Shown here piece after piece: positions 1 to 64,000 of a DNA stretch of 64,000 bases. The position numbers and the translations under genes are program-made. Source of the DNA: Methanotrichaceae archaeon (lineage in GTDB: Archaea; Halobacteriota; Methanosarcinia; Methanotrichales; Methanotrichaceae); contig JABLXE010000004.1 in NCBI GenBank assembly GCA_013178225.1, positions 186,001 to 250,000 on the forward strand, read 5' to 3'. Position 1 is the stretch's first letter; each line of letters begins with the position of its first letter. The notes below the pieces were generated by a model, which was not told the origin of the DNA, did no database searches, and saw only the letters and a program-made list of their open reading frames with translations.

Positions 1-111
1 TTCGCTTCCAGTGGAAACCTGGAAATCAACGTTAATTCTAAGGTAGAATTGAAGGATTTCGAGGAGGAACCAAAAGCATTATACCCCCCCATTCCTCTGC
101 TGTTGTGGTGA
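1..111 (+). CDS. C-terminal end of an unidentified protein (cut by window edge)
   Basis: Frame 1 is open from the first base to a TGA at 109-111 and gives 36 residues ending in a proline/leucine-rich tail (PPIPLLLW). The product is not recognisable. The GGTGA around its stop would serve as the ribosome binding site for the TTG start of tyrS at 119, so the two may be translationally coupled. Thirty-six open codons could also be chance. Confidence 0.3.
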   Translation, partial: FASSGNLEINVNSKVELKDFEEEPKALYPPIPLLLW

Positions 112-118
112 ATGTTCT

Positions 119-1075
119 TTGGACAGGCTTGAGCTGGTTACCCGGAATACGGAAGAGATTGTGACCGTGGAAGAGCTGAAGGCTCTATTGGACAACAAGA
201 CGCACCCTCGCTGCTACGTGGGCTACGAGACCTCCGGAAAGGTGCATCTGGGGCACATGCTGACCGCCAACAAGCTCCTGGACCTGCAGAACGCGGGCTT
301 CGACGTGGTGGTCCTCCTGGCAGACCTGCACGCCTTCCTGAACGAGAAGGGCAGCCTGGAAGAGGTGCGAAAAATCGCCGACTACAACCGGGACTGCTTC
401 ATGGCCCTGGGACTTGACCCTGAGAAGACCGAGTTCGTCTACGGCACAGACTACCAGCTCCAGCCGGAGTACATGCTGAAGATCCTGCAGATGGCCAGGA
501 ACACCACGCTGAACCGGGCCCGGAGGAGCATGGACGAGGTTTCCAGGAACTCTGAGAACCCCATGGTTTCGCAGATGATCTATCCCCTGATGCAGGCGGT
601 GGATATCGCCGACCTGAAGGTCGATCTGGCCGTGGGAGGAATCGACCAGAGGAAGATCCACATGCTGGCCCGCGAGGAGCTTCCGCGCCTGGGCCTGCCG
701 GCTCCGATCTGTATGCACACTCCGCTAATTCCCGGACTGGACGGGCAGAAGATGTCGTCCTCCAAGGGAAACAACATTGCCGTGGACGAGCCTGCCGAGG
801 AGGTGGCCAAAAAGATCAAGAACGCCTTCTGTCCGGCCAAGGTGGTGGAGGACAATCCGGTCCTGGCCATCTGCAAGTATCACGTCTTCCCGAGAATCGA
901 GGGCGGGATGACCGTCAAGCGCCCCGCCAAGTTCGGAGGCGACGTGAGCTATCAGAACTACGAGGCGCTGGAGGCCGACTTCGTGTCCGGGGCTATGCAC
1001 CCGCAGGACCTCAAGAAAGCGGCTGCCGAGTACATGATCGAGATACTGGCGCCGGTGAGGGAGAAGATGGCGTAA
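119..1075 (+). CDS. tyrS: tyrosyl-tRNA synthetase
   Basis: This class I aminoacyl-tRNA synthetase charges tRNA-Tyr with tyrosine in the cytoplasm. The HIGH-type ATP motif appears as GKVHLGH near residue 42 and the second signature as GQKMSSSKG near residue 215. The length of 318 residues fits the short archaeal/eukaryotic form, which lacks the S4-like domain of bacterial TyrRS. The chosen start is TTG: there is no ATG in frame upstream, and GGTGA lies 7 bases before it. The gene ends 2 bases before the stop of the convergent minus-strand NTPase gene, so the 3' ends abut. Confidence 0.95.
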   Translation: MDRLELVTRNTEEIVTVEELKALLDNKTHPRCYVGYETSGKVHLGHMLTANKLLDLQNAGFDVVVLLADLHAFLNEKGSLEEVRKIADYNRDCFMALGLDPEKTEFVYGTDYQLQPEYMLKILQMARNTTLNRARRSMDEVSRNSENPMVSQMIYPLMQAVDIADLKVDLAVGGIDQRKIHMLAREELPRLGLPAPICMHTPLIPGLDGQKMSSSKGNNIAVDEPAEEVAKKIKNAFCPAKVVEDNPVLAICKYHVFPRIEGGMTVKRPAKFGGDVSYQNYEALEADFVSGAMHPQDLKKAAAEYMIEILAPVREKMA

Positions 1076-1077
1076 AC

Positions 1078-4000
1078 TTATTTAGGATTCGCTTTTGTCT
1101 TTTTAGAAATGGCCATTTTGATCTCTGATGCTTCCTGATAATATTTCTCGGCTTCATCGAACTTCTCAATTTTGCGGCAAAAATCTGCAAATCCATCCAA
1201 GGTTTCGGCCAAATCGGATCCGAATGCATCGAAACTTCTCTTTGCAAGCTCTCGCCCGATCTTCAGAGCTTCAATATAGTAATTTTCAGCATCTTCAAAC
1301 TTCTTGGTTTCGCGGTATAGAACTGCGAATCCGTTTAGGGTCTCGGCCAAGTCAGATATGAATGCATCAGGATTTTTCTCGGCTAGCTCTCGCCTGATCT
1401 TCAGAGATTCTTGATAGGCATCAGCTGCTTCTTCATATTTCTTCAAATCCGTGTATAACTTGCCGATGTTATTCAAGCTATTGGCCAGGTCAGGCCTGAT
1501 CGCATCGGGATTTTTCTCGGCTAACTCTCGCCTGATCTTCAGGGCTTCAATATAGTAATTTTCAGCATCTTTAAACTTCTTGGTTTCGCGGTATAGAATT
1601 GCGAATCCGTTTAGGGTTTCGGATAAATCAGACCTAAACGCATCGGGATTTTTCTCGGCTAGCTCTCGCCTGATCTTCAGAGATTCTTGATAGGCGTCAG
1701 CTGCTTCTTCATATTTCTTCAAATCCGTGTATAAATTGCCGATGTTATTCAAGCTATTGGCCAGGTCAGGCCTGATCGCATCGGGATTTTTCTCGGCTAA
1801 CTCTCGCCTGATCTTCAGAGATTCTTGATAGGCATCAGCTGCATCTTCGTACTTCTTCAAATCCGTGTAAAAATTGCCGATGTTATTTAGGCTATTGGCC
1901 AGGTCAGGCCTGATCGCATCGGGATTTTTCTCGGCTAGCTCTCGCCTAATCTTCAGAGATTCTTGATAGGCATCAGCTGCTTCTTCATATTTCTTCAAAT
2001 CCGTGTATAAATTGCCGATGTTATTCAAGCTCATGGCGAGGTCAGGCCTGATCGCATCAGGATTTTTCTCGGCTAGCTCTCGCCTGATCTTCAGAGATTC
2101 TTGATAGGCGTCAGCTGCTTCTTCGTACTTCTTCAAATCCGTGTACAAACTGCCGATGTTATTCAAGCTACCGGCCAGGTCTGGTCCGAACGCATCGGGA
2201 TTTTTCTCGGCTAGCTCTCGGTAAATTTTCAGAGATTCTTGATAGGCATCAGCTGCTTCTTCATACTTCTTCAAATCTTTGTACAAACTGCCGATGTTAT
2301 TCAAGCTACCGGCCAGGTCTGGTCCGAACGCATCAGGATTTTTCTCGGCTAGCTCTCGGTAAATTTTCAGAGATTCTTGATAGGCATCAGCTGCTTCTTC
2401 ATATTTCTTCAAATCCTTGTATAAATTGCCGATGTTATTCAAGCTCATGGCGAGGTCAGGCCTGATTGCATCGGGATTTTTCTCGGCTAGCTCTCGGTAA
2501 ATTTTCAGAGATTCTTGATAGGCATCCGTTGCTTTTTCATACTTCTTTAAATCCATGTATAAATTGCCGATGTTGTTTAAACTACCAGCCAAGTATGGTC
2601 CGAACACATCGGGATTTTTCTCGGCTAATCCTCGCCTGATCTTCAGAGATTCTTGATGGGCTTGATCTGCATCCTCATACTTCTTCAAATCCCTGCATAG
2701 ATTTCCGATGTTGTTCAAGGTCGTGGCTAATTCACATTTATAGGCGAATCTATGTTGCCTATTTAGATGTCTATAAGTGATCAGAGCCTCGCCCAGTGCC
2801 TTTCTCGCATCATTATACTTATTTAAATCGGAGTATAAATTTGCAATTGATACCAATATTGCAGCTCTTGCAGCTTTCTCTTTTCTAAACGAAGCCTCTA
2901 ATTGTCTCCCCACTTCAATCATTCGCTTAAATCCATATTGACTGGGCCTAATTTTATTGCATAGGTTAAAGAATATATTTAACGATTCGTTGTCAGGCTT
3001 GACCTTTGATTGGTGAAAGAGCGATTCTATTTTATCTGCAATACTGAATTCGCAATTCGGTTTATTTTGATAATACCTAATAACCCACCTATGATGATCC
3101 TTCTTATCTTCTCTTATGATATCCTGTATATGTTTGTATGAAAAGAAAAGGAACTCCCCCAATCCTGTTTTCTTGCTGAGCATACCAGTATCCAGCAATT
3201 CGTGCAAGACTATACCCGATCGTTCTCCTTGAATGCTTTTAGCTACATTTGCATCAATATTGCTTACAAGTTCAGTATTAATAAGGGACAATCGCTTAAG
3301 CAATAGGAAAGCTTGGTCATTTAATATTTCTCGTATCTCTCTAGTCAACAACTCTTCACTATGCTTCGGGTTCGATATATTCAATCCTCTTTTAAAATTT
3401 TCCAAATCCTTGAAATTAATCCGTTCATAGTTTCGAACAAGAATCTCTGTTGAGACAGGATGACCTTCAGCTACTCTCTCTATTTTCTCTTTGGCAAATG
3501 GATCGAGTTCCTTATGGAACCGCTTTGCAGATAAATTTATAAGATCTGATCTATCTTCTTCCTCTATTCCTAGAAGTGGGATTTCGTTTCGTGCCAGGCC
3601 TATTTTCTTTTTTGAGGCTAATACGATACTGCAATGCGCACGATTGACGAGCGATTTTATGCTATCATCTGAAAGATGGAAATCATCCATAAACAAAACA
3701 ATATTCCTTTTATTAATGGTATCCAAAATTATATTTATCGTTTCAGCATTATCCTTGCCTAATATGGTATCTTGAATTTTTAGAGCAATAGCCAAATCTT
3801 CGAGTGTAACCCTATTTCCAATTACTTCATAGATCTCTTCCGCACACTTATTTCTAAAATGCCTATAGCCTGATCCCGTTAGGTAAGATTGCCTCATTCC
3901 AATGGCAATAATTCTTTTTCCTTTCAGTTTTTGGAGCAGCAGAGCCACCTGGATTAAGCTTGTCTTCCCTACACCACCTACTCCGTAGACCTCTACGCTC

Positions 4001-4647
4001 TCTTCCATCTTTTCAAACAATTCTTCTAAGGGTGCTCTTCTGCCGCAGAAATCAGTAAGATCGATTTTCTTCTCTTTATACCACTTCACAATATTGGTGG
4101 CCAGATCGGAGGTTATTCTTTCTATGCCTGTAATCCATTGGCCCATTTCTATTTCTGCTTCATCTCTAAAAGAAGAAACCAAATCTGCAACTGCATGAAA
4201 GTGTTCTATCTCATCTCTATGATAATTCTCAAAAATTGGATTTTCGAATTCATTCCTCCAATCTATATCCTTTTTATTTTTAAGATAATTTATAATTTCC
4301 CAATCTGTATTCACAAGATATACTTGATGAGGCTTGTTTTCGGAAAGGGCTATTTTATACTCGCAGTGCGTATAAGAAATGTTTCCACTTTGAGTTTTCA
4401 TTGGACAATCAGCTTTGCAGTCCTCGATTTTGCATTCTGATATTTGGGTGCCATAGTATGGAGATATCAGAAAAATGACAACATCGCTTTTTCTCAAATT
4501 TTCTATACTAATTTCGTGCGATGTTCGACCATCCGGAATAAAGTTCTCCATTCCGACATCGCTGAGCGCTTGATTAAGATTATCAAGAAGCTGCCTTCTT
4601 TCCCCTTTAAGATCTCTAAATGTAGAACTCAAAAAGACTCTTAGCAT
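1078..4647 (-). CDS. DUF4062-STAND NTPase-TPR protein, likely signal-sensing or defence NTPase
   Basis: This 1189-residue protein has three parts. Residues 1 to about 190 begin MLRVFLSSTFRDLKGER, the hallmark of DUF4062, a TIR-like effector or adaptor domain. Residues about 200-480 form a P-loop NTPase with Walker A GVGGVGKTS and a Walker B-like VLFMDDF, as in STAND/NACHT proteins. From about residue 600 to the end runs a TPR array of kinesin light chain type with an exact 46-residue period. GGAGGG three bases upstream fixes the ATG. STAND proteins use the repeats to sense a ligand and the NTPase to oligomerise. Many act in antiviral defence or programmed death; that role here is inference. 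It stands alone, with no obvious partner gene. Confidence 0.88.
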   Translation of the reverse strand: MLRVFLSSTFRDLKGERRQLLDNLNQALSDVGMENFIPDGRTSHEISIENLRKSDVVIFLISPYYGTQISECKIEDCKADCPMKTQSGNISYTHCEYKIALSENKPHQVYLVNTDWEIINYLKNKKDIDWRNEFENPIFENYHRDEIEHFHAVADLVSSFRDEAEIEMGQWITGIERITSDLATNIVKWYKEKKIDLTDFCGRRAPLEELFEKMEESVEVYGVGGVGKTSLIQVALLLQKLKGKRIIAIGMRQSYLTGSGYRHFRNKCAEEIYEVIGNRVTLEDLAIALKIQDTILGKDNAETINIILDTINKRNIVLFMDDFHLSDDSIKSLVNRAHCSIVLASKKKIGLARNEIPLLGIEEEDRSDLINLSAKRFHKELDPFAKEKIERVAEGHPVSTEILVRNYERINFKDLENFKRGLNISNPKHSEELLTREIREILNDQAFLLLKRLSLINTELVSNIDANVAKSIQGERSGIVLHELLDTGMLSKKTGLGEFLFFSYKHIQDIIREDKKDHHRWVIRYYQNKPNCEFSIADKIESLFHQSKVKPDNESLNIFFNLCNKIRPSQYGFKRMIEVGRQLEASFRKEKAARAAILVSIANLYSDLNKYNDARKALGEALITYRHLNRQHRFAYKCELATTLNNIGNLCRDLKKYEDADQAHQESLKIRRGLAEKNPDVFGPYLAGSLNNIGNLYMDLKKYEKATDAYQESLKIYRELAEKNPDAIRPDLAMSLNNIGNLYKDLKKYEEAADAYQESLKIYRELAEKNPDAFGPDLAGSLNNIGSLYKDLKKYEEAADAYQESLKIYRELAEKNPDAFGPDLAGSLNNIGSLYTDLKKYEEAADAYQESLKIRRELAEKNPDAIRPDLAMSLNNIGNLYTDLKKYEEAADAYQESLKIRRELAEKNPDAIRPDLANSLNNIGNFYTDLKKYEDAADAYQESLKIRRELAEKNPDAIRPDLANSLNNIGNLYTDLKKYEEAADAYQESLKIRRELAEKNPDAFRSDLSETLNGFAILYRETKKFKDAENYYIEALKIRRELAEKNPDAIRPDLANSLNNIGKLYTDLKKYEEAADAYQESLKIRRELAEKNPDAFISDLAETLNGFAVLYRETKKFEDAENYYIEALKIGRELAKRSFDAFGSDLAETLDGFADFCRKIEKFDEAEKYYQEASEIKMAISKKTKANPK
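1371..2750 (-). repeat. 138-bp tandem repeat array encoding TPR units
   Basis: The sequence GATTTTTCTCGGCTA recurs with spacing of exactly 138 bases at 1371, 1509, 1647, 1785, 1923, 2061, 2199, 2337, 2475 and 2613 (one copy ends CTAA or CTAG). Each unit encodes 46 residues of the form LAEKNPDA..PDLA.SLNNIGNLYTDLKKYEEAADAYQ. A diverged unit lies at about 1233 and others above 2750. Near-identity at the DNA level points to recent duplication or gene conversion. Confidence 0.95.
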
Positions 4648-4740
4648 TATCCCTCCGCAAGTAACAGGCCTTTATATCCATCCGAATGGCGAGTTTGTTT
4701 CAATAGTAATAGAGTTTTCGACTGCGGAAAATAGAAATGA

Positions 4741-4766
4741 GACGAAGGATATAGCGAACCTTCGTC
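4741..4766 (-). terminator. hairpin between two minus-strand genes
   Basis: GACGAAGG at 4741-4748 pairs with CCTTCGTC at 4759-4766 (8-bp stem, 10-base loop). It lies downstream of the HMA gene and upstream of the NTPase gene, both on the minus strand. It may end the metal-related transcript. There is no long T tract on the minus side, so the call is tentative. Confidence 0.35.
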
Positions 4767-4845
4767 TTGTTCAACTTCATATCTTGGATTAAGTGTCCAA
4801 GCTTAGATGGGAGGCGACATAATTTTTGGACACTACAATGCTTTT

Positions 4846-5061
4846 TCAGCCAACCTTATACCCTGCTGCCTCCACCGCTCGCTTGAGGTCCTGCTCGGTG
4901 AGCTTTGCCGGATCGTATTCCACATAGGCGGTCTTCCGGCCCAGATCGACCCTGGCACTGCTGACGCCGTCAAGCCCAGAGAGGGCCCTTTCCACCGCTG
5001 CCGAGCATCCGGCGCAGGCCATCCCGGAAATCTTCAGCTCGGTCTTCTTAGTCTCCGACAT
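4846..5061 (-). CDS. heavy-metal-associated (HMA) domain metallochaperone
   Basis: The 71-residue protein is a single HMA fold. The metal-binding loop GMACAGC sits at residues 13-19, corresponding to the CxxC motif of CopZ/Atx1 proteins that carry Cu(I) or related soft metals to P-type ATPases. A typical YVEYDP strand and a C-terminal helix ending GYKV complete the ferredoxin-like fold. No P-type ATPase is adjacent. Upstream on the same strand, 69 bases away, is a flavin reductase, then CooC and a solute-binding protein, so it may belong to a metal-handling transcript. The metal is not evident from sequence. Confidence 0.9.
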   Translation of the reverse strand: MSETKKTELKISGMACAGCSAAVERALSGLDGVSSARVDLGRKTAYVEYDPAKLTEQDLKRAVEAAGYKVG

Positions 5062-5130
5062 ATCAAATCAGACCTCCTTCCTGGTTCCCGTCAATTGCGG
5101 CATGATTGCTACTATTATTTGCACCCCTGC

Positions 5131-5733
5131 TCACACCCGCCTTTGCTGCTGTGCGGGAGGATTCAGGAACATCTCCCTGTAGTCTGCATGCCTCCCGGAA
5201 AAGGACGGATAGGTGAAGTGCAGACCCTTGTGCCCAAGAATCGCCCCCAGCGGCCGGGCTTTCTCAAAGTCCATCTCGCCCTCGGAATTGAAGAAGCGGT
5301 CGTCAGCCTCCAGGTGAACCACCTTTCCGATCACCAGCACGAACTTCTCCCGTGCGATCTCCTCTTCCAGGGTGCACTCCGCCCAGGCCAGACAGCCTTC
5401 GACTCCAGGGGCCCTGACCTTCGAAGACTGATGTGGCAATAGCCCGGCCTCCTGAAACTCGTCCACTTCCGGGGGGTAGTTCCTGGCGGAGACCATGACC
5501 GCGTCCTCCATGCCCACAGGGGGAACGTTCACCACAAACTCGCCCGTCTGGCGGATGTTCTCCAGGGTGTCCCGCTTAATCCAGGAGGCCAGAACCACTT
5601 CCTCCAAAGGCCGCAGAATGGGTGTCAGGTTGGACCAGGGGGCGACATTTCGCACGCCCTCAGCGGAGACCGTGGAGATTAAAACTACCGGCAGAGGGAG
5701 GATCTGCTCCCTCTGGCTTGGCTTGAGGATCAT
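5131..5733 (-). CDS. flavin reductase / flavoredoxin family protein
   Basis: This 200-residue FMN-binding split-barrel protein of the flavin reductase-like family has the N-terminal PVVLISTVSAEGVRNVAPWS strand pair typical of flavoredoxins, followed by the conserved DTLENIRQTGEFVVNVP segment. Family members bind FMN and pass electrons between NAD(P)H or ferredoxin and acceptors; the partner here is unknown. It begins 39 bases downstream of the CooC stop and is probably cotranscribed. The ATG at 5733 is the only well-placed start. Confidence 0.88.
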   Translation of the reverse strand: MILKPSQREQILPLPVVLISTVSAEGVRNVAPWSNLTPILRPLEEVVLASWIKRDTLENIRQTGEFVVNVPPVGMEDAVMVSARNYPPEVDEFQEAGLLPHQSSKVRAPGVEGCLAWAECTLEEEIAREKFVLVIGKVVHLEADDRFFNSEGEMDFEKARPLGAILGHKGLHFTYPSFSGRHADYREMFLNPPAQQQRRV

Positions 5734-5772
5734 ATTCAGCCTCTCAATTTAAGCCTGTTATCATCTCTATTC

Positions 5773-6522
5773 TCAGGCGACCAGCAAACGGTCCACTATC
5801 CCCTTCACGGCGTCTATTTCCGGAACCCGCTCTCCCTTGAGACAGGCCCGGAAGACCTCGCGGTCGAAGGGAACCTCTCCCACTATCTTCTCCCTGTCCA
5901 CCAGTTCTATAAGCTCTCTTGAGTCCTCATTCATGCGGTTGAGCACCAGATAGACCGGCTTTCCGATCTTTTCGCCCATCTCGGCGATCTTTGCCGAGAG
6001 CTGCACCGACTCGAAGCTTGGGTCCACTACCACCACGATCTTGTCGCATCCGGCCTCAACACCACGGCCGAAGTGCTCGATCCCGGCGTCCGTGTCCACA
6101 ACCACCTGCATGTCGCCGGCCTTGAGCTTCTGCAGGAACTCTCTGGCCAGAGCGCCCATAGGGCAGGCACAGCCCTCCCCGAAATCGTGAATCTTTCCGA
6201 TGGCCACCAGCTTGATTCCATCTTCGCCCACGATCATCTCCTGGGGTATATCCGCTAAGGAGAACTCCTCCAGGATGGACAGCTTCTCCCGGCCCTCAGA
6301 CCTCATGAACTTCATAAGCTTCTGTGAGAGCCCCTTCTTTCCCCCCAGCGAGTCCATGAAGTCCTTGGGCTGCTCAAGCCCCAGCTGCTTGTACAGCCCG
6401 AAGTTGGACTCGTCGGTGTCCACCACCAGGACCTGGTTTCCTCTCCGGGCCATCTCCATTGCTAAGAGCGCCGATACGGTGCTCTTTCCGCTTCCACCTT
6501 TTCCGCAAACTACCAGTTTCAT
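5773..6522 (-). CDS. cooC: CooC-like nickel-insertion ATPase (MinD/ArsA P-loop family)
   Basis: The product is a cytoplasmic SIMIBI P-loop ATPase. It opens MKLVVCGKGGSGKSTVSAL, the deviant Walker A with the signature lysine, and has VLVVDTDES for the switch region and a later VVVDTDAGIEHFGRG. CooC proteins load nickel into CO dehydrogenase, which in methanogens belongs to the CODH/acetyl-CoA synthase complex. A longer reading with 23 extra residues is open, but AGGAGG lies 10 bases before the ATG at 6522, which decides this start. The neighbouring solute-binding protein is of the peptide/nickel family, which strengthens a nickel role. The exact client is inference. Confidence 0.85.
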   Translation of the reverse strand: MKLVVCGKGGSGKSTVSALLAMEMARRGNQVLVVDTDESNFGLYKQLGLEQPKDFMDSLGGKKGLSQKLMKFMRSEGREKLSILEEFSLADIPQEMIVGEDGIKLVAIGKIHDFGEGCACPMGALAREFLQKLKAGDMQVVVDTDAGIEHFGRGVEAGCDKIVVVVDPSFESVQLSAKIAEMGEKIGKPVYLVLNRMNEDSRELIELVDREKIVGEVPFDREVFRACLKGERVPEIDAVKGIVDRLLVA

Positions 6523-6619
6523 CTCGAAAATTCCTCCTGCTAAAAAATGACCGGGCCCCAAGTAGCGGCCTTTTCCGCTATTTTGGCCCATCGATTGCGC
6601 TTTTCCTCCATCCTGATCT

Positions 6620-8185
6620 CTACTTCACGAAAGACAGCTTGTTCTGGGCGATGGGAATTCCGTTGGCCACTCCTTGCTTGGTGTAGTACATATCGATCTT
6701 TCCGTCGTTCGCCCAGTAGGAGTCGGCATAGTACAGCGGCAGCGCCGGCAGATCCTGGGCAAAGAGCACCTGGACCTCGTCCACCAGCTCTTCCCGACGG
6801 TTGGGGTCCATCTCCGAGACCTCCTGGCTCAAGAGGTCGTTCAATTTCTGGTCCGCAGAGTATCGGGCGCTGTTGAAGGTGTAGCCCTCGCCGATGAATC
6901 TCTTCAGCATCTCAGGGTCGGCACCCATTCCGCCGTGGCTGTTCAAGGCCAGATCGAAGTTCCACTCGCCGACCAGGCTGTCCAGAGTCTTGGCATCAAC
7001 GCTTCTCAAATCAACCTTGAATCCGGCATCCTCCAGCTGCTGCCTGATCATCTCTCCAGCCCGCTCGGTATTCGAGGTGATCAGCATCTCGATCTCCAGA
7101 GGCTGGCCGCCCTTGGCGAAGTACTGTCCGTCTTTGGCGTAGCCCATGTCCTCCATGAGTTCCTCGGTCTTGGCCGGATCGTATGCGTACTCCTCCACAT
7201 CGGAGTTGTACCAGTCGTTGTCCGGGGCCAGGAAGCCAGGACTGGCAACGATGCCGTAGCCTCGCAGGACTGTATCCACCAGAGCCTGGCGGTCAATGGC
7301 GTAATAAAGGGCCTGCCTGAACCTCACGTCCGAGAAGGGCTCTTTCTTGTGGTTGACCATGATCTTGGTGATTGCGTCGTGTGAGCCCTTCAGGACCGTG
7401 AAGTCCTCATCCTTCAGGCTTTCAACCGTCTCCGGGGGAACGGACCCTGCATCAACCTCGCCCTTCTCCAGAGCTGCGGGCGTCATTTCCATGCTGACCT
7501 TCACGAACCTGAGCTGCTTTACCTTGGGCGCTCCCAGATAGTAGTCGTCGTAGGCCTGGAAGAGATAGGTGCCCTGAGCCTGATCGTAGTCTGCGAGCGT
7601 GTACGGCCCGGTGCCGGTCAGGGCTTGGTCATCCTGAAACTCTGCAGGATCGTCTATATCTTCGTAGATGTGCTCGGGAAGAATGGGGAGCGCACCTGCC
7701 ACCATGTCCAGGAACGGGGCGTAAGAGCCGTTCAGATCGAGCCTAACGGTATAGTCGTCTAGGGCCTTTGCAGACTTCACGATCTTTGAGTCCACCCACT
7801 GGTACGGATGTTCCTTGATGTAGTCGAAGGTGAAGACCACGTCATCGGCAGTGAAGGGCTCGCCGTCATGCCAGGTCACGTCCTTCCTCAGGTTGAGCAG
7901 GTATGAATCGCCGTCCCTCTGCCAGCTCTCTGCCAGGGCTGGAACGTAAGCATTCTCATCCTTCCAGACCAGGGTGTCGAAGATCATGCTCATCCGGATA
8001 TAGCCCGGGCCTCTGGAATAATGGCCATAGGGCGAGGGAAAGCCCCAGTCGCCGGTGTAGTCGGCGATGGTGAATGCGTCCACGCTTTCATCTGCGGCCA
8101 GAGAGGAGCTGCACAAAAGGAGAAGCAGCAATCCTCCGGCCAGGCACCCGCCGGCCAGAAGCTTGGAAGTATGAGGCATCTTCAT
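6620..8185 (-). CDS. ABC transporter solute-binding protein, family 5 (peptide/nickel)
   Basis: This secreted 521-residue extracellular binding protein has a signal peptide with a leucine-rich core at residues 9-30 and an AA-DE cleavage site. It shows the SBP_bac_5 signature region TWHDGEPFTADDVVF and a NHKKEPFSDVRFRQALYYAID segment. Family members deliver oligopeptides, dipeptides or nickel complexes to DppBCDF/NikBCDE permeases. No permease or ATPase gene lies nearby, so it must work with a transporter encoded elsewhere. GGTGATC precedes the ATG. The CooC gene 97 bases downstream suggests nickel as the ligand, but that rests on context only. Confidence 0.9.
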   Translation of the reverse strand: MKMPHTSKLLAGGCLAGGLLLLLLCSSSLAADESVDAFTIADYTGDWGFPSPYGHYSRGPGYIRMSMIFDTLVWKDENAYVPALAESWQRDGDSYLLNLRKDVTWHDGEPFTADDVVFTFDYIKEHPYQWVDSKIVKSAKALDDYTVRLDLNGSYAPFLDMVAGALPILPEHIYEDIDDPAEFQDDQALTGTGPYTLADYDQAQGTYLFQAYDDYYLGAPKVKQLRFVKVSMEMTPAALEKGEVDAGSVPPETVESLKDEDFTVLKGSHDAITKIMVNHKKEPFSDVRFRQALYYAIDRQALVDTVLRGYGIVASPGFLAPDNDWYNSDVEEYAYDPAKTEELMEDMGYAKDGQYFAKGGQPLEIEMLITSNTERAGEMIRQQLEDAGFKVDLRSVDAKTLDSLVGEWNFDLALNSHGGMGADPEMLKRFIGEGYTFNSARYSADQKLNDLLSQEVSEMDPNRREELVDEVQVLFAQDLPALPLYYADSYWANDGKIDMYYTKQGVANGIPIAQNKLSFVK

Positions 8186-8708
8186 GCGATCACCCGCTTG
8201 TTGCTGAATTGATATTTCGTCTTTACCGGTTTCATCAAATTCTCACCAATAGTCTTACGAATCGACGACCTATATTATGAACTTTTCCGGTATTAGTATT
8301 CCTAAAAGGCTACCCCTACAATTTTCTAACATGTTTAATCTGATTCCTGATGGTGGCTCGGCCGTTCCGGTTCGGCTACATCGAATCGAGTCATCGTACG
8401 GTTTTTCGGGTTGGTGTCACTGAAATCCGCATTGACCCACCGGCATTTCAATTGCAGCATCGAAACTGATATCACTATGGTCGATATCAATTTTGTTCTG
8501 GTCTGCGAAAGATTATACTTTTAACAGAAAAGTTAATAAAGATTAAATCCTGTCCAGCCATCCAAATACCATCGGCATCGTATTTTCAAGGTCGCCATTT
8601 CTGGATCGATTGCCTAAAGGGCATCGGAAAAGGCGGGATCTGAAAGGAAAGCGATGTGAAGAGGTATGAGGACTTAGCTGTCATAGATCACTGGCAGCGG
8701 AGAGGATT
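8186..8708. other. intergenic region between divergent genes
   Basis: About 520 bases separate the divergently read binding-protein and methyltransferase genes, so promoters for both must lie here. AT-rich stretches around 8270-8285 and 8515-8550 (TTAACAGAAAAGTTAATAAA) are possible TATA regions. I see no RNA gene and no convincing ORF. Confidence 0.4.
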
Positions 8709-9557
8709 ATGGATAGCGAGAGCACTACATATCTGGCGGAGCACTGGAGGAGCCTCTCACAGAACAGGAGACGCGGTCCCCAATCCGCCCTTTTCTGGGA
8801 CCGGAGAGCTGAAGGCTACTCCCGGAACATATCCGGGCAGAGGCGGCAGAAGAGGACCGAAGAGGTCTTCGAGCTGATAAAGACTACCGGCATCGAGCTG
8901 CACGGTGCGGAGGTGCTCGATATCGGCTGCGGTCCAGGGACCCTGGCGCTGCCGCTGGCCAGAATGGGAGCCAAGGTAACAGCCGTGGACATCTCAGCGG
9001 AGATGCTGAAGCAGCTGCAAAAAAGGGCTGCAGAAGAGGATCTGGCCCTGGAGAAGACGGTTCTCTCTTCCTGGAGTGATATCGATCTGGATGCTCAGGG
9101 ATTCAGGGAGAAGTTCGACCTGGTGCTGGCCTCAATGACCCCCGGCATCGACGGCCCCGAGGCCTTCGAGAAGATGATTGCGGCCTCGAAGAACGTATGC
9201 TATTACAGCAACTTCGTGGCCAGGAAATGGGACCCTTCCTATTACGAACTTTATCGGATGCTCTTTAGCGAGAAGTTCGGTGAGGGAGGCTACGGCTTCC
9301 CGCTGGCGTTCATGTATCTATACACCCTGGGCTACCGTCCCACCATTAAGCTCTCCAAGAATACCTGGAGTAGCGATGATACCGTTGACGATATGGTTGA
9401 GACTGTATCGGGATTTTTCAGCGGCCACAGGGACATAGACGACGAGACGAAGGGCCGAATGAGAGAATACTTCCAGGAGCGGGCAAAGGACGGCCTCTAC
9501 CACAACACATCGGATAACATCACTGCAATGATGGTCTGGAGGACGTCCGAAGAGTGA
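8709..9557 (+). CDS. class I SAM-dependent methyltransferase
   Basis: This 282-residue Rossmann-fold methyltransferase has motif I VLDIGCGPGTLALPLA at about residues 72-87 and motif II VTAVDIS just after. The substrate cannot be told from sequence. The C-terminal half (SYYELYRMLFSEKFG and following) has no feature I can assign. GGAGAGG lies three bases before the ATG and supports this start. It is convergent with the kinase gene, 9 bases away. It is not visibly part of an operon. Confidence 0.85.
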   Translation: MDSESTTYLAEHWRSLSQNRRRGPQSALFWDRRAEGYSRNISGQRRQKRTEEVFELIKTTGIELHGAEVLDIGCGPGTLALPLARMGAKVTAVDISAEMLKQLQKRAAEEDLALEKTVLSSWSDIDLDAQGFREKFDLVLASMTPGIDGPEAFEKMIAASKNVCYYSNFVARKWDPSYYELYRMLFSEKFGEGGYGFPLAFMYLYTLGYRPTIKLSKNTWSSDDTVDDMVETVSGFFSGHRDIDDETKGRMREYFQERAKDGLYHNTSDNITAMMVWRTSEE

Positions 9558-9566
9558 GGCAAAGAG

Positions 9567-12044
<2,478 letters not shown>

Positions 12045-12402
12045 CGTTATCACTGGCCACTGGAGCAAATGACCGGACCTGGGGCAATAATTGCAGATTC
12101 GCAGCCAAGGGTCTCCTGGGACCAAATTCGGGCCGTGCTGCAGGCAATCGAGGTCTGAGATTCGTTGGCTTGAATTTCGTCTTGGAATCTACTTAGTAAT
12201 AAATCTTTTTGCTTTATTAATACGACTTTGGAAGAAATTTATGCAACAAAACGGAGGCCAAATTAAATTACCTTTGCCTGAGCCGCTCATATCAAGGCTC
12301 TGCCATCTCAGATGCTGCATTTCAATTTCGAACACCATAGGCATGAGACGAAAGCATGAAAGTGCTCAAAATTCAGATGGCGATCCTTGTCCCGGCAAAA
12401 TT
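12045..12402. other. kinase promoter region
   Basis: The stretch between the DP2 stop and the kinase start contains an AT-rich tract at about 12192-12225 (minus strand TTAATAAAGCAAAAAGATTTATTA), a plausible TATA/BRE region for the kinase gene. Nothing else is recognisable. Confidence 0.35.
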
Positions 12403-15400
12403 TCACATGAAATCGGCAAGGCCCGTCTGCTTGGACCGGTCGTTCTTGAAGATGGACTCTATCTCGATCTTCAACAGCTCCAGCCTCTGTTTGGTATAGC
12501 TGGAAACTCCGTACTCCTCGGCCACCTTCATGGAGACCTCCAGGTACTTCCTCACGCTTCCCTCATGAACGGTGAGAATTATCCTGCCTCCACACTTAGG
12601 GCAGACCTCCCGCAGAGGCGGCCGCCTGAACTTGGCTCCACACTTGACGCACCTCACCTTCTGCTTGGAGAACGCGTGCAGGTTGCCGATCAGATCAGGC
12701 AGGAAATGAGAGTTGATCACCCTTTCCGCCACGTCTTTTTCGTCCACTGCCCGGATCATCCGGGCCAGCTCCAGCTGGGCATCCATTTTGTCGATCATGG
12801 TCTCCAGGGTCTTGTAGGCGCTATTCCGGGGCCCGGCGGCGATGTCCGTGGTGTGATGGCTGAACCTGAAGCCCTGGTACTGAGCCTCCGATCCCAGGCG
12901 CTTGGATACCAGATCGAACCTGGACTCGAGGTCCTTGGGGCTGGAGCCCTTCAGAGTGGCCTCGTAGAACTCGAGCGGATAAATCTCGGTCAGATCCAGG
13001 TTGTGGGCCTCCTTGTCCACCTCGGCCGGGTTCAGCCTGGTGGTCATGACCAGCGGTGCATCCATCTTTCCGCCTCTTCTCTCCGGCAGGTAAGACATGG
13101 AGAAGTTCAGGAGAGAGTCCATGAGCAGCATCACGCAGTCCTCGTCGCCGTCGCAGTTTCGGCGCTTGGCAGCATGGAAGAAGGGATGCCCGAACCCGGC
13201 CGAGGCGGTTGAATATCCTATCAGCCGGCAGAGCACTCCTGCCGAGGTGTGGGGAGCCAGAGCCACCAGCAGGGTTCCTATCAGGTCCTGGGGCGATTCG
13301 GCATTGTAATAGGTCTTCAGCCCGTAGAACTTAACCAGCAGATCATCGACGAACTGGGCCACCTTGAGCAGATAGTCGCCCGCATCCCTGGACAGTATCA
13401 CGTCCTGAACCCTCAGCTCGCAGATCTGGTCCTCTAGGGTCAGGGGCTGTCCGTTCCAGTCGTGGGTGTACCCAAGCTCTGTCAGCTTCTCTACGCTGGT
13501 TCCCATCTCGTCCGGCCGGAAATGGGTGAGCGGCAGATCGGTGAGGTCGTATCTCACCGTTCCGTCCTTGAAGATGTTCACCCCGTGCTTGGCTCGAAGA
13601 ATTCCTTTCGCCAGGGCCTCGGGGGTCTTGTCCCGAGAGGTTAAGCCCATCACGCCCTTCAGGTTCTCCGGCTCGCGCTCCTTCAGGCTTTCCAGGGCTT
13701 CGAGGTAGACCTTTTTCACGTCGATGTGCATCCGGGAAGCAGCCGTAGTCTCCTCCCCGCACTTGGGACAGCGCTCTTTGGCCGGGATGTTGCACTTGGG
13801 ACAGGATCGTTTCTTATCGGTCAGGCCCCCGCACTGACAGCGGAAGGAGAAGCCCTCCCGGCCGCACTCACGGCACACTCTGCGCTCGATCTCCACGTCT
13901 ATTGCGCCGGTGGCGTTGGCCTCGAAATGCTTGGCTGCCTCGAGAACGGACCTAGACTTGCCGCCGGTCTCGCCCACCGGGAATAGCACATGCGGCGGCG
14001 GCCTCATCAGCCTCTTATCGGACTTTTCCGGCCGGCCCATGCGGGCACCTATCCGGCTGGGGGCCCTGGCCCGGACCGGCAACCCAGCCAGGCGGTTGAC
14101 CATATCCAGGGTTGAGCCCTCAACCTGATCCCAGGTCTTCTTCAGCTGGCGGCCGTCAGCCTCGAGCCCCAGACAGAGGAGAAGCGGTTTGGGGTCATCG
14201 ACGATTATCAACCCCTCTCTCACCTGATGGTGCACCAGGAGCGTCTCCAGGGCCTCCTTGGTCAAGAGGGGAAGGTACAGCTGTTCATTCTCCAGGTATC
14301 CGCTCTGGGCGGCGGCCTCCGTCAGGGAGGTGAATTCGTCGGCCGAGAGGTCATGCCAGAGGTGGGTGTGAGCGGGATGCAAAGGAACTCCCAGCTGCCG
14401 GGAAAGGGCTATGGCCTGCTCGCCCGATATAATCTCAAGGCCGCTTCCGTCTCCGCCTGCTCGCTTGACCTCCTCAGCCCACCACTCGAAGGTGAAGGAG
14501 GCCGGAGCTAGAGTCCGGTTGTTCTCCAGGAACTCGCCGTAGCTTATCAGGATCTCGCCCAGGTCCAGTATCTTGGAAACGTGCGCCCTCAGAGCCGCGG
14601 CAATGGACCTCGGGTCCTTGGTGTGAGGCATCCAGGTGAGCACATCCTGCGGAGAATCGATGCGGATCACATCGCCGTTGAGAAGCCGAACCGTCGGCCC
14701 CTCAATAGAGCTTACCGGGGCTACAGCCGCTGCTTTTCCGGGCTGCTCCACCTTGATCTGCGTTCCTGGGGCCATGAACTCACCCAGCAGCAGCATGGAG
14801 GCCGGATTGATGCCGGCGGCAGCAAGGCCGGTGTTCCTGGCCCGTCCGTAGCGAAGCCTGAACCCGCCCGGGCGGGAGGGGTGGGAGAATACCGGACGGC
14901 CGGCGATCAGATCGCGCAGGAACTTGGGGCCGGAGTCTCCGCCCTCTTTTTTGCCGCTGGCCAGGCTGTCCAGCCACTCCCAGCCCTCTATCTTCAGCTT
15001 GGAGACGTGCTTCTTGAGCTTGGGCCTCTTCAAGGCGATTCCCTCTGCCGAGACCAGGGCAATTCCTCCCCTCACCCGGTTGGTCTCGATGCGGGGCAGG
15101 TCGCGAAAGCCGGAGACCTCTTCCTCCTCGGTGGGCTCGCCTTCTATGCAGATCGGGCAGTTCCTGACGATGGTCCGGATCTCGTCGTCCGAGGGGGAAT
15201 ACTGCAGCCCTGCCACCCTCTTGTACAGTCCGATCTCCTCCACGTACCTCTCCACCTCCTCCGGCCTGGGCTTCCAGGGAGCGATTCCGACGCTTCTCCG
15301 CACGTAATCGGCCACCAGGACCGAGAGCGCCTGGGCCGTGCCTCCGGCTGAGCGGATGGGGCCGGCGTAGTAGACCTTGAGGTAGTCGGTGCCGTCATCG

Positions 15401-15792
15401 TTCTTTCCCAGGTCCACGCGGGCGATGCCCTCGATCGGCGCTGCCACCACGCCTTCGGTGAGAAGTGCGACCGCGGTCCTGATGGCGTAGTCCACTGATT
15501 CGATCTTGGAGAGGCCCGGTCCCAGCCTTCCCTGGGCAAAGTCCACACCTATGGATAAAGCGGCCTCTTCCCGGCTCTGTCCTTCCACTTCCAGCTCTCT
15601 CACGCGCTGGGCGATGCCCTCGATCCCTATCAGCTTCTCCACCCGCTCGGCCAGGTCTACTGCCAGCGGTATCTCCACCTCGGTCGAGGGGTCCCTGCCC
15701 TGTTGCCGGGCCTCCTGAGCAATGCTCATCGCATCTGCCAGGCCCTGCTCCAGCAATTCGAAGTATTCTTCGCTCTTCAAGAGTTGCTCCAA
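12403..15792 (-). CDS. polC: DNA polymerase D large (catalytic) subunit DP2
   Basis: This is the 1129-residue catalytic subunit of the archaeal replicative D-family DNA polymerase, which pairs with DP1 (not in this window). The N terminus has the family start [19 protein letters not shown], and the active-site block [14 protein letters not shown] lies near residue 880. Two zinc-binding clusters are visible: [17 protein letters not shown] with CPKCN..CPKCG, and the C-terminal [18 protein letters not shown]. The length is normal and there is no intein. The first codons overlap the upstream PPC-domain gene by 16 bases, so the two are one transcript. Confidence 0.97.
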
Positions 15793-16199
15793 AGATACAG
15801 ATCGGTAATAGGGTCGTGCCTTCTTATCAGGGGTTCGCCTGAAAGCTCCTGCAAGAAGATCTCGGCTGCGAACACCGTGCCCGACGAAAGGTGGCCACCG
15901 ACCACGTTGCCCAGCGAGTCCGAGAGGGTTGCATGGGCATGAACAAACGGTCGTTCGTCACGCATGGAGATGTTGCCGATGCAGCTCACGATCTCTGCGG
16001 GGCGGTCCACCTTTATGGTCTGGTAGCGGTGGGCTGCCTGATCGTAAAAGGCCAGCTCGGCCCTGCAAAGCGCTCCGATGATGGTGAAGACCCCGGTCCG
16101 AATATCATTTTTCTCTGCCAGATCGACTATCTGAGCCACCATCTCCTCTCCGTGATCAAGCCTTGACAGCAGCACCCGGCCAACTTTGAACTCCGTCAT
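15777..16199 (-). CDS. PPC-domain (DUF296) protein
   Basis: This 140-residue protein consists of a single plants-and-prokaryotes-conserved domain. It starts [17 protein letters not shown], has [10 protein letters not shown] in the centre and the signature [18 protein letters not shown] near residue 95, which holds the histidines that bind metal in family structures. In plants the domain is fused to AT-hooks; prokaryotic stand-alone forms are trimeric and of unknown function. Its 3' end overlaps the DP2 start, a coupling that suggests a role linked to DNA replication or simple cotranscription. Confidence 0.9.
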
Positions 16200-16650
16200 C
16201 TTTTCCCGGCTCCTTTCATTTTTCTTCGCGAAAACCTCTGCAAATCTATGGGACAGCAGAACGACCGATACGGTTTGTGGTCCAAGGTATTGAAACCCCT
16301 CGCCTCTCCGAGGGCAAGAATTATAAAGAAAGTATATCGTGTTGTCCTTGAACTTGAATAAAAAACACGAATGATTGAGACAGTTTCATATATCTTGCTT
16401 AAAAAAATTATACCTTAACCCCCTTTCTTCGACTGAATTGAACCTTATCTACAAGTTGGTTCAGTCGTGAAAAAAGCGATAATCATAATAATATAGTTTT
16501 TACAGTTTGAGATTTTCGATATCGGTTAAACCTCTTGAATTTTGTAGGGCCTATTTTCCACTGGAATCAAAAGATCTATGCAATGATCAGGAAGCTCGAA
16601 CAACTGAAGAAGCGAAAGCTCAGCGTCATCTATTTTTGGCAATAGCCCGA
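16200..16650. other. divergent promoter region
   Basis: This AT-rich region separates the minus-strand PPC/DP2 operon from the plus-strand marker 2/mtxX operon. Candidate TATA-like runs are TTATAAAGAAAGTATATC at about 16320-16338 and AATAATATAG near 16487-16496. An open frame extends upstream of the marker 2 gene to a TTG at 16507, but those residues look unrelated to the family. Confidence 0.4.
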
Positions 16651-16662
16651 ATGAAAGGCGCG

Positions 16663-17625
16663 ATGAACATCGAGTCTCTGGCAGCCGAACTGCGCGCATT
16701 CGTGGGAATTACCCGCAAAAAAGCTATAGGCGACCTGATGCAGTATTTCCCCATCGACTCTGGGCGGATCATAGCCTCCTTTGGCGAAGATGCCGCGGTT
16801 ATAGACGATGGCGATGAGGTCATGCTGCTCGCCGCGGACGGCATCTGGTCGAAGCTGATGGAAGCGGACCCCGAATGGGCAGGCTATTGCTCTGTCCTGG
16901 TGAATGTGCACGACATCGCGGCCATGGGCGGGTGGCCGGTGGCGATGGTCGACGTCCTATCTGTGGCCTCCAAAGAAGTAGCGGACCGGGTCCTCCTGGG
17001 GATGAAGTCCGGAATAGAAAAGTTCGAAGTGCCCATCATCGGCGGCCATCTTCACCCAGACACTCCATATAACGCCCTGGACGTGGCCATCCTGGGCAAG
17101 GCCCGGAAGGACTCGGTGATCCTGAGCAGCACGGCAAAGCCGGGGGAAGTCGTGATAGCTGCTGCCGACCTTGACGGAAGGGCGCACCACAAGTTCGAAA
17201 TCAACTTCGATTCCACCAGCTTCAAGGACAAAAAGACGCTTCAAGCTCAGCTGGGCTCGATGCGGGAGCTGGGAGAAGCGGGACTGGTGAAGGCCGGAAA
17301 GGACATCAGCAACCCGGGCCTCTTGGGAACTCTGGGGATGATGCTCGAGAGCAGCCGGGCAGGAGCGGAGGTCGACCTGGACCAGATACCGGTTCCGGCA
17401 GGCCTTTCGCTATTGAGCTGGCTGAAGATGTACCCAGGGATGGGCTTTGTGGTCACAGCCCGACCGGAAAACGTAGAGCAGGTCTTGAGCATCTTTTCCC
17501 GGCGGGGCCTGACTGCGTCGCCAATCGGCCTGGTAACGGAGGAGAGGAGACTGAAGATCAGGTCAGGAAAAGAGCAGACCGTCCTATTCGATCTGGAGAC
17601 CGAATGCGTCACCGGCATCAGGTGA
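16663..17625 (+). CDS. methanogenesis marker 2 protein (AIR synthase-like)
   Basis: This PurM/SelD/HypE/ThiL-type ATP-binding fold protein is conserved in methanogens as methanogenesis marker 2. FGEDAAVIDDGDEVMLLAADGI is the AIR-synthase N-terminal motif that places the first aspartates in the ATP site, and NVHDIAAMGGWP is the following glycine-rich loop. The exact biochemical role is unproven. The frame is open from a TTG at 16507, but MNIESLAAELRAF at 16663 begins the conserved part. An ATG at 16651 is the alternative. The mtxX gene follows after 4 bases, so they are cotranscribed. Confidence 0.9.
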   Translation: MNIESLAAELRAFVGITRKKAIGDLMQYFPIDSGRIIASFGEDAAVIDDGDEVMLLAADGIWSKLMEADPEWAGYCSVLVNVHDIAAMGGWPVAMVDVLSVASKEVADRVLLGMKSGIEKFEVPIIGGHLHPDTPYNALDVAILGKARKDSVILSSTAKPGEVVIAAADLDGRAHHKFEINFDSTSFKDKKTLQAQLGSMRELGEAGLVKAGKDISNPGLLGTLGMMLESSRAGAEVDLDQIPVPAGLSLLSWLKMYPGMGFVVTARPENVEQVLSIFSRRGLTASPIGLVTEERRLKIRSGKEQTVLFDLETECVTGIR

Positions 17626-17629
17626 TGCA

Positions 17630-18424
17630 ATGGACGGGACCTTCGTCCGGCAGCTCGAAGATCGGGCCAGAACAAGGCGCGCTCGCATCGGAATAGGCGT
17701 CTGGAAGGCTAATCCGGAGCTGACGGCCTCCCTTTTGCCGGCCCGGCAGTTCGCCGATCTGGTGGTGGTAGGGGAGGCCAATCCTGACTGCGGGCTTGAT
17801 GTCATCGCCTCCCAGGAGCCCTGGAGAGACCTTCCAAGGCTCCTTTTCGAGGGCCAGATCGACGGGGCGGTGAGAGGAAACCTGCCCGCATCTCGCACCA
17901 TGAAGGCGATCTCAGAGCAGTTCAGCGTGAAGGTCAGGCGTCTGGCTTTGATTGAGCTGCAGGGCTGGTCGTTCTTCTTCGGCCCGGTGGGAATTGACGA
18001 GGGTGAGAGCATCTCCGATCGACTGTCTCTGGTGCTGAAGGGCACAGAGTACCTGCGAAGTCTGGGAGTATCGCCGAAGGCGTCGGTTCTCTCCGGCGGG
18101 CGGATGGAGGATCTGGGAAGATCCGAGCGTGTGGATAAAAGCCTGGCTGAGGCCGAGTTCATCGCCGCCCGAGCGCGGGACCGGGGAGTGGAGGCATTTC
18201 ACAAAGGGATTTTGATTGAGGACTGCCGGGGAGATGATCTGATAATTGCGCCGGAGGGGGTCTCAGGAAACCTGGTCTTCCGCACGCTGCTGCTGCTCTG
18301 CGGTGCTAACTCCCTGGGGGCACCGGTGATGATGGAGAAGGTCTTCGTGGATTCGAGCCGGGCCCGCGGGAACTTCAACGGGCCGGTGGCCTTGGCCAGC
18401 GCTCTGGCAGCGATTAGAGAGTAA
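17630..18424 (+). CDS. mtxX: methanogenesis marker 4 / MtxX protein
   Basis: This 264-residue protein of the phosphate acetyl/butyryltransferase superfamily is known in methanogens as MtxX or methanogenesis marker 4. Visible family features are RIGIGVWKANPELTASL near the start, GQIDGAVRGNLPASRTM at about residue 80, VSPKASVLSGGR in the middle and LLLLCGANSLGAP near the end. It has been annotated as a methyltransferase-related subunit, but its activity is not established. It follows marker 2 after 4 bases. A strong terminator lies 20 bases past its stop, so the two genes make one short transcript. Confidence 0.9.
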   Translation: MDGTFVRQLEDRARTRRARIGIGVWKANPELTASLLPARQFADLVVVGEANPDCGLDVIASQEPWRDLPRLLFEGQIDGAVRGNLPASRTMKAISEQFSVKVRRLALIELQGWSFFFGPVGIDEGESISDRLSLVLKGTEYLRSLGVSPKASVLSGGRMEDLGRSERVDKSLAEAEFIAARARDRGVEAFHKGILIEDCRGDDLIIAPEGVSGNLVFRTLLLLCGANSLGAPVMMEKVFVDSSRARGNFNGPVALASALAAIRE

Positions 18425-18444
18425 TGTTTTGGAGAATTTTATCC

Positions 18445-18487
18445 TGGCCCTTCGCCCTGTGTTGTCTAGCGAAGGGCCATTTTTTTT
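18445..18487 (+). terminator. hairpin plus T-tract terminator after mtxX
   Basis: TGGCCCTTCGC at 18445-18455 pairs perfectly with GCGAAGGGCCA at 18469-18479 (11 bp, 13-base loop) and is followed by eight T residues at 18480-18487. It closes the marker 2/mtxX operon. Confidence 0.9.
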
Positions 18488-18551
18488 GCCAAATAGTCTT
18501 TTCTCAGAATTGTCCTTCTGAATCTGAAGCCATCGCGGGCGGTCTTCAGCA

Positions 18552-18878
18552 TCAGCGTTTCGGTGAAGTCTTTGGTGAGCTGAGTTCTTCAGCCATCTCA
18601 TCGACTTCCTGAGCGCCTTCCGCCAGAAAAGCGTCCTCGTCAGCGGCGAGGATGGAGAGGAGTCTTGCGAATTCGCCTGCATGTACCCGCTCCTCATTGG
18701 CAATGTCAATCAGCACTTTCCTGGCCAGCGGATGATCGGTGGCTTCGGCATGGGCCATGTAAAGATGGACCGCCTCGTGCTCTGCTGCCAGATTGAGACG
18801 GATCGCCCGGATCAGTTCTTCGGAGGTGAGCTTTCTTTCGGGTATCTTACCGATGAATGGGTTGGTAAATTCCGGCAT
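18552..18878 (-). CDS. ferritin-like protein resembling encapsulin-associated ferritin
   Basis: This 108-residue all-helical protein has the diiron ligands of the encapsulin-type ferritin-like family: the helix IRLNLAAEHEAVHLYMAHAE and the second helix VLIDIANEERVHAGEFARLL with its ExxH motif. Such short proteins form annular decamers that oxidise Fe(II). The N terminus PEFTNPFIGK.PERKLTSEELIRAI resembles the ferritin-like domain at the front of Pyrococcus encapsulin. No shell gene lies in this window. AGGAG six bases before the ATG at 18878 fixes the start. The C terminus after EEL (SSPKTSPKR) looks unusual and may be altered. Confidence 0.85.
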   Translation of the reverse strand: MPEFTNPFIGKIPERKLTSEELIRAIRLNLAAEHEAVHLYMAHAEATDHPLARKVLIDIANEERVHAGEFARLLSILAADEDAFLAEGAQEVDEMAEELSSPKTSPKR

Positions 18879-19109
18879 TTTAATCTCCTCAATCAATTTA
18901 AATATCGACGCCCGGACCAGGGATCAGATCAAGTCGCAGGCAGGGGAAAATGGTCCAGCATAAGGATCCTGGCCGCAATTCCCCACTCTAAAATGGGTCT
19001 CTAATCTAGATAATATTTTTGGTTTTTTTTCAACTCTTCCCGGAGGCCGTCCTGGAAGGCCCAGCCGGGATAAAGCTTTATCTTCCATTGGTGGAAGCAT
19101 TAGTGACTG

Positions 19110-19646
19110 ATGGTGATGAAGCGGATCCGGGACCTCTTCAGCGGAAAAGAGAGCTGCGAGAGCGATCCAAAGGACTTCCAGTCCTGGTACAATAAGGGTG
19201 TTGAGCTGATGGGAAAGGGCAGCTTTGAGGAGGCCATAGATAGTTTTGACCGGGCCCTTAAGCTCAATTCCAAAGACGCTCAATCCTGGAACAACAAAGG
19301 CATATGCTTGCTCACTTTAAACCGACTTGAGAAAGCCCTGGACTGTCTTAGCCGGGCGGTTTCCTTGGATTCCAGAGGAGCTTTCTTCTGGTACAATCGG
19401 GGCATCTGCGAGCAGCGCTTGGGCCAAACGGAAGAGGCCATGGCCTCCTATGATCGGGCAATCGAGATTCTTCCCAAATATGCAGAGGCCTGGTTCAACA
19501 AGGCCGCGGCCTTAGAAGCCGCAAACGATCTACAGGGTGCGGCAGAAGCCTGGAGGAGCTATATCAAAGTGGCCGGCGGGAATAAGCGGCAACAAGAGGG
19601 AGTGGCCATAGCGGTGGACAGGCTGACCCAACTGGGGCAAAAATAG
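19110..19646 (+). CDS. TPR-repeat protein
   Basis: The 178-residue soluble protein carries about four tetratricopeptide repeats: SWYNKGVELMGKGSFEEAI, SWNNKGICLLTLNRLEKAL, FWYNRGICEQRLGQTEEAM and AWFNKAAALEAANDLQGAA. TPRs mediate protein-protein contact; no catalytic domain is present. Two close starts exist (ATG at 19110 and 19116). The repeats are of the 34-residue type and unrelated to the 46-residue array at 1.4-2.8 kb. Confidence 0.85.
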   Translation: MVMKRIRDLFSGKESCESDPKDFQSWYNKGVELMGKGSFEEAIDSFDRALKLNSKDAQSWNNKGICLLTLNRLEKALDCLSRAVSLDSRGAFFWYNRGICEQRLGQTEEAMASYDRAIEILPKYAEAWFNKAAALEAANDLQGAAEAWRSYIKVAGGNKRQQEGVAIAVDRLTQLGQK

Positions 19647-19683
19647 ATCGGAAAGAAGGTTCGGCATCAAACCAGAGACCGAC

Positions 19684-19812
19684 CTACCACTCCCATTTGG
19701 CGTCTTTTATCCCCTGAGCATTCAGCTTTTCCTTTAAGGCCTTGCCTTCTTCTTCGGTCTTGAAACTTTTCTCGACTTTCTTTCCGCTCTTGTCCGTGTA
19801 ACTGACCTTCAC
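19684..19812 (-). CDS. small conserved-looking protein, 42 residues
   Basis: A GTG start preceded by GAGGTGA gives VKVSYTDKSGKKVEKSFKT, continuing with EEEGKALKEKLNAQG and ending in IKDAKWEW. The alternating charged beta-strand and helix pattern and the good ribosome binding site support a real gene, although it is short. No function can be assigned. Confidence 0.6.
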   Translation of the reverse strand: MKVSYTDKSGKKVEKSFKTEEEGKALKEKLNAQGIKDAKWEW

Positions 19813-20016
19813 TCAAATCACCTCAAAATGGGCTTACAATTGTCAATACTATTATTATATCCGGATTATTAAAAGTTTTTGCTTGAGAGCCGGATCGCGA
19901 AGCCCTCAACCGGAGGTCAGAGGTTCGAGAAAGTATGAGGAGCCAGGGCTGATTCACCCATTCCGGAAATCGACGACGTTTGAACCGTCTCCCGGGCTGC
20001 AGAAGCAGCATGGAGA

Positions 20017-20601
20017 TCATCTGGAAGCCTGCACTATTTCTATGGTGCGAATCAGCCTTTCTGTGGCCTCCGGCTTGAAGTTCGATGAGATCACCGCCAC
20101 TGCACTTGACAGCAGAGAGCCTCCGGGGCCATCATAGCAGTAGTCCACCGGAAAGGCGGCCACATACACGGCATTTCCGTCTGAGCACCTCCTGCCCACT
20201 ACAAGAATGCCTTTCTTTCCGCAGACGGCTATTTCGTTCAGGGTATTTTCTCCGCACACCTTTGACTTGACCAGGGTATCATTGGCCAGTTTCTTCAAGC
20301 CGGCTATATTGGCCAGCGAGTCGTCCCTCTCGGAATATCTGCTGATGGCGATCTTTAATACCTGGTCCGGATCGCAGGCTGATGTGAGAATCAATGTGTC
20401 CGTGGTGATCTTGACCCGTCCCGCCTGGTTATCTGAGTGGGACAGGCTCTTCTTGCAGTCGTCCATGTCCGACCAGTCGAAGCTCGCCGTCCATTTTCCG
20501 CAGGCCAGAGAGACGCGGGAGACGCTCATATCATCAACAGCTGCCAGCGCCTGAGGTAAAACCAGCAGAACCGCCGCACACAGTGCGATAATCGGCTTCA
20601 T
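20017..20601 (-). CDS. secreted protein of unknown function
   Basis: The 194-residue product begins MKPIIALCAAVLLVLPQALAA, a clear signal peptide with an ALA-A cleavage site. GGAAGGA upstream decides the ATG at 20601 over a longer open frame to 20658. The mature part has alternating hydrophobic and polar strands and four cysteines in two likely pairs (CGKW, CKK, CDP, CGE and following). I do not recognise the family. It probably acts at the cell surface. Confidence 0.7.
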   Translation of the reverse strand: MKPIIALCAAVLLVLPQALAAVDDMSVSRVSLACGKWTASFDWSDMDDCKKSLSHSDNQAGRVKITTDTLILTSACDPDQVLKIAISRYSERDDSLANIAGLKKLANDTLVKSKVCGENTLNEIAVCGKKGILVVGRRCSDGNAVYVAAFPVDYCYDGPGGSLLSSAVAVISSNFKPEATERLIRTIEIVQASR

Positions 20602-21050
20602 ATTCCTTCCTACGTTATTTTTTTTTCGTCGTATAGCTAAACTTGTATTTAGGTTCATTTGCCTCTAATTCTCCCATCAAATAGGGCTCAAATGATAGCG
20701 CTCAGACGAATTGCGACGGAATTCTCGCCAGGCTAAAGCGCTGAGAATCATTCCGATCCAGTCATTATGAAAACCATGGCAAGGTATCTATCGTACAGAT
20801 CCGGGAATCCGATCAATACGACCAGATGATTCCAGGTTTTTCAGAAAATGGGGGGCGTGCGGCCCGAAGTATGCCTCTTCCTTTTTAGCCGGGTGATCGC
20901 GTGCAGCTTGATTTGGCCTCTATAGGGCTCAATTTTGATGCCAAAAGCTTAATAATACTATGGCCGATATGGCAAAGTGGTTGCCGAAATGTACCGGAAG
21001 GTCTATTCGAGCAGACAGAATATAAATAATTTTCACCATCTGGGGTCAAA
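20602..21050. other. intergenic region
   Basis: Divergent promoter region between the secreted protein and the acyl-CoA synthetase. AT-rich runs occur at about 20612-20650 and 20945-20960 (TTAATAATACTATGG) and near 21020-21030 (AATATAAATAATTTT), the last being a good TATA candidate for the synthetase. No gene is seen. Confidence 0.4.
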
Positions 21051-23132
21051 ATGGATGCGCAATTTGAAGATATCATAGAACAGGCACGTCGGGAAGGACG
21101 GACTTTTCTGATGGAGCACGAGAGCAAGGCCATTTTGGACAGCCTGAACATCGCCAACACCGGAGCCGCCCTGGCCAGGTCTGAGAAGGAAGCCGAAGAG
21201 CTGTTCCGGTCGATCGGAGGCCCGGTGGCCCTGAAGGTGGCCTCCCCGGAGGTGGTCCACAAATCCGATGCAGGCGGCGTCAGGCTCGACCTGAACGACG
21301 CCGAGGAGGTTCGTCAGGCATTCCGGGAGATGGCCCAAACCTTCCGTGACAAGTCTATGCTGGGCGTCACCGTTCAGAGGATGGCCGGGCCGGGAATCGA
21401 GGCCATCATCGGCGTGGCTCAGGATGCGACCTTCGGACCGGTGATCATGTTCGGACTGGGAGGCATATTCGTGGAGGTGCTAAAGGACGTCTCCTTCCGG
21501 TCCATCCCCATCACCGAATCCGATGCGCTGGAGATGATAGAGGAGATCCAGGGCCACAAGCTATTGCAGGGCTACCGGGGCCACTGTGCCGACCTGGCGT
21601 CCCTGAAGGGCCTGCTGTTGAAGGTCTCAGACCTGATCGTAGCCCACCCGGAGATTGCGGAGATGGACCTCAATCCGCTGTTCCTCTACCCTCAAGGCTA
21701 CATGGCGGTCGATGCCAGGATAATTCTGAGAGAAGGCCGCCCTGCGGCCCCGGCTGCGCCTGCTGCCGGACAGGACCTGCACGATCTCTTTTATCCCAAG
21801 AGCGTGGCGGTCATCGGAGCCTCCGGCGTTCCCGGAAAGCTGGGCTGGAACGTCTTCACCAATCTGGTGAGCCACAATTTCAAGGGCCAGCTCTATCCGA
21901 TCAACCCAAGAGCTGAGGAGATTCACGGCATCAAGGCCTACAAGAGCATCAAGGACGTCCCGGAGAAGGTGGACGTGGCCATCATCCTGGTCTCGGCCAA
22001 CATGACTCCGGATGTGGTGGAGGACTGCTGCGAGTGCGGGGTTCGCTACATCGTGGTCGAGTCCGCGGGATTTGCCGAGATGGGCGAGAACGGGGCCCTG
22101 ATCGAGGAGCACATGAAGAAGATTGCCGATCGCTATGGCGTCAGGCTGCTCGGTCCCAACTGCTCCGGCATCATTAACACTCACTGCAGCATGGTTCAGT
22201 CCATAGGCATCGTGGATGCCCTTTCCAGGGGAAACATCGGACTCATCTCCCAGGCCGGGGTGTGCGCTGCCGGAATGCTGTGGGGGCTGCGGCACATCAT
22301 GGATTTCGGGATCATCGGCACCATCGGCAACAAGCTGGACATAAACGAGACCGACATGCTGGAGGCGGTCAGCACCGATGAGAACGTGAGCGTCATCTGC
22401 ATGTACCTGGAGTCGGTGAAGGCCGGGAGAAGGTTCATCGATGTGGCCAAGCGGGTCACCCTGGAAAAACCGGTGGTGGTGCTCAAATCCGGCCGGACGG
22501 AAGCCGGAAAGAAGGCGGTGGCCTCTCACACTGCATCGCTGGCAGGAGACGACCTGATATTCAGCGCCGCCTTCCGGCAGTCGGGAATCATCAGGGCCCG
22601 CGACTACGAGCACATGTTCAACCTGGCGAGGGTCATATCCAAGCAGCCTTTTCCGCAAAAGGAGGGTGTCTTCATCATCACCTATGCCGGCTCGCTGGGA
22701 GTCATTGCCGCCGATGCCATTACCGACAATGGAATGAGGCTGGCCGAGCTTGAACCTCCGCTAAAAGAGCGCTTGAAGAAGCTGCTGCCCGATTACGTCT
22801 GCGGGATGAATCCGGTCGACTACACCTTCAGCCAGAACTCCGAGATAGTGAAGAAGACCATCGAGATCGGAGTTGAGAGCGAGGACGTGGGAAGCATCAT
22901 CGTGGTCCTGCAGGCCGAGATCCTGGACAGCTATGCCGAAGGGTTGAAGGGAATCGACTTCAAGGGCAAGCCCATAATCGCCTGTGTGGCCGGAAAGGAG
23001 TTCGCCATGGAGGACGTGATAAAGATGGAGAAGATCGGCATGCCTATCTTTTCCACACCGGAAGAGGTAGCTGACGCCCTGGCCATCATGTTCCGCCATG
23101 CGAAGAGGGTGAAAAGAGAGAGGCAGAGCTGA
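21051..23132 (+). CDS. ADP-forming acetate/acyl-CoA synthetase, fused beta-alpha subunits
   Basis: This 693-residue NDP-forming acyl-CoA synthetase interconverts acyl-CoA, ADP and phosphate with acid, CoA and ATP. Residues 1-230 form the ATP-grasp (beta) domain with GGPVALKVASPEVVHKSDAGGV. Residues about 240-690 form the CoA-binding and ligase (alpha) part with SVAVIGASGVPGKLGWNV and LLGPNCSGIINT, and VASHTASLAGDD, which I take to hold the phosphorylated histidine. The domain order is ATP-grasp first. The gene stands alone. Whether it runs toward acetyl-CoA or from it, and on which acyl group, is not visible. Confidence 0.92.
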   Translation: MDAQFEDIIEQARREGRTFLMEHESKAILDSLNIANTGAALARSEKEAEELFRSIGGPVALKVASPEVVHKSDAGGVRLDLNDAEEVRQAFREMAQTFRDKSMLGVTVQRMAGPGIEAIIGVAQDATFGPVIMFGLGGIFVEVLKDVSFRSIPITESDALEMIEEIQGHKLLQGYRGHCADLASLKGLLLKVSDLIVAHPEIAEMDLNPLFLYPQGYMAVDARIILREGRPAAPAAPAAGQDLHDLFYPKSVAVIGASGVPGKLGWNVFTNLVSHNFKGQLYPINPRAEEIHGIKAYKSIKDVPEKVDVAIILVSANMTPDVVEDCCECGVRYIVVESAGFAEMGENGALIEEHMKKIADRYGVRLLGPNCSGIINTHCSMVQSIGIVDALSRGNIGLISQAGVCAAGMLWGLRHIMDFGIIGTIGNKLDINETDMLEAVSTDENVSVICMYLESVKAGRRFIDVAKRVTLEKPVVVLKSGRTEAGKKAVASHTASLAGDDLIFSAAFRQSGIIRARDYEHMFNLARVISKQPFPQKEGVFIITYAGSLGVIAADAITDNGMRLAELEPPLKERLKKLLPDYVCGMNPVDYTFSQNSEIVKKTIEIGVESEDVGSIIVVLQAEILDSYAEGLKGIDFKGKPIIACVAGKEFAMEDVIKMEKIGMPIFSTPEEVADALAIMFRHAKRVKRERQS

Positions 23133-23232
23133 AGGCTTACCTATACAAATTTTTCCCCATTAAAATTCGCTGACGGGAGCGGCAGCCTGCTGGCCCGATC
23201 TGAAAGAAAAAAGGATTTTTTCAGATGATCTC

Positions 23233-23637
23233 TCAGATGATCAGCCCGGACGGGCGAAGAGCCTGCCAGTTCCCACCGTCGGCCACCCGCAGAGACGACC
23301 TGGAGGAGGCATAGACCAGGTTGTTCTCCAGATTTCCGCTGAATGTGACGGTTACAGGTACCGAACTGGGCTTTGTCGTGGTGCCGATCTGCAGGGTTTG
23401 GCTGGTGTTTCTCATCTGCACAGGAAGAGCGTTTTTGTAGAAGGTCTCTCCGAGCAGCGGATAAAACGGAGCCTGAATGATATCTGATAGCGCCAGGCTC
23501 ACCGGCTGGACGGACGATGCCGTGTATCGATTGCCGAATTGGCTAAAGAACATCGGGTCGTCGTACAGCCACATGGTCGCACCAGCAGTTCCTGCAAGCA
23601 CGAATAGCATGGCCAATGCGATTGGGTATTTGGTCAT
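23233..23637 (-). CDS. small secreted protein of unknown function
   Basis: The 134-residue product starts MTKYPIALAMLFVLAGTAGA, a signal peptide with AGA-T cleavage. The mature part (MWLYDDPMFFSQFGN, then beta-rich segments with SVPVTVTFSGNLENN) is unassigned. It lies 49 bases downstream of another small secreted protein on the same strand and shares with it a signal peptide and a tryptophan/tyrosine-rich mature part, so the two may be cotranscribed surface proteins. Confidence 0.6.
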   Translation of the reverse strand: MTKYPIALAMLFVLAGTAGATMWLYDDPMFFSQFGNRYTASSVQPVSLALSDIIQAPFYPLLGETFYKNALPVQMRNTSQTLQIGTTTKPSSVPVTVTFSGNLENNLVYASSRSSLRVADGGNWQALRPSGLII

Positions 23638-23686
23638 GAGTTGAGTCTCCTGCAGGCATTAGCATTTAAAGCTATCTGCCGAGGTC

Positions 23687-24070
23687 TCATGGAGGATGCC
23701 ATATGCCTCCCTGATAAACCATGAAGGAGGATCCGCTTCGGGCGATCTCCAGCGTTCGTCCCAAATCCCTATGAGTTCCCACCCACCAGACGGAAGGATA
23801 AGGCTGGGCCCAGAACTCTGGGTAGACCGGAGTGGGATTTGTGGCATACCAGTAGGACGGGAAGTAATAGGGAGACGAGTAATCGTACACGAAGAACTTT
23901 CCAAATCCTGAAAGCGGATCGTAGCCATATGGATAGTAATACGGAGTCGTAGCGTAGATGGGACCGGCGCTCAGGTAGTCCTGAGATGACCCAAGGTCCC
24001 ACAGCTCCTGGCAATTCGAGGCACCTGTCAGGAGAAATAGCATGAGAAGGGAATAGCACAACTGTTTCAT
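23687..24070 (-). CDS. tyrosine/proline-rich secreted protein
   Basis: The 127-residue product begins MKQLCYSLLMLFLLTGAS and has a signal peptide cut near SNC-QE. The cysteine does not satisfy a lipobox because Asn precedes it. The mature region is extremely rich in Tyr, Pro and Trp (TTPYYYPYGYDPLSGFG, YSSPYYFPSYWYATNP), a composition seen in surface or sheath-associated proteins. GGTGG precedes the ATG at 24070. The function is unknown; a role in the cell envelope or sheath is speculative. Confidence 0.65.
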   Translation of the reverse strand: MKQLCYSLLMLFLLTGASNCQELWDLGSSQDYLSAGPIYATTPYYYPYGYDPLSGFGKFFVYDYSSPYYFPSYWYATNPTPVYPEFWAQPYPSVWWVGTHRDLGRTLEIARSGSSFMVYQGGIWHPP

Positions 24071-24178
24071 TCCACCCACCGCCTTAACCTAGTATCTCTA
24101 ATGATTTATATCTATTCAGGCTGACTGGAAAATGACGGGAAAACGGAAGAACGGGCTGCTTTTTTATTACTACTCGTA

Positions 24179-24643
24179 CTACTTATATATCTTCATTATA
24201 CATCCGTCTTCGGTCGCCTCGGCCTCCAGCTTCAGCCCCAGTTCTGCGATCACCCGCTTCCAGTGCGATTCGATGCAGGTCTTGCAGTGCTCCTTGGCGA
24301 TCAGGCTGGCGCCGATCTTGGCAAACGACTTGGCACCCTGCATCAGGCCGCAGCGTTCCCGCCGGATTTCGGCAAAGCCATCTCCCTCCACCACCGTCAC
24401 CAGGCTTCCGAACAGATTCTTGTCGTTTATGGCAATTGCCAGCGCTATGTCCCGGGGCTCGGAGAGCCCGATCTTCTTGAAGGTGGCTGCCACCTGCTTT
24501 GCTCCCAGCTCCTGGAACTCTTTTAGCCCCTTCTTACCCAGCCTACGGCCGACGTAGCCGCTGCTGCCGTAGAAGCTTCCCATCCACATAGCCACCACAC
24601 GCTGCTGAATCTGCTCCAGAGGAAGATCGGGAACGTCTGTCAT
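24179..24643 (-). CDS. conserved hypothetical protein, cysteine motifs near C terminus
   Basis: The 154-residue soluble protein has a long helical N terminus and a C-terminal half with ERCGLMQGAKSFAKIG and KEHCKTCIESHWKR, where Cys and His could bind metal or a cofactor. The pattern vaguely recalls the L-2-amino-thiazoline-4-carboxylate hydrolase family, but I am not confident of that. It has no membrane segment and no operon partner. Confidence 0.7.
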   Translation of the reverse strand: MTDVPDLPLEQIQQRVVAMWMGSFYGSSGYVGRRLGKKGLKEFQELGAKQVAATFKKIGLSEPRDIALAIAINDKNLFGSLVTVVEGDGFAEIRRERCGLMQGAKSFAKIGASLIAKEHCKTCIESHWKRVIAELGLKLEAEATEDGCIMKIYK

Positions 24644-24845
24644 GTGACTTCAGCTCCCTACGTGGTGAGGGATATAGTTTTTGCCGCAATCGAATGTTGA
24701 TTTGAAATAATTATCCAGGTCTTTACGGATTCAAGCAATGGAGGACTGTCGACGCCACTTCAATTGAATTAACATGCAAATGGGGAAATCTATTTGTACA
24801 GATAAAGCCTATATTAACAAAGAAACTAATAGACTATGAGGACTC

Positions 24846-25493
24846 ATGCTTTCTTACCAATTAGATTCTATTTTCTATTTTATTGGAGAGACTGTCGTCA
24901 TTTTGGGGCTGTTTTTCTTGCTCAGTGCCATTATTGGCTCCGTTCTGGTCATCTATTCCTATAAGACAGGACACTTCGTTGCTGCTGGACTGATGCTGGT
25001 GATCGTGAGCGTTTTGGAGAGCCCCATAAAATCCGTCCTCAAGCTGACCAAGATCAATGAAGATATCGTTGACGATGTAGGCATTCACCTCAGAAATTAC
25101 ATCAACCGAAAGAAATTCCTTCGTGTTCCCAAAGAGGAACGGATCATATTCATCCCGCAGTGCTTGCGCAGCACCAAATGTCCGGCCAAGCTCACGCCGG
25201 AGGGAATAAAATGCCTTAACTGCGGCCTTTGCGGAATTGGCGAGGCCAAGAAATATTCCGAAGATCAGGGATATAAGTTCTTCGTGGTTCCCTGCTCCAG
25301 TTTCATAAAGAGGATCATCAGGAAATATCATCCGAAGGCCATCGTGGGAGTGGGCTGCCAGATGGAGATCAAGGAGGGAATCGACATGTGCCACGGCATA
25401 GGCTTGCCAGCCATAGGAGTTCCGCTCTCAAAGTCCGGATGTGTGGCCACCAAATTAGACTGGGATATGTTCAGAAGGATAATTTCGGAATGA
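24846..25493 (+). CDS. DUF116 family membrane protein
   Basis: The 215-residue protein has two N-terminal hydrophobic segments (about residues 12-38 and 44-62) and then the DUF116 domain with clustered cysteines: FIPQCLRSTKCPAK, IKCLNCGLCGIGEA, VVPCSSF, GVGCQMEIKEG and KSGCVATK. The family is frequent in methanogens and may bind an iron-sulphur cluster or another metal; its function is unproven. GAGG upstream supports the ATG. A TATA-like CTATATTAA lies about 35 bases upstream. Confidence 0.88.
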   Translation: MLSYQLDSIFYFIGETVVILGLFFLLSAIIGSVLVIYSYKTGHFVAAGLMLVIVSVLESPIKSVLKLTKINEDIVDDVGIHLRNYINRKKFLRVPKEERIIFIPQCLRSTKCPAKLTPEGIKCLNCGLCGIGEAKKYSEDQGYKFFVVPCSSFIKRIIRKYHPKAIVGVGCQMEIKEGIDMCHGIGLPAIGVPLSKSGCVATKLDWDMFRRIISE

Positions 25494-25903
25494 CCGGCTC
25501 CAGGATCGGCCCGGGAATTCTCCCTGATTCAATTGAGGAAGAGGGGCGATTCGATCCCAGTATCTCGTCGTCCGCCATCAGAACAACCTCCAAAATAGGA
25601 AAGTTTTCGTACAGCTCTAGCAGGCAACTTGATCAACGCAGACTATCTTCTTAAAACACATTTAAAGGTACCCTAGGCCATCTTCGCGAAGAAGCAACTA
25701 TTAACTCATTGCAGCGATAATAAGCAATTAAGCGCATGCAATCATAGCGCCGTATTAACGAGAAAATTATAAATCAAATAATAGCAAAATTCATATTCCG
25801 AGCAAGAATGATTAAGTAGGTCATCAATCGCATTCGAGCTGACCCCAACTTGCAAAAAAAAGTTGGAAATAAGGGAGATCGAGCAATTGATCTGAGGAGT
25901 TCC
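25494..25903. other. upstream region of the signalling operon
   Basis: About 400 bases with no gene. AAAATTATAAATCAAATAATAG at about 25762-25785 is a likely TATA region for the CheB/CheR operon. GAGGAG four bases before the ATG at 25904 marks its translation start. Confidence 0.4.
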
Positions 25904-28900
25904 ATGACTGAAGAAGGTGCCCAACAAGAGCAGGATCTGGAATCCACCATAAGTGAAGAAGGGAGAGAACCCGAAGAACAAAATGAAGGCCTCGCCGCAA
26001 AGCCCGAAGAAGAGCCAGTAGCCTTCGTCGGCATCGGAGCCTCGGCCGGAGGCCTGGAGGCGCTGGAGCAGTTCTTCTGGCACATGCCAGCCGAAAACGG
26101 CATGGCCTTTGTGGTCATCCAGCACCAGGACCCGGCACAGCCCAGTCTCCTGCCGGAGATCCTGCAGCGCTTCACCAAGATGCCGGTGGAGTCGATCGAT
26201 AAAGACGGCCTGAAGGCCCGGCCCAACACAGTTTACGTCAAACCTCCCGACTATGACCTGTCCATCCTTCAGGGCAACTTCGCCCTGCTCAAGCCTACCG
26301 CAACAGTCGGTGGACGGATGGGAATCGATCAGTTCTTCCGACACCTGGCCGAGGACCAGGATGGAAAGGCGGTGGGCATCGTCCTGTCGGGAATGGGCAG
26401 CGACGGGACGCTCGGAATCCGGGCCATAAAGGAGCACACGGGCATGGTCATGGCCGAGGAGCCGACTTCAGCTAGCTTCGACGCCATGCCCCAGAGTGCC
26501 ATCGCCACGGGTCTGGTGGACTACATCGCCCCTCCTGAGAGCCTGCCGCAGCTGCTGGTAGACTACGTGCAGGCCAGCTCCGAACTGAAGGTCAGGCGTG
26601 TTCCGGCAACTCCGGCGGTAGAAAGTGCTCTTGCCAGGATATTCATACTAATCCGCACTCGAACCGGCAAGGACTTTTCCATGTACAAGCGGAGCACGGT
26701 CATGCGCAGGATCGAGCGCCGCATGGGCCTGCACCAGCTAGCCCATCTCTCTGACTATATACGATACCTGCAGGAGAACCCCCAAGAGGTCGAGGTCCTG
26801 GCCAAGGAGATGCTGATCGGAGTGACCCAGTTCTTCCGGGACCCGGATGCCTGGAAGACGCTTCAGGAGAACACCCTTCCTAAGCTTATCGGCTCCAAAC
26901 CGGAGGGCAGCACGCTGCGCATCTGGATCGTGGGCTGCTCGACAGGCGAGGAGGCCTACTCCATGGCCATGGTGCTCTTTGAGGCGCTGGAGGGGCTAGG
27001 GCGAAGCGGTGACGTCAGGTTCCAGATATTTGCAACCGACGTGGAGAGCGAGTCCATCGAGATAGCCCGGACCGGCCTGTACCCTGCGAACATCGAGGCA
27101 GACGTCTCAGCCCAGCGGCTGGAACGCTTTTTCATAAAAGAGAACGGGAACTACAGGGTAACCAAACAGCTTCGTGAGACCGTGGTCTTCGCGATACAAA
27201 ACGTCATCCGGGACCCGCCTTTCACTCACCTGGACATCCTGTCCTGCCGGAACCTGCTGATCTACCTCACCCCGGAGCTGCAGAAGAAGCTCATACTCCT
27301 GTTCAACTTTGCCCTGGAGCCTGAGGGGATACTCTTCCTGGGGGAGGCTGAGTCGGTAGGAAAAGATGATCTCTTCACCACTCTGGACCGAACCTGGAAG
27401 ATCTTTCAGCGGAGGTACGGGTCCACAGAGGAAGCGTTGCACGAAATTCCCCTGGTGTTCGAGACTCCGGCCTATGCTCACGGCCGAAGGCCACCGGATC
27501 TGAAAGAATCCTCCATCATATCCCTGGCTCAGGGAAGGCTTCTTGACAGGTATGCTCCGCCGGCAGTCATAGTTACTCTGGACGGCGACATCCAGTACGT
27601 CCACGGCCGGACCGGCAACTACCTTGAACCATCTCAGGGCAAGGCGAACCTGAATGTGGTCTCGATGGCCCGAGAGGGGCTTCGCTACTCTGTAACCTCG
27701 GCTCTCCGTAAAGCAGCCGAGGAGGACCGGGAGGTCTGCGAGAAGAATGTGTTCGTGCGGACCAACGGCAGCTCCAAGAGGATATCCCTGACCGTCCAGC
27801 CCATACATCGAACTGCAGGCATGCAGGACCTGTTCCTGGTGGCCTTCGAGGAGATGCCCGAACTGGAGCTGGAGTCAGCCGAGACGGCTCTGAAAACCGA
27901 GCCCAAAGGCCCAAGAGACGTAAGCGTGGAAGAGCTGAAGCAGGAGCTGAGAGACGCCCGAGCAGAGCTGCAGCATATGATGGAAGAGAAGCAGGCCTCT
28001 CAGGAGGAGCTGACCTCCATGAACGAGGAGCTGCAGTCTGCCAACGAGGAGCTTCAGAGCACCAACGAGGAGCTGACATCGAGCAAAGAGGAGCTGCAGT
28101 CCATAAACGAGGAGATTCAGACCATGAACGCCGAGCTGCAGTCCAAGATCGAGGCTCTGTCCCAGAGCCACGACGACATGCGCAACCTCTTGCAGTCCGC
28201 TGACATCCCCATGGTCTTTCTGGACGGCGACCTGAAGGTGAGACGGTTCACGGACGCCATAAAGCCGATCGTTACACTGAGAAGCAGCGATATCGGCCGG
28301 CCGGTCTCGGAACTAAAGCTGAACCTGGTGGACGAGGACATCGTCAGAGACGCCCAGGACGTGCTGAACACGCTGCAGTTCAAGGAGAGGCGGGTTCAGA
28401 CCGAGGATGGAATGTGCTATAAGTTGCGGCTCATGCCCTACCGCACCTCCGATAACAAGATCAACGGCATAACTGTCACCTTCCTGGACGTAACCGATCT
28501 CAAAGAGCTGGAGCAGTCGCTAAAAGATGCCCGGGACTTTGCGGAGAGCATAGTGGCCACGGTCCGTGAGCCCCTTCTGGTGCTGGACTCCGATCTGCGG
28601 GTGGTCAAGGCGAACCAGTCGTTTTACAAGACCTTTGAGACCAAACCCCAGAAGACCGACAGAAGGCTGCTCTACACCCTGGGCGACAGCCAGTGGGACA
28701 TACCGGAGCTGCGCCGGCTTCTGGAGGAGATCCTTCCCAAGAATACCACCTTCGAGAACTTCGAGGTGACACACGATTTTCCGCAGATCGGGAAGCGTTC
28801 CATGCTTCTTAACGCCCGCAAGATCCAGTCGCAAACCGGCCAGGACCTGATCCTCCTGGCCATTGAAGATATCACCGGTAAACCAGCCACCGGGGGGGGT

Positions 28901-28921
28901 AAGTCGAGGGAAGACGGGTAA
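25904..28921 (+). CDS. CheB-CheR fusion protein with coiled coil and PAS domains
   Basis: The domain order is: CheB methylesterase (GIGASAGGLEALEQFF with the catalytic Ser, VVIQHQDPAQPS with His, VLSGMGSDGTLG with Asp); CheR methyltransferase with N-terminal YKRSTVMRRIERRMG and SAM motif RIWIVGCSTGEEAYSMA; a long Glu-rich coiled coil at about residues 680-755 (EELTSMNEELQSANEELQ); then two PAS folds. There is no kinase or receiver. Such fusions signal through PAS domains and methylation outside classical chemotaxis. The ATG at 25904 with GAGGAG is chosen over a TTG at 25850. The hybrid kinase follows after 14 bases. Confidence 0.95.
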   Translation: MTEEGAQQEQDLESTISEEGREPEEQNEGLAAKPEEEPVAFVGIGASAGGLEALEQFFWHMPAENGMAFVVIQHQDPAQPSLLPEILQRFTKMPVESIDKDGLKARPNTVYVKPPDYDLSILQGNFALLKPTATVGGRMGIDQFFRHLAEDQDGKAVGIVLSGMGSDGTLGIRAIKEHTGMVMAEEPTSASFDAMPQSAIATGLVDYIAPPESLPQLLVDYVQASSELKVRRVPATPAVESALARIFILIRTRTGKDFSMYKRSTVMRRIERRMGLHQLAHLSDYIRYLQENPQEVEVLAKEMLIGVTQFFRDPDAWKTLQENTLPKLIGSKPEGSTLRIWIVGCSTGEEAYSMAMVLFEALEGLGRSGDVRFQIFATDVESESIEIARTGLYPANIEADVSAQRLERFFIKENGNYRVTKQLRETVVFAIQNVIRDPPFTHLDILSCRNLLIYLTPELQKKLILLFNFALEPEGILFLGEAESVGKDDLFTTLDRTWKIFQRRYGSTEEALHEIPLVFETPAYAHGRRPPDLKESSIISLAQGRLLDRYAPPAVIVTLDGDIQYVHGRTGNYLEPSQGKANLNVVSMAREGLRYSVTSALRKAAEEDREVCEKNVFVRTNGSSKRISLTVQPIHRTAGMQDLFLVAFEEMPELELESAETALKTEPKGPRDVSVEELKQELRDARAELQHMMEEKQASQEELTSMNEELQSANEELQSTNEELTSSKEELQSINEEIQTMNAELQSKIEALSQSHDDMRNLLQSADIPMVFLDGDLKVRRFTDAIKPIVTLRSSDIGRPVSELKLNLVDEDIVRDAQDVLNTLQFKERRVQTEDGMCYKLRLMPYRTSDNKINGITVTFLDVTDLKELEQSLKDARDFAESIVATVREPLLVLDSDLRVVKANQSFYKTFETKPQKTDRRLLYTLGDSQWDIPELRRLLEEILPKNTTFENFEVTHDFPQIGKRSMLLNARKIQSQTGQDLILLAIEDITGKPATGGGKSREDG

Positions 28922-28935
28922 CGGAGGGATTCAGG

Positions 28936-31077
28936 ATGCAGGACGACAGTAGGACAATCACAGCCGAAGACCAGTCCCTGAGGCAGCGCGCCGAAGGCAT
29001 AGCATCGCTGAGGACGCGATGCGAACACCTCACCGAAGCCGAAGTGCGATCACTCTGCCACGAGCTGGAGGTTCACCAGATCGAACTGGAAATGCAAAAC
29101 GATGAGCTGAAGCGGGTGCAGGCTGAGCTGGCAGCGTCCGAAGAGAAGTACCGGGACCTCTACGAGTTCGCGCCCATCGGCTACCTCACCTTGGATGGCT
29201 CGGGAAGAATGCTGGAGGCAAATCTCGCCGCGGCTCATCTGCTGGGAACGAACCGGAGCAGGCTGGTGAACTTCGATTTTAAGATGCACCTGGCAGATGG
29301 CTACTATTCGAAGTTCAATGCCTTTTGCAGCCGGGTGATGCAGTCGGAGGACAAGGAGAGGGCCGAGTTCCAGTTGAAGGGCACAGCGAAAAATCCCTGC
29401 TGGGTGATGATCGAGGCTCGCTCCATACGAGACAGCGTTCATCACGGCTCTCGTATGGCGATCATCGACATCACCGAAAGAAAGCTGGCCGAAGAGGCTC
29501 TGGCCAAAGCTCGTGACGAGCTGGAGCAGAGAGTCCAGGAGAGGACTGCCGATCTGGTCGAGGCCAAGAAGGCAGCCGAGGCCGCGAACATCGCCAAGTC
29601 CCAGTTCATGGCCAACATGTCTCACGAGCTACGAACGCCTCTCAACGCGGTGATAGGCATGACCAGCCTGCTTCTGATGGAAGACCTGAATGAGGAGCAG
29701 AAGGACTACATCGAGACCATCAGAAACGGAGGCGAGGCCCTGATGACCCTCATCAACGAGGTGCTGGACTTCTCCCGCATGGAACGGGAGAAGATGAACC
29801 TGGAGGTGCACCCCTTCGACCTGCGCCATCTGGTGGAGGAATCGCTGGAGCTGGTGGCCGTCCAGGCAGCCAGTAAAGGGCTGGAGCTGAACTACATCTT
29901 TGATCAATCTACCCCAGAGGCGGTGGTGAGCGATCCGGCCAGGCTAAGACAGGTGCTGGCCAACCTGCTGGGCAACGCCGTGAAATTCACAGATTCCGGT
30001 GAGGTGGTCCTATCGGTGTCCCGGGAGGACGATATGATTCATTTCGCCGTTCGGGACACCGGCCCAGGCATACCGCCGGGCCAGATGCACCGCCTCTTCC
30101 AGCCATTCAGCCAGCTGGACATGTCCATTTCCCGCAGCTACGACGGAGCGGGCCTGGGCCTGGCGATTAGTAAGACGCTGGTGGAGCTCTTGGGCGGCCG
30201 GATCTGGGTAAGGAGCGATTTGGGCAAAGGCAGCACGTTCTACTTCACTATTAAGGCGGAGAAGGCTTCCGCCGAGCCCAAGCCGTTCCAGGCAGGAGTG
30301 CAGCCGATGCTGCAGGGCAAGGCGGCGCTGATCGTAGCCGCCAATCCGACCCTGCGGCGGTTATTGGTTCATCAGATCAGCTGCTGGGGAATGAACCCGC
30401 AGCCGGCAGAGTCCGCCCAGGAAGCCTTCAAAGTCATGCTGGCCTCGCCACCGCTCGATCTGGTAATAGCAGACCTGGGAACGAGGGACGCGGTGCCCAT
30501 GCTTTCCGAGATTCGGGGCTTTAACGAAGATCTGCCGCAGCTGGTCCTGGTACCCCCAGGCCAGAAAGTGCCGCCTGATCTCTCGGCTATTGCGGTATCA
30601 AAACCTCTCAAGCCCTCCCGTCTGTACAAGGTCCTGGACGGGCTGTTTTCGGAATCGGTAAAGGAGCCGGCAGGGGTCGATCTCAAAGAAGAGGGCGACC
30701 TCGCTCTCCGCATCCTGCTGGCCGAAGACAGCCTCTCCAACCAGAAGATGACCCTGCTGATGCTAAAAAAGCTGGGTTACCGGGCCGATGCCGTGGCCAA
30801 TGGTCAAGAAGCACTGCAGGCCCTGGAAAGGCAGCATTACGATGTAATTTTAATGGACGTGAAGATGCCGGTGATGAACGGCCTGGAAGCCACCAGGGCT
30901 ATACGGGAGAGGTGGCCGGAGGACGGTCCGAAGATCGTGGCTCTCACGGCTTATGCGCTGCCGGGCGACGAAAAGAGATGTCTTGCTGCGGGCATGGATG
31001 CCTATCTCAGCAAGCCGGTGCAGATGGGCGATCTGGCGGAGATGCTACATCGATATGATCCCGGCAAAGTGATTTGA
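28936..31077 (+). CDS. PAS hybrid histidine kinase with one degenerate and one intact receiver
   Basis: The 713-residue soluble kinase has an N-terminal helix, a PAS fold (DLYEFAPIGYLTLDGSGRM), HisKA with FMANMSHELRTPLNAV, HATPase_c (VLANLLGNAVKFT, VRDTGPGIP, GAGLGLAISKT) and two receivers. The first receiver reads ALIVAANPTLRRLL where an active receiver has an acidic pair, so it cannot bind Mg2+ in the usual way, although the downstream DLVIADLG aspartate remains. The second (ILLAEDSLSNQ, DVILMDVKMPVMNG) is intact. GGAGGG precedes the ATG. It is the middle gene of the operon. Confidence 0.94.
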   Translation: MQDDSRTITAEDQSLRQRAEGIASLRTRCEHLTEAEVRSLCHELEVHQIELEMQNDELKRVQAELAASEEKYRDLYEFAPIGYLTLDGSGRMLEANLAAAHLLGTNRSRLVNFDFKMHLADGYYSKFNAFCSRVMQSEDKERAEFQLKGTAKNPCWVMIEARSIRDSVHHGSRMAIIDITERKLAEEALAKARDELEQRVQERTADLVEAKKAAEAANIAKSQFMANMSHELRTPLNAVIGMTSLLLMEDLNEEQKDYIETIRNGGEALMTLINEVLDFSRMEREKMNLEVHPFDLRHLVEESLELVAVQAASKGLELNYIFDQSTPEAVVSDPARLRQVLANLLGNAVKFTDSGEVVLSVSREDDMIHFAVRDTGPGIPPGQMHRLFQPFSQLDMSISRSYDGAGLGLAISKTLVELLGGRIWVRSDLGKGSTFYFTIKAEKASAEPKPFQAGVQPMLQGKAALIVAANPTLRRLLVHQISCWGMNPQPAESAQEAFKVMLASPPLDLVIADLGTRDAVPMLSEIRGFNEDLPQLVLVPPGQKVPPDLSAIAVSKPLKPSRLYKVLDGLFSESVKEPAGVDLKEEGDLALRILLAEDSLSNQKMTLLMLKKLGYRADAVANGQEALQALERQHYDVILMDVKMPVMNGLEATRAIRERWPEDGPKIVALTAYALPGDEKRCLAAGMDAYLSKPVQMGDLAEMLHRYDPGKVI

Positions 31078-31124
31078 ATTAAATCTAAGGGGGGCGGGGC
31101 GGGCACTCAGCTCTATTTTCACGG

Positions 31125-34100
31125 TTGATTAAACATATATTTGATGACCAGGCGACTTATATGCAGATGACCCGGATGCACCATGAGGCCGCCCAGAAGG
31201 AGAGAGAACTTCGCATAGTGGCTGAAGAGGCCGAGAGGAAGGTCCGCCGCCAGAACGTGCTCATAAAAGGGATGAATAGGATCTTCCAGGAAGCTCTGAC
31301 CTGCGACACTGAAGAGCAGCTTGGGCGCAGCTGTCTTGAAGTGGCTGAAGATGTGACGGGGAGCAAGTTCGGACTTATTGGAAGGGTTAATGCCAACGGA
31401 AAGCTGGACGATATTGTCATCAGCGATCCTGGTTGGGCTGCCGGTCAGATGGACAAACCCCCAGGACAAGGTTTCGATGTTCACGAAATCTTCGGTCGTG
31501 TCTTGACGGCTGGAAAGGGGTTCATCACGAACGATCCCCCAATTCATCCCGACAGCGAAGAGAATCCAAAGGGTCGCTCACCCCTGACAGCCCTAATAGC
31601 AGCGCCCCTTGTAAACGGCAAAAAGATTGTGGGAATAGTCGTGCTGGGCCATAAGGAAGGCGACTACAGCCCAGAAGACCTGGAGGATCTGGAGGCTCTG
31701 ACGCCAGTGATTGTTGAGTCTTTGGAGCACAAGCGATCTGAAGAGGCACTTCGCAAGAGCGAGGAGCGTTTCCGCGCTTTCTTGACAGCCAGCTCGGACG
31801 TGGTATATCGCATGAGCCCGGACTGGACCGAGATGCGCCATCTGGATGGCCAGGAGTTCATCCCAGACACATGCAGCCCGAGCAATACCTGGCTTGACAA
31901 GTATATCCATCCGGATGACCAGTCGTATGTGCTGTCGGTTATAAACGAGGCCATCCAGACCAAAAGAATCTTTGAGCTGGAACACCGAGTCCTGCGTGTA
32001 GATGGCACCTTAGGATGGACGTTCTCTCGGGCAATCCCATTGCTGGATGCGAAGGGCGAGATCGTCGAATGGTTCGGGATGGCAAAAGACATCACCGAGC
32101 GCAAGAAGGCCGAGGAGGCGCTACGGGAGAGCGAAGAGAAGTACCGAACGCTCTTCGACACGATTGACGAAGGCTTCTGTGTGATCGAAGTGTTGTTTGA
32201 TGAAGCAGACTGCCCGATTGACTACCGCTTTCTGGAGATCAACGCCGCTTTCGAGAGGCAGACTGGCATCAAGAACGCTGTTGGCCGACGGATGCGAGAG
32301 ATCGCCCCCGAGCACGAAGAGCATTGGTTTCAGATCTACGGAAACGTCGCCCTAACGGGCGAGCCCCTGCGCTTCGAGAATCCGGCTCTTGCTCTCGGTC
32401 ACTATTATGACGTCTACGCCTTTCGTACCGGCGATCCCGGACAACGGCGGGTCGGCATTCTCTTCAATGACATAAGCAGACGCAGGCGGGCCGAGGAGGC
32501 TCTGCGGGAAAGTGAAGAACGCTTCCGAGCGGTGCAGGATAACTCCCTTGATAGCTTCACGATTCTCAAACCTCTCTACAATGACCAGGGCGAAATCATC
32601 GACTTCACCTACATCTACCAGAATGCTCGGGCTGCCCAGACCACAGGACGTAGACCGGAAGAGCTTATCGGCCGACGCATGACCGAGATCTTTCCTACCT
32701 TTCCGCAGACTCGCTTCTTTGCGATGTACAAACTGGTAGCGGAAACCGGGAAGGCGACGGAATTTGAAGAACACTACCATGCGGATGGGGTGGATGACTG
32801 GTTCCTCGCTATGGTCACTCCGATCCCGGACGGCATTGCCGTCGCAACGCAAATTATCACCGAGCGCAAGCAAGCCGAAGAGACGCTAAGGGAAAGCGAG
32901 AAGAGGTTGTCCGTGATACTGGAGAATCTGCCTGTCGGTATATGGATAGTGGACTCGACGGGCAAAGTGACCGCGAAGAACAAGGCTGCCGACATTATAT
33001 GGGCGGGAGACGCTCCGCTCAGCAACCGCCCGAATGATTACGCCGAGTACGTTGCCTGTGACATAGAAACCGGGAAGAGGTTGGAGGCGGATGACTATCC
33101 ATTGACGAGAACCCTGCGGACCGGCCTTCCCATCACCCCCGTCGAGTTGCGCATCCGCCGCTTCGACGGCACGGAAGGCGTCATCATAATGTCGACCGCA
33201 CCCCTCAAGGGTCCTGATGGGTTACTGGCCGGCGCAGTGGGAATCAATGTCGATATCACCGAGCGCAAACGGGCCGAGGAGGCGCTCAGGAAAAGCGAGG
33301 AAAGGTTCAGTCAATTCTTCGAAGACGATCTAACTGGAGATTTCATCGCCTCTCCCGAAGGCCAGATCATTATCTGTAACTCTGCTTATGCAAAGATCTT
33401 CGGCTTCTCCAGCCGTGAGGAGGCGGTCGGCAGCAACATTTCTGATCTACATATCCACCCTGATGGATATGCAGATTTCATCAAGCTCCTGTGTGAGCAT
33501 AAAGTTTTGAACCGATATGAGTGCGCCCGGCGTCGGCATGACGGGATCATCATCCACGCCATCGAGAACATCGTCGGAACCTTCAACGAATGCGGCGAGC
33601 TTGTCCAGTTCAAGGGCTATGTTATCGATGATACCGAGCACAAACTAACCGAGGAAGAGCTGCAGAAGTCGAGAGATGGATTGGAACAGAAGGTCAAGGA
33701 TAGAACATCGGAACTGAATATAGCCAAAGAGGCCGCTGAGGCCGCTGCACGCGCCAAATCCGAGTTTTTGGCCAACATGAGCCACGAGATCCGTACGCCG
33801 ATGAACGCCATCATAGGTTTTACCCAGCTTCTCTTGGATGAACCCCTCGATGCGATTCAAAGGGAGAACCTGGAACTAATCAGGACCAATGGCGATGCCC
33901 TTCTTACAATTATCAACGATATCCTCGACTTCTCCAAGATGGAGAGCGATAAGGTCGTCCTGGAGATGTATGAGTTCAAGCTGCTCCAGTGCGTTGAGGA
34001 ATCGCTTGATCTGGTGGCGATTAAAGCCGCTGAGAAGGGCCTGAACCTGGCCTACACTATCGATAAAAACGTGCCGGGTACAATAATCGGTGATTTCGGT

Positions 34101-35228
34101 AGGCTTCGACAGGTCCTGGGCAACCTGCTCTCTAACGCCGTCAAGTTCACAGATGAGGGTGAGGTTACGGTTGCCGTTTCGGTTCGTGGGCCCAATGAAG
34201 TTCAATTCACCGTTCAGGACACCGGCATTGGCATGGCTCGGGGCAGCATGCACCAGTTGTTCCAGCCGTTCGACCAGATGGAGCCATCGACTGCTCGCCT
34301 ATACGGCGGAACTGGCCTGGGCCTGGCCATATCCAAGAAGCTCGTAGAGCTGATGGGCGGCCGAATCTGGGCCGAGTCCTCTGAAGGCATCGGCTCGACC
34401 TTCCACGTCACAATCAAGGCAGCTTCAGGTCAGGTCGAACCTGCAATCGTTTCGCCTCAGCTGTTGGGCAAGCACGTGCTGATAATTGAGGACAACAAGA
34501 CCAACCGTCGCATCCTGAGCAAACAGGTTTACAACTGGGGTATGGTACCCATGGCTGCCTCGTCGGGCCAGGAGGCGCTCAGGTACGTCCAGAGAGGCGA
34601 TAACTTCGATGTCGCCATACTGGATATGGATTTGCGGACAATGGATAGTCTTGAGCTGGAAGAAGAGATACGCAAGTACAACAAGGCACTGCCGTTGGTA
34701 TTGCTGGCATCTCTTAGGGGACGTATACCCCCTGACCATGCTTATCTGACCAAGCCTATCAAGCCATCACAGCTGCATAAGGTTCTGACAGAAATTTTGC
34801 CGATGCAACCACCCCAGATGCGGTCAGGACCATTCAAGATTAGCCGGCCCGTGCAGAATAGTACCCTGAGGGTTCTACTTGCAGAGGACAACGTATCCAG
34901 CCAGAAAGTCGCTCAGCAGATGCTAAAGAGGCTGGGCTACAGGGTTGATATTGTTGCCAACGGAATGGAGGCACTGCAGGCCCTGGAGCGCCAGCATTAC
35001 GATGTAGTGCTCATGGATCTCAAAATGCCGGTGATGGACGGCCTCGAAGCTACCCGTATCATCCGCGAGCGCTGGCCTGATAACGGCCCGAAGGTCATAG
35101 CCATTACGGCTTATGCTCTGGAAGGCGACCGGAAGAAGTGCCTGGAAGCCGGCATGGATGACTATATTGCAAAACCTGTTCGGGTGGAGGACCTGGCGCG
35201 GGCTCTAAGGGATATTGATCGGCTCTAA
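31125..35228 (+). CDS. GAF-multiPAS hybrid histidine kinase with two receivers
   Basis: The 1367-residue soluble kinase starts with a GAF domain (residues about 40-205, VTGSKFGLIGRVNANG), followed by five PAS folds each ending in the DITERK-type linker, then HisKA (FLANMSHEIRTPMNAI), HATPase_c ([33 protein letters not shown]) and two receivers, both with acidic pockets (VLIIEDNKTNRR; VLLAEDNVSSQ) and acceptor aspartates (VAILDMDL; VVLMDLKMPVMDG). The chosen TTG start at 31125 is weak and the ATG at 31161 is possible. Its last receiver closely matches that of the preceding kinase (AVANGQEALQALERQHYD versus IVANGMEALQALERQHYD), suggesting duplication. Confidence 0.93.
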   Translation: MIKHIFDDQATYMQMTRMHHEAAQKERELRIVAEEAERKVRRQNVLIKGMNRIFQEALTCDTEEQLGRSCLEVAEDVTGSKFGLIGRVNANGKLDDIVISDPGWAAGQMDKPPGQGFDVHEIFGRVLTAGKGFITNDPPIHPDSEENPKGRSPLTALIAAPLVNGKKIVGIVVLGHKEGDYSPEDLEDLEALTPVIVESLEHKRSEEALRKSEERFRAFLTASSDVVYRMSPDWTEMRHLDGQEFIPDTCSPSNTWLDKYIHPDDQSYVLSVINEAIQTKRIFELEHRVLRVDGTLGWTFSRAIPLLDAKGEIVEWFGMAKDITERKKAEEALRESEEKYRTLFDTIDEGFCVIEVLFDEADCPIDYRFLEINAAFERQTGIKNAVGRRMREIAPEHEEHWFQIYGNVALTGEPLRFENPALALGHYYDVYAFRTGDPGQRRVGILFNDISRRRRAEEALRESEERFRAVQDNSLDSFTILKPLYNDQGEIIDFTYIYQNARAAQTTGRRPEELIGRRMTEIFPTFPQTRFFAMYKLVAETGKATEFEEHYHADGVDDWFLAMVTPIPDGIAVATQIITERKQAEETLRESEKRLSVILENLPVGIWIVDSTGKVTAKNKAADIIWAGDAPLSNRPNDYAEYVACDIETGKRLEADDYPLTRTLRTGLPITPVELRIRRFDGTEGVIIMSTAPLKGPDGLLAGAVGINVDITERKRAEEALRKSEERFSQFFEDDLTGDFIASPEGQIIICNSAYAKIFGFSSREEAVGSNISDLHIHPDGYADFIKLLCEHKVLNRYECARRRHDGIIIHAIENIVGTFNECGELVQFKGYVIDDTEHKLTEEELQKSRDGLEQKVKDRTSELNIAKEAAEAAARAKSEFLANMSHEIRTPMNAIIGFTQLLLDEPLDAIQRENLELIRTNGDALLTIINDILDFSKMESDKVVLEMYEFKLLQCVEESLDLVAIKAAEKGLNLAYTIDKNVPGTIIGDFGRLRQVLGNLLSNAVKFTDEGEVTVAVSVRGPNEVQFTVQDTGIGMARGSMHQLFQPFDQMEPSTARLYGGTGLGLAISKKLVELMGGRIWAESSEGIGSTFHVTIKAASGQVEPAIVSPQLLGKHVLIIEDNKTNRRILSKQVYNWGMVPMAASSGQEALRYVQRGDNFDVAILDMDLRTMDSLELEEEIRKYNKALPLVLLASLRGRIPPDHAYLTKPIKPSQLHKVLTEILPMQPPQMRSGPFKISRPVQNSTLRVLLAEDNVSSQKVAQQMLKRLGYRVDIVANGMEALQALERQHYDVVLMDLKMPVMDGLEATRIIRERWPDNGPKVIAITAYALEGDRKKCLEAGMDDYIAKPVRVEDLARALRDIDRL

Positions 35229-35244
35229 TGGGCGGTCACTGCCA

Positions 35245-35830
35245 TTAGGCCTGAGACGTGATATGGCCTGCATGATATGTCTGGAGGCCGTTATGGACGG
35301 AACTATACGCAAAGACCCGCATAAAGGCATGGGGCATTGCGGAAAGGCGAATCCTCCGATGAGAAGGCCAAAGCCCTAGGGGGATCAGGAATATGATCAC
35401 AACCAAAAGGCATATAATCCTTAATGATTAGATAGGTAGAATGCCGCGAGATGGGGCTGCAGCCGATTAGGCTCCGAGGGCCGTATGTCACCACACCATG
35501 GAGCGCCTCGCTTAACTGCGAAGTCTTCGGCGAAAGCAAATTAAGGCATACATCATTCTGCCATTAGTACAAAGCGCGGCGAGTAACGCATGTTTGCGGG
35601 CGAAGCGAGAGCAGGCTCTCATCATCGATGAACGGGTCCCCGTAAAAAGGGCGCTGTGCCAGATACCAGTGCTGCCTCGTGAGTAGTCTGTGTGATGGTG
35701 CGAGGCGGGCTCAAGGCCGCCACTACGGTGGTTGGTCCCTCCGAGGGAGGGCGCTGCGGATCGGTGTTTGGCTCGCCGAGAACCTCACGATAATTCGTTA
35801 TTTTCTTACTTCTCTATCCGATCGGATCTC
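35245..35830 (+). other. GC-rich RNA-like non-coding element, copy A
   Basis: This stretch is GC-rich beside AT-rich flanks, full of short self-complementary pieces (CCCTCC-GAG-GGAGGG at about 35737-35751, GAGAG-CAGG-CTCTC at about 35607-35620, GGCGG with CCGCC around 35704-35720) and has no convincing protein frame. Its 3' half (about 35630-35790) is alignable to the minus strand of 46745-46910: shared blocks include GGGTCCC, GGCGCTGTG, CCAGTGCTG and GAGGGCGCTG.GGATCGG.GTT. Orientation is arbitrary. A relic of an ORF-less group II intron or another retroelement RNA is one idea; I could not find a clear domain V. Confidence 0.45.
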
Positions 35831-35868
35831 TGTAAGCGAGTTGCGACGGGCCGCTAAAGTGCGAGATG

Positions 35869-35975
35869 ATGTGCAGGAAAATTTTCTTGGCGGACGTGTG
35901 AGGTGGGAGAGGACGGAGGTTTCGCCTCACTTGGGAAGGCGAAACCGAGCCCGATCCCGTTATGTTAGCGAGAAA
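35869..35975 (+). repeat. partial repeat with 9-bp hairpin, copy 1
   Basis: GGACGGAGGTTTCGCCTCAC, followed by TTGGGAAGGCGAAACC, recurs at about 41576-41613. GGTTTCGCC at 35918-35926 pairs with GGCGAAACC at 35938-35946. The bases before it (TGCAGGAAAATTTTCTTGG and CGGACGTGTGAGG) resemble those before copies 2 and 3. Confidence 0.7.
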
Positions 35976-36253
35976 CGCCTAAGCAGGCTAATTGTATTGG
36001 ATTATGCGCTCACCCAGTTTTCTCGATACGTTCGATAGATCAAACTGTTTTGTCTTGTTTTGAACCTCTTTCGCGATTCATCCATCCGACACCGTTTATA
36101 GCCAGTATATCGGTTTAGCACACATCGAAATATACTTTTTCGCCATGTCCCTTAGTTCGATGAGATGCAGTTTGACGTGGCATATAGGATTGCATTAGCG
36201 TCCTTCAATTAGGTTTGCAACTTCTAGCGAAAGATTAAAATCTAATCTATCAC

Positions 36254-36261
36254 GTATATAT
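36254..36261 (+). promoter_or_regulatory. TATA-like box for the DUF3303 gene
   Basis: GTATATAT lies 24-31 bases before the ATG at 36285, with GAGGTGA at 36274-36280 as the ribosome binding site. Confidence 0.4.
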
Positions 36262-36284
36262 GTTAATTAATATGAGGTGAATAC

Positions 36285-36548
36285 ATGTTATTTGTATTAT
36301 GGTTTGAATGGAATCCTGAGAACACCGATAAACTCTTGAAGCTCTGGAAGGAATTCAAATTTCCCAGTGAAGTGAAGTTAATAAATCGCTATCTAATGAT
36401 AGGCAGACATATGTCAGTAGCGATATTCGATGCTCCCAATGAAGAGTCGATATTGAAGATAACGTTCCCGTTCAAAGAGATAGGAGTACCTCACCTGGCT
36501 CCGGCATTGCCACTCGAAGACGCATTAAAAATGATGGAGAAGATGTAG
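36285..36548 (+). CDS. DUF3303 family protein
   Basis: The 87-residue protein has the DUF3303 pattern: MLFVLWFEWNPENTDKLLKL, the central IGRHMSVAIFDAPNEESIL and HLAPALPLEDALKMM. The fold is a ferredoxin-like alpha/beta dimer in related families. Its function is unknown. GAGGTGA precedes the ATG. It is the first clear gene after the 1-kb non-coding stretch. Confidence 0.85.
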   Translation: MLFVLWFEWNPENTDKLLKLWKEFKFPSEVKLINRYLMIGRHMSVAIFDAPNEESILKITFPFKEIGVPHLAPALPLEDALKMMEKM

Positions 36549-36744
36549 ATAAGGGCATGCACATACCATCTAGCCATCTATCCTATTTTGTACTTGAATC
36601 AGACTCTTACAAAGAACTCCATAATCGCTCAGGCAATTTGGCCTGCCATGCAAATCGATATAGGTCTCTTTGATATTATATATACGCTAATTAGATATAC
36701 CGTCCTTAATAACGGCGGCGCAAGTGCAAGATCGATCGATTTAG

Positions 36745-36987
36745 GTGGCGAACGTGGACATCGAATCTGTGAAAAGAAAATATGAGGGACGGCTCATGGG
36801 TCTGCCCAACGTCAACGGCGTAGGCATTGGAGTACGAGAGGGAAAAGAGGTTCTTAAGGTCTATGTGACTCAAAAAGTTCCTGAATCTCAACTCAAGCCT
36901 GAAGAGACTATTCCCAAGATTCTAGAGGGATTCGAGGTTGATGTTGATGATATTGGTTTAGTGACTTCTCAAAACCAAGAATTGTGA
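36745..36987 (+). CDS. stand-alone homologue of the protease N-terminal domain
   Basis: The 80-residue product (GTG start at 36745; a GTG at 36754 with AGGTGG seven bases upstream is an equal candidate) contains LPNVNGVGIGVREGKEVLKV, VTQKVPESQL, IPKILEGFEVDVDDIGLV. The same order of motifs (VTQKVEESRL, IPKEIEGVQTDVLAIGY) opens the protease gene that starts 12 bases downstream. It is therefore a free copy of the protease pro- or recognition domain. It might act as inhibitor, chaperone or substrate-recognition partner; this is inference. Confidence 0.8.
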   Translation: MANVDIESVKRKYEGRLMGLPNVNGVGIGVREGKEVLKVYVTQKVPESQLKPEETIPKILEGFEVDVDDIGLVTSQNQEL

Positions 36988-36999
36988 GGAGCGAAGAAA

Positions 37000-38046
37000 A
37001 TGAAATCCGAAAGCAAAATGGTGCTCTCTGTACAGGCTCTCTCGAGCGTGCAGAAAGTGCAAGCTATGGCTGTTGCCGAGATGATGAATCCTTTGCAGCC
37101 TCTCTCCAATGTCGTGGGTGTTGCCAGTGGAGTGAAATGGTCTAACGGCAAACCGACAGGAAAACCTGCACTTATCATTTTGGTCACCCAAAAAGTTGAA
37201 GAAAGCCGCCTGGAATCTTCGGATCTAATTCCCAAAGAGATAGAGGGAGTTCAGACAGATGTCTTGGCGATAGGATACCCATTTGCAGGGGGATGTGAAC
37301 CAGCTGGTGCTGGGATTCAGATATTGGCGAAAAAAGCACGTCCCGCAAAAGGCGGCTACAGCGTTGGGCATTATAAGATTACGGCCGGGACGATCTCGAC
37401 AGGTGTGTATGATATTCTCCCAGGAGGAACGATAAGCCCACCAGCACATGGAATTGGCATCCCTGCAAAGACCTACATCCTGAGCAACAATCATGTCCTG
37501 GCAAACAGCAACGACGCCTCTATCGGCGATCCCATACTTCAGCCCGGACCATATGATGGCGGAACAAATCCTGCAGATCTAATCGGCAATCTGAGCAGGT
37601 TCATCCCCATAACGTTCGAGCCGCCTACGCCGAAGGCACAACATAACAATTTAGTTGATGCAGCCCTGGCAGAAGCTCAATTTCATGATATCGACAGAGA
37701 GATTTACTGGAGTGGAGAGGTTCGAGGTTGGCGAAAAACTAGCGATGTGCCCGTCGGTACGATTATCAAGAAAACGGGGCGCACGACGAACTTCACAACC
37801 GGTAGGGTCGTTGCCATCAAAGCAACTGTTGATGTAGGATATAGCAGCGGAAAAACTGCAAGATTTAAGGATCAGTTCATTGCTACCGGCATGTCCGCAG
37901 GCGGAGACTCCGGATCGCTGGTCACTACCCTGGATAACATAGCAGTTGGACTGTTATTCGCAGGCTCAGCGACGTCGACTATCATGAATCCAATTGAGGC
38001 AGTTCGTTCTTTGTTGAATGTGGAGGTGGCCGAGCAAATTCTGTGA
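37000..38046 (+). CDS. trypsin-like serine protease with N-terminal pro-like domain
   Basis: The 348-residue protein has an N-terminal domain (about residues 1-95) shared with the preceding small gene and then a chymotrypsin-fold protease domain. The catalytic residues are in place: His in ILSNNHVLANS, Asp in NNLVDAALAEA, and Ser in MSAGGDSGSLVT. There is no signal peptide, so it acts inside the cell or leaves by another route. The arrangement resembles the trypsin-like family related to plant NAL1-type and phage or bacterial Trypsin_2 proteins. The spacing of 12 bases with GGAG upstream indicates cotranscription with the free domain. Confidence 0.85.
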   Translation: MKSESKMVLSVQALSSVQKVQAMAVAEMMNPLQPLSNVVGVASGVKWSNGKPTGKPALIILVTQKVEESRLESSDLIPKEIEGVQTDVLAIGYPFAGGCEPAGAGIQILAKKARPAKGGYSVGHYKITAGTISTGVYDILPGGTISPPAHGIGIPAKTYILSNNHVLANSNDASIGDPILQPGPYDGGTNPADLIGNLSRFIPITFEPPTPKAQHNNLVDAALAEAQFHDIDREIYWSGEVRGWRKTSDVPVGTIIKKTGRTTNFTTGRVVAIKATVDVGYSSGKTARFKDQFIATGMSAGGDSGSLVTTLDNIAVGLLFAGSATSTIMNPIEAVRSLLNVEVAEQIL

Positions 38047-38153
38047 TTTAGTGGTAAGATGACAGAGCACTAATGATTATCTGGCGGTCAGAAAATTCGG
38101 AGGAGTGGCGCGAGGCAACTTTCGACTTAATCCACATTGGGCGAGGCATCGCT

Positions 38154-38954
38154 TTAATAGCAAGAATTCCAAACTTCTTTGATCAGGCCACCAAGCATTG
38201 CTTTGGTTTGGGGGAAGCAGTCTAGCTTGTTGCCGGTCTCTTCATCCATGTATAAGGAACGGTTTACTTCGATCATAATGGAGGAGATCCTCTTGTCTCG
38301 TCCAAGATACTTTAGGGGCACGTAGGTTCCCCTGAAGGGCTTATCGAGAGCAACTGATATTCTATTTGCTTCACAGAAGTGCATAGTGGAGGATATTAGT
38401 TCTGTGGGAGTGTGGACGGGATCGGTGCCGATGCAAATGTCCGGTCGGTTCGCGGATTGGTCCAATTCGTATGGGAGCGGTTTTGATGGGAATGAGTGGC
38501 AATCTATGATCAGGCATCGCCCAAATTGTTCGAGCATTTTTTGCACTTCATTATCTAGGGCTGTGTGGTATGGCCTGAAATAGGTGGATAGAAGCGCCTC
38601 TCTTTCTTCTGCCGTTGGATCTTTTCTGAGGACTTGTTGGTGTGCAGTTTTGGTGTAGATGGAACCCATTCCTCTTGAACTCATGATTTCGTCTTCGTCA
38701 TTTTCGAATCGCTCGGGATCGACTACCAGCCTACTATGGTTGTTTATAATGGATAGGCCGCCGGAGGCGGTTATGCATTCGAAAAGCTCCGGGGTGTAGC
38801 GGTCGGTCATGAGGATCAATTCTCTAGCGAGGTCGGCGTCGCTCAGCACAATAGATTTCCGGACATCTTTGGGGATGAAGACAGAGCCGTGCGGCAGATG
38901 AGCTAGCACGGAGATTTTCGGAACTCCTTTCGAGATTTTAGTAAACGATTTCAT
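38154..38954 (-). CDS. N-formylglutamate amidohydrolase family protein
   Basis: The 266-residue enzyme-like protein has family motifs: VLAHLPHGSVFIP near the start, TDRYTPELFE, NNHSRLVVDPERF, the metal-binding LIIDCHSFPSKPLPYE, PDICIGTDPVHTP and SIMIEVNRSLYMDE. The family hydrolyses N-formylglutamate to formate and glutamate in histidine degradation, or related N-acyl amino acids. There are no histidine-degradation genes nearby, so the natural substrate is unclear. No clear ribosome binding site is seen before the ATG. Confidence 0.85.
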   Translation of the reverse strand: MKSFTKISKGVPKISVLAHLPHGSVFIPKDVRKSIVLSDADLARELILMTDRYTPELFECITASGGLSIINNHSRLVVDPERFENDEDEIMSSRGMGSIYTKTAHQQVLRKDPTAEEREALLSTYFRPYHTALDNEVQKMLEQFGRCLIIDCHSFPSKPLPYELDQSANRPDICIGTDPVHTPTELISSTMHFCEANRISVALDKPFRGTYVPLKYLGRDKRISSIMIEVNRSLYMDEETGNKLDCFPQTKAMLGGLIKEVWNSCY

Positions 38955-39094
38955 AACTGGTCTGGGCCAGAATGCGGCATTCCTATATTGATTTCGGTTT
39001 TGGGGAAGGAAGATTTTCGATACGGGAGTTTTAACATCGGCCTAAATTTGGAACGAGGTGCATTTTCTAACCATATTGTGCGTGTGCGAGGATT

Positions 39095-39190
39095 GATATG
39101 GGATATATGGGCTATTTCTCTATTTAAGGGAAGAATTTGGACGGCTATAATATTATAAGGGCAGGAGAAATAGCCTATATGACCAATGCA
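39095..39190. repeat. palindromic element, copy A
   Basis: The left arm GATATGGGATATATGGGC plus TATTTCTC (39095-39120) is complementary to the right arm GAGAAATAGCCTATAT plus GACCAAT (39165-39187), giving a long imperfect inverted repeat with a 44-base centre. Related copies lie at 45296-45390 and 45594-45691. Confidence 0.75.
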
Positions 39191-39613
39191 CTTAGATTTG
39201 AGCAACTGTGTTTGCTCCATGAAAGAGGCTATGTGAATTGGTGATAAACTTGTAACCTCATGGCATCTTTTGGGATACTCATCGCGAATTTCTGGCATCA
39301 TGGTTGAAGCTAAAAACGGTGGTGTATCGATAGCTAAATAAACAAAACCAAATTAAACTCCCAAAAAATAGAATTTATGGATAATCAAAGAAGTGGTGGT
39401 TTGCCCGCGTGTAATGTACCTTTTAGGTCCCTAAAAGGTTCAATATATTTTGTATAACCATTTCATCTATGGATAAATGCATTTTTGATACTTATAGCAT
39501 AATCTTAATTTAGGTTCATTAGATTTTTATGGTCCGCTTAACCTAATTTATTTTACTGAATTGATAGAATCGAATGGAATTGGCGAAACAACACCTGGGA
39601 GGCGAGAACTACT
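39191..39613. other. AT-rich intergenic region
   Basis: No gene is seen. TACCTTTTAGGTCCCTAAAAGG at about 39417-39438 contains a short CCTTTTAGG-type palindrome. The region probably holds the promoter of the winged-helix gene at 39614 (AATTTATTTTACTG around 39545). Confidence 0.35.
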
Positions 39614-39862
39614 ATGAAGAGGAGCAAATACGAGATAGTATCACAAATCTTGAACATATGCAAAGGTGGAGCCAACAAAACCAGGATCGTGTATCAGGTC
39701 AATTTGAATTTCAAAACGGTAAATCCTTATTTGGATTTATTAGTCAAAAATGATCTCATAAGTTCCAAGCAGAATACAACCATCGTATATGAGACAACGG
39801 ATAAGGGATTGGATCTATTAGACAGTTATGAACGAGTTCAAAACCAGATAAACGATATTTAA
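39614..39862 (+). CDS. archaeal winged-helix transcriptional regulator (HTH_45 type)
   Basis: The 82-residue protein is a single winged helix: KYEIVSQILNICKGGANKTR (helix 1), IVYQVNLNFKTVNPYLDLL (recognition helix), LISSKQNTTIVYETTDKG (wing) and a C-terminal helix LDLLDSYERVQNQI that commonly dimerises. This is the common small archaeal regulator fold of the PF14947 type. GGGAGG lies about 16 bases upstream. The target is unknown. Confidence 0.88.
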   Translation: MKRSKYEIVSQILNICKGGANKTRIVYQVNLNFKTVNPYLDLLVKNDLISSKQNTTIVYETTDKGLDLLDSYERVQNQINDI

Positions 39863-40204
39863 GGGAAATATTTTTTTAATTCTGGAATTCTATTTTTGTC
39901 GCTGAACATTTGCAAACTGCTTACTTGCACAATCTTTCCCAACTATCCTTGTATTCCCAGTTCCAGCCGAATCTTAAGATCATCAGGGTCTCCCATCGCC
40001 AGATGGAGAGCTGCATTGAGATTGCACTGAAAATATCCGTAATGGCATTCGTTAATTGGATCACATTATAGTGGTAATCGTAATGATTAAAAAAGATTAG
40101 CCGGGATTGTCCGGTACCTTTTGCCGCAATCGATAGATAGGAACCCTTTAATCTTCCAATGAATATAATAGGAAATTCAAGACATTAATAGAATATGGAT
40201 AGAG
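39863..40204. other. intergenic region, nothing recognised
   Basis: AT-rich sequence with scattered stops in all frames. No RNA or protein gene is supported. Confidence 0.4.
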
Positions 40205-40444
40205 TTAAATATCATAAAGGATAACGTATGGATTAGTAGGGACTTCCTCTACAGCGGCCCAGGGTGCTACATTGCCCTCAGCTTCACTAAATCCTGGGCC
40301 GTCAATCCTCTAAGTTGAATACTTTGCTAGGGTCTTCTTGCGGCGTGCCCATCTCCGGGATTCTCGCTTCAAATCCTCTTTCTCGATGGCATTACGACCC
40401 GCTCGTCCTAATAGACCGTCCCGGTTCTTCCTTGGACGCCCCAC
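40205..40444 (-). other. small basic ORF with AT-hook-like start and in-frame amber codon
   Basis: On the minus strand GGAGGG precedes a GTG at 40444. The frame reads M-GRPRKNRDGLLGRAGRN, then a very basic helix ESRRWARRKKTLAKYST, then TAG at 40310-40312. The same frame continues without a stop for 34 more codons (RIDGPGFSEAEGNVAPWAA and following) to TAA at 40205. Eight bases after the TAG a perfect 9-bp stem begins (CGGCCCAGG at 40255-40263 with CCTGGGCCG at 40293-40301). GRPRK is an AT-hook core. It may be a decayed transposon protein, a 44-residue gene followed by a terminator-like hairpin, or a readthrough case. Confidence 0.4.
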
Positions 40445-40566
40445 GGATTATCCCTCCAAGGATTCTACTGCATCAAAATGTTAGTACATTAATAATATAA
40501 AAATCTAATGAATGGATGGATGGATTCCAATATCGAAAACGAGTTATATCTTGGCTTTAAAGAAAT

Positions 40567-40575
40567 TATTTATAT
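40567..40575 (+). promoter_or_regulatory. TATA-like box for the winged-helix gene at 40612
   Basis: ATTTATATG lies about 37-45 bases before the ATG, and AAGGAGGGAGC supplies the ribosome binding site. Confidence 0.4.
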
Positions 40576-40611
40576 GATTATGTCCATTTGAAAAATAAGG
40601 AGGGAGCTGTC

Positions 40612-40989
40612 ATGAGAGACGTTGCTATTGAGGTTGTAGGTGAGAGGGATATGGAGTTCGTCGAGACCTTGCGGAGTATTGGTGCACACAGAAACGTGGC
40701 TAAGATTATAACCTATTTAAAAGATGTTGAGAGCGCATCTTCGCGTGATATAGAGAGGGCCACTGATCTTAGGCAGCCAGAGGTCAGCATTGCCATGCGG
40801 ACCTTGCGTGAAAACGGCTGGATAGAAGAGGCCGACGTTAAGGGAAACGGTAAGGGTAGACCGCTGAAGATCTATTCTCTGCGGGTGGGCATGGACGAAA
40901 TCATAAGGTTTTACGAAGGGGAGAAGAGCCGAGAAGCATCTCGGGCTATGGGGGCCATTCAGAGGCTTAAGGAGCTGAGTTCCGTTTAA
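40612..40989 (+). CDS. winged-helix transcriptional regulator, ArsR/TrmB-like
   Basis: The 125-residue protein contains a winged helix: VAKIITYLKDVESASSRDIE, RATDLRQPEVSIAMRTL (recognition helix) and NGWIEEADVKGNGKGRPLKIY (wing), followed by a C-terminal helix rich in Arg and Glu. This is a common archaeal one-domain regulator. AGGAGG before the ATG at 40612 decides against the upstream in-frame ATG at 40588. The regulated genes are unknown; there is no operon partner. Confidence 0.88.
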   Translation: MRDVAIEVVGERDMEFVETLRSIGAHRNVAKIITYLKDVESASSRDIERATDLRQPEVSIAMRTLRENGWIEEADVKGNGKGRPLKIYSLRVGMDEIIRFYEGEKSREASRAMGAIQRLKELSSV

Positions 40990-41103
40990 TCCAACATATT
41001 CGCTGATGTGAAACAGTATAGCCAAAACATCCCAGATTATTGAAGAGACGATCGGGCAAGTGGTGAAGATTAGAGGTCGAATTGCACGATCGTCTCTATC
41101 CGA

Positions 41104-41211
41104 TCAAAACGGATTTTCTCCTTCATAAATTCTTACACCTAAGCAAATCGCTTCCTCGACCACTGCAAGGTCCTTCATGACGAACAATCGATCGGAAGTG
41201 GTCTCCTTCAT
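41104..41211 (-). CDS. small protein of 35 residues overlapping the frameshifted gene
   Basis: ATG at 41211 overlaps the stop of the upstream minus-strand gene (ATGA junction) and gives MKETTSDRLFVMKDL, then AVVEEAICLGVRIYEG and ENPF. The overlap suggests translational coupling, or that it is the tail of a once longer protein. The product is not recognised. Confidence 0.4.
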   Translation of the reverse strand: MKETTSDRLFVMKDLAVVEEAICLGVRIYEGENPF

Positions 41212-41508
41212 GGCAAGGAATTCTTGAGGATCTGCGCATACTTGGAAGATTTAGGTAGCTGGACCACATAACCAGTCAAGTCTTCCACCAGATCGTAGTC
41301 AAAACCGCTTCGCTCCAGAAGCTTGAGGGCATTGTTCCGAGTGCCGGCGGATTTGAACTCGAATCGATACCGATCCTTGTTGTAGTTGCCCAATAGCGTC
41401 GTGTACAGCTGCCTTGTCTTCAAAGAACTGCTTGAATACCCAGATCTTGCCGATCTTGAATACGTTGATGTGCTTGCGTTTGGGGACTACATCGAAGGTG
41501 GGGGACAT
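41208..41508 (-). pseudogene. frameshifted conserved small protein
   Basis: Two frames together form one continuous-looking protein. From ATG at 41508 one frame reads PKRKHINVFKIGKIWVFKQF and FEDKAAV. From about 41420 the sense moves to the next frame, LLGNYNKDRYRFEFKSAG and RNNALKLLERSGFDYDLVED, ending at 41208. A single-base indel near 41390-41420 would join them. No function is known. It may be a true pseudogene, a sequencing error, or a programmed shift. It lies directly beside a repeat copy at 41521. Confidence 0.6.
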
Positions 41509-41520
41509 TGTTCGGAACAA

Positions 41521-41640
41521 AATATGCTAGAGAACTGGCCTTTAATATTCCCTTCGGCATGCGGACAAGGTCGGGAGGACGGAGGTTTCGCCTCACTTGG
41601 GGAGGGCGAAACCGGAGTCCGATCTCATTGAGCGAAGTTT
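41521..41640 (+). repeat. partial repeat with 9-bp hairpin, copy 2
   Basis: GGACGGAGGTTTCGCCTCAC is identical to copy 1. The stem is GGTTTCGCC (41584-41592) with GGCGAAACC (41605-41613). Upstream, ATGCTAGAGAAC and TTAATATTCCCTTCGG plus GCGGACAAGG match the pattern at 45181 (copy 3). Confidence 0.7.
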
Positions 41641-41675
41641 AGTTAGCCAATGTGCTGCCGCCTTGATTTTGGGCT

Positions 41676-42083
41676 TTAGGCCGTTACTTTGGTTCTTGCG
41701 ATGTATTTGATGAGATCTGAGCCGAGCTTAGTCTTCTTTTGAACCTCATTTGTTACATCCTCCATGCCGACACCGCTTGCCGCCAGTGTGTGGATCTCTT
41801 CCATAGTGGCGTTATCAACAGTGTAGTACTCGTCTAGGTCCTTTCTGTGGCCCCACACGTCTCCTTCAAGCAGTTCTACCCCCTGCATGTCCAGAAATAC
41901 CTTGATGGCATCGGACATGGTCTTCATGTAGGAAGGAGGCGTCTGGATCATTTGTAGCCGAGGAGCTTTCTGAAGAAGGTTGAGGAAGTCCAGGTTGGAT
42001 GCTCTGAATGATAGATGGACGGCCTTTTCATTCGGTCTAATCGAATCGATTTCCTCTCTTTTGCTGATTACTTTAATTTTCAT
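41676..42083 (-). CDS. DUF1699 family protein (paralogue 1)
   Basis: The 135-residue protein has the DUF1699 signature: NEKAVHLSFRASNLDFLNLL, QTPPSYMKTMSDAIKVFLDM and EGDVWGHRKDLDEYYTVD, with a helical tail ending YIARTKV. The family is largely confined to methanogens and has no known role. GGTGAT upstream of the ATG supports the start. It is clearly paralogous to the gene at 47428 on the other strand (WGHRKDLDEYYTVD is identical). Confidence 0.88.
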   Translation of the reverse strand: MKIKVISKREEIDSIRPNEKAVHLSFRASNLDFLNLLQKAPRLQMIQTPPSYMKTMSDAIKVFLDMQGVELLEGDVWGHRKDLDEYYTVDNATMEEIHTLAASGVGMEDVTNEVQKKTKLGSDLIKYIARTKVTA

Positions 42084-42190
42084 GAGATATCACCTACTTG
42101 AATTTCTTATACGACATTCAACGTATATAAAATTTTCCAATTAAGGCAAATGACTATATTTCAACAAACCATTGGCTGCACAGAGCAGCA

Positions 42191-43122
42191 TTAGTGTCTG
42201 GTGAATGCCAGCTGATCGATGGTGCACTCTTCCGGAGATTTATCGGTCCTTCTTCTGAGGAACACGGGAGCCCTAAGGTGGCCCCTCTTGGAGACCTCCA
42301 TGGCCACTACCTCGACCCCGAGTTCAGGTTTCAGCCATTGCACATCTTTCCGGTCAGGAGGATTGTGAAACGGAGGAACTTCTGATGCCCGGAACTCACT
42401 GGATATCTCTTCCAGCTCCTGTTGCGAGAACCCGATCCAACCCGTCCCATGTACACCAATTTCCCCGAGTCATAGGCACCAACAAGCAGGCTTCCGAAGA
42501 ACGGTTCTCTCTGCCCCTGGCCGAGCATGTACCCGCCAACCACCAGGTCCAAGGTTAAATGCCTCTTTATCTTGACCCAGTCCCGGCTTCTAACCCCCGG
42601 CTGATAAGGAGACGCCAGCCTCTTGGCCATAATCCCCTCCAGGCCTCTTTGCAGAGCGGCCTTGAAATAGGCCTCACCGTCACCCTGAAGGTAATCGATG
42701 ATGGTGACGAGGTCGTTCTCCTGCAGTTCCTGTTTCAGTATCGCTTTGCGCTCGACTAGAGGCCGGTCCATCAGGCTCTCAGGGCCTCGGTAGAGGATAT
42801 CGAACACTATATAGCTGGCAGGCAGGGCTTTGGATAGGTAGTCGATCCGAATGGGATTGACCTGCTGTTCGCGTACTTCCAGTTACCCGAAATCAGGTAT
42901 GCCCTTGGAGAAGACGGCCAGCTCACCGTCCAGGATGCAGTTGCTTGCGGCCGTCTGCAGCGATCCGGTGATCTCAGGATAACGATTGGTGATGAGCCTC
43001 AGCCTGCGGTTCTGAAGCACTACGGTGCCGTTGGAGATGTGAGCGAGGCACCTGGTCCCGTCCTATCTTGGGCTAGAATATCCATTCGTTGCTGGAGAAT
43101 GCTTGGCCTTGATGGGATTCAT
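42191..43122 (-). pseudogene. LigD-type ATP-dependent DNA ligase, inactivated
   Basis: Fragments in order on the minus strand match an NHEJ ligase: an EWIF..PK segment and the DGTRCLAHISNG motif carrying the AMP-lysine region, ILDGELAVFSKGIPDFG, then an in-frame TAA near 42883, NPIRIDYLSKALPASYIVFD, GLEGIMAKRLASPYQPG, WVKIKRHLTLDLVVGGY, then a frameshift near 42440 and GFSQQELEEISSEFR to DKSPEECTIDQLAF. A stop and a frameshift also break the catalytic lysine motif at about 43060-43075. The start ATG at 43122 lies 2 bases past the Ku stop, so this was the second gene of a Ku-ligase operon. Confidence 0.85.
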
Positions 43123-43124
43123 GA

Positions 43125-43958
43125 TCACTTCAGCGATTCAGCAGTAGCTCTCAGCTCGTCCATCAGGTTCCTGGCCTCGGGGCGGACCGCCTTCTTCTCC
43201 AGCTGGACGACCTCTCCCTTGATCTTGGACTGGACCATGGCTTCTATTCTCTCGCGGTATGAATCCTTGAACACCGTGATATCGAGATCCTTGGTGAGCT
43301 TTTTCACGATCTCCAGGCCCAGAGATATTTCGCTCTCGGAGGGTTCAGGAAGGTCTTTCAGTGCACTGGCCTTGCTGGGGTCCAGCACTTCATCGCTGTA
43401 TCTCATCAGCGTGGCCACAATGGCCTCCTGGTAGTAATGAACCAGGACGATGTGTTCCTTGGACCTCATGGTCATCAGACCGATCGCGGCCTTGCCGGTC
43501 TTCTCCATGAGCTTCCGGAGCAAAGAATAAGCTCTCTCCGACCTGTCGGGAACCAGGAGTAGGGTGTTTTCGAAGTAATGGGGATCTGCCTGGAAGAAGT
43601 CCACGAACTCCTTCAGATCGATGATATCGCTTGATTCAGGTTTGGCCGCTTCGATCTCTTCGTTGTTGAAGATCACGTACTTTTTGTGGCCGAGGGCATA
43701 GCCGTGGACGATCTCTTTAGTCTGGACCTCCTCACCCTCCTCGCAATACTTCTTGTAGTGGATGGGAGTGCCACAGGTCTGGTGGATCATCTTGAAGCTT
43801 ACCCTTTTGTCCCTGGTAATTGGGATGGCCTTTACCGGGACATTCACCAGTCCCATGCTCAGGCTGCCTGACCAGATGGCTTTGGGCAGGATGAGTTCTT
43901 CCTCCGCCGGTCCCTCTTTTGCCTCCTGTTTCTCGGAGAGCTTCTGGGACTTTTTCAT
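43125..43958 (-). CDS. ku: Ku protein of non-homologous end joining
   Basis: The intact 277-residue homodimeric Ku protein threads onto double-strand DNA ends. Family features are AIWSGSLSMGLVNVPVKAI at the start of the beta-barrel, FKMIHQTCGTPIHYKKYCEEG, VHGYALGHKKYVIFNNEEI, LLVPDRSERAYSLL and the C-terminal helix YRERIEAMVQSKIKGE. The N terminus has a charged extension of about 25 residues. It is the first gene of an operon whose ligase is broken, and a decayed second Ku lies at 49.6 kb. Its present role without the ligase is doubtful unless another ligase serves. Confidence 0.95.
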   Translation of the reverse strand: MKKSQKLSEKQEAKEGPAEEELILPKAIWSGSLSMGLVNVPVKAIPITRDKRVSFKMIHQTCGTPIHYKKYCEEGEEVQTKEIVHGYALGHKKYVIFNNEEIEAAKPESSDIIDLKEFVDFFQADPHYFENTLLLVPDRSERAYSLLRKLMEKTGKAAIGLMTMRSKEHIVLVHYYQEAIVATLMRYSDEVLDPSKASALKDLPEPSESEISLGLEIVKKLTKDLDITVFKDSYRERIEAMVQSKIKGEVVQLEKKAVRPEARNLMDELRATAESLK

Positions 43959-44115
43959 GATTTATAGTTGGTGTTCTAAATACAAAAATTTATCAGCAAG
44001 AAATGCCCTCGGATGATTCTTTTGCGAAGAGACTCTTAATTACCCATGTGTCGCGGTTTTCAATCAAAAGTTCAAATTGGATGAACGCCAATAAGAAGTC
44101 AAGGGGATTTCAAAT

Positions 44116-45096
44116 ATGGCAAACGATACTTGCAAAGCGGCAAAGACCGAGATAAAGAAGAGGCTGAGCTGTGTGATCTTATTGGTCATGCTTATGGCCA
44201 TGATGCCGGTGGCTCAATGTAATGGAGATTACCTAAGGCCGGACATGGGCCTAAAGTATCCGGCAGATTGGCTAGAAAGCGGATATTCTTCGGTCCAGGC
44301 AACATCTAGCGATAGGGTATCCGCTGCAGAATCCGATGCAGATATGCTCTTCATGCTACTTCAGATTCAGGCTGATGTGCAGGGTAATCTGACCGATTCG
44401 GATTCAGCTTTGGCGAATGCCGCCCAAGAACTCTCAACATTGGGATTGGAAGGAACCGCTGCCCGTGAGGTTCTTCGCAAGTTAGTAGAGACTGATGCGA
44501 ATCTGGTTTCGGGAATTATATTTAGCAAGGATGGCAAGATCACCATAGCTGCGGGTAAAGGAAGCGAGAATGCCGTAGGGGCCGACATAAGCGGCCAAGA
44601 ACATATTGTCCACCTATTGAAGGCCAAAACACCTGTTTTTAGCAAACAGCTGCTTCTGGTGGAAGGATATAATGGCACTGCTATTGCATATCCGGTATTT
44701 TCTCCAGAAGGCGAGTTCATGGGAGGCATTAGTGCGATCATCGCGCCTGATAAGCTGCTAAATTCCGTGGTAGCTCCCCAACTCCACTTTGATATATCGA
44801 GTAGGAGCAACATTACCGACTATAGCTTCTGGTTAATGCATCTTGACGGGCTTATTGCCTACGATCGGGATGAAAGCCAGATAGGGAAGTACCTTTTCGA
44901 AGACCCGCTTTACCAGTCGTACCCAAGCCTACTGGAACTGGGACACAGGATCGCTGCCGAGAGGTCGGGCCATGGGTACTATAGCTTCCTGGAAACTGAA
45001 GGCGATGAAAAGGTAGTTACCAAGGAGAGCTACTGGACAACGGCAGGGCTGCATGGCAGGGAATGGAGGCTTGTCGTGACCAAAATAACGCAATGA
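44116..45096 (+). CDS. secreted Cache-domain (PDC) sensor-like protein
   Basis: The 326-residue protein begins with a charged N terminus, one hydrophobic segment (VILLVMLMAMMPVAQC, about residues 17-35) and then a double Cache fold: VSGIIFSKDGKITIAAGKGS, TAIAYPVFSPEGEFMGGISA and the second half NITDYSFWLMHLDGLIAYDR, QIGKYLFEDPLYQSYPS. Cache domains bind small ligands outside the cell. No second membrane segment or output domain follows, so it is a free or membrane-tethered binding module that would need a partner. Confidence 0.82.
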   Translation: MANDTCKAAKTEIKKRLSCVILLVMLMAMMPVAQCNGDYLRPDMGLKYPADWLESGYSSVQATSSDRVSAAESDADMLFMLLQIQADVQGNLTDSDSALANAAQELSTLGLEGTAAREVLRKLVETDANLVSGIIFSKDGKITIAAGKGSENAVGADISGQEHIVHLLKAKTPVFSKQLLLVEGYNGTAIAYPVFSPEGEFMGGISAIIAPDKLLNSVVAPQLHFDISSRSNITDYSFWLMHLDGLIAYDRDESQIGKYLFEDPLYQSYPSLLELGHRIAAERSGHGYYSFLETEGDEKVVTKESYWTTAGLHGREWRLVVTKITQ

Positions 45097-45180
45097 ATGC
45101 GGTGCCGAGTCTCTCCTCTTCCTGATACGTTGTTGAGGACATTCTTGCGGCGTATCATGGAAGTGAATTTGTGCATCTGA

Positions 45181-45250
45181 TGTGCTAGAGAATGTTAGGC
45201 AATATTTCCTCTTGAACGTGCGGAAGAGGAGAGGGAACTTGGGATGATTC
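45181..45250 (+). repeat. partial repeat, copy 3 (lacks the hairpin)
   Basis: TGTGCTAGAGAATGTTAGGC, AATATTTCCTCTTGAACG and TGCGGAAGAGGAGAGGGA match the left part of copy 2 at 41521 (TATGCTAGAGAACTGGCC, TAATATTCCCTT, GCGGACAAGG). The GGTTTCGCC hairpin part is missing. Confidence 0.5.
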
Positions 45251-45295
45251 GGCATGAGCCTCAATGAAGACCGATTACTATCAGCATGCGAGATG

Positions 45296-45390
45296 GATAT
45301 GGGCTATATGGTCTATTTTCTATTTAAGAGAAGTGTTTAAAAAAGATAGTACTAGAAGAGCGATAAAAACGACCCATATGACCAATCTGC
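45296..45390. repeat. palindromic element, copy B
   Basis: GATATGGGCTATATGGTC plus TATTTTCTATTTAAGAGAAG at the left and CGATAAAAACGACCCATATG plus ACCAATCTG at the right match copy A (39095-39190) in arm sequence, order and length. Confidence 0.7.
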
Positions 45391-45593
45391 CTTGGATTAT
45401 TGGATACCGACCTACCCGATGACAAAGGATCAAATCAAAGTAAGGTTGATATTGCAGATCAGATATTTTATTAAGAAATGAGCTTGATTGGTCCACCGAG
45501 GAGAGTTTCGAAAAGAATGAGAAAGTGCTTGAAAAGCTCATGGAGGGTCATTCGTTGAAGCCTCCGGGATTTAAGGAATAAGTTGAGTTTCGA

Positions 45594-45691
45594 CCATATG
45601 GGTCATATTGGTCATTTCTATAACCTACTGCACAACAAAGAAAAATGAATTGATGAGAATAATAGAAAGAATAACCCATATAGCCCATCTG
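45594..45691. repeat. palindromic element, copy C
   Basis: CCATATGGGTCATATTGGTC plus ATTTCTAT at the left mirrors ATAGAAAGAATAACCCATAT plus AGCCCATCTG at the right, with about 38 bases between. It has the same layout as copies A and B. Confidence 0.7.
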
Positions 45692-45834
45692 AATTAGATC
45701 ACCGGATCTAAACACAAGATGTGCTTCAGGTGACAGGATTCTTTTTAAGGTATCGGGAAAGTATTTGTACTTGTTTCGAGTAAGAGTATCATAGAAGCGG
45801 CAGTGAAATTGGGCCAAAACCGATAGCGGGGTTT

Positions 45835-45852
45835 GGGGGTCCGCAGACCCCC
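45835..45852. repeat. perfect GC hairpin just before the tRNA
   Basis: GGGGGTC (45835-45841), loop CGCA, GACCCCC (45846-45852). It begins just after GCGGGG at 45827-45832, which would be the expected 5' acceptor sequence of the tRNA that follows. Confidence 0.6.
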
Positions 45853-45854
45853 GA

Positions 45855-45939
45855 CCGGGGGTTGCCAAGCCAGGTCAAAGGCGCAGGGTTGAGGGCCCTG
45901 TCACGTAGGTGTTCGCGGGTTCGAATCCCGTCCCCGCAT
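45855..45939 (+). tRNA. tRNA-Leu (GAG), acceptor stem degenerate
   Basis: The D arm (GCC-AAGCCAGGTCAAA-GGC), the anticodon arm CAGGG-TTGAGGG-CCCTG with anticodon GAG, a long class II variable arm (TCACGTAGGTGT) and the T arm GCGGG-TTCGAAT-CCCGT are all present. The acceptor 5' side CCGGGGG (45855-45861) pairs with CCCCGCA (45932-45938) at only four positions, where a leucine tRNA should show GCGGGGG with CCCCCGC. It is probably a damaged or alternatively bounded gene. A hairpin terminator follows directly. Confidence 0.75.
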
Positions 45940-45942
45940 ATT

Positions 45943-45967
45943 GTTCGCCTGCGGGCGAACGTTTTTT
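45943..45967 (+). terminator. terminator after tRNA-Leu
   Basis: GTTCGCC (45943-45949) pairs with GGCGAAC (45954-45960), followed by G and six T residues. Confidence 0.8.
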
Positions 45968-46189
45968 GCTTTGCTATATCTCCTGCTTTATAAACCTTAA
46001 TTTGTCCTCTGGAATATATGCTTTCCTGAGGATCGGGCATAACCCTGTCACCTTATTTTAGGGCCATGATATACAACCCTGCGCCTTTGACGGCTGCTGC
46101 GGCAGCCTGGTCGTCGGCTGCGGCCGACTCCCTGACCTGGGGCCTATTTATATATATCTCCGAATCTTTCGGCGAAGCCGATCTTGGAA

Positions 46190-46432
46190 TCAAAACCGTA
46201 GCATCTTCAGGATCCGCTCCTGATAGGCGGCCATCTCGTTGCAATTAAAGTTATCCTGATCGTAGCTTTTCAGGAGGCTCTGACCGATCAGAGTCTCAAC
46301 ACCATTGATGGAATGATCGAGCCAGGGATCTACTTGAAGCGTAAAGCCAAAACCCAGCCAGAGATTGTGGAGTAGAATGACTAAGGAACCGTCTGAGATC
46401 GATGTGATTGGGGGAGCTGCGGGCCTGGCCAG
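46190..46432 (-). pseudogene. headless coding-like fragment
   Basis: A minus-strand frame without a usable start reads NLWLGFGFTLQVDPWLDHSI, NGVETLIGQSLLKSYDQDNF, NCNEMAAYQERILKMLRF and stops at 46190. The second half looks like genuine helical protein. It is probably the tail of a lost gene. No family is recognised. Confidence 0.3.
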
Positions 46433-46739
46433 CTATCAAGCCCCATCACTCCGATCTTTTGCCTCCTCCTTTCTATAGCTGGCTTTCCGGGCAATTGGGT
46501 TTGCCAGGAGGAGATATTAAGGCTTGCCATAAGCATCAGCGCTGATATAACAAGCTTCAGGAGGATGGTTCAGCCTGATCCGAGTATTGGATTAGAAGGA
46601 GGGAGGCAAAAGTCTCGGGTGTAGGAGGGGGAACGAAAATCGATCTTGACTCTTGCCAATGCACCATACGTCGATTGCCGAACATATATAGTTTGCGCCA
46701 TTGAAGCATAAATCAGTAATCTCCAAAGAAGCTCTGATA

Positions 46740-47045
46740 AAAGCAAATCGAGTTGCAGGCGGGTCAACGCCGATCCACAGCGCCCTCTTTTAAGGAGCCT
46801 TTCACGCGGTGGTGAAGGCCTGACCCCGCCCGGAATCTCGACACTCGCTGCGCCAGAAAGGCAGCACAGCACTGGAATTTCACACAGCGCCCCTCTCACA
46901 GGGACCCAACATCTTCTCGATGCAAGGTCTGCACCATGGCTCTTGGCCAACAGCTTGTGCCGCGTCCCGCCCCAAACTGCTTTGCGAGGGAGTATCCCGG
47001 ATCCAGGGAATGAGCAGCGACATGCTACGCCCGTAACAGCGTGCA
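46740..47045 (-). other. GC-rich RNA-like non-coding element, copy B
   Basis: The minus strand aligns with copy A (35.6-35.8 kb): GGGTCCCTGTGAGAGGGGCG, CTGTG, CCAGTGCTG, GGCGGGGTCAGGCC, then GAGGGCGCTGTGGATCGG, CG, TTGACCCGCC. The gaps differ in length but the block order is the same. An open minus-strand frame of about 158 codons spans it, but it matches no family and the corresponding frame in copy A is interrupted, so I treat it as non-coding. It could extend upstream to about 47220. Confidence 0.45.
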
Positions 47046-47427
47046 TTTATCTGGTCGCTTGATACTCATCCTCCCCGGTGGCTTTCCGGATGCCATGCTT
47101 TCGAGCTGCACGGCACCTCTGAAGGCTTCTTGGAACACCCAGGTCAAGCAGATTCACGGAGGATCTGCCGGGCCGGATTCCTCATCCCTTTCGAGCTGGG
47201 CCGGTGAGCCTGCCCTCGCCTCTACAGCGCAGAACGCGGCAAACTATCTATATATTCGTTATAGATACAAATAGTTTGCGGTTGATCGATAGGACGAGAG
47301 AGATTGTCCGAATAGAATTCAAAGCAAAGGATTTGATCGCCACGCATTTTGTTGAAATTTTAACAGATGTGTATAGCTGGAAGTGTCTATTAATAATATG
47401 AAGGATTTTACGTGCGTGAGTGATAAA
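47046..47427. other. intergenic region upstream of DUF1699 paralogue 2
   Basis: GC-rich up to about 47230 (possibly the outer part of element B), then AT-rich with TATCTATATATTCGTTATAG at 47246-47265, a likely TATA region. No gene is supported. Confidence 0.35.
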
Positions 47428-47835
47428 ATGAGATTCAGAGTAGTTAGCGCAAGAAATGAAATTCCGGATTTAAACCCGAATGAGAAAGCCATTCACATGG
47501 CCTTCAGGGCTTCGAATGTGGACTTCCTGAACCTGATGCAGAGATGCCCCCGGCTGAGAGTGCTCCAGACGCCTCCTTCTTACAAGAAGACCATGTCCAG
47601 TGCTATCCAGGTATTCCTGGAGATGCAGGGCATTGAGCTGCTGGAAGGCGATGTGTGGGGTCACAGAAAGGACCTGGACGAGTACTACACCGTGGACGAT
47701 GCTACAGTTGAGGAGATTCGCGCCCTGGCCGATAGCGGCGCAAACCTGGATGAGGTCGCAAGTCAGATCCAGGCGAAGTCCCGGCTGGCTCCGGACCTGG
47801 TAAAGTACATCGCCAGAACCAAAGCCAGCGCTTGA
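47428..47835 (+). CDS. DUF1699 family protein (paralogue 2)
   Basis: The 135-residue protein has the same motifs as paralogue 1: NEKAIHMAFRASNVDFLNLM, QTPPSYKKTMSSAIQVFLEM and EGDVWGHRKDLDEYYTVDD, ending YIARTKASA. The ATG at 47428, which opens MRFRVVSARNEI, is preferred to the in-frame start at 47383 because the family starts there; TGAGTG upstream can serve as a weak ribosome binding site. Function unknown. Confidence 0.88.
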   Translation: MRFRVVSARNEIPDLNPNEKAIHMAFRASNVDFLNLMQRCPRLRVLQTPPSYKKTMSSAIQVFLEMQGIELLEGDVWGHRKDLDEYYTVDDATVEEIRALADSGANLDEVASQIQAKSRLAPDLVKYIARTKASA

Positions 47836-48024
47836 GCCGGACCGCCCCCTCCCGGAGCCAGCGCAAAAGCCGGCTCCCCCCTTTCCTGCATCACTTTTTG
47901 GTCGCTGCCATCTGCGAAGAATTTAATAAGTTAGCCTGCTATTATTAGCGCAAACTTTTACTGCACCTTTGACCTTAGGCAGGGGTCCCGGTCCTGAGTC
48001 GGGCCGGGATGGAGATGGGGAAAT

Positions 48025-48198
48025 TTGGCGAGAAAAGCTAAGAAGAATGACGCCGTCATGACCGGCATCCTGGTTACCAGGTTCAAGATGGGGTTGATCG
48101 ATGTCGAGGACCTGGAGCACATGGCAGAGGACCTCTCGGGTTCGGAGAGGGCCTCGGCGGCGAAAAAGGTGCTGGCAGCGATCGAGGATTCAGCCTGA
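48025..48198 (+). CDS. small protein of 57 residues
   Basis: A TTG start after GGAGATGGGG gives ARKAKKNDAVMTGILVTRF, KMGLIDVEDLEHMAEDLSGS and ERASAAKKVLAAIEDSA. It is a compact helical, charged protein with codon use like its neighbours (GAC, GAG and CTG preferred). It is not recognised. Confidence 0.5.
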   Translation: MARKAKKNDAVMTGILVTRFKMGLIDVEDLEHMAEDLSGSERASAAKKVLAAIEDSA

Positions 48199-48491
48199 TC
48201 TTTCACGCCAGCATTGACCTTTCAATCCGGATTATTGTTGCTAATGGCAGGCTTCAGAGTTCCAACGGCTTCTCTGTGCCCGTTTTCTTCACCTGCAGCT
48301 TCCAGATCTGGTTTGGCATCCGACAAGATCTCCGTGGAGATGCGCAGGAGGAGTGACGGCTTTTCCGAAGGTCTTGAAATAATTAGTGCTCCGGCTGAAT
48401 CTTATCATCACGCCATTTTTTCTGGACTGTCACAATGTGTTCATCTTCGCTGCCGAAAAAAGATAGCGCGCGGAAGCGCGATAAAGCACCA

Positions 48492-49544
48492 TCAGAGAAC
48501 AATCGACTCCTCGCCGCCGATAATATCAACATAGTCGTAGGGTGGATAGGATTTCAGCTCCCCAGTCCACTGAGCCTCTGGAACGTGACCAGACACATTG
48601 CCGTAGGCAATCACCTTGATCTCCTTCCCGGTCAGTGGCTCGTCAATGGCCACCTTCCAGCTAGCTCTCTTGGTGGATCCCGCAGTCATGTCCCCAAGCG
48701 ATACTGAGCGGGAGCCTGAGGTGAGCCTCATCCCATCGGGCAGGGTTATGATAGCTCTTGCCTCTCTGGCAGGGAACAAGGACGGATCGAGAGGCTCCGG
48801 GCACGGGTACGTAATATCGGCAGTTAGCGTCGCTGTAGAGCCGGGCTTTAGCTTTCCCGAGGCCTTGACGTCTATATGCCAGGGAATCATCACCATACCC
48901 CAGTATGGATGATCTTCACCCTCTGCCGTATAGTCCCAGCCGCTCTGAAGCTCCTCGTAAGTCCAGGCGGTTATACCCGTCCAGTTTGTCTGATGGTTCT
49001 GGTCCCGTCCCCAGGGATCGCTGAAGTAGACGATGCCTTTGGAATCATCATAACCTATTGCCGTCCTGTAGTGACCTCCTCCGCCGTCAGGCTCGAATGT
49101 CATGAGGAGTATGACCGGGATATCGGCGGCTATGAGGCTCTTAAGGTTATCAAGCCAGAAATCGTCGGATGAGTACGGGAATGAAGCATAACCCAGAGGC
49201 CTCTCAGGGTACCCGGCGATTGGAACGTCATGCGGGAAAAACCTTCCCTGGGCTGAACTCAAGTTACTGAAATGGCCTGCCCGGACCATGTCAAAGGACC
49301 AGGTCCCAGATGAGGAGCTTCTGGCAACATCGGCGATCTGCTTTTGGTCTATGTCGGGACCCCAGTAATCATATACACCTTCCAGGACACCCTCACCGCA
49401 GAACAGGCCGTTCATCTGCTGATGCCAGGGGACGTTGGCGATCATATGGGAAGAGGGCAATCCCTTGCCCGTTTCTGCCAGGGCCACTGAAAGCATGGAT
49501 AGGGCCAGGAGAGCAGTTATGGCTGTCTTAGTAACCTTTTTCAT
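48492..49544 (-). CDS. secreted C39-like cysteine peptidase
   Basis: The 350-residue protein has a signal peptide (MKKVTKTAITALLALSML, cut at ALA-E), a papain-fold C39-like domain and a C-terminal beta domain. Catalytic residues are Cys in MNGLFCGEGVLEGVYDYWG, His in DGGGGHYRTAIGYDD and Asp in VYFSDPWGRD. The C-terminal part (GKLKPGSTATLTADI, WKVAIDEPLTGKEIKV) is an immunoglobulin-like fold. It probably cleaves proteins at the cell surface. AGGAG upstream of the ATG supports the start. Confidence 0.85.
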   Translation of the reverse strand: MKKVTKTAITALLALSMLSVALAETGKGLPSSHMIANVPWHQQMNGLFCGEGVLEGVYDYWGPDIDQKQIADVARSSSSGTWSFDMVRAGHFSNLSSAQGRFFPHDVPIAGYPERPLGYASFPYSSDDFWLDNLKSLIAADIPVILLMTFEPDGGGGHYRTAIGYDDSKGIVYFSDPWGRDQNHQTNWTGITAWTYEELQSGWDYTAEGEDHPYWGMVMIPWHIDVKASGKLKPGSTATLTADITYPCPEPLDPSLFPAREARAIITLPDGMRLTSGSRSVSLGDMTAGSTKRASWKVAIDEPLTGKEIKVIAYGNVSGHVPEAQWTGELKSYPPYDYVDIIGGEESIVL

Positions 49545-49596
49545 ATATAGCTCCTGTTTCTGGAGGCATTGGTTACTTCGGTATTTATTTTTTATC

Positions 49597-49865
49597 TACG
49601 GCACTCTCCGATCCTTCGGAACCTGAGGGCGGCGTTTTCGAAGCAATTTTTTGGAAGCAATTGGAGTCAGCCTGCAAGAGTCTGCAAAACTCCTTTAGAT
49701 CGATGGTATCGCCAGATTCGGGTCGGGCCGCTCCAATCTCTTTGTTGATGAAGATCAAGTAGCTTTCGTGGCCGAAAGCAAAACCATGGACGATCTTTTT
49801 GTCTGGCCTCTTCTCTCCTTCACAATACTTTGTAGTGGATAAGGGTATCATAGGAGTGGGAATTG
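49597..49865 (-). pseudogene. decayed fragment of a second Ku gene
   Basis: Minus-strand frames read KYCEGEKRPDKKIVHGFAFG, HESYLIFINKEIGAARPESG and DTIDLKEFCRLLQADSNCF, aligned with KYCEEG..KEIVHGYALGHK, KYVIFNNEEIEAAKPESS and DIIDLKEFVDFFQADPHYF of the intact Ku at 43125. Beyond that, FENAALRF.RRIGE and IHYK pieces continue the match in shifted frames. About 80 of 277 residues remain. Confidence 0.85.
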
Positions 49866-50027
49866 ATCGTTATTGATAGGCGAGAATGCCGGATGTTATT
49901 TATTTTGGCTGCATTCATCGGCCTTTCTGAAGCTGCATCGGCAATTGATCCCAATGAGGTGATCGTATAGGAACACTTTTTCATCCTCCGAGACATTTAT
50001 ATTTTCAGGATTGCACTAAGCCAATTA

Positions 50028-51704
50028 ATGTTGCCAATGCCGGGGATTCTGATAGGAATCGTGCTGCTTTCCTTAACCACCTCTTCACAGGCATCCGTCA
50101 TCACAGTAGGGCAGGATGGGTGCGATTTCTACCGACTGGACGCTGCTGTCGACTCGGCCAGTCCGGGAGATGTGATTGAGGTCCACAGCGGGGACTACTT
50201 CGTCAATCTGAATATAACCACTCCTTTCCTGATACTCCGCGGAAAGGATACAGGCGGAGGCAGGCCGGTCCTGGCGGCAGGAAGCTCCACCGCAAACATC
50301 GAAGAGAGCGGCACTGGCACAACTGAAATGGTTGTGAAATCCGGAGGAACAGCCATAGCCATTCGAGAGTACGGGTGCACCGTGGAGGGCTTCGACATTA
50401 CCGGCGCCACCTGGCCGGTTCCCTACGGATCTGGCGAGCACAACGATCTCATCGGCGATGCCGCAATCAGGGTTTACTCCGACTTGAATACGATAGCCAA
50501 CAATACATTCTACGGAAACGACCTGACGGCCATAGGGCTGTGGAATTGCAGCAGCAATAAGATCCTTAATAACACCATAAACGACATCCCATACGGTTAT
50601 GCCATCAACCTATACAACTCCCATAGCAACAGCATTGAGGAAAACCTGCTGGTGCACAATGATTGGGGGATCGAGATGCAGCGAAGCGATTCGAATATCG
50701 TTCAAGGCAATGAGATCCGGGACAGCATCAACGATGCGATAACCGCCATGAAATGCAACTATTCCATAATTTCGGATAACATCCTGGTGGGAAGCGGCCA
50801 GGAGAGCCAGTTTGAGGGCAACGGAAACGGCGTGTATCTTGTCGGGTCCATGGGCCTGATTGCCGACAATGTCATTACTTCCAATAAAGGGCACGGCATA
50901 TATATTCAAAGCATCTTCTGGGACAACTATCCTGCGGACGAGTCCTATGATAACATAATCGATAGAAATAAAATCCGGAGCAATGGAAAGGACGGCATTC
51001 GCCTGGAAAAGAGCTGGATGAATTATCTGTGGAATAACAACATCACTGCAAATCACGGGGATGGCATCCGCTTCATATTCAGCCATAACAACACCCTAGA
51101 GTCCAACAACATCAGCAAAAACGAGCAGGGAATATTCCTGGATCAATCCAATTACACCAAGATTGCCAATAGCACAATAGCGGAAGGGGAGAAGAGTGGC
51201 ATCCACCTCTGGCTCTCTAAAGAAGCCTCAATCGAGAGCAACTCCCTGCATGGCAACGCCATTGGCATAATCCTGGAAGAGTCCAGCAGCAGGAACACTT
51301 TAGCCGCAAATAATATTACAAACAGTACCGAGGGGATAAACATCTCCGGCCTCAGCACTGAAAATACTGTCAGGTCGAACAAGATTTCATTGTGTCAGAT
51401 AGGGATAGCTCTGGCCCGGGCTGGTGGAAATGTGCTGAGGGCAAATGAGGTCTTCGGCAATCAGAGAGGCATACTTGTAGATCTGAATTCCAGGGGCAAT
51501 GCCATTTATGGGAATAACGTCACCTCAAACGTGGATTCTGTGTTTGACGAGGGAAGCAATTCCTGGGATGATGGGACCATTGGAAACTATTACGACCAGG
51601 GAGACTGCAAGGATGCCAATGGCGATGGCATCTGCGATTCGCCTTATCCTATTTCAGGCGGCTCTAACGTGGATCGTTTCCCTCTTGCGGGCTGGAAAGC
51701 GTAA
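50028..51704 (+). CDS. NosD-like secreted right-handed beta-helix protein
   Basis: The 558-residue surface protein has a signal peptide (residues 1-23, ending SSQAS) and a long parallel beta-helix made of PbH1 repeats, seen as recurring N..I..N motifs such as SSNKILNNTINDIPYGYAI and MGLIADNVITSNKGHGIYI. The C terminus closes with the NosD/CASH pattern GNYYDQGDCKDANGDGICDS and PYPI. Such proteins bind or process surface polysaccharide or act as envelope scaffold; the substrate is unknown. The many NxS/NxT sites suggest heavy glycosylation. Confidence 0.9.
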   Translation: MLPMPGILIGIVLLSLTTSSQASVITVGQDGCDFYRLDAAVDSASPGDVIEVHSGDYFVNLNITTPFLILRGKDTGGGRPVLAAGSSTANIEESGTGTTEMVVKSGGTAIAIREYGCTVEGFDITGATWPVPYGSGEHNDLIGDAAIRVYSDLNTIANNTFYGNDLTAIGLWNCSSNKILNNTINDIPYGYAINLYNSHSNSIEENLLVHNDWGIEMQRSDSNIVQGNEIRDSINDAITAMKCNYSIISDNILVGSGQESQFEGNGNGVYLVGSMGLIADNVITSNKGHGIYIQSIFWDNYPADESYDNIIDRNKIRSNGKDGIRLEKSWMNYLWNNNITANHGDGIRFIFSHNNTLESNNISKNEQGIFLDQSNYTKIANSTIAEGEKSGIHLWLSKEASIESNSLHGNAIGIILEESSSRNTLAANNITNSTEGINISGLSTENTVRSNKISLCQIGIALARAGGNVLRANEVFGNQRGILVDLNSRGNAIYGNNVTSNVDSVFDEGSNSWDDGTIGNYYDQGDCKDANGDGICDSPYPISGGSNVDRFPLAGWKA

Positions 51705-51870
51705 TGAATGAGAGTGTTATGTGCAATAGGTTAGCGGCTGTACAAGAAACCCCTGCATCAAGCCTAAAATGAGATTAGGGCATTGCCTCCCAGTCTCCTT
51801 AATTTAGGGTGTGATATGCAGCCCTATGCTCTGGATGGCATCTGCAGCAGCCGGACTTGGCTGGCTGGCG

Positions 51871-52569
51871 TCACCAAACAAAAGGCAGCAAACGATAGCG
51901 TCTTTCCTGGCAGTACTTGCGGTATCCGCGCAGGTCTCTCAATAGCACCTTCTCCTCGGCCAGAATCCGCCAAACCAGGATTGGAATAAGCAGAGAGAAG
52001 ACCGGCACAGCCCACCAAGAGCCGAGGGCTATGGGTGTGAGCAGGTACATGATCAGGACCCCGAGATACATGGGATGGCGGACTACCGCATACGGTCCGG
52101 TGGTGACAACTTCCTGATCCTCAACCACTTCAATGGTACGAGATGCATAGCTATTCTCTCTAAAGACCCAGAGGACAAGGCAATATCCGATGAATATGCC
52201 AGCGTCAGCGGCAAGCACTATTGAGTGAGGGACCTGACTGAGGCCGTGCCGCCTCAGATCAATCGCAATGGCGATGAATCCCAGGAAAAAGACAGCATTT
52301 CCCGCGCTGATGATTGCTCGTTGTTCTTTTTCTTTCTCCTGGAACTTCATCCTTCGTTCCAGCAGCTCTGGATCGGACTTTAGAAGATAACTTACAGCAA
52401 TAAGCATTGGAATGACCAGGACTGCCCAATAGAGCCATCCTTGCCAGTAGTAAATGGTGCCGGCCAGAGCAAGAAGTATGATCGGGATCAGGACGGCCGC
52501 CAATCCAAATCTGATGATCACCTGCTTCCTGAGCGCATTCAACTTCTGCTGATCAATAGTTCCTTTCAC
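51871..52569 (-). CDS. isoprenylcysteine carboxyl methyltransferase-like membrane protein
   Basis: The 232-residue integral membrane protein has about five hydrophobic segments and the C-terminal family motif TTGPYAVVRHPMYLGVLIMY followed by EEKVLLRDLRGYRKYCQ, the SAM-binding signature of the ICMT/PEMT family. Prokaryotic members methylate small lipophilic substrates; the target is unknown. The start is a GTG at 52569. The gene overlaps nothing and stands alone. Confidence 0.88.
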   Translation of the reverse strand: MKGTIDQQKLNALRKQVIIRFGLAAVLIPIILLALAGTIYYWQGWLYWAVLVIPMLIAVSYLLKSDPELLERRMKFQEKEKEQRAIISAGNAVFFLGFIAIAIDLRRHGLSQVPHSIVLAADAGIFIGYCLVLWVFRENSYASRTIEVVEDQEVVTTGPYAVVRHPMYLGVLIMYLLTPIALGSWWAVPVFSLLIPILVWRILAEEKVLLRDLRGYRKYCQERRYRLLPFVW

Positions 52570-52856
52570 CCCAGCTATGATAACAGCTTCTTGAATATGA
52601 ATATCACTATTGAGAACTGCAGAGGCTATATTGAAGACCTTTTCCAGCTCGCATGCAACAAGACGTTGCGCAGCATGTCAAAACCGTTAGTCACGATGGC
52701 ATCTGCCATGACCTCTAGCGCGAACGATGTGATTCCCTCAAATGGCTTCGTTGAAAGAAAAGCTGTGAACGCGTGGCAGTCCATAGCAGCGAATTCCACA
52801 TCCTCAAGTGTGAAAGGGGCCCGTCAGTTAAATAAAATTAATGGAATCGATGATCT

Positions 52857-53411
52857 CTAGTTGATCTTGCCCATGGCGATTCCCTTCCAGGGCGTGTAGC
52901 TGGTGCTGTAGCCGTGATAGTCACCAGATAGTGATTTTCTGTTCATGGTCAAGGAAAGGCGGAAGAGCGTGAGATCGTCGGTGAGAATGTCTAAGTTCAC
53001 CTTATTTCCATTGACGGTCCCGGTAGCCGTGGCGTCTTGAACCGCTTCGCCTACGGCAATTGTTCCCCTGCCCCATATCGCATTCTGCGACTGGCTCATC
53101 TGCAGCATGACCGCTCGCTCCTGGTTGTCAATCAGGTTGAGGCTCCAGGCATTGGTGGGGCTCAATAGCCGCTCTTGGGGCTCTGGAGCATTCACGTCTA
53201 TTGATGCGGCAGGAAGGTTCTTCCCGGTTACCACCGGCGTGGCCTCGCCCTGGATATCCTGATTTGTCTTGAAGATGTCCTCGTCCATAGTGGCGCTGAT
53301 GTCTTCCTTTGCAGCAGCGTAATCGGGGCTCAGCGGGTCGCTCTCTGCCATTGCCGGCCATATCAGGAACCCAAGCAACAGCACGGCAGCAATTAACTTC
53401 ATCCCATTCAT
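52857..53411 (-). CDS. secreted protein of unknown function
   Basis: The 184-residue product begins MNGMKLIAAVLLLGFLIWPA, a signal peptide with AMA-E cleavage. GGGAGGG ahead of the ATG at 53411 decides this start over a longer frame to 53537. The mature part opens with an acidic helix (SPDYAAAKEDISATMDED) and continues as a beta-sandwich-like domain with strands VQDATATGTVNGNKVNLDI and LFRLSLTMNRKSLSGDYHG. The last part resembles solute-binding beta-barrels of unknown function. Confidence 0.7.
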   Translation of the reverse strand: MNGMKLIAAVLLLGFLIWPAMAESDPLSPDYAAAKEDISATMDEDIFKTNQDIQGEATPVVTGKNLPAASIDVNAPEPQERLLSPTNAWSLNLIDNQERAVMLQMSQSQNAIWGRGTIAVGEAVQDATATGTVNGNKVNLDILTDDLTLFRLSLTMNRKSLSGDYHGYSTSYTPWKGIAMGKIN

Positions 53412-53677
53412 TTCATCCCTCCCAACTGGCGGATCTGGTAGTTCGACTAACCGAAATTGATCCCTGCTTTTATGTTTTGGGGAAACATAAGTCTTGCGCC
53501 TATGAAGAATGAAGCAATATGCAGCGAACCGTTCCATTTGTTAGATGAGGTTTTGCTTCCTTTGCCTTAGAAGCCTGGCCTCTTTTATAGCGCGGGCATA
53601 CATTCGCACACATCAGCCCCTATCCAGAAAGCGAAATCTCTTCTGGCGGTTCGAGTCATATTCGAGGCATTATTGAA

Positions 53678-54748
53678 TCAAATAGATCCGGTGAATCCAC
53701 CGGATCTTTCCGGAAGAGCCAGACCCGAGACCCTCACCCCAACCAGCCTGACTTTGCGCCTCCCTCGCAGGAAGGGATGAATCAGCCGCCGCGAATTGTT
53801 CTTGAGGATGTCCAGGTCATTGGTGTAAAACAAGAGCGATTTCGACCTCGTATGCGTATCGAAGTGCTGGTATCTGATCCGAACGGTGATGGTCTTGAAC
53901 CTGAATTCGTTCTCAATTACATCGGCATGAACTTCTTCTGCTAGCTCATCCAGGACTCTGAGAATCTGCTCTTCATCGTCCAGGTCCCTCTCGAAGGTGG
54001 TATCCCTGCCTATCGACTTGGTTTCGTATTCTTCGATGACTTCTCTATCATCGATTCCGTTGGCCAGCTGGTGCAGCCTGGTGCCCCACACGCCGAATTG
54101 TCCCGTCAGGGTCTCCGGCTTTGCCGACGCCAGATCACTTATGGTTTTTATTCCCATCTCCTTCAGGGCGCGTTCGGTCTTTGGGCCCACTCCGGGAATC
54201 CTTCGCACATCCAGCGGGAATAGAAATCCTCTGACCTCTTCTTCGCGGACTACCGTCAAGCCATACGGTTTCCTGTAGTCGGAGGCGATCTTGGCAACCA
54301 TCTTATTCGGCCCGACGCCGATCGAGCAGGTCAGCTTCTCCTTCTCCAGGACCTCTTCCATCAGACTCCCGGCGAATTTGGCCGCCTCATCGAAGTCCTT
54401 CACTTGATTGGATGTATCGAGATAGGCTTCGTCTATCCCGCCCTGCTCGAATCTATCCGCATGGTTTCGCAGAATCCTCATTATATTTTTGGACGCAGGG
54501 ATGTAGAGATCGAAGTGAGGTCTCAGATAGACGCCATCCGGACATAGCTTCCAGGCACGAGATATGGGCATGGCCGATCGAATGCCGAACTTCCGGGCTT
54601 CATAGGAGGCACTGCTCACGACTCCTCTTCCCTTGCCTCCTTTGGGATCGGCTCCGACTATCACCGGCCTGCCCTTCAGCTCTGGGTGCTCTCGAACTTC
54701 CACTGAGGGAAAGAAGGCGTCAAGATCGACGTGCAGGATGACTCGCAT
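53678..54748 (-). CDS. dinB: DNA polymerase IV (Y-family, DinB/Dpo4)
   Basis: This translesion polymerase begins MRVILHVDLDAFFPSVEVRE with the first metal-binding Asp. KGRGVVSSASYEARKFGIRS and the FEQGGIDEAYLDTS motif with the catalytic Asp-Glu pair follow, then the helix-hairpin-helix (FLFPLDVRRIPGVGPKTERA) and the little-finger domain. The length of 356 residues is normal. A longer frame to 54829 adds residues outside the family, so the ATG at 54748 is chosen. It copies past damaged bases with low fidelity. Confidence 0.95.
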   Translation of the reverse strand: MRVILHVDLDAFFPSVEVREHPELKGRPVIVGADPKGGKGRGVVSSASYEARKFGIRSAMPISRAWKLCPDGVYLRPHFDLYIPASKNIMRILRNHADRFEQGGIDEAYLDTSNQVKDFDEAAKFAGSLMEEVLEKEKLTCSIGVGPNKMVAKIASDYRKPYGLTVVREEEVRGFLFPLDVRRIPGVGPKTERALKEMGIKTISDLASAKPETLTGQFGVWGTRLHQLANGIDDREVIEEYETKSIGRDTTFERDLDDEEQILRVLDELAEEVHADVIENEFRFKTITVRIRYQHFDTHTRSKSLLFYTNDLDILKNNSRRLIHPFLRGRRKVRLVGVRVSGLALPERSGGFTGSI

Positions 54749-55120
54749 TGAGGACCGTATGATATTGTCTCGCAGCAAGGATATCGCACTTGCGATGGAT
54801 AATGATCGCGGATACAAAGATCCGTGCAAAACTCGGGGGGCGCAAAGCGTGGGATTAGCTCCGCATTGTGGATACAGATTTGAATTTGAAAAGCCCCATT
54901 GGCTAGCAACAGGTCGTCGCCAAAGGCATCGGCGTTCATGAATTTTCGGCTGAAATTGGCCTGAGCTGCCTGGTATTTTGGATCGATTAGTTGTGACCGA
55001 TCATGATCTCGGCAAAGCGGTCAGCTCCAATCAGAAAAGCCAATGCGGAAAAATCTGCAGAAAACTCAACCGCTAAACTACAAATATAATAAAAAATGTT
55101 AAATTTTAATTATCCCGGAA
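54749..55120. other. intergenic region upstream of dinB
   Basis: A 370-base stretch with no supported gene. The AT-rich part near 55075-55110 (ACAAATATAATAAAAAATG) lies beyond the dodecin stop. The dinB promoter should be in the 54750-54830 part. Confidence 0.35.
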
Positions 55121-55339
55121 TTATTCTTCCTTCTCGTACTTGAAAGAGACTCTCACTTTGGCGCGGTATTCAACGATCTTTCCGTTCTCCAGCTTGACAT
55201 CCAGCTCTTTGACCTCTGCCACCCTCAGGTCTCGCAGGCTCTTTGAGGCGGTATTGACAACGTTCTGCGTGGCTTCTTCCCAGCTGGTCTTGGAGCTTCC
55301 GACTAATTCAATTATTTTGTAGACGCTTCCATCCATCAT
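55121..55339 (-). CDS. dodecin family flavin-binding protein
   Basis: The 72-residue protein has the dodecin pattern: VYKIIELVGSSKTSWEEATQ, NVVNTASKSLRDLRVAEVKE and a C-terminal strand YRAKVRVSFKYE. Dodecins form hollow dodecamers that store or sequester riboflavin/FMN. AGGAG precedes the ATG at 55339; a second ATG follows directly at 55336. A longer frame upstream to 55414 is unlikely. Confidence 0.9.
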   Translation of the reverse strand: MMDGSVYKIIELVGSSKTSWEEATQNVVNTASKSLRDLRVAEVKELDVKLENGKIVEYRAKVRVSFKYEKEE

Positions 55340-55529
55340 CTTTACCACTCCTGATTTTATTATATTAATGTCGTTTCTTATTGATATAATTTTCTGAGTT
55401 AGCGGAAAAAACATTTGAGCAATCTAGCTGTGATGCTTATGAGCCTGCCAGAGATGGATCAGCCAAGGAATTGAATATAGGGATAGCAAAATCCTGAAAT
55501 ATCATTCACTCCAGCAACAGATCGAGGAG

Positions 55530-56903
55530 ATGGCTATGGCGAGCGAATTTCCGGCAGATGCTATCGGAATAGATGATTTCTCAGTTTATGTGCCCAAACT
55601 GTACATCCCCACAGTGGGGAAATTTGCCATCAGCAGGGGAATTGAGCCTGCCAAGCTGGTGAAGGGGATAGGCATCGAAAGGATGGCTATTCCCGATGCC
55701 CATGAAGATGCTGCGACCATGGCCGCCATGTCGGTTCATGAGCTGATGCAGAGGAATAGCTTGCGTCCGCAGGATATCGGCAAGATCTACATCGGCACCG
55801 AGTCCGGCGTGGATGAGGCCAAAGCCATCGGAACTTACGTCATCGGCATGCTGGAGCAGATTTACGGCCCGGGCTCCTTCCAGGAATGCTTGACGGTAGA
55901 GCTCAAATCCGCCTGCATTGCCGCGAGCTACGCGCTGGAGGATCTGTGCTGCTGGGTCGCGGCCGGGGGCGATGAAGGCCGGGTGGGGATAGCAGTGGCC
56001 TCGGATGTAGCTCGGTATCCGCTCCGCTCAGGAGGCGAATATACCCAGGGCGCGGGATCAGTGGCGCTGCTGGTCAAGAGAGACCCCCGCCTTATTGCGC
56101 TGGAGGATATGATCGGAGTATATACCAGGGACGAAAATGACTTCTTCAGGCCCCCGGGTTGCAGCATGGCGGTGGTCAACGGCAAACACAGCAACGACTG
56201 TTACCTGGATGCTGTAGGGGGGGCGTTTGCCAGCTTCGCCAAAAAAGCGATCCGCCGCGGAAAATTGCAGCTGCGAGAAGGCGAATGTGTATCCGATCAC
56301 GTCTCTCATTTTCTGTTTCATATCCCCTATCCCAGAATGGTGGAGTATGCCTCGGCAGCCCTCTTCAGGCAGGAGTGGAGAGGCCTTCCCAGGTGGAAAG
56401 GAGTGGAAGATGAGCTGGGAAGAGAGCCGCGGGCGGAGGATTTTTCCGATCCCGGCGAGCACCAGAGAGCGGAGGCGGACTTCAGCAGGAGGTTCTCCAA
56501 ATCGGATGCCTTCAGACAGGCCTTCTCCTCCAAGGTTGGCGAGTCGGCCCGCATATCCCGCCAGGTGGGAAACATATACACCGGATCGATCTACCTGGGG
56601 CTTGCCAGCTTGGCGGAGCAAAATCTGCTTTGCCCGGGCCAGAGGGTGTGCTTCTGTTCATATGGCAGCGGCTGTTCAGCTATGGTTTTTTCGGGAATCG
56701 TCCGGGAAGAGGCAGATTGCCCGCCGGGAAGAGACATTTTCAAAAGGCTGGATCAGCGCTGGGAGATCTCCCTTCAAGAATACGAAGACCTCCATGAAGG
56801 CGGGCGGAAAGAGAGCCTGATCTTTCCGGAAAGAGAGTTCGCCAGGCTTTATATCGACAGCCAAGGCTACCGCCATTACGGATACGTCTCTCAAGCGCCA
56901 TAA
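55530..56903 (+). CDS. hydroxymethylglutaryl-CoA synthase
   Basis: The 457-residue thiolase-fold enzyme joins acetyl-CoA and acetoacetyl-CoA in the mevalonate route to archaeal isoprenoid lipids. It has GIDDFSVYVPKLYIP at the start, TESGVDEAKAIGTYV, LKSACIAASYALEDL with the catalytic cysteine, HIPYPRMVEYASAAL with the histidine and CFCSYGSGCSAM near the end. At 457 residues it is much longer than the roughly 350 of the usual archaeal form and looks like the bacterial/eukaryotic-type branch. The polyprenyl synthase at 59545 acts downstream in the same pathway. Confidence 0.88.
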   Translation: MAMASEFPADAIGIDDFSVYVPKLYIPTVGKFAISRGIEPAKLVKGIGIERMAIPDAHEDAATMAAMSVHELMQRNSLRPQDIGKIYIGTESGVDEAKAIGTYVIGMLEQIYGPGSFQECLTVELKSACIAASYALEDLCCWVAAGGDEGRVGIAVASDVARYPLRSGGEYTQGAGSVALLVKRDPRLIALEDMIGVYTRDENDFFRPPGCSMAVVNGKHSNDCYLDAVGGAFASFAKKAIRRGKLQLREGECVSDHVSHFLFHIPYPRMVEYASAALFRQEWRGLPRWKGVEDELGREPRAEDFSDPGEHQRAEADFSRRFSKSDAFRQAFSSKVGESARISRQVGNIYTGSIYLGLASLAEQNLLCPGQRVCFCSYGSGCSAMVFSGIVREEADCPPGRDIFKRLDQRWEISLQEYEDLHEGGRKESLIFPEREFARLYIDSQGYRHYGYVSQAP

Positions 56904-57002
56904 TGGAGCAGAAACGGGAATACTTGACGGGGGCCATGCTCAGAGCACGAATAACCGCCGGGCGGGTGCTTTGCGTGCCTCTTGGCCCCGCATGCATCTG
57001 CT

Positions 57003-57250
57003 TCACTCAAAGTTCAGGGCCCCTTTGGGACAGGCCTCGATAGCATCGACCGCATTTGATGCAGTCAGGCTTATCGATTGTCTCGTTGACCGGAAGCTGC
57101 ATGGGACAGACCTTCCGGCACATACCGCACTCTATCACACTTCTCCTTGTCCACCTTCAGCTGATGCCGGCTTTTCTCCAGCGCCCTCTGTATCGTGCCC
57201 ACAGGCCAGAGGCTGCACCAGGTCTAGCGGCTCTAGTTTTCAGCTGTGGT
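57003..57250 (-). pseudogene. frameshifted two-cluster ferredoxin-like remnant
   Basis: Minus-strand pieces in different frames join into a 4Fe-4S protein end: ALEKSRHQLKVDKEKC, IECGMCRKVCPMQLPVNETI, DKPDCIKCGRC, IEACPKGALNFE. One extra base near 57140 and another near 57045 break it. The spacing C..CGMC..CP and C..CGRC..CP fits two [4Fe-4S] clusters. The upstream part of the protein, perhaps a membrane 4Fe-4S protein, is gone or unreadable. Confidence 0.7.
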
Positions 57251-57314
57251 TGTGGTGTTGAGCTGTCTGGACCGTCCTTAACCTTTTATTCTTTGACTCC
57301 TTCTTGGGAGATCT

Positions 57315-57596
57315 ATGGTTAAAGAAGTTCACGCCTGTCATATTCTGGTCAAGAACGAAAAGAAGGCCCGGGAAGTCACAGATAAGATCAGCAAGGGGAT
57401 GAGCTTTTCTGAAGCTGCCAGAAAATACTCCGATTGCCCCTCGGGCAAGAGCGGCGGAGATCTGGGGTGGTTCGGAAAGGGAAGGATGGTTCCCGAATTT
57501 GAGACGGCGGCCTTCGAGGGAGAGAAGGGCAAGGTCTTGGGCCCGGTCAAGACGCAGTTCGGCTATCACCTGATCAAGGTCATTGACAAGCGGTGA
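57315..57596 (+). CDS. parvulin-type peptidyl-prolyl isomerase
   Basis: This 93-residue single-domain parvulin reads VHACHILVKNEKKAREVTDK, SFSEAARKYSDCPSGKSGGD, LGWFGKGRMVPEFETAAF and TQFGYHLIKVID, the whole PpiC rotamase domain with its active-site histidines. It speeds folding around prolines in the cytoplasm. GGGAGA precedes the ATG. It may be cotranscribed with the HD hydrolase that starts 45 bases downstream. Confidence 0.95.
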   Translation: MVKEVHACHILVKNEKKAREVTDKISKGMSFSEAARKYSDCPSGKSGGDLGWFGKGRMVPEFETAAFEGEKGKVLGPVKTQFGYHLIKVIDKR

Positions 57597-57641
57597 TCGG
57601 CGATCTCGCAGGTCCAACGAAAATATCCGGGGTGATGAAGG

Positions 57642-58280
57642 ATGCCCTCAAAGGCTTCAGACTGGGAAAAGTGGCTGGCAGAGGCTAGGCTGCTTTACAG
57701 CGAGGCCGATTCCGCGCATGACTTCTCTCATATCGTGCGGGTCTGCAGCAATGCCCGGCAAATAGGCGAGAGGGAGGGTGCCAACATGCGAGTCCTGATG
57801 CTGGCAGCGATGCTGCACGATGCCGGATCGCTGCCAAAGGATGCCGGGCAAAAGGAACCCGGCTCTGTAAATCTAGGGCCGGCAGAGGATTTCCTGAGGA
57901 AGAAGGGGATCGCAGACGATGAGCGGAGATGTGTCCTGTATGCAATTGACGTTCACCGCTTCTCCAAGGGCGTATCTCCCGTCACGCTCGAGGCCAGGAT
58001 ATTGCAGGATGCCGACCGCCTGGATGCGATGGGCGCTATTGGAATTGCCCGGCTCTTTCTGACCGGTGGAGCCATGAGGCGGGAATTTTACCACCCATCG
58101 GATCCTTTCTGCAAGTCCAGGGAGCCGGATGACCGGAAGTGGGACCTCGATCATTTCTTCGCCAAGCTGCTGCGGCTGGAGTCGGGAATGCACACCGAGA
58201 CGGCAAGGGCTATGGCAAAGAGGCGGGCTGAGGTGATGAAGAAGTATCTCCAGGATCTGGAAATGGAGATTCAGGGTTGA
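57642..58280 (+). CDS. HD-domain phosphohydrolase
   Basis: The 212-residue protein has the HD metal ligands in order: His in AHDFSHIVRVC, HD in MLAAMLHDAGSLPKD, and Asp in ILQDADRLDAMGAIG. Such proteins hydrolyse nucleotides or phosphoesters; the substrate is unknown. GGTGAT lies 8 bases before the ATG. The M24 peptidase gene begins 11 bases after its stop, so they are cotranscribed. Confidence 0.9.
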   Translation: MPSKASDWEKWLAEARLLYSEADSAHDFSHIVRVCSNARQIGEREGANMRVLMLAAMLHDAGSLPKDAGQKEPGSVNLGPAEDFLRKKGIADDERRCVLYAIDVHRFSKGVSPVTLEARILQDADRLDAMGAIGIARLFLTGGAMRREFYHPSDPFCKSREPDDRKWDLDHFFAKLLRLESGMHTETARAMAKRRAEVMKKYLQDLEMEIQG

Positions 58281-58291
58281 GGTGACGGAAA

Positions 58292-59464
58292 TTGAAATAT
58301 GTGCTGCATCCCAAATCGGAGATCGACTCCAGAATAAAGAAGCTTTGCGATCAGATGGACGGAATGGATGGGGCCATTCTGTTTCAGTCTGCCGACCTGC
58401 TGTACTTTTCCGGCACCGCCCAGGACGGGCTGGTATACATATCCCGTGACGGCGAGGCCACGGTTATGATCAGAAAAAGCCTGGAGAGAGCCCTTGATGA
58501 ATCTCCGTTAAATGTCCGGAGGCTGAAAAGCCTGAGAAGCCTGAAGGACGATCTGGGAATTTCCTCCGGCTCTGTGATCGGGCTTGAGCTGGACGTTCTC
58601 CCCTACAACAACTACATGCGGCTCAAAAAGATTCTTCCCGATACTGACTTCATCGACATCTCCGAGAGGATCAGGCATATTCGCTCCGTCAAATCGAATT
58701 TCGAGATAGAGCTTGTGAGGCAAGCAGCTCAAATGGTAGATGCCGGAATCGGATCGGTCCGGGATAATCTGGCAGAGGGGATGAGGGAGATCGATCTGGC
58801 AATCATTGTTGAGAGCGAGATGAGACTCCGGGGGCACCAGGGTCTGGTGCGCTTTCGCCGGTTTAACCAGGTCCTTCCTCTGGGACATCTGATGGCCGGC
58901 GAAGGCGCAGCCTATCCGAGCTTCGTGTCTTCGCCCACCGGGGGAAAAGGGCTGTCGCTGCTGCATCCTCAGGGCCCCGGATACCGGAAGATAAAGAGGA
59001 ATGAGCCGGTGCTGGTGGACTTTGCCGGCGTGTACAACGGCTACACTGCGGATGAGACCCGCATATTCTCGCTTGGGCCGCTCTCCCGGGAGCTCGAGGA
59101 TGCTCACCTGGCCGCCCTGGAGATCGAGGATGCCATTACCGCGAAGCTTCGTCCCGGGGAGACGGCTCAGGAGATATTTGTGCTGTCGGAGGACCTGGGA
59201 AAAAGGCGGGGCTACGAGGATCACCTGGGCGGGCCCCCAGCAGCCAAATGTGGTTTTGTGGGCCATGGAGTGGGACTGGAGATAGACGAGTACCCGGTTC
59301 TGGGCCCGGTTGATCATGTGATCCAGCCCGGCATGACCGTGGCCGTCGAGCCCAAGATGATTTACCCCGGCCTGGGCGTGGTTGGAATCGAGGACACCTT
59401 CCTGACCGCGGACGGACCGGCAGGGAGGCTGACATCTCTTCCCAGGGAGATTTGTAGGATATGA
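58292..59464 (+). CDS. M24 family metallopeptidase (Xaa-Pro dipeptidase-like)
   Basis: The 390-residue protein has a creatinase N-terminal domain (residues 1-130) and a pita-bread catalytic domain with the dinuclear metal ligands: the Asp pair in VLVDFAGVYNGYTADETR, His in FVGHGVGLEIDEYP, and Glu in VAVEPKMIYPGLGVVG and GIEDTFL. It would cleave Xaa-Pro peptides in the cytoplasm. The start is TTG (58292) after GGTGA. It follows the HD gene after 11 bases. Confidence 0.92.
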   Translation: MKYVLHPKSEIDSRIKKLCDQMDGMDGAILFQSADLLYFSGTAQDGLVYISRDGEATVMIRKSLERALDESPLNVRRLKSLRSLKDDLGISSGSVIGLELDVLPYNNYMRLKKILPDTDFIDISERIRHIRSVKSNFEIELVRQAAQMVDAGIGSVRDNLAEGMREIDLAIIVESEMRLRGHQGLVRFRRFNQVLPLGHLMAGEGAAYPSFVSSPTGGKGLSLLHPQGPGYRKIKRNEPVLVDFAGVYNGYTADETRIFSLGPLSRELEDAHLAALEIEDAITAKLRPGETAQEIFVLSEDLGKRRGYEDHLGGPPAAKCGFVGHGVGLEIDEYPVLGPVDHVIQPGMTVAVEPKMIYPGLGVVGIEDTFLTADGPAGRLTSLPREICRI

Positions 59465-59544
59465 TCCTGGCCTGAGACTGATCGGATAATTGGGCCGCTT
59501 TATGAAAGTTAAATCTGCAACAGCCGTGAGGATGGAGGAATTTT

Positions 59545-60579
59545 TTGGGATATTCAGAGATCCTTGAGACCTACGAGGGGATAATTGAGAGTGATCTGAG
59601 AGCGCTCCTTGATCAGGAGGCCAAGAGGGGAGGGGATTATCATCCCTTCATCGGGCACGTCTACCGGTCTCTGCAGGAGTTTGTGGAGAGGCGCGGCAGG
59701 AGGCTCGCTGCCTCCAGCACTCTGATGGTCTACAAGGGGTACACAGGCGATATAGATCCAAGGGCAGTCAGAGTCTGTTCCGGAATAGAGCTTTATCGAC
59801 ACTCCATTCTGGTCCACGACGATATTGTGGACAACGAGACCATGAGGCGGGGCGGTCCTGCCCTGGATTGCGTGCTGGGGAATAATTACGACAGTCATCT
59901 GGGCCAGGGCTCCAGCCTCTTTGCCGGCAACATACTGTACTCCATGGCCTTAGGTGCCGTTCTCGAATCGGGGTTCGACTGCCAGAAGCTCAGGAAGGTG
60001 ATGGACCTGATGTGGTCCGAGTACAAGGACCTGAACGAGAGCCAGATTCTGGATATGCTATTCGAATATAAGGAGCCTGATGTGGCGGAATGGCGGGCTA
60101 TGGCCAGCAAGAGGGCCGCTTCTCTCTTCAAGGTAACCTTCCTGACCGGCGCCTTCCTGGCTTCTGCCGGCGAGAGGGATATTGGCATTCTGAGAGAAGC
60201 TGCAGAGCACATCGGCTTTGCCTTTGATATTCAGGATGACATCATCGATACCTTTGCCACCAGAGAACAGTACGGGCGGGATCCCTGTGGCGATTTATCG
60301 AAGAGGAAGAAGCCTCTGCATATTGCCATCGCACTTTCCAGAGACCGGAGACTGGCAGCGATCATGGAGTCACCTCATCTGCTTTCCGAAGATGAGGTCG
60401 AAGAGGTGCGGGAGGCGATCAGGAAGTGCGGAGCGCTGGAAGAGGCCAAATCAATCTCCAGGGCCCATGCCAGGGAGGCGCAAAGGCTGATTTCGGAAAC
60501 GACGATGAATGGGGAGGCGAAGGATTTCTTCGTGTCTTTCATCGAATACGTGGACGAAAGCCTGGATTGGTACAGGTGA
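59545..60579 (+). CDS. polyprenyl diphosphate synthase (GGPP synthase-like)
   Basis: The 344-residue all-helical prenyltransferase has the first Asp-rich motif SILVHDDIVDNETMRRG and the second FAFDIQDDIIDTFATRE. It condenses isopentenyl diphosphate onto allylic primers to make C15-C20 or longer chains for ether lipids or cofactor tails. The first Asp motif is the short DDxxD form with Ile-Val between, typical of archaeal enzymes; chain length cannot be read with certainty. The start is a TTG at 59545 with GGAGG upstream. Confidence 0.92.
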   Translation: MGYSEILETYEGIIESDLRALLDQEAKRGGDYHPFIGHVYRSLQEFVERRGRRLAASSTLMVYKGYTGDIDPRAVRVCSGIELYRHSILVHDDIVDNETMRRGGPALDCVLGNNYDSHLGQGSSLFAGNILYSMALGAVLESGFDCQKLRKVMDLMWSEYKDLNESQILDMLFEYKEPDVAEWRAMASKRAASLFKVTFLTGAFLASAGERDIGILREAAEHIGFAFDIQDDIIDTFATREQYGRDPCGDLSKRKKPLHIAIALSRDRRLAAIMESPHLLSEDEVEEVREAIRKCGALEEAKSISRAHAREAQRLISETTMNGEAKDFFVSFIEYVDESLDWYR

Positions 60580-60796
60580 TGGAGGGTGGATCGAGCGAAG
60601 GCGGTCGCTGGAATAGGGCAGAGAGCCATGTCGCACGGACTCCGATTACCTTGAATATTGGTTCTTGCAGAATCGTGTGGGTGAGGTCCGGCAGAAGTTA
60701 TTGCCTCCACTCTTGTCGTCTCTGCTTTTCGAATGGGACTGTTTTATGAGTTCATAGCACATCGTAAGCTATGCCTTTCTCGATAGGTATTCTTTT

Positions 60797-61519
60797 TCAA
60801 TTATCTTGTCTATACAAATATGTGTCTCCGGTATCTTCATATAATTTTTTATAGATTGGATTTAAAATAATTTCCCCTCTCTCATCGAATGCCGTCAGAA
60901 ATTTGAATGTCGAATTTTTCATAATGACTTTGTGACAGACTGGATTTCTATATATAATTGTTATGCTTCGAGGATTTCTCATAGCTGAATCACACAGGTT
61001 AGACATCACCTCTTCCATCACTTGAAATTTGAACGGATTAAACATATAGATATAATTGAATTCATCTAGATCAAGGAAATTCCCTGCATCGCAGCAATAC
61101 AGTTCAGTATTATCTATTCGCAACTTTAAAAAATTATCTTGTGCGACTCTTATCATGTCCAGAGAGATGTCCAAACCTGCAATTTTTCTAAATGGAAATT
61201 TGGCAAAAGTTATAATTGCACCGCCCTTGCCACAGCCCAAATCGATGATCGAGTCGGTTGGACCAATCCCAAGTTGATTTAGAATAGATTCAAGTATGGG
61301 GCCACCTGAATTCTCCATCCATATAGAACGCTTTTCAGACAATCCCAAGTCCTCTATGCTTACATAATTTAAATCGATCCTGTGAACTAATAAATTTATT
61401 TTAAATAGTAAATATCTCCAGATTATTCTTGAATTTCCATTAAGAGCTTCCGATATGCTATAGCCAATTAAACGCGCGACTCTCGAAATCCCTTTTCTCA
61501 CATGGTTCATAATTTTCAA
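60797..61519 (-). CDS. class I SAM-dependent methyltransferase
   Basis: The roughly 240-residue protein has motif I SIIDLGCGKGGAIITFAKF, motif II KIAGLDISLDMIRVAQDNF and the ELYCCDAGNFLDLDEFN block, a Rossmann methyltransferase. It lies beside a FemAB-like transferase on the same strand, 195 bases away, in an AT-rich region, so it may act in surface polymer synthesis. Start: TTG at 61519 or ATG at 61510 (MNHVRKG), the latter more likely. Codon use is AT-rich compared with genes before 60.6 kb, which may mean transfer. Confidence 0.85.
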   Translation of the reverse strand: MKIMNHVRKGISRVARLIGYSISEALNGNSRIIWRYLLFKINLLVHRIDLNYVSIEDLGLSEKRSIWMENSGGPILESILNQLGIGPTDSIIDLGCGKGGAIITFAKFPFRKIAGLDISLDMIRVAQDNFLKLRIDNTELYCCDAGNFLDLDEFNYIYMFNPFKFQVMEEVMSNLCDSAMRNPRSITIIYRNPVCHKVIMKNSTFKFLTAFDERGEIILNPIYKKLYEDTGDTYLYRQDN

Positions 61520-61714
61520 TCTCTTCTGGAGTTAAATTTGCTTATGCTCTATTCTGCAAATTTGTGGAATAAGCAGTCCTTCAATTATTTATCCGGCCTC
61601 CTCACGATTTAAAGCAATTGCATATTATTTTATGTCTATCAAAGAAAATATAAAATACTAATATATTAAATTATTTATGGACGGCACCTTAAAATTTTCT
61701 AGCATAAAGAAATA

Positions 61715-62734
61715 TTATTGCTTTCGAATACTAAATTTGTCTCGTAACTGTCTACTTTTCTTAACGAGATTCCTACCCAATATATACGCACCCCCATGGA
61801 GATAAATGCTTCCTTCGATCAACTCTCCGCCCCATTTCTCCTTGAATTTATGAATTCCGTAATGAGGTGAATTCTGATCCGGCCAGGTATCATCCAGGTC
61901 CAGAATTGAGAATCCGTTCCAGTTTCCCCACATTATGGCCTGCCAGAATATCAGATCGTTTGGAGCAAGGCGGATGTACGAATCATCAGATGCTCCGATA
62001 TGATACGACATCACTCCTTTATAGCATAGGAACAATGCTCCTGCGACCAGCACATCGTTGAAGAGGGCAATGAATAACCTGGCCATGCCTTTCGGCAGAA
62101 ATTGCCGATATAAGCCCTGAAAGAAGGCTAGATTTTGGGCAGGAAAACCTTTTCGTTTGCTATGATCGATATGAATTTTATAAAAATCCATCCATTGAAT
62201 CCACGATTCCGCTTCGATTATAGATATGCCGCTCTTGGAGGCTTTTTCAATTCCCCTGCGGGCGTTCTTCTTTAGACCTTGCCAAATTAGCTCTTTCTTT
62301 CTCCCGATATCTACCAAGATGAAATTAACAGGCTGTCTTACGAAGCCTTGATCGATGAATCGTCCGTTCAATCCGGGGAATATTCCAGGCCTGATTCGGA
62401 GATAAATTGCGGATCTTGCATTGGACCGCATGTGATTGATGAAAGACTCCTCCACCAGCTTGGGCCGGGCATGGAGGCCTAATGGCCCACCGAGAGATTT
62501 ATAAGAGTAAAAATATCCTAATTCCTTTTTTCCAAGATAGAGCTGAGACCCACAGATATCCTGCCCATCTCTGGCAATCAGGTAGATCGGAGAATATCCA
62601 TAAGCATCCCTTTGCAGTTCTGCCCATTCACAGGTCTGGTATATATTATATATATCAATCCTGGATCTCTCGAGCAAATCATTCCAAGACGAGTAGTCTG
62701 TTCTGCGGGATTGCATTTCGATTTTTATGGTCAT
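61715..62734 (-). CDS. FemAB/GNAT-fold amino acid or acyl transferase
   Basis: The 339-residue protein is of the FemAB/acetyltransferase_6 type: YQTCEWAELQRDAYGYSPIY, the central KKELIWQGLKKNARRGIEKA and the second GNAT half LFIALFNDVLVAGALFLCYK, then DLDDTWPDQNSPHYGIHKFK and EKWGGEL. Relatives attach amino acids or acyl groups to cell-wall or exopolysaccharide precursors. An IS element lies just upstream; its target duplication ends 8 bases before the ATG, so the native promoter has been cut off. Confidence 0.88.
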   Translation of the reverse strand: MTIKIEMQSRRTDYSSWNDLLERSRIDIYNIYQTCEWAELQRDAYGYSPIYLIARDGQDICGSQLYLGKKELGYFYSYKSLGGPLGLHARPKLVEESFINHMRSNARSAIYLRIRPGIFPGLNGRFIDQGFVRQPVNFILVDIGRKKELIWQGLKKNARRGIEKASKSGISIIEAESWIQWMDFYKIHIDHSKRKGFPAQNLAFFQGLYRQFLPKGMARLFIALFNDVLVAGALFLCYKGVMSYHIGASDDSYIRLAPNDLIFWQAIMWGNWNGFSILDLDDTWPDQNSPHYGIHKFKEKWGGELIEGSIYLHGGAYILGRNLVKKSRQLRDKFSIRKQ

Positions 62735-62741
62735 ATTATCG

Positions 62742-62749
62742 AGCCTATC
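62742..62749. repeat. 8-bp target site duplication, left copy
   Basis: AGCCTATC at 62742-62749 is repeated at 63735-63742, directly flanking the inverted repeats of the IS element. Confidence 0.95.
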
Positions 62750-63734
62750 TGCTGTGTTGATTAACTATTAATACTTAATCAAAATATTAATCAAGCATGG
62801 TTTATGAAGACAAACGAAATTGGCCGGAATATAATGAGAAATTGGTTAGAAGGGGCTGGTTCTACCTCTCCACTGGTTTTCTGGAACATTGGGATAAAGA
62901 ATTAGAAGATATGAATCGCGGCAAAAATGGCCGTCCTTTTAAGTATCCAGAGACGTTCATCCAATTCAGTGGTCTAATGTACACCTTTTTGCGTCTTCCC
63001 TACAGCCAACTAGAGGGCTATCTGCAGGCATTAAGTGGATTTATTCCTGAATTGAGATCCGCCGATTATACTTAACTATGGCAGAGGATCACGAAAATGG
63101 AGCTCAATGTCCCGATACCTGAGAATGATATTTTTGTAGCCGTTGATTCAACCGGTATGAAGGTTACCAATAGAGGAGATTGGATGAGAGAAAAGCATGG
63201 CGTCGAACGCAGAGGTTGGATTAAATTACATATTGCAGTGGACGTCGAAACGAGAAAGCCGGTAACCTTTGAGATAACTGATGAGAGGACTGCCGATCAT
63301 GAAATGGCAAAGCCGCTTCTCGAAAAAATCAACCTTGGGGATCTCTGATGGATGGAGCTTATGACAAAGAAGAGGTGTTCAAATTCCTAAAAGAAAAAGG
63401 TGTGAACCTCCCAGGAATAAAAATAAGAAAGAACGCTATCGCTAAAGCCGGATCTGAACGGGCTGAATCGGTTCTACAGTTCAAGAAATTTGGATACAAT
63501 AGCTGGCGGATAGTACATCAATATGGAAGAAGATGGGCTGCAGAAAGCGTTTTCTCGGCAATCAAGCGAATCTTTGGCGAAACTGTGAGAGCCACATCCA
63601 CTGAACAAATGTTCAATGAAATACGGAGGATGCTCGCGTTTTATAGTATAATTTTGAGCGTATAATTAACTATGAATGTCCTATAAAAAATTTAATTTTA
63701 TTATGAAAATAGGATTCAATTAATCAACACAGCA
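62750..63734 (+). mobile_element. IS5-family (ISH1-like) insertion sequence, 985 bp
   Basis: Perfect 15-bp terminal inverted repeats TGCTGTGTTGATTAA (62750-62764) and TTAATCAACACAGCA (63720-63734) bound the element. An 8-bp target duplication flanks it. The 985-bp length, a single DDE transposase and the 8-bp duplication match the ISH1 group of IS5, common in archaea. The transposase is broken, so the copy is not autonomous. Confidence 0.92.
62797..63665 (+). pseudogene. IS5-family transposase, broken
   Basis: Three pieces make one DDE transposase: 62797-63075 (N-terminal part, ending IPELRSADYT), 63097-63348 (DDE core with FVAVDSTGMKVTNRGDW and the catalytic Asp, ADHEMAKPLLEKI) and 63348-63665 (DGAYDKEEVFKFLKEKG with the second Asp, VHQYGRRWAAESVFSAIKR with the Glu). 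An in-frame TAA at about 63073-63075 and a shift at about 63345 interrupt it. Confidence 0.88.
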
Positions 63735-63742
63735 AGCCTATC
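63735..63742. repeat. 8-bp target site duplication, right copy
   Basis: AGCCTATC, matching the left copy at 62742-62749. Confidence 0.95.
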
Positions 63743-64000
63743 TCAAATATAACAATCTCTGGGTAACGAATCTTTACCAAATGATTAATTATCGCAGCCG
63801 AAAACTAATATTAATAATGTGAATTGAGGTTGTTAGGTTTTTCCACAATTGGACTTCTCAAGAATCAATAGGGTTCCTGGGTAGGAATTATGAGGGCAAA
63901 TCTGTCAGAGACTTATTGAACCTATTAACGACTTTGAAGTCGCTAACAGGAGGTACCCGACTAATTCTAATTCGAGGTATAGAACACAGGCACTGATTGT
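63743..64000. other. AT-rich end of window, nothing recognised
   Basis: The original upstream region of the femAB-like gene continues here. Short frames only; no gene is supported. GGCAGTGCC-like or tRNA structure is absent. Confidence 0.4.

Follow-up and report, generated by a model that had tools for sequence, protein, structure and literature searches.

The window analysed here, a stretch of 64,000 nucleotides from a Methanotrichaceae archaeon (GCA_013178225.1, contig JABLXE010000004.1, positions 186,001 to 250,000), contains two GC-rich, RNA-like elements in opposite orientation. The question is whether they are related and, if so, whether they represent a functional RNA, the remains of an intron or transposon, or a decayed protein gene. 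The resemblance described in the earlier note is real. When the region of the first element (copy A) was compared with the whole window by blastn, the second (copy B) was found on the other strand (35634-35777 versus 46907-46758, 66% identity over 153 columns, E about 1e-9). The shared blocks, GGGTCCC, GGCGCTGTG, CCAGTGCTG, GGCGGG.TCA.GGCC and GAGGGCGCTG.GGATCGG, are all present and collinear. However, these blocks represent mainly the conserved 3' domain of a larger unit, which runs from a promoter to a U-rich 3' end (Table 1). The left part of the interval assigned to copy A in the note, 35229 to about 35439, is promoter and flank.

Table 1. Features of the two loci and their surroundings
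Feature	Position	Strand	Support and remarks
RNA1 gene, copy A (single-copy subclass A)	35440-35808	+	5' end uncertain by about 5 bases; match to covariance model R1, 101 bits; promoter-proximal TGCCGCG aligned with the other copies; T-rich 3' end; groups with one-per-genome copies of 8 other genomes
Conserved 3' domain of copy A	35628-35790	+	Extent of the covariance-model match
TATA-box-like element of copy A	35410-35420	+	GCATATAATCC; in register with the promoters of the other copies
RNA1 gene, copy B (expanded subclass B)	46740-47245	-	5' end uncertain by about 5 bases; match to R1, 148.6 bits; alignment of 69 copies with promoter and T-rich end
Conserved 3' domain of copy B	46745-46913	-	9-10 helices, two [YCC hairpin][CGCUG hairpin] modules
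BRE/TATA promoter element of copy B	47256-47281	-	CCGCAAACTATTTGTATCTATAACGA
T-rich 3' end of copy B	46739-46747	-	Terminator-like
RNA2, about 63-nt hairpin RNA	46598-46660	-	CCCUCCUACA loop and CCUCCCUCC tail; in tandem downstream of RNA1 copy B; found with nhmmer and covariance model R2
Promoter-like element of RNA2	46684-46697		CGCAAACTATATAT
DUF1699 gene, divergent from RNA1 copy B	47383-47835	+	PF08004, E = 4.6e-55
Duplicated segment of at least 1.67 kb	46413-48086		Includes the DUF1699 gene; second copy elsewhere in the genome, 91.6% identity
Flank of copy A, probable DUF1699 relic	35901-36106		Resembles the 3' end plus downstream hairpin of the DUF1699 gene at 41676-42083 (-)

Both elements are genes of one previously uncatalogued family of structured non-coding RNA, here called RNA1, roughly 370-500 nucleotides long. 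A covariance model of the 3' domain (R1) finds 138 copies in 34 of the 50 genomes of the host's family (Methanothrix relatives), up to 11 per genome and seven in the genome studied here. There were no matches in about 190 other genomes of the class or in a sample of 394 genomes of the phylum. Four of the eleven genera gave no hit at the filter used. The 3' domain contains two similar [YCC hairpin][CGCUG hairpin] modules and a junction of three hairpins, while the 5' domain is closed by GCCGCG...CGCGGC.

The structure is supported by compensatory base changes in every modelled helix. In a structure-blind MAFFT alignment (A1), 92.0% of the cells pair, 24 of 50 pairs have double changes, and there are 111 double-change cells, compared with 47.2±5.3 in shuffled and 25-66 in slid controls. 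In the covariance-model alignment of 103 copies (A2), 36 of 50 pairs have double changes, with 334 cells compared with 122±10 in shuffled (0 of 500 shuffles) and 42-70 in slid controls. The 5' domain has 180 double-change cells, compared with 80±10 shuffled and 84-99 slid. A purpose-written, tree-aware test gave weaker support. It found 5 pairs in 5 helices at E<0.05 on A2, with 16 of 50 pairs in the top 1% of column pairs, but no significant pair on A1, and copies within genomes are not independent. An initial covariation screen over the whole transcript without a structure gave one significant pair, limited by the alignment quality of the 5' domain. Copy B folds better than shuffled sequence (minimum free energy z-score -3.2), whereas copy A alone does not (z = -0.16).

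A conserved archaeal promoter precedes the copies and is shared by the subclasses A, B and C described below and by genera. In this genome the promoter pattern of copy B occurs only before RNA1 copies, with 3 hits and none in the reversed-pattern control. Over all copies, the T content is 50% and 44% in the first two 10-base bins after the 3' domain, against about 30% further on. The RNA thus appears to be transcribed independently, although its expression is inferred from the promoter and 3' end only. No reading frame is conserved. The typical copy has 4-6 stops per frame, and 85% of pairwise indels are not multiples of three, confirming the note's statement that the frames are not conserved. 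Its statement that no protein family fits was confirmed for the overlapping open reading frames, which have no Pfam match.

RNA1 can be divided into three subclasses. Subclasses A and C have one copy in nearly every genome that carries them. Subclass C is held at one locus, in most cases on the same strand upstream of an Hsp20 gene, across two genera. It is missing at the Hsp20 locus in the genome studied here and in five other family genomes, and with the four genera that gave no hit this means that the RNA is not essential everywhere. Subclass B is dispersed and expanded, often in tandem with a small RNA. In 37 of 103 RNA1 loci a second, much smaller RNA with CCUCC (anti-Shine-Dalgarno) motifs, RNA2, follows within 65 nt downstream on the same strand. 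RNA2 is present in all 50 family genomes, and the copy in the window has a minimum free energy z-score of -2.66. The best duplexes of RNA1 with the RNA2 loop are not stronger than those with shuffled RNA1 (mean z +0.5).

The interpretation offered in the earlier note is therefore supported only in part. Selection on RNA structure and a multi-copy RNA element are both supported, and the two outcomes named beforehand as refuting, namely the absence of other copies and both elements being decayed transposase genes, did not occur. The description of the elements as relics is not supported, because promoters, 3' ends and structure are kept and one subclass is held at the same locus across genera. 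An ORF-less group II intron relic is likewise not supported.

The explanation favored here, with moderate confidence, is that RNA1 is a family of independently transcribed, trans-acting structured RNAs of about 350-500 nt, specific to Methanotrichaceae. The shared promoter, the architecture of the two domains, the U-rich 3' end, the three subclasses and the tandem arrangement with RNA2 rest directly on the sequences. What RNA1 does is inferred. It would act as a folded RNA, most likely as a scaffold or protein-binding regulator, and not through a reading frame or by controlling the adjacent gene. Trans action is suggested because the neighboring genes vary widely, while the synteny of subclass C shows vertical inheritance. 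In this view, the duplicated hairpin module is the likely protein-binding or dimerization site, and the subclass B loci probably work as paired RNA loci whose small partner blocks ribosome binding sites. A bolder possibility, which is not excluded but appears unlikely on present evidence, is that RNA1 is a new class of archaeal RNA machine, specific to acetate-splitting Methanothrix relatives. It would form a ribonucleoprotein or RNA oligomer through its repeated hairpin module and, in expanded tandem loci with the anti-Shine-Dalgarno partner RNA, set translation globally.

Of the alternatives, the one that survives best, although it is unlikely, is that RNA1 is a cis-acting leader or attenuator, forming the 5' region of a longer transcript and controlling the gene or RNA that follows. 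The position of subclass C upstream of Hsp20, and that of RNA2, which lies 44-65 nt downstream of subclass B on the same strand in most tandem loci, are in agreement with this. However, most RNA1 copies have no shared downstream gene, subclass A has none, the RNA ends in a T-rich stretch, and RNA2 has its own BRE/TATA-like element. A selfish or mobile non-autonomous element (MITE-like or retro-RNA) with a structured transcript is still less probable. It would account for the copy number, the dispersed B copies and a recent copy at 92% identity in the same genome. Nevertheless, that copy is part of the duplicated segment, which also carries DUF1699 and RNA2, showing that the RNA is not the unit that moved. 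Furthermore, subclass C is syntenic in two genera, subclass A occurs once per genome, and the core pattern is absent from 2.9 million viral contigs of IMG/VR. A group II intron relic, suggested by a GC-rich, structured, multi-copy element, is contradicted by the absence of any Rfam group II match to either copy at E <= 10, by the intergenic position with its own promoter and U-rich end, and by the vertical inheritance of subclass C. A decayed protein gene or transposase, suggested by open frames of 119 and 158 codons that overlap the copies, is contradicted by the lack of a Pfam match, the stops and indels, and the compensatory changes.

No family of Rfam 15 matches RNA1 at the gathering score. 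The whole window gave only a tRNA, as did seven loci searched at E <= 1. At E <= 10 copy A had no hits and copy B had four snoRNA-type hits far below their cut-offs, the best being snoU82P with 18.3 bits against a cut-off of 42. The archaeal RNase P and SRP RNAs are structured RNAs of roughly this size range, but neither these nor the C/D and H/ACA guides were matched at the gathering score. The OLE, ROOL and GOLLD RNAs, large ornate structured RNAs (PMC12286853), are likewise long, highly structured, independently transcribed families without a reading frame and with functions not evident from sequence. These are bacterial or phage families included in Rfam 15, whereas RNA1 is archaeal and multi-copy, with an internally repeated hairpin module. 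Group II introns are also GC-rich, multi-domain, structured and multi-copy, but no domain V was matched here. The sRNA162 of Methanosarcina mazei and its homologue sRNA171 (PMC3510493) are structured trans-acting sRNAs of a related methanogen, lineage-restricted and with paralogues, and sRNA162 masks a ribosome binding site. sRNA162 is shorter (a 3' fragment runs to nt 191), has three stem-loops, and has homologues reported only in Methanosarcina. RNA1 is longer and has another architecture, while RNA2 resembles sRNA162 at most in the proposed way of acting.

Methanothrix and its relatives are major producers of methane from acetate, and no non-coding RNA of this sort was found described for them, nor was any paper found on RNA1 or on the function of DUF1699. 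A conserved, multi-copy RNA family of this size, with one of its three subclasses held in synteny across genera and with a small RNA partner in all 50 family genomes, points to an RNA-based layer of regulation or ribonucleoprotein biology that current annotation misses. The models R1 and R2 make it directly searchable in transcriptomes.

DUF1699 is a candidate partner protein by proximity only. Its AlphaFold model has a mean pLDDT of 79 but a pTM of 0.51, with no PDB fold match at E <= 0.001 and no clear sequence relative in the PDB, leaving a role as RNA-binding partner undecided. Several B copies lie beside DUF1699 genes, and 4 of the 6 strong RNA1 copies in this genome lie 268-545 bp from one. 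Although no readable protein match remains in the flank of copy A, its similarity to the end of a DUF1699 gene (67% over 224 columns, E = 4e-19) makes it a probable relic of such a gene.

Within the window, the two regions align with each other on opposite strands with 66% identity over 153 columns (blastn, E about 1e-9) and contain, in order, the sequence blocks listed in the earlier note. The observation made in that note stands. However, the two regions that it described are mainly the best-conserved part of longer units. The window lies in a 2.98-Mb genome of a family whose named relatives are recorded as Methanothrix, Methanosaeta or Methanotrichaceae.

The two elements are members of a larger family, called RNA1 here. 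A blastn search with the copy B sequence finds five places in the own genome and hits in 32 of 50 genomes of the family Methanotrichaceae. Iterated nhmmer searches over the first fetched loci give 74 hits. A covariance model of 166 positions (R1) finds 138 matches at E <= 0.01 in 34 of the 50 family genomes, of which 7 are in the own genome, one of them weak, with up to 11 in one genome. In 238 genomes of the class every hit is in this family, and in a 394-genome sample of the phylum the 7 positive genomes are all in the family. An exact scan of 84,980 named genomes with a 25-base core gives 19 contigs, all titled Methanothrix, Methanosaeta, Methanotrichaceae, or uncultured Methanosarcinales/archaeon. 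No viral contig matches the core.

An alignment of 69 copies with their flanks shows conservation from a promoter to a T-rich end, which sets the limits and lengths of copies A and B. The promoter consensus, roughly CCGMAAACTAnnnnTATCTATAAYGAT....GTTTGCCGCG, has the layout of an archaeal BRE/TATA and is shared by all subclasses and genera examined. In the own genome the 26-base pattern, allowing up to three mismatches, occurs only before three RNA1 copies, and the reversed pattern occurs nowhere. The T content is 50% and 44% in the first two 10-base bins after the 3' domain, falling to about 30% further on. No reading frame is open across the copies, there being 4-6 stops in the typical copy, and 85% of the pairwise indels are not multiples of three.

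The structural model was examined in two alignments. In the structure-blind alignment of 68 copies (A1), the 50-pair model is 92.0% paired, with double changes at 24 pairs and 111 double-change cells, compared with 47.2 (sd 5.3) in shuffles and 25-66 when the partners are slid. In the alignment of 103 copies (A2), which is fitted to the model, the figures are 36 pairs and 334 cells, compared with 122 (sd 10) and 42-70. Flips of the C-G to G-C kind are included in these counts. A stricter, tree-aware test, written for this analysis after the R-scape idea, gives 5 significant pairs in 5 helices on A2 but none on A1, and places 16 of the 50 pairs in the top 1% of column pairs on A2. The 5' domain is supported more weakly, being 84% paired with 180 double-change cells against 80 (sd 10). 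Copy B folds better than shuffled sequence (z -3.2), while copy A does not (z -0.16). The 3' domain contains two similar modules, each with UCC-loop-GGR next to CGCUG-loop-CAGUG (or CGGCG). The blastn cross-match between the first module of copy A and the second module of copy B reflects this internal repeat.

A tree of the A2 alignment groups copy A with one copy each from eight other genomes (class A). A second clade (class C) is nearly always present once per genome. Copy B groups with the other copies of the own genome, so class B expanded within lineages. Class C sits between a small uncharacterised gene and an Hsp20 gene in most loci of one genus, and the same order is found in a genome of another genus, although it is missing at the Hsp20 loci of the own genome and of five other family genomes. 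This long-term retention at one place argues for an inherited RNA gene, not a mobile relic. The 92%-identical B copy is part of a duplicated segment of at least 1.67 kb that also carries a DUF1699 gene and a second small RNA, RNA2.

Most RNA1 loci share no neighbour. The one recurrent protein gene is DUF1699. In the own genome, 4 of the 6 strong RNA1 copies lie 268-545 bp from one of 10 DUF1699 genes, whereas random placement gives a mean of 0.045. However, at least three of these four belong to duplicated segments and are thus not independent. DUF1699 occurs in all 50 family genomes, including those in which no RNA1 was found, and is therefore at most a candidate partner. The DUF1699 genes are amplified, with up to 19 in a relative. 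The protein is predicted to be a small alpha/beta domain followed by three helices, but this predicted fold was not informative.

In 37 of 103 RNA1 loci, mostly of class B, the second short RNA gene, RNA2, follows within 65 nt on the same strand. It has its own BRE/TATA-like element, a 10-bp stem, an anti-Shine-Dalgarno CCCUCCUACA loop and a CCUCCCUCC tail, with CCUCC motifs in both loop and tail. The stem is 97% paired but too conserved for strong covariation, and no Rfam family matches. A covariance model of RNA2 (R2) finds it in 50 of 50 family genomes at 2-15 copies each, 12 of them in the own genome, with single weaker hits in 18 other genomes of the class. In one relative's genome, four RNA2 copies lie in tandem within about 1.1 kb (locus L109, about 1499-2563). 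CCUCC is complementary to the Shine-Dalgarno core, so masking of ribosome binding sites is the obvious proposal, although this is an inference. M. mazei sRNA162 is a tested precedent for masking a ribosome binding site (PMC3510493). Pairing between RNA1 and the RNA2 loop was tested and not found.

At the level of sequence, the analysis establishes an RNA family with its own promoter, a conserved structure, restriction to one lineage and vertical inheritance of at least one subclass. That the RNA is transcribed, that it acts in trans as a folded molecule, and that it binds protein or itself through the repeated hairpin module are inferences. As no catalogued family matches, RNA1 is considered to be a new family among the large structured orphan ncRNAs. 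A cis-regulatory role is less likely because the downstream genes vary. The transposon, intron and protein-relic readings are disfavoured for the reasons given above. The interpretation offered in the earlier note, of selection on RNA structure or relics of a multi-copy RNA element, with an intron relic as a possibility, is partly supported.

Coordinates of the RNA1 copies and associated features in the window
Feature	Position	Strand	Length
RNA1 copy A	about 35440-35808		369 nt
RNA1 copy B	about 47245-46740		506 nt
RNA2 with its TATA-like element	46588-46697	-	
Duplicated segment with RNA1 copy B, DUF1699 and RNA2	46413-48086		at least 1.67 kb
DUF1699 gene	41676-42083		
DUF1699 gene	47383-47835		
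Repeated hairpin next to RNA1 copy A	35901-35960	read on -	
Repeated hairpin downstream of the DUF1699 gene at 41676-42083	41568-41630	read on -	
Intergenic stretch resembling sequence on contig C27	46157-46330		
Weak tRNA match	45858-45935	+	

A second repeated hairpin (GGTTTCGCC...GGCGAAACC), with a CUCCCC loop and a CCUCC-rich tail, lies downstream of one DUF1699 gene and next to RNA1 copy A. It may be another CCUCC-type small RNA or a DUF1699 3' element. An intergenic stretch of the window is 76% identical to sequence near the RNA1 copy on contig C27 and looks like the end of a decayed gene. A weak tRNA match (31.1 bits, against a cut-off of 29) is possibly a diverged tRNA gene.
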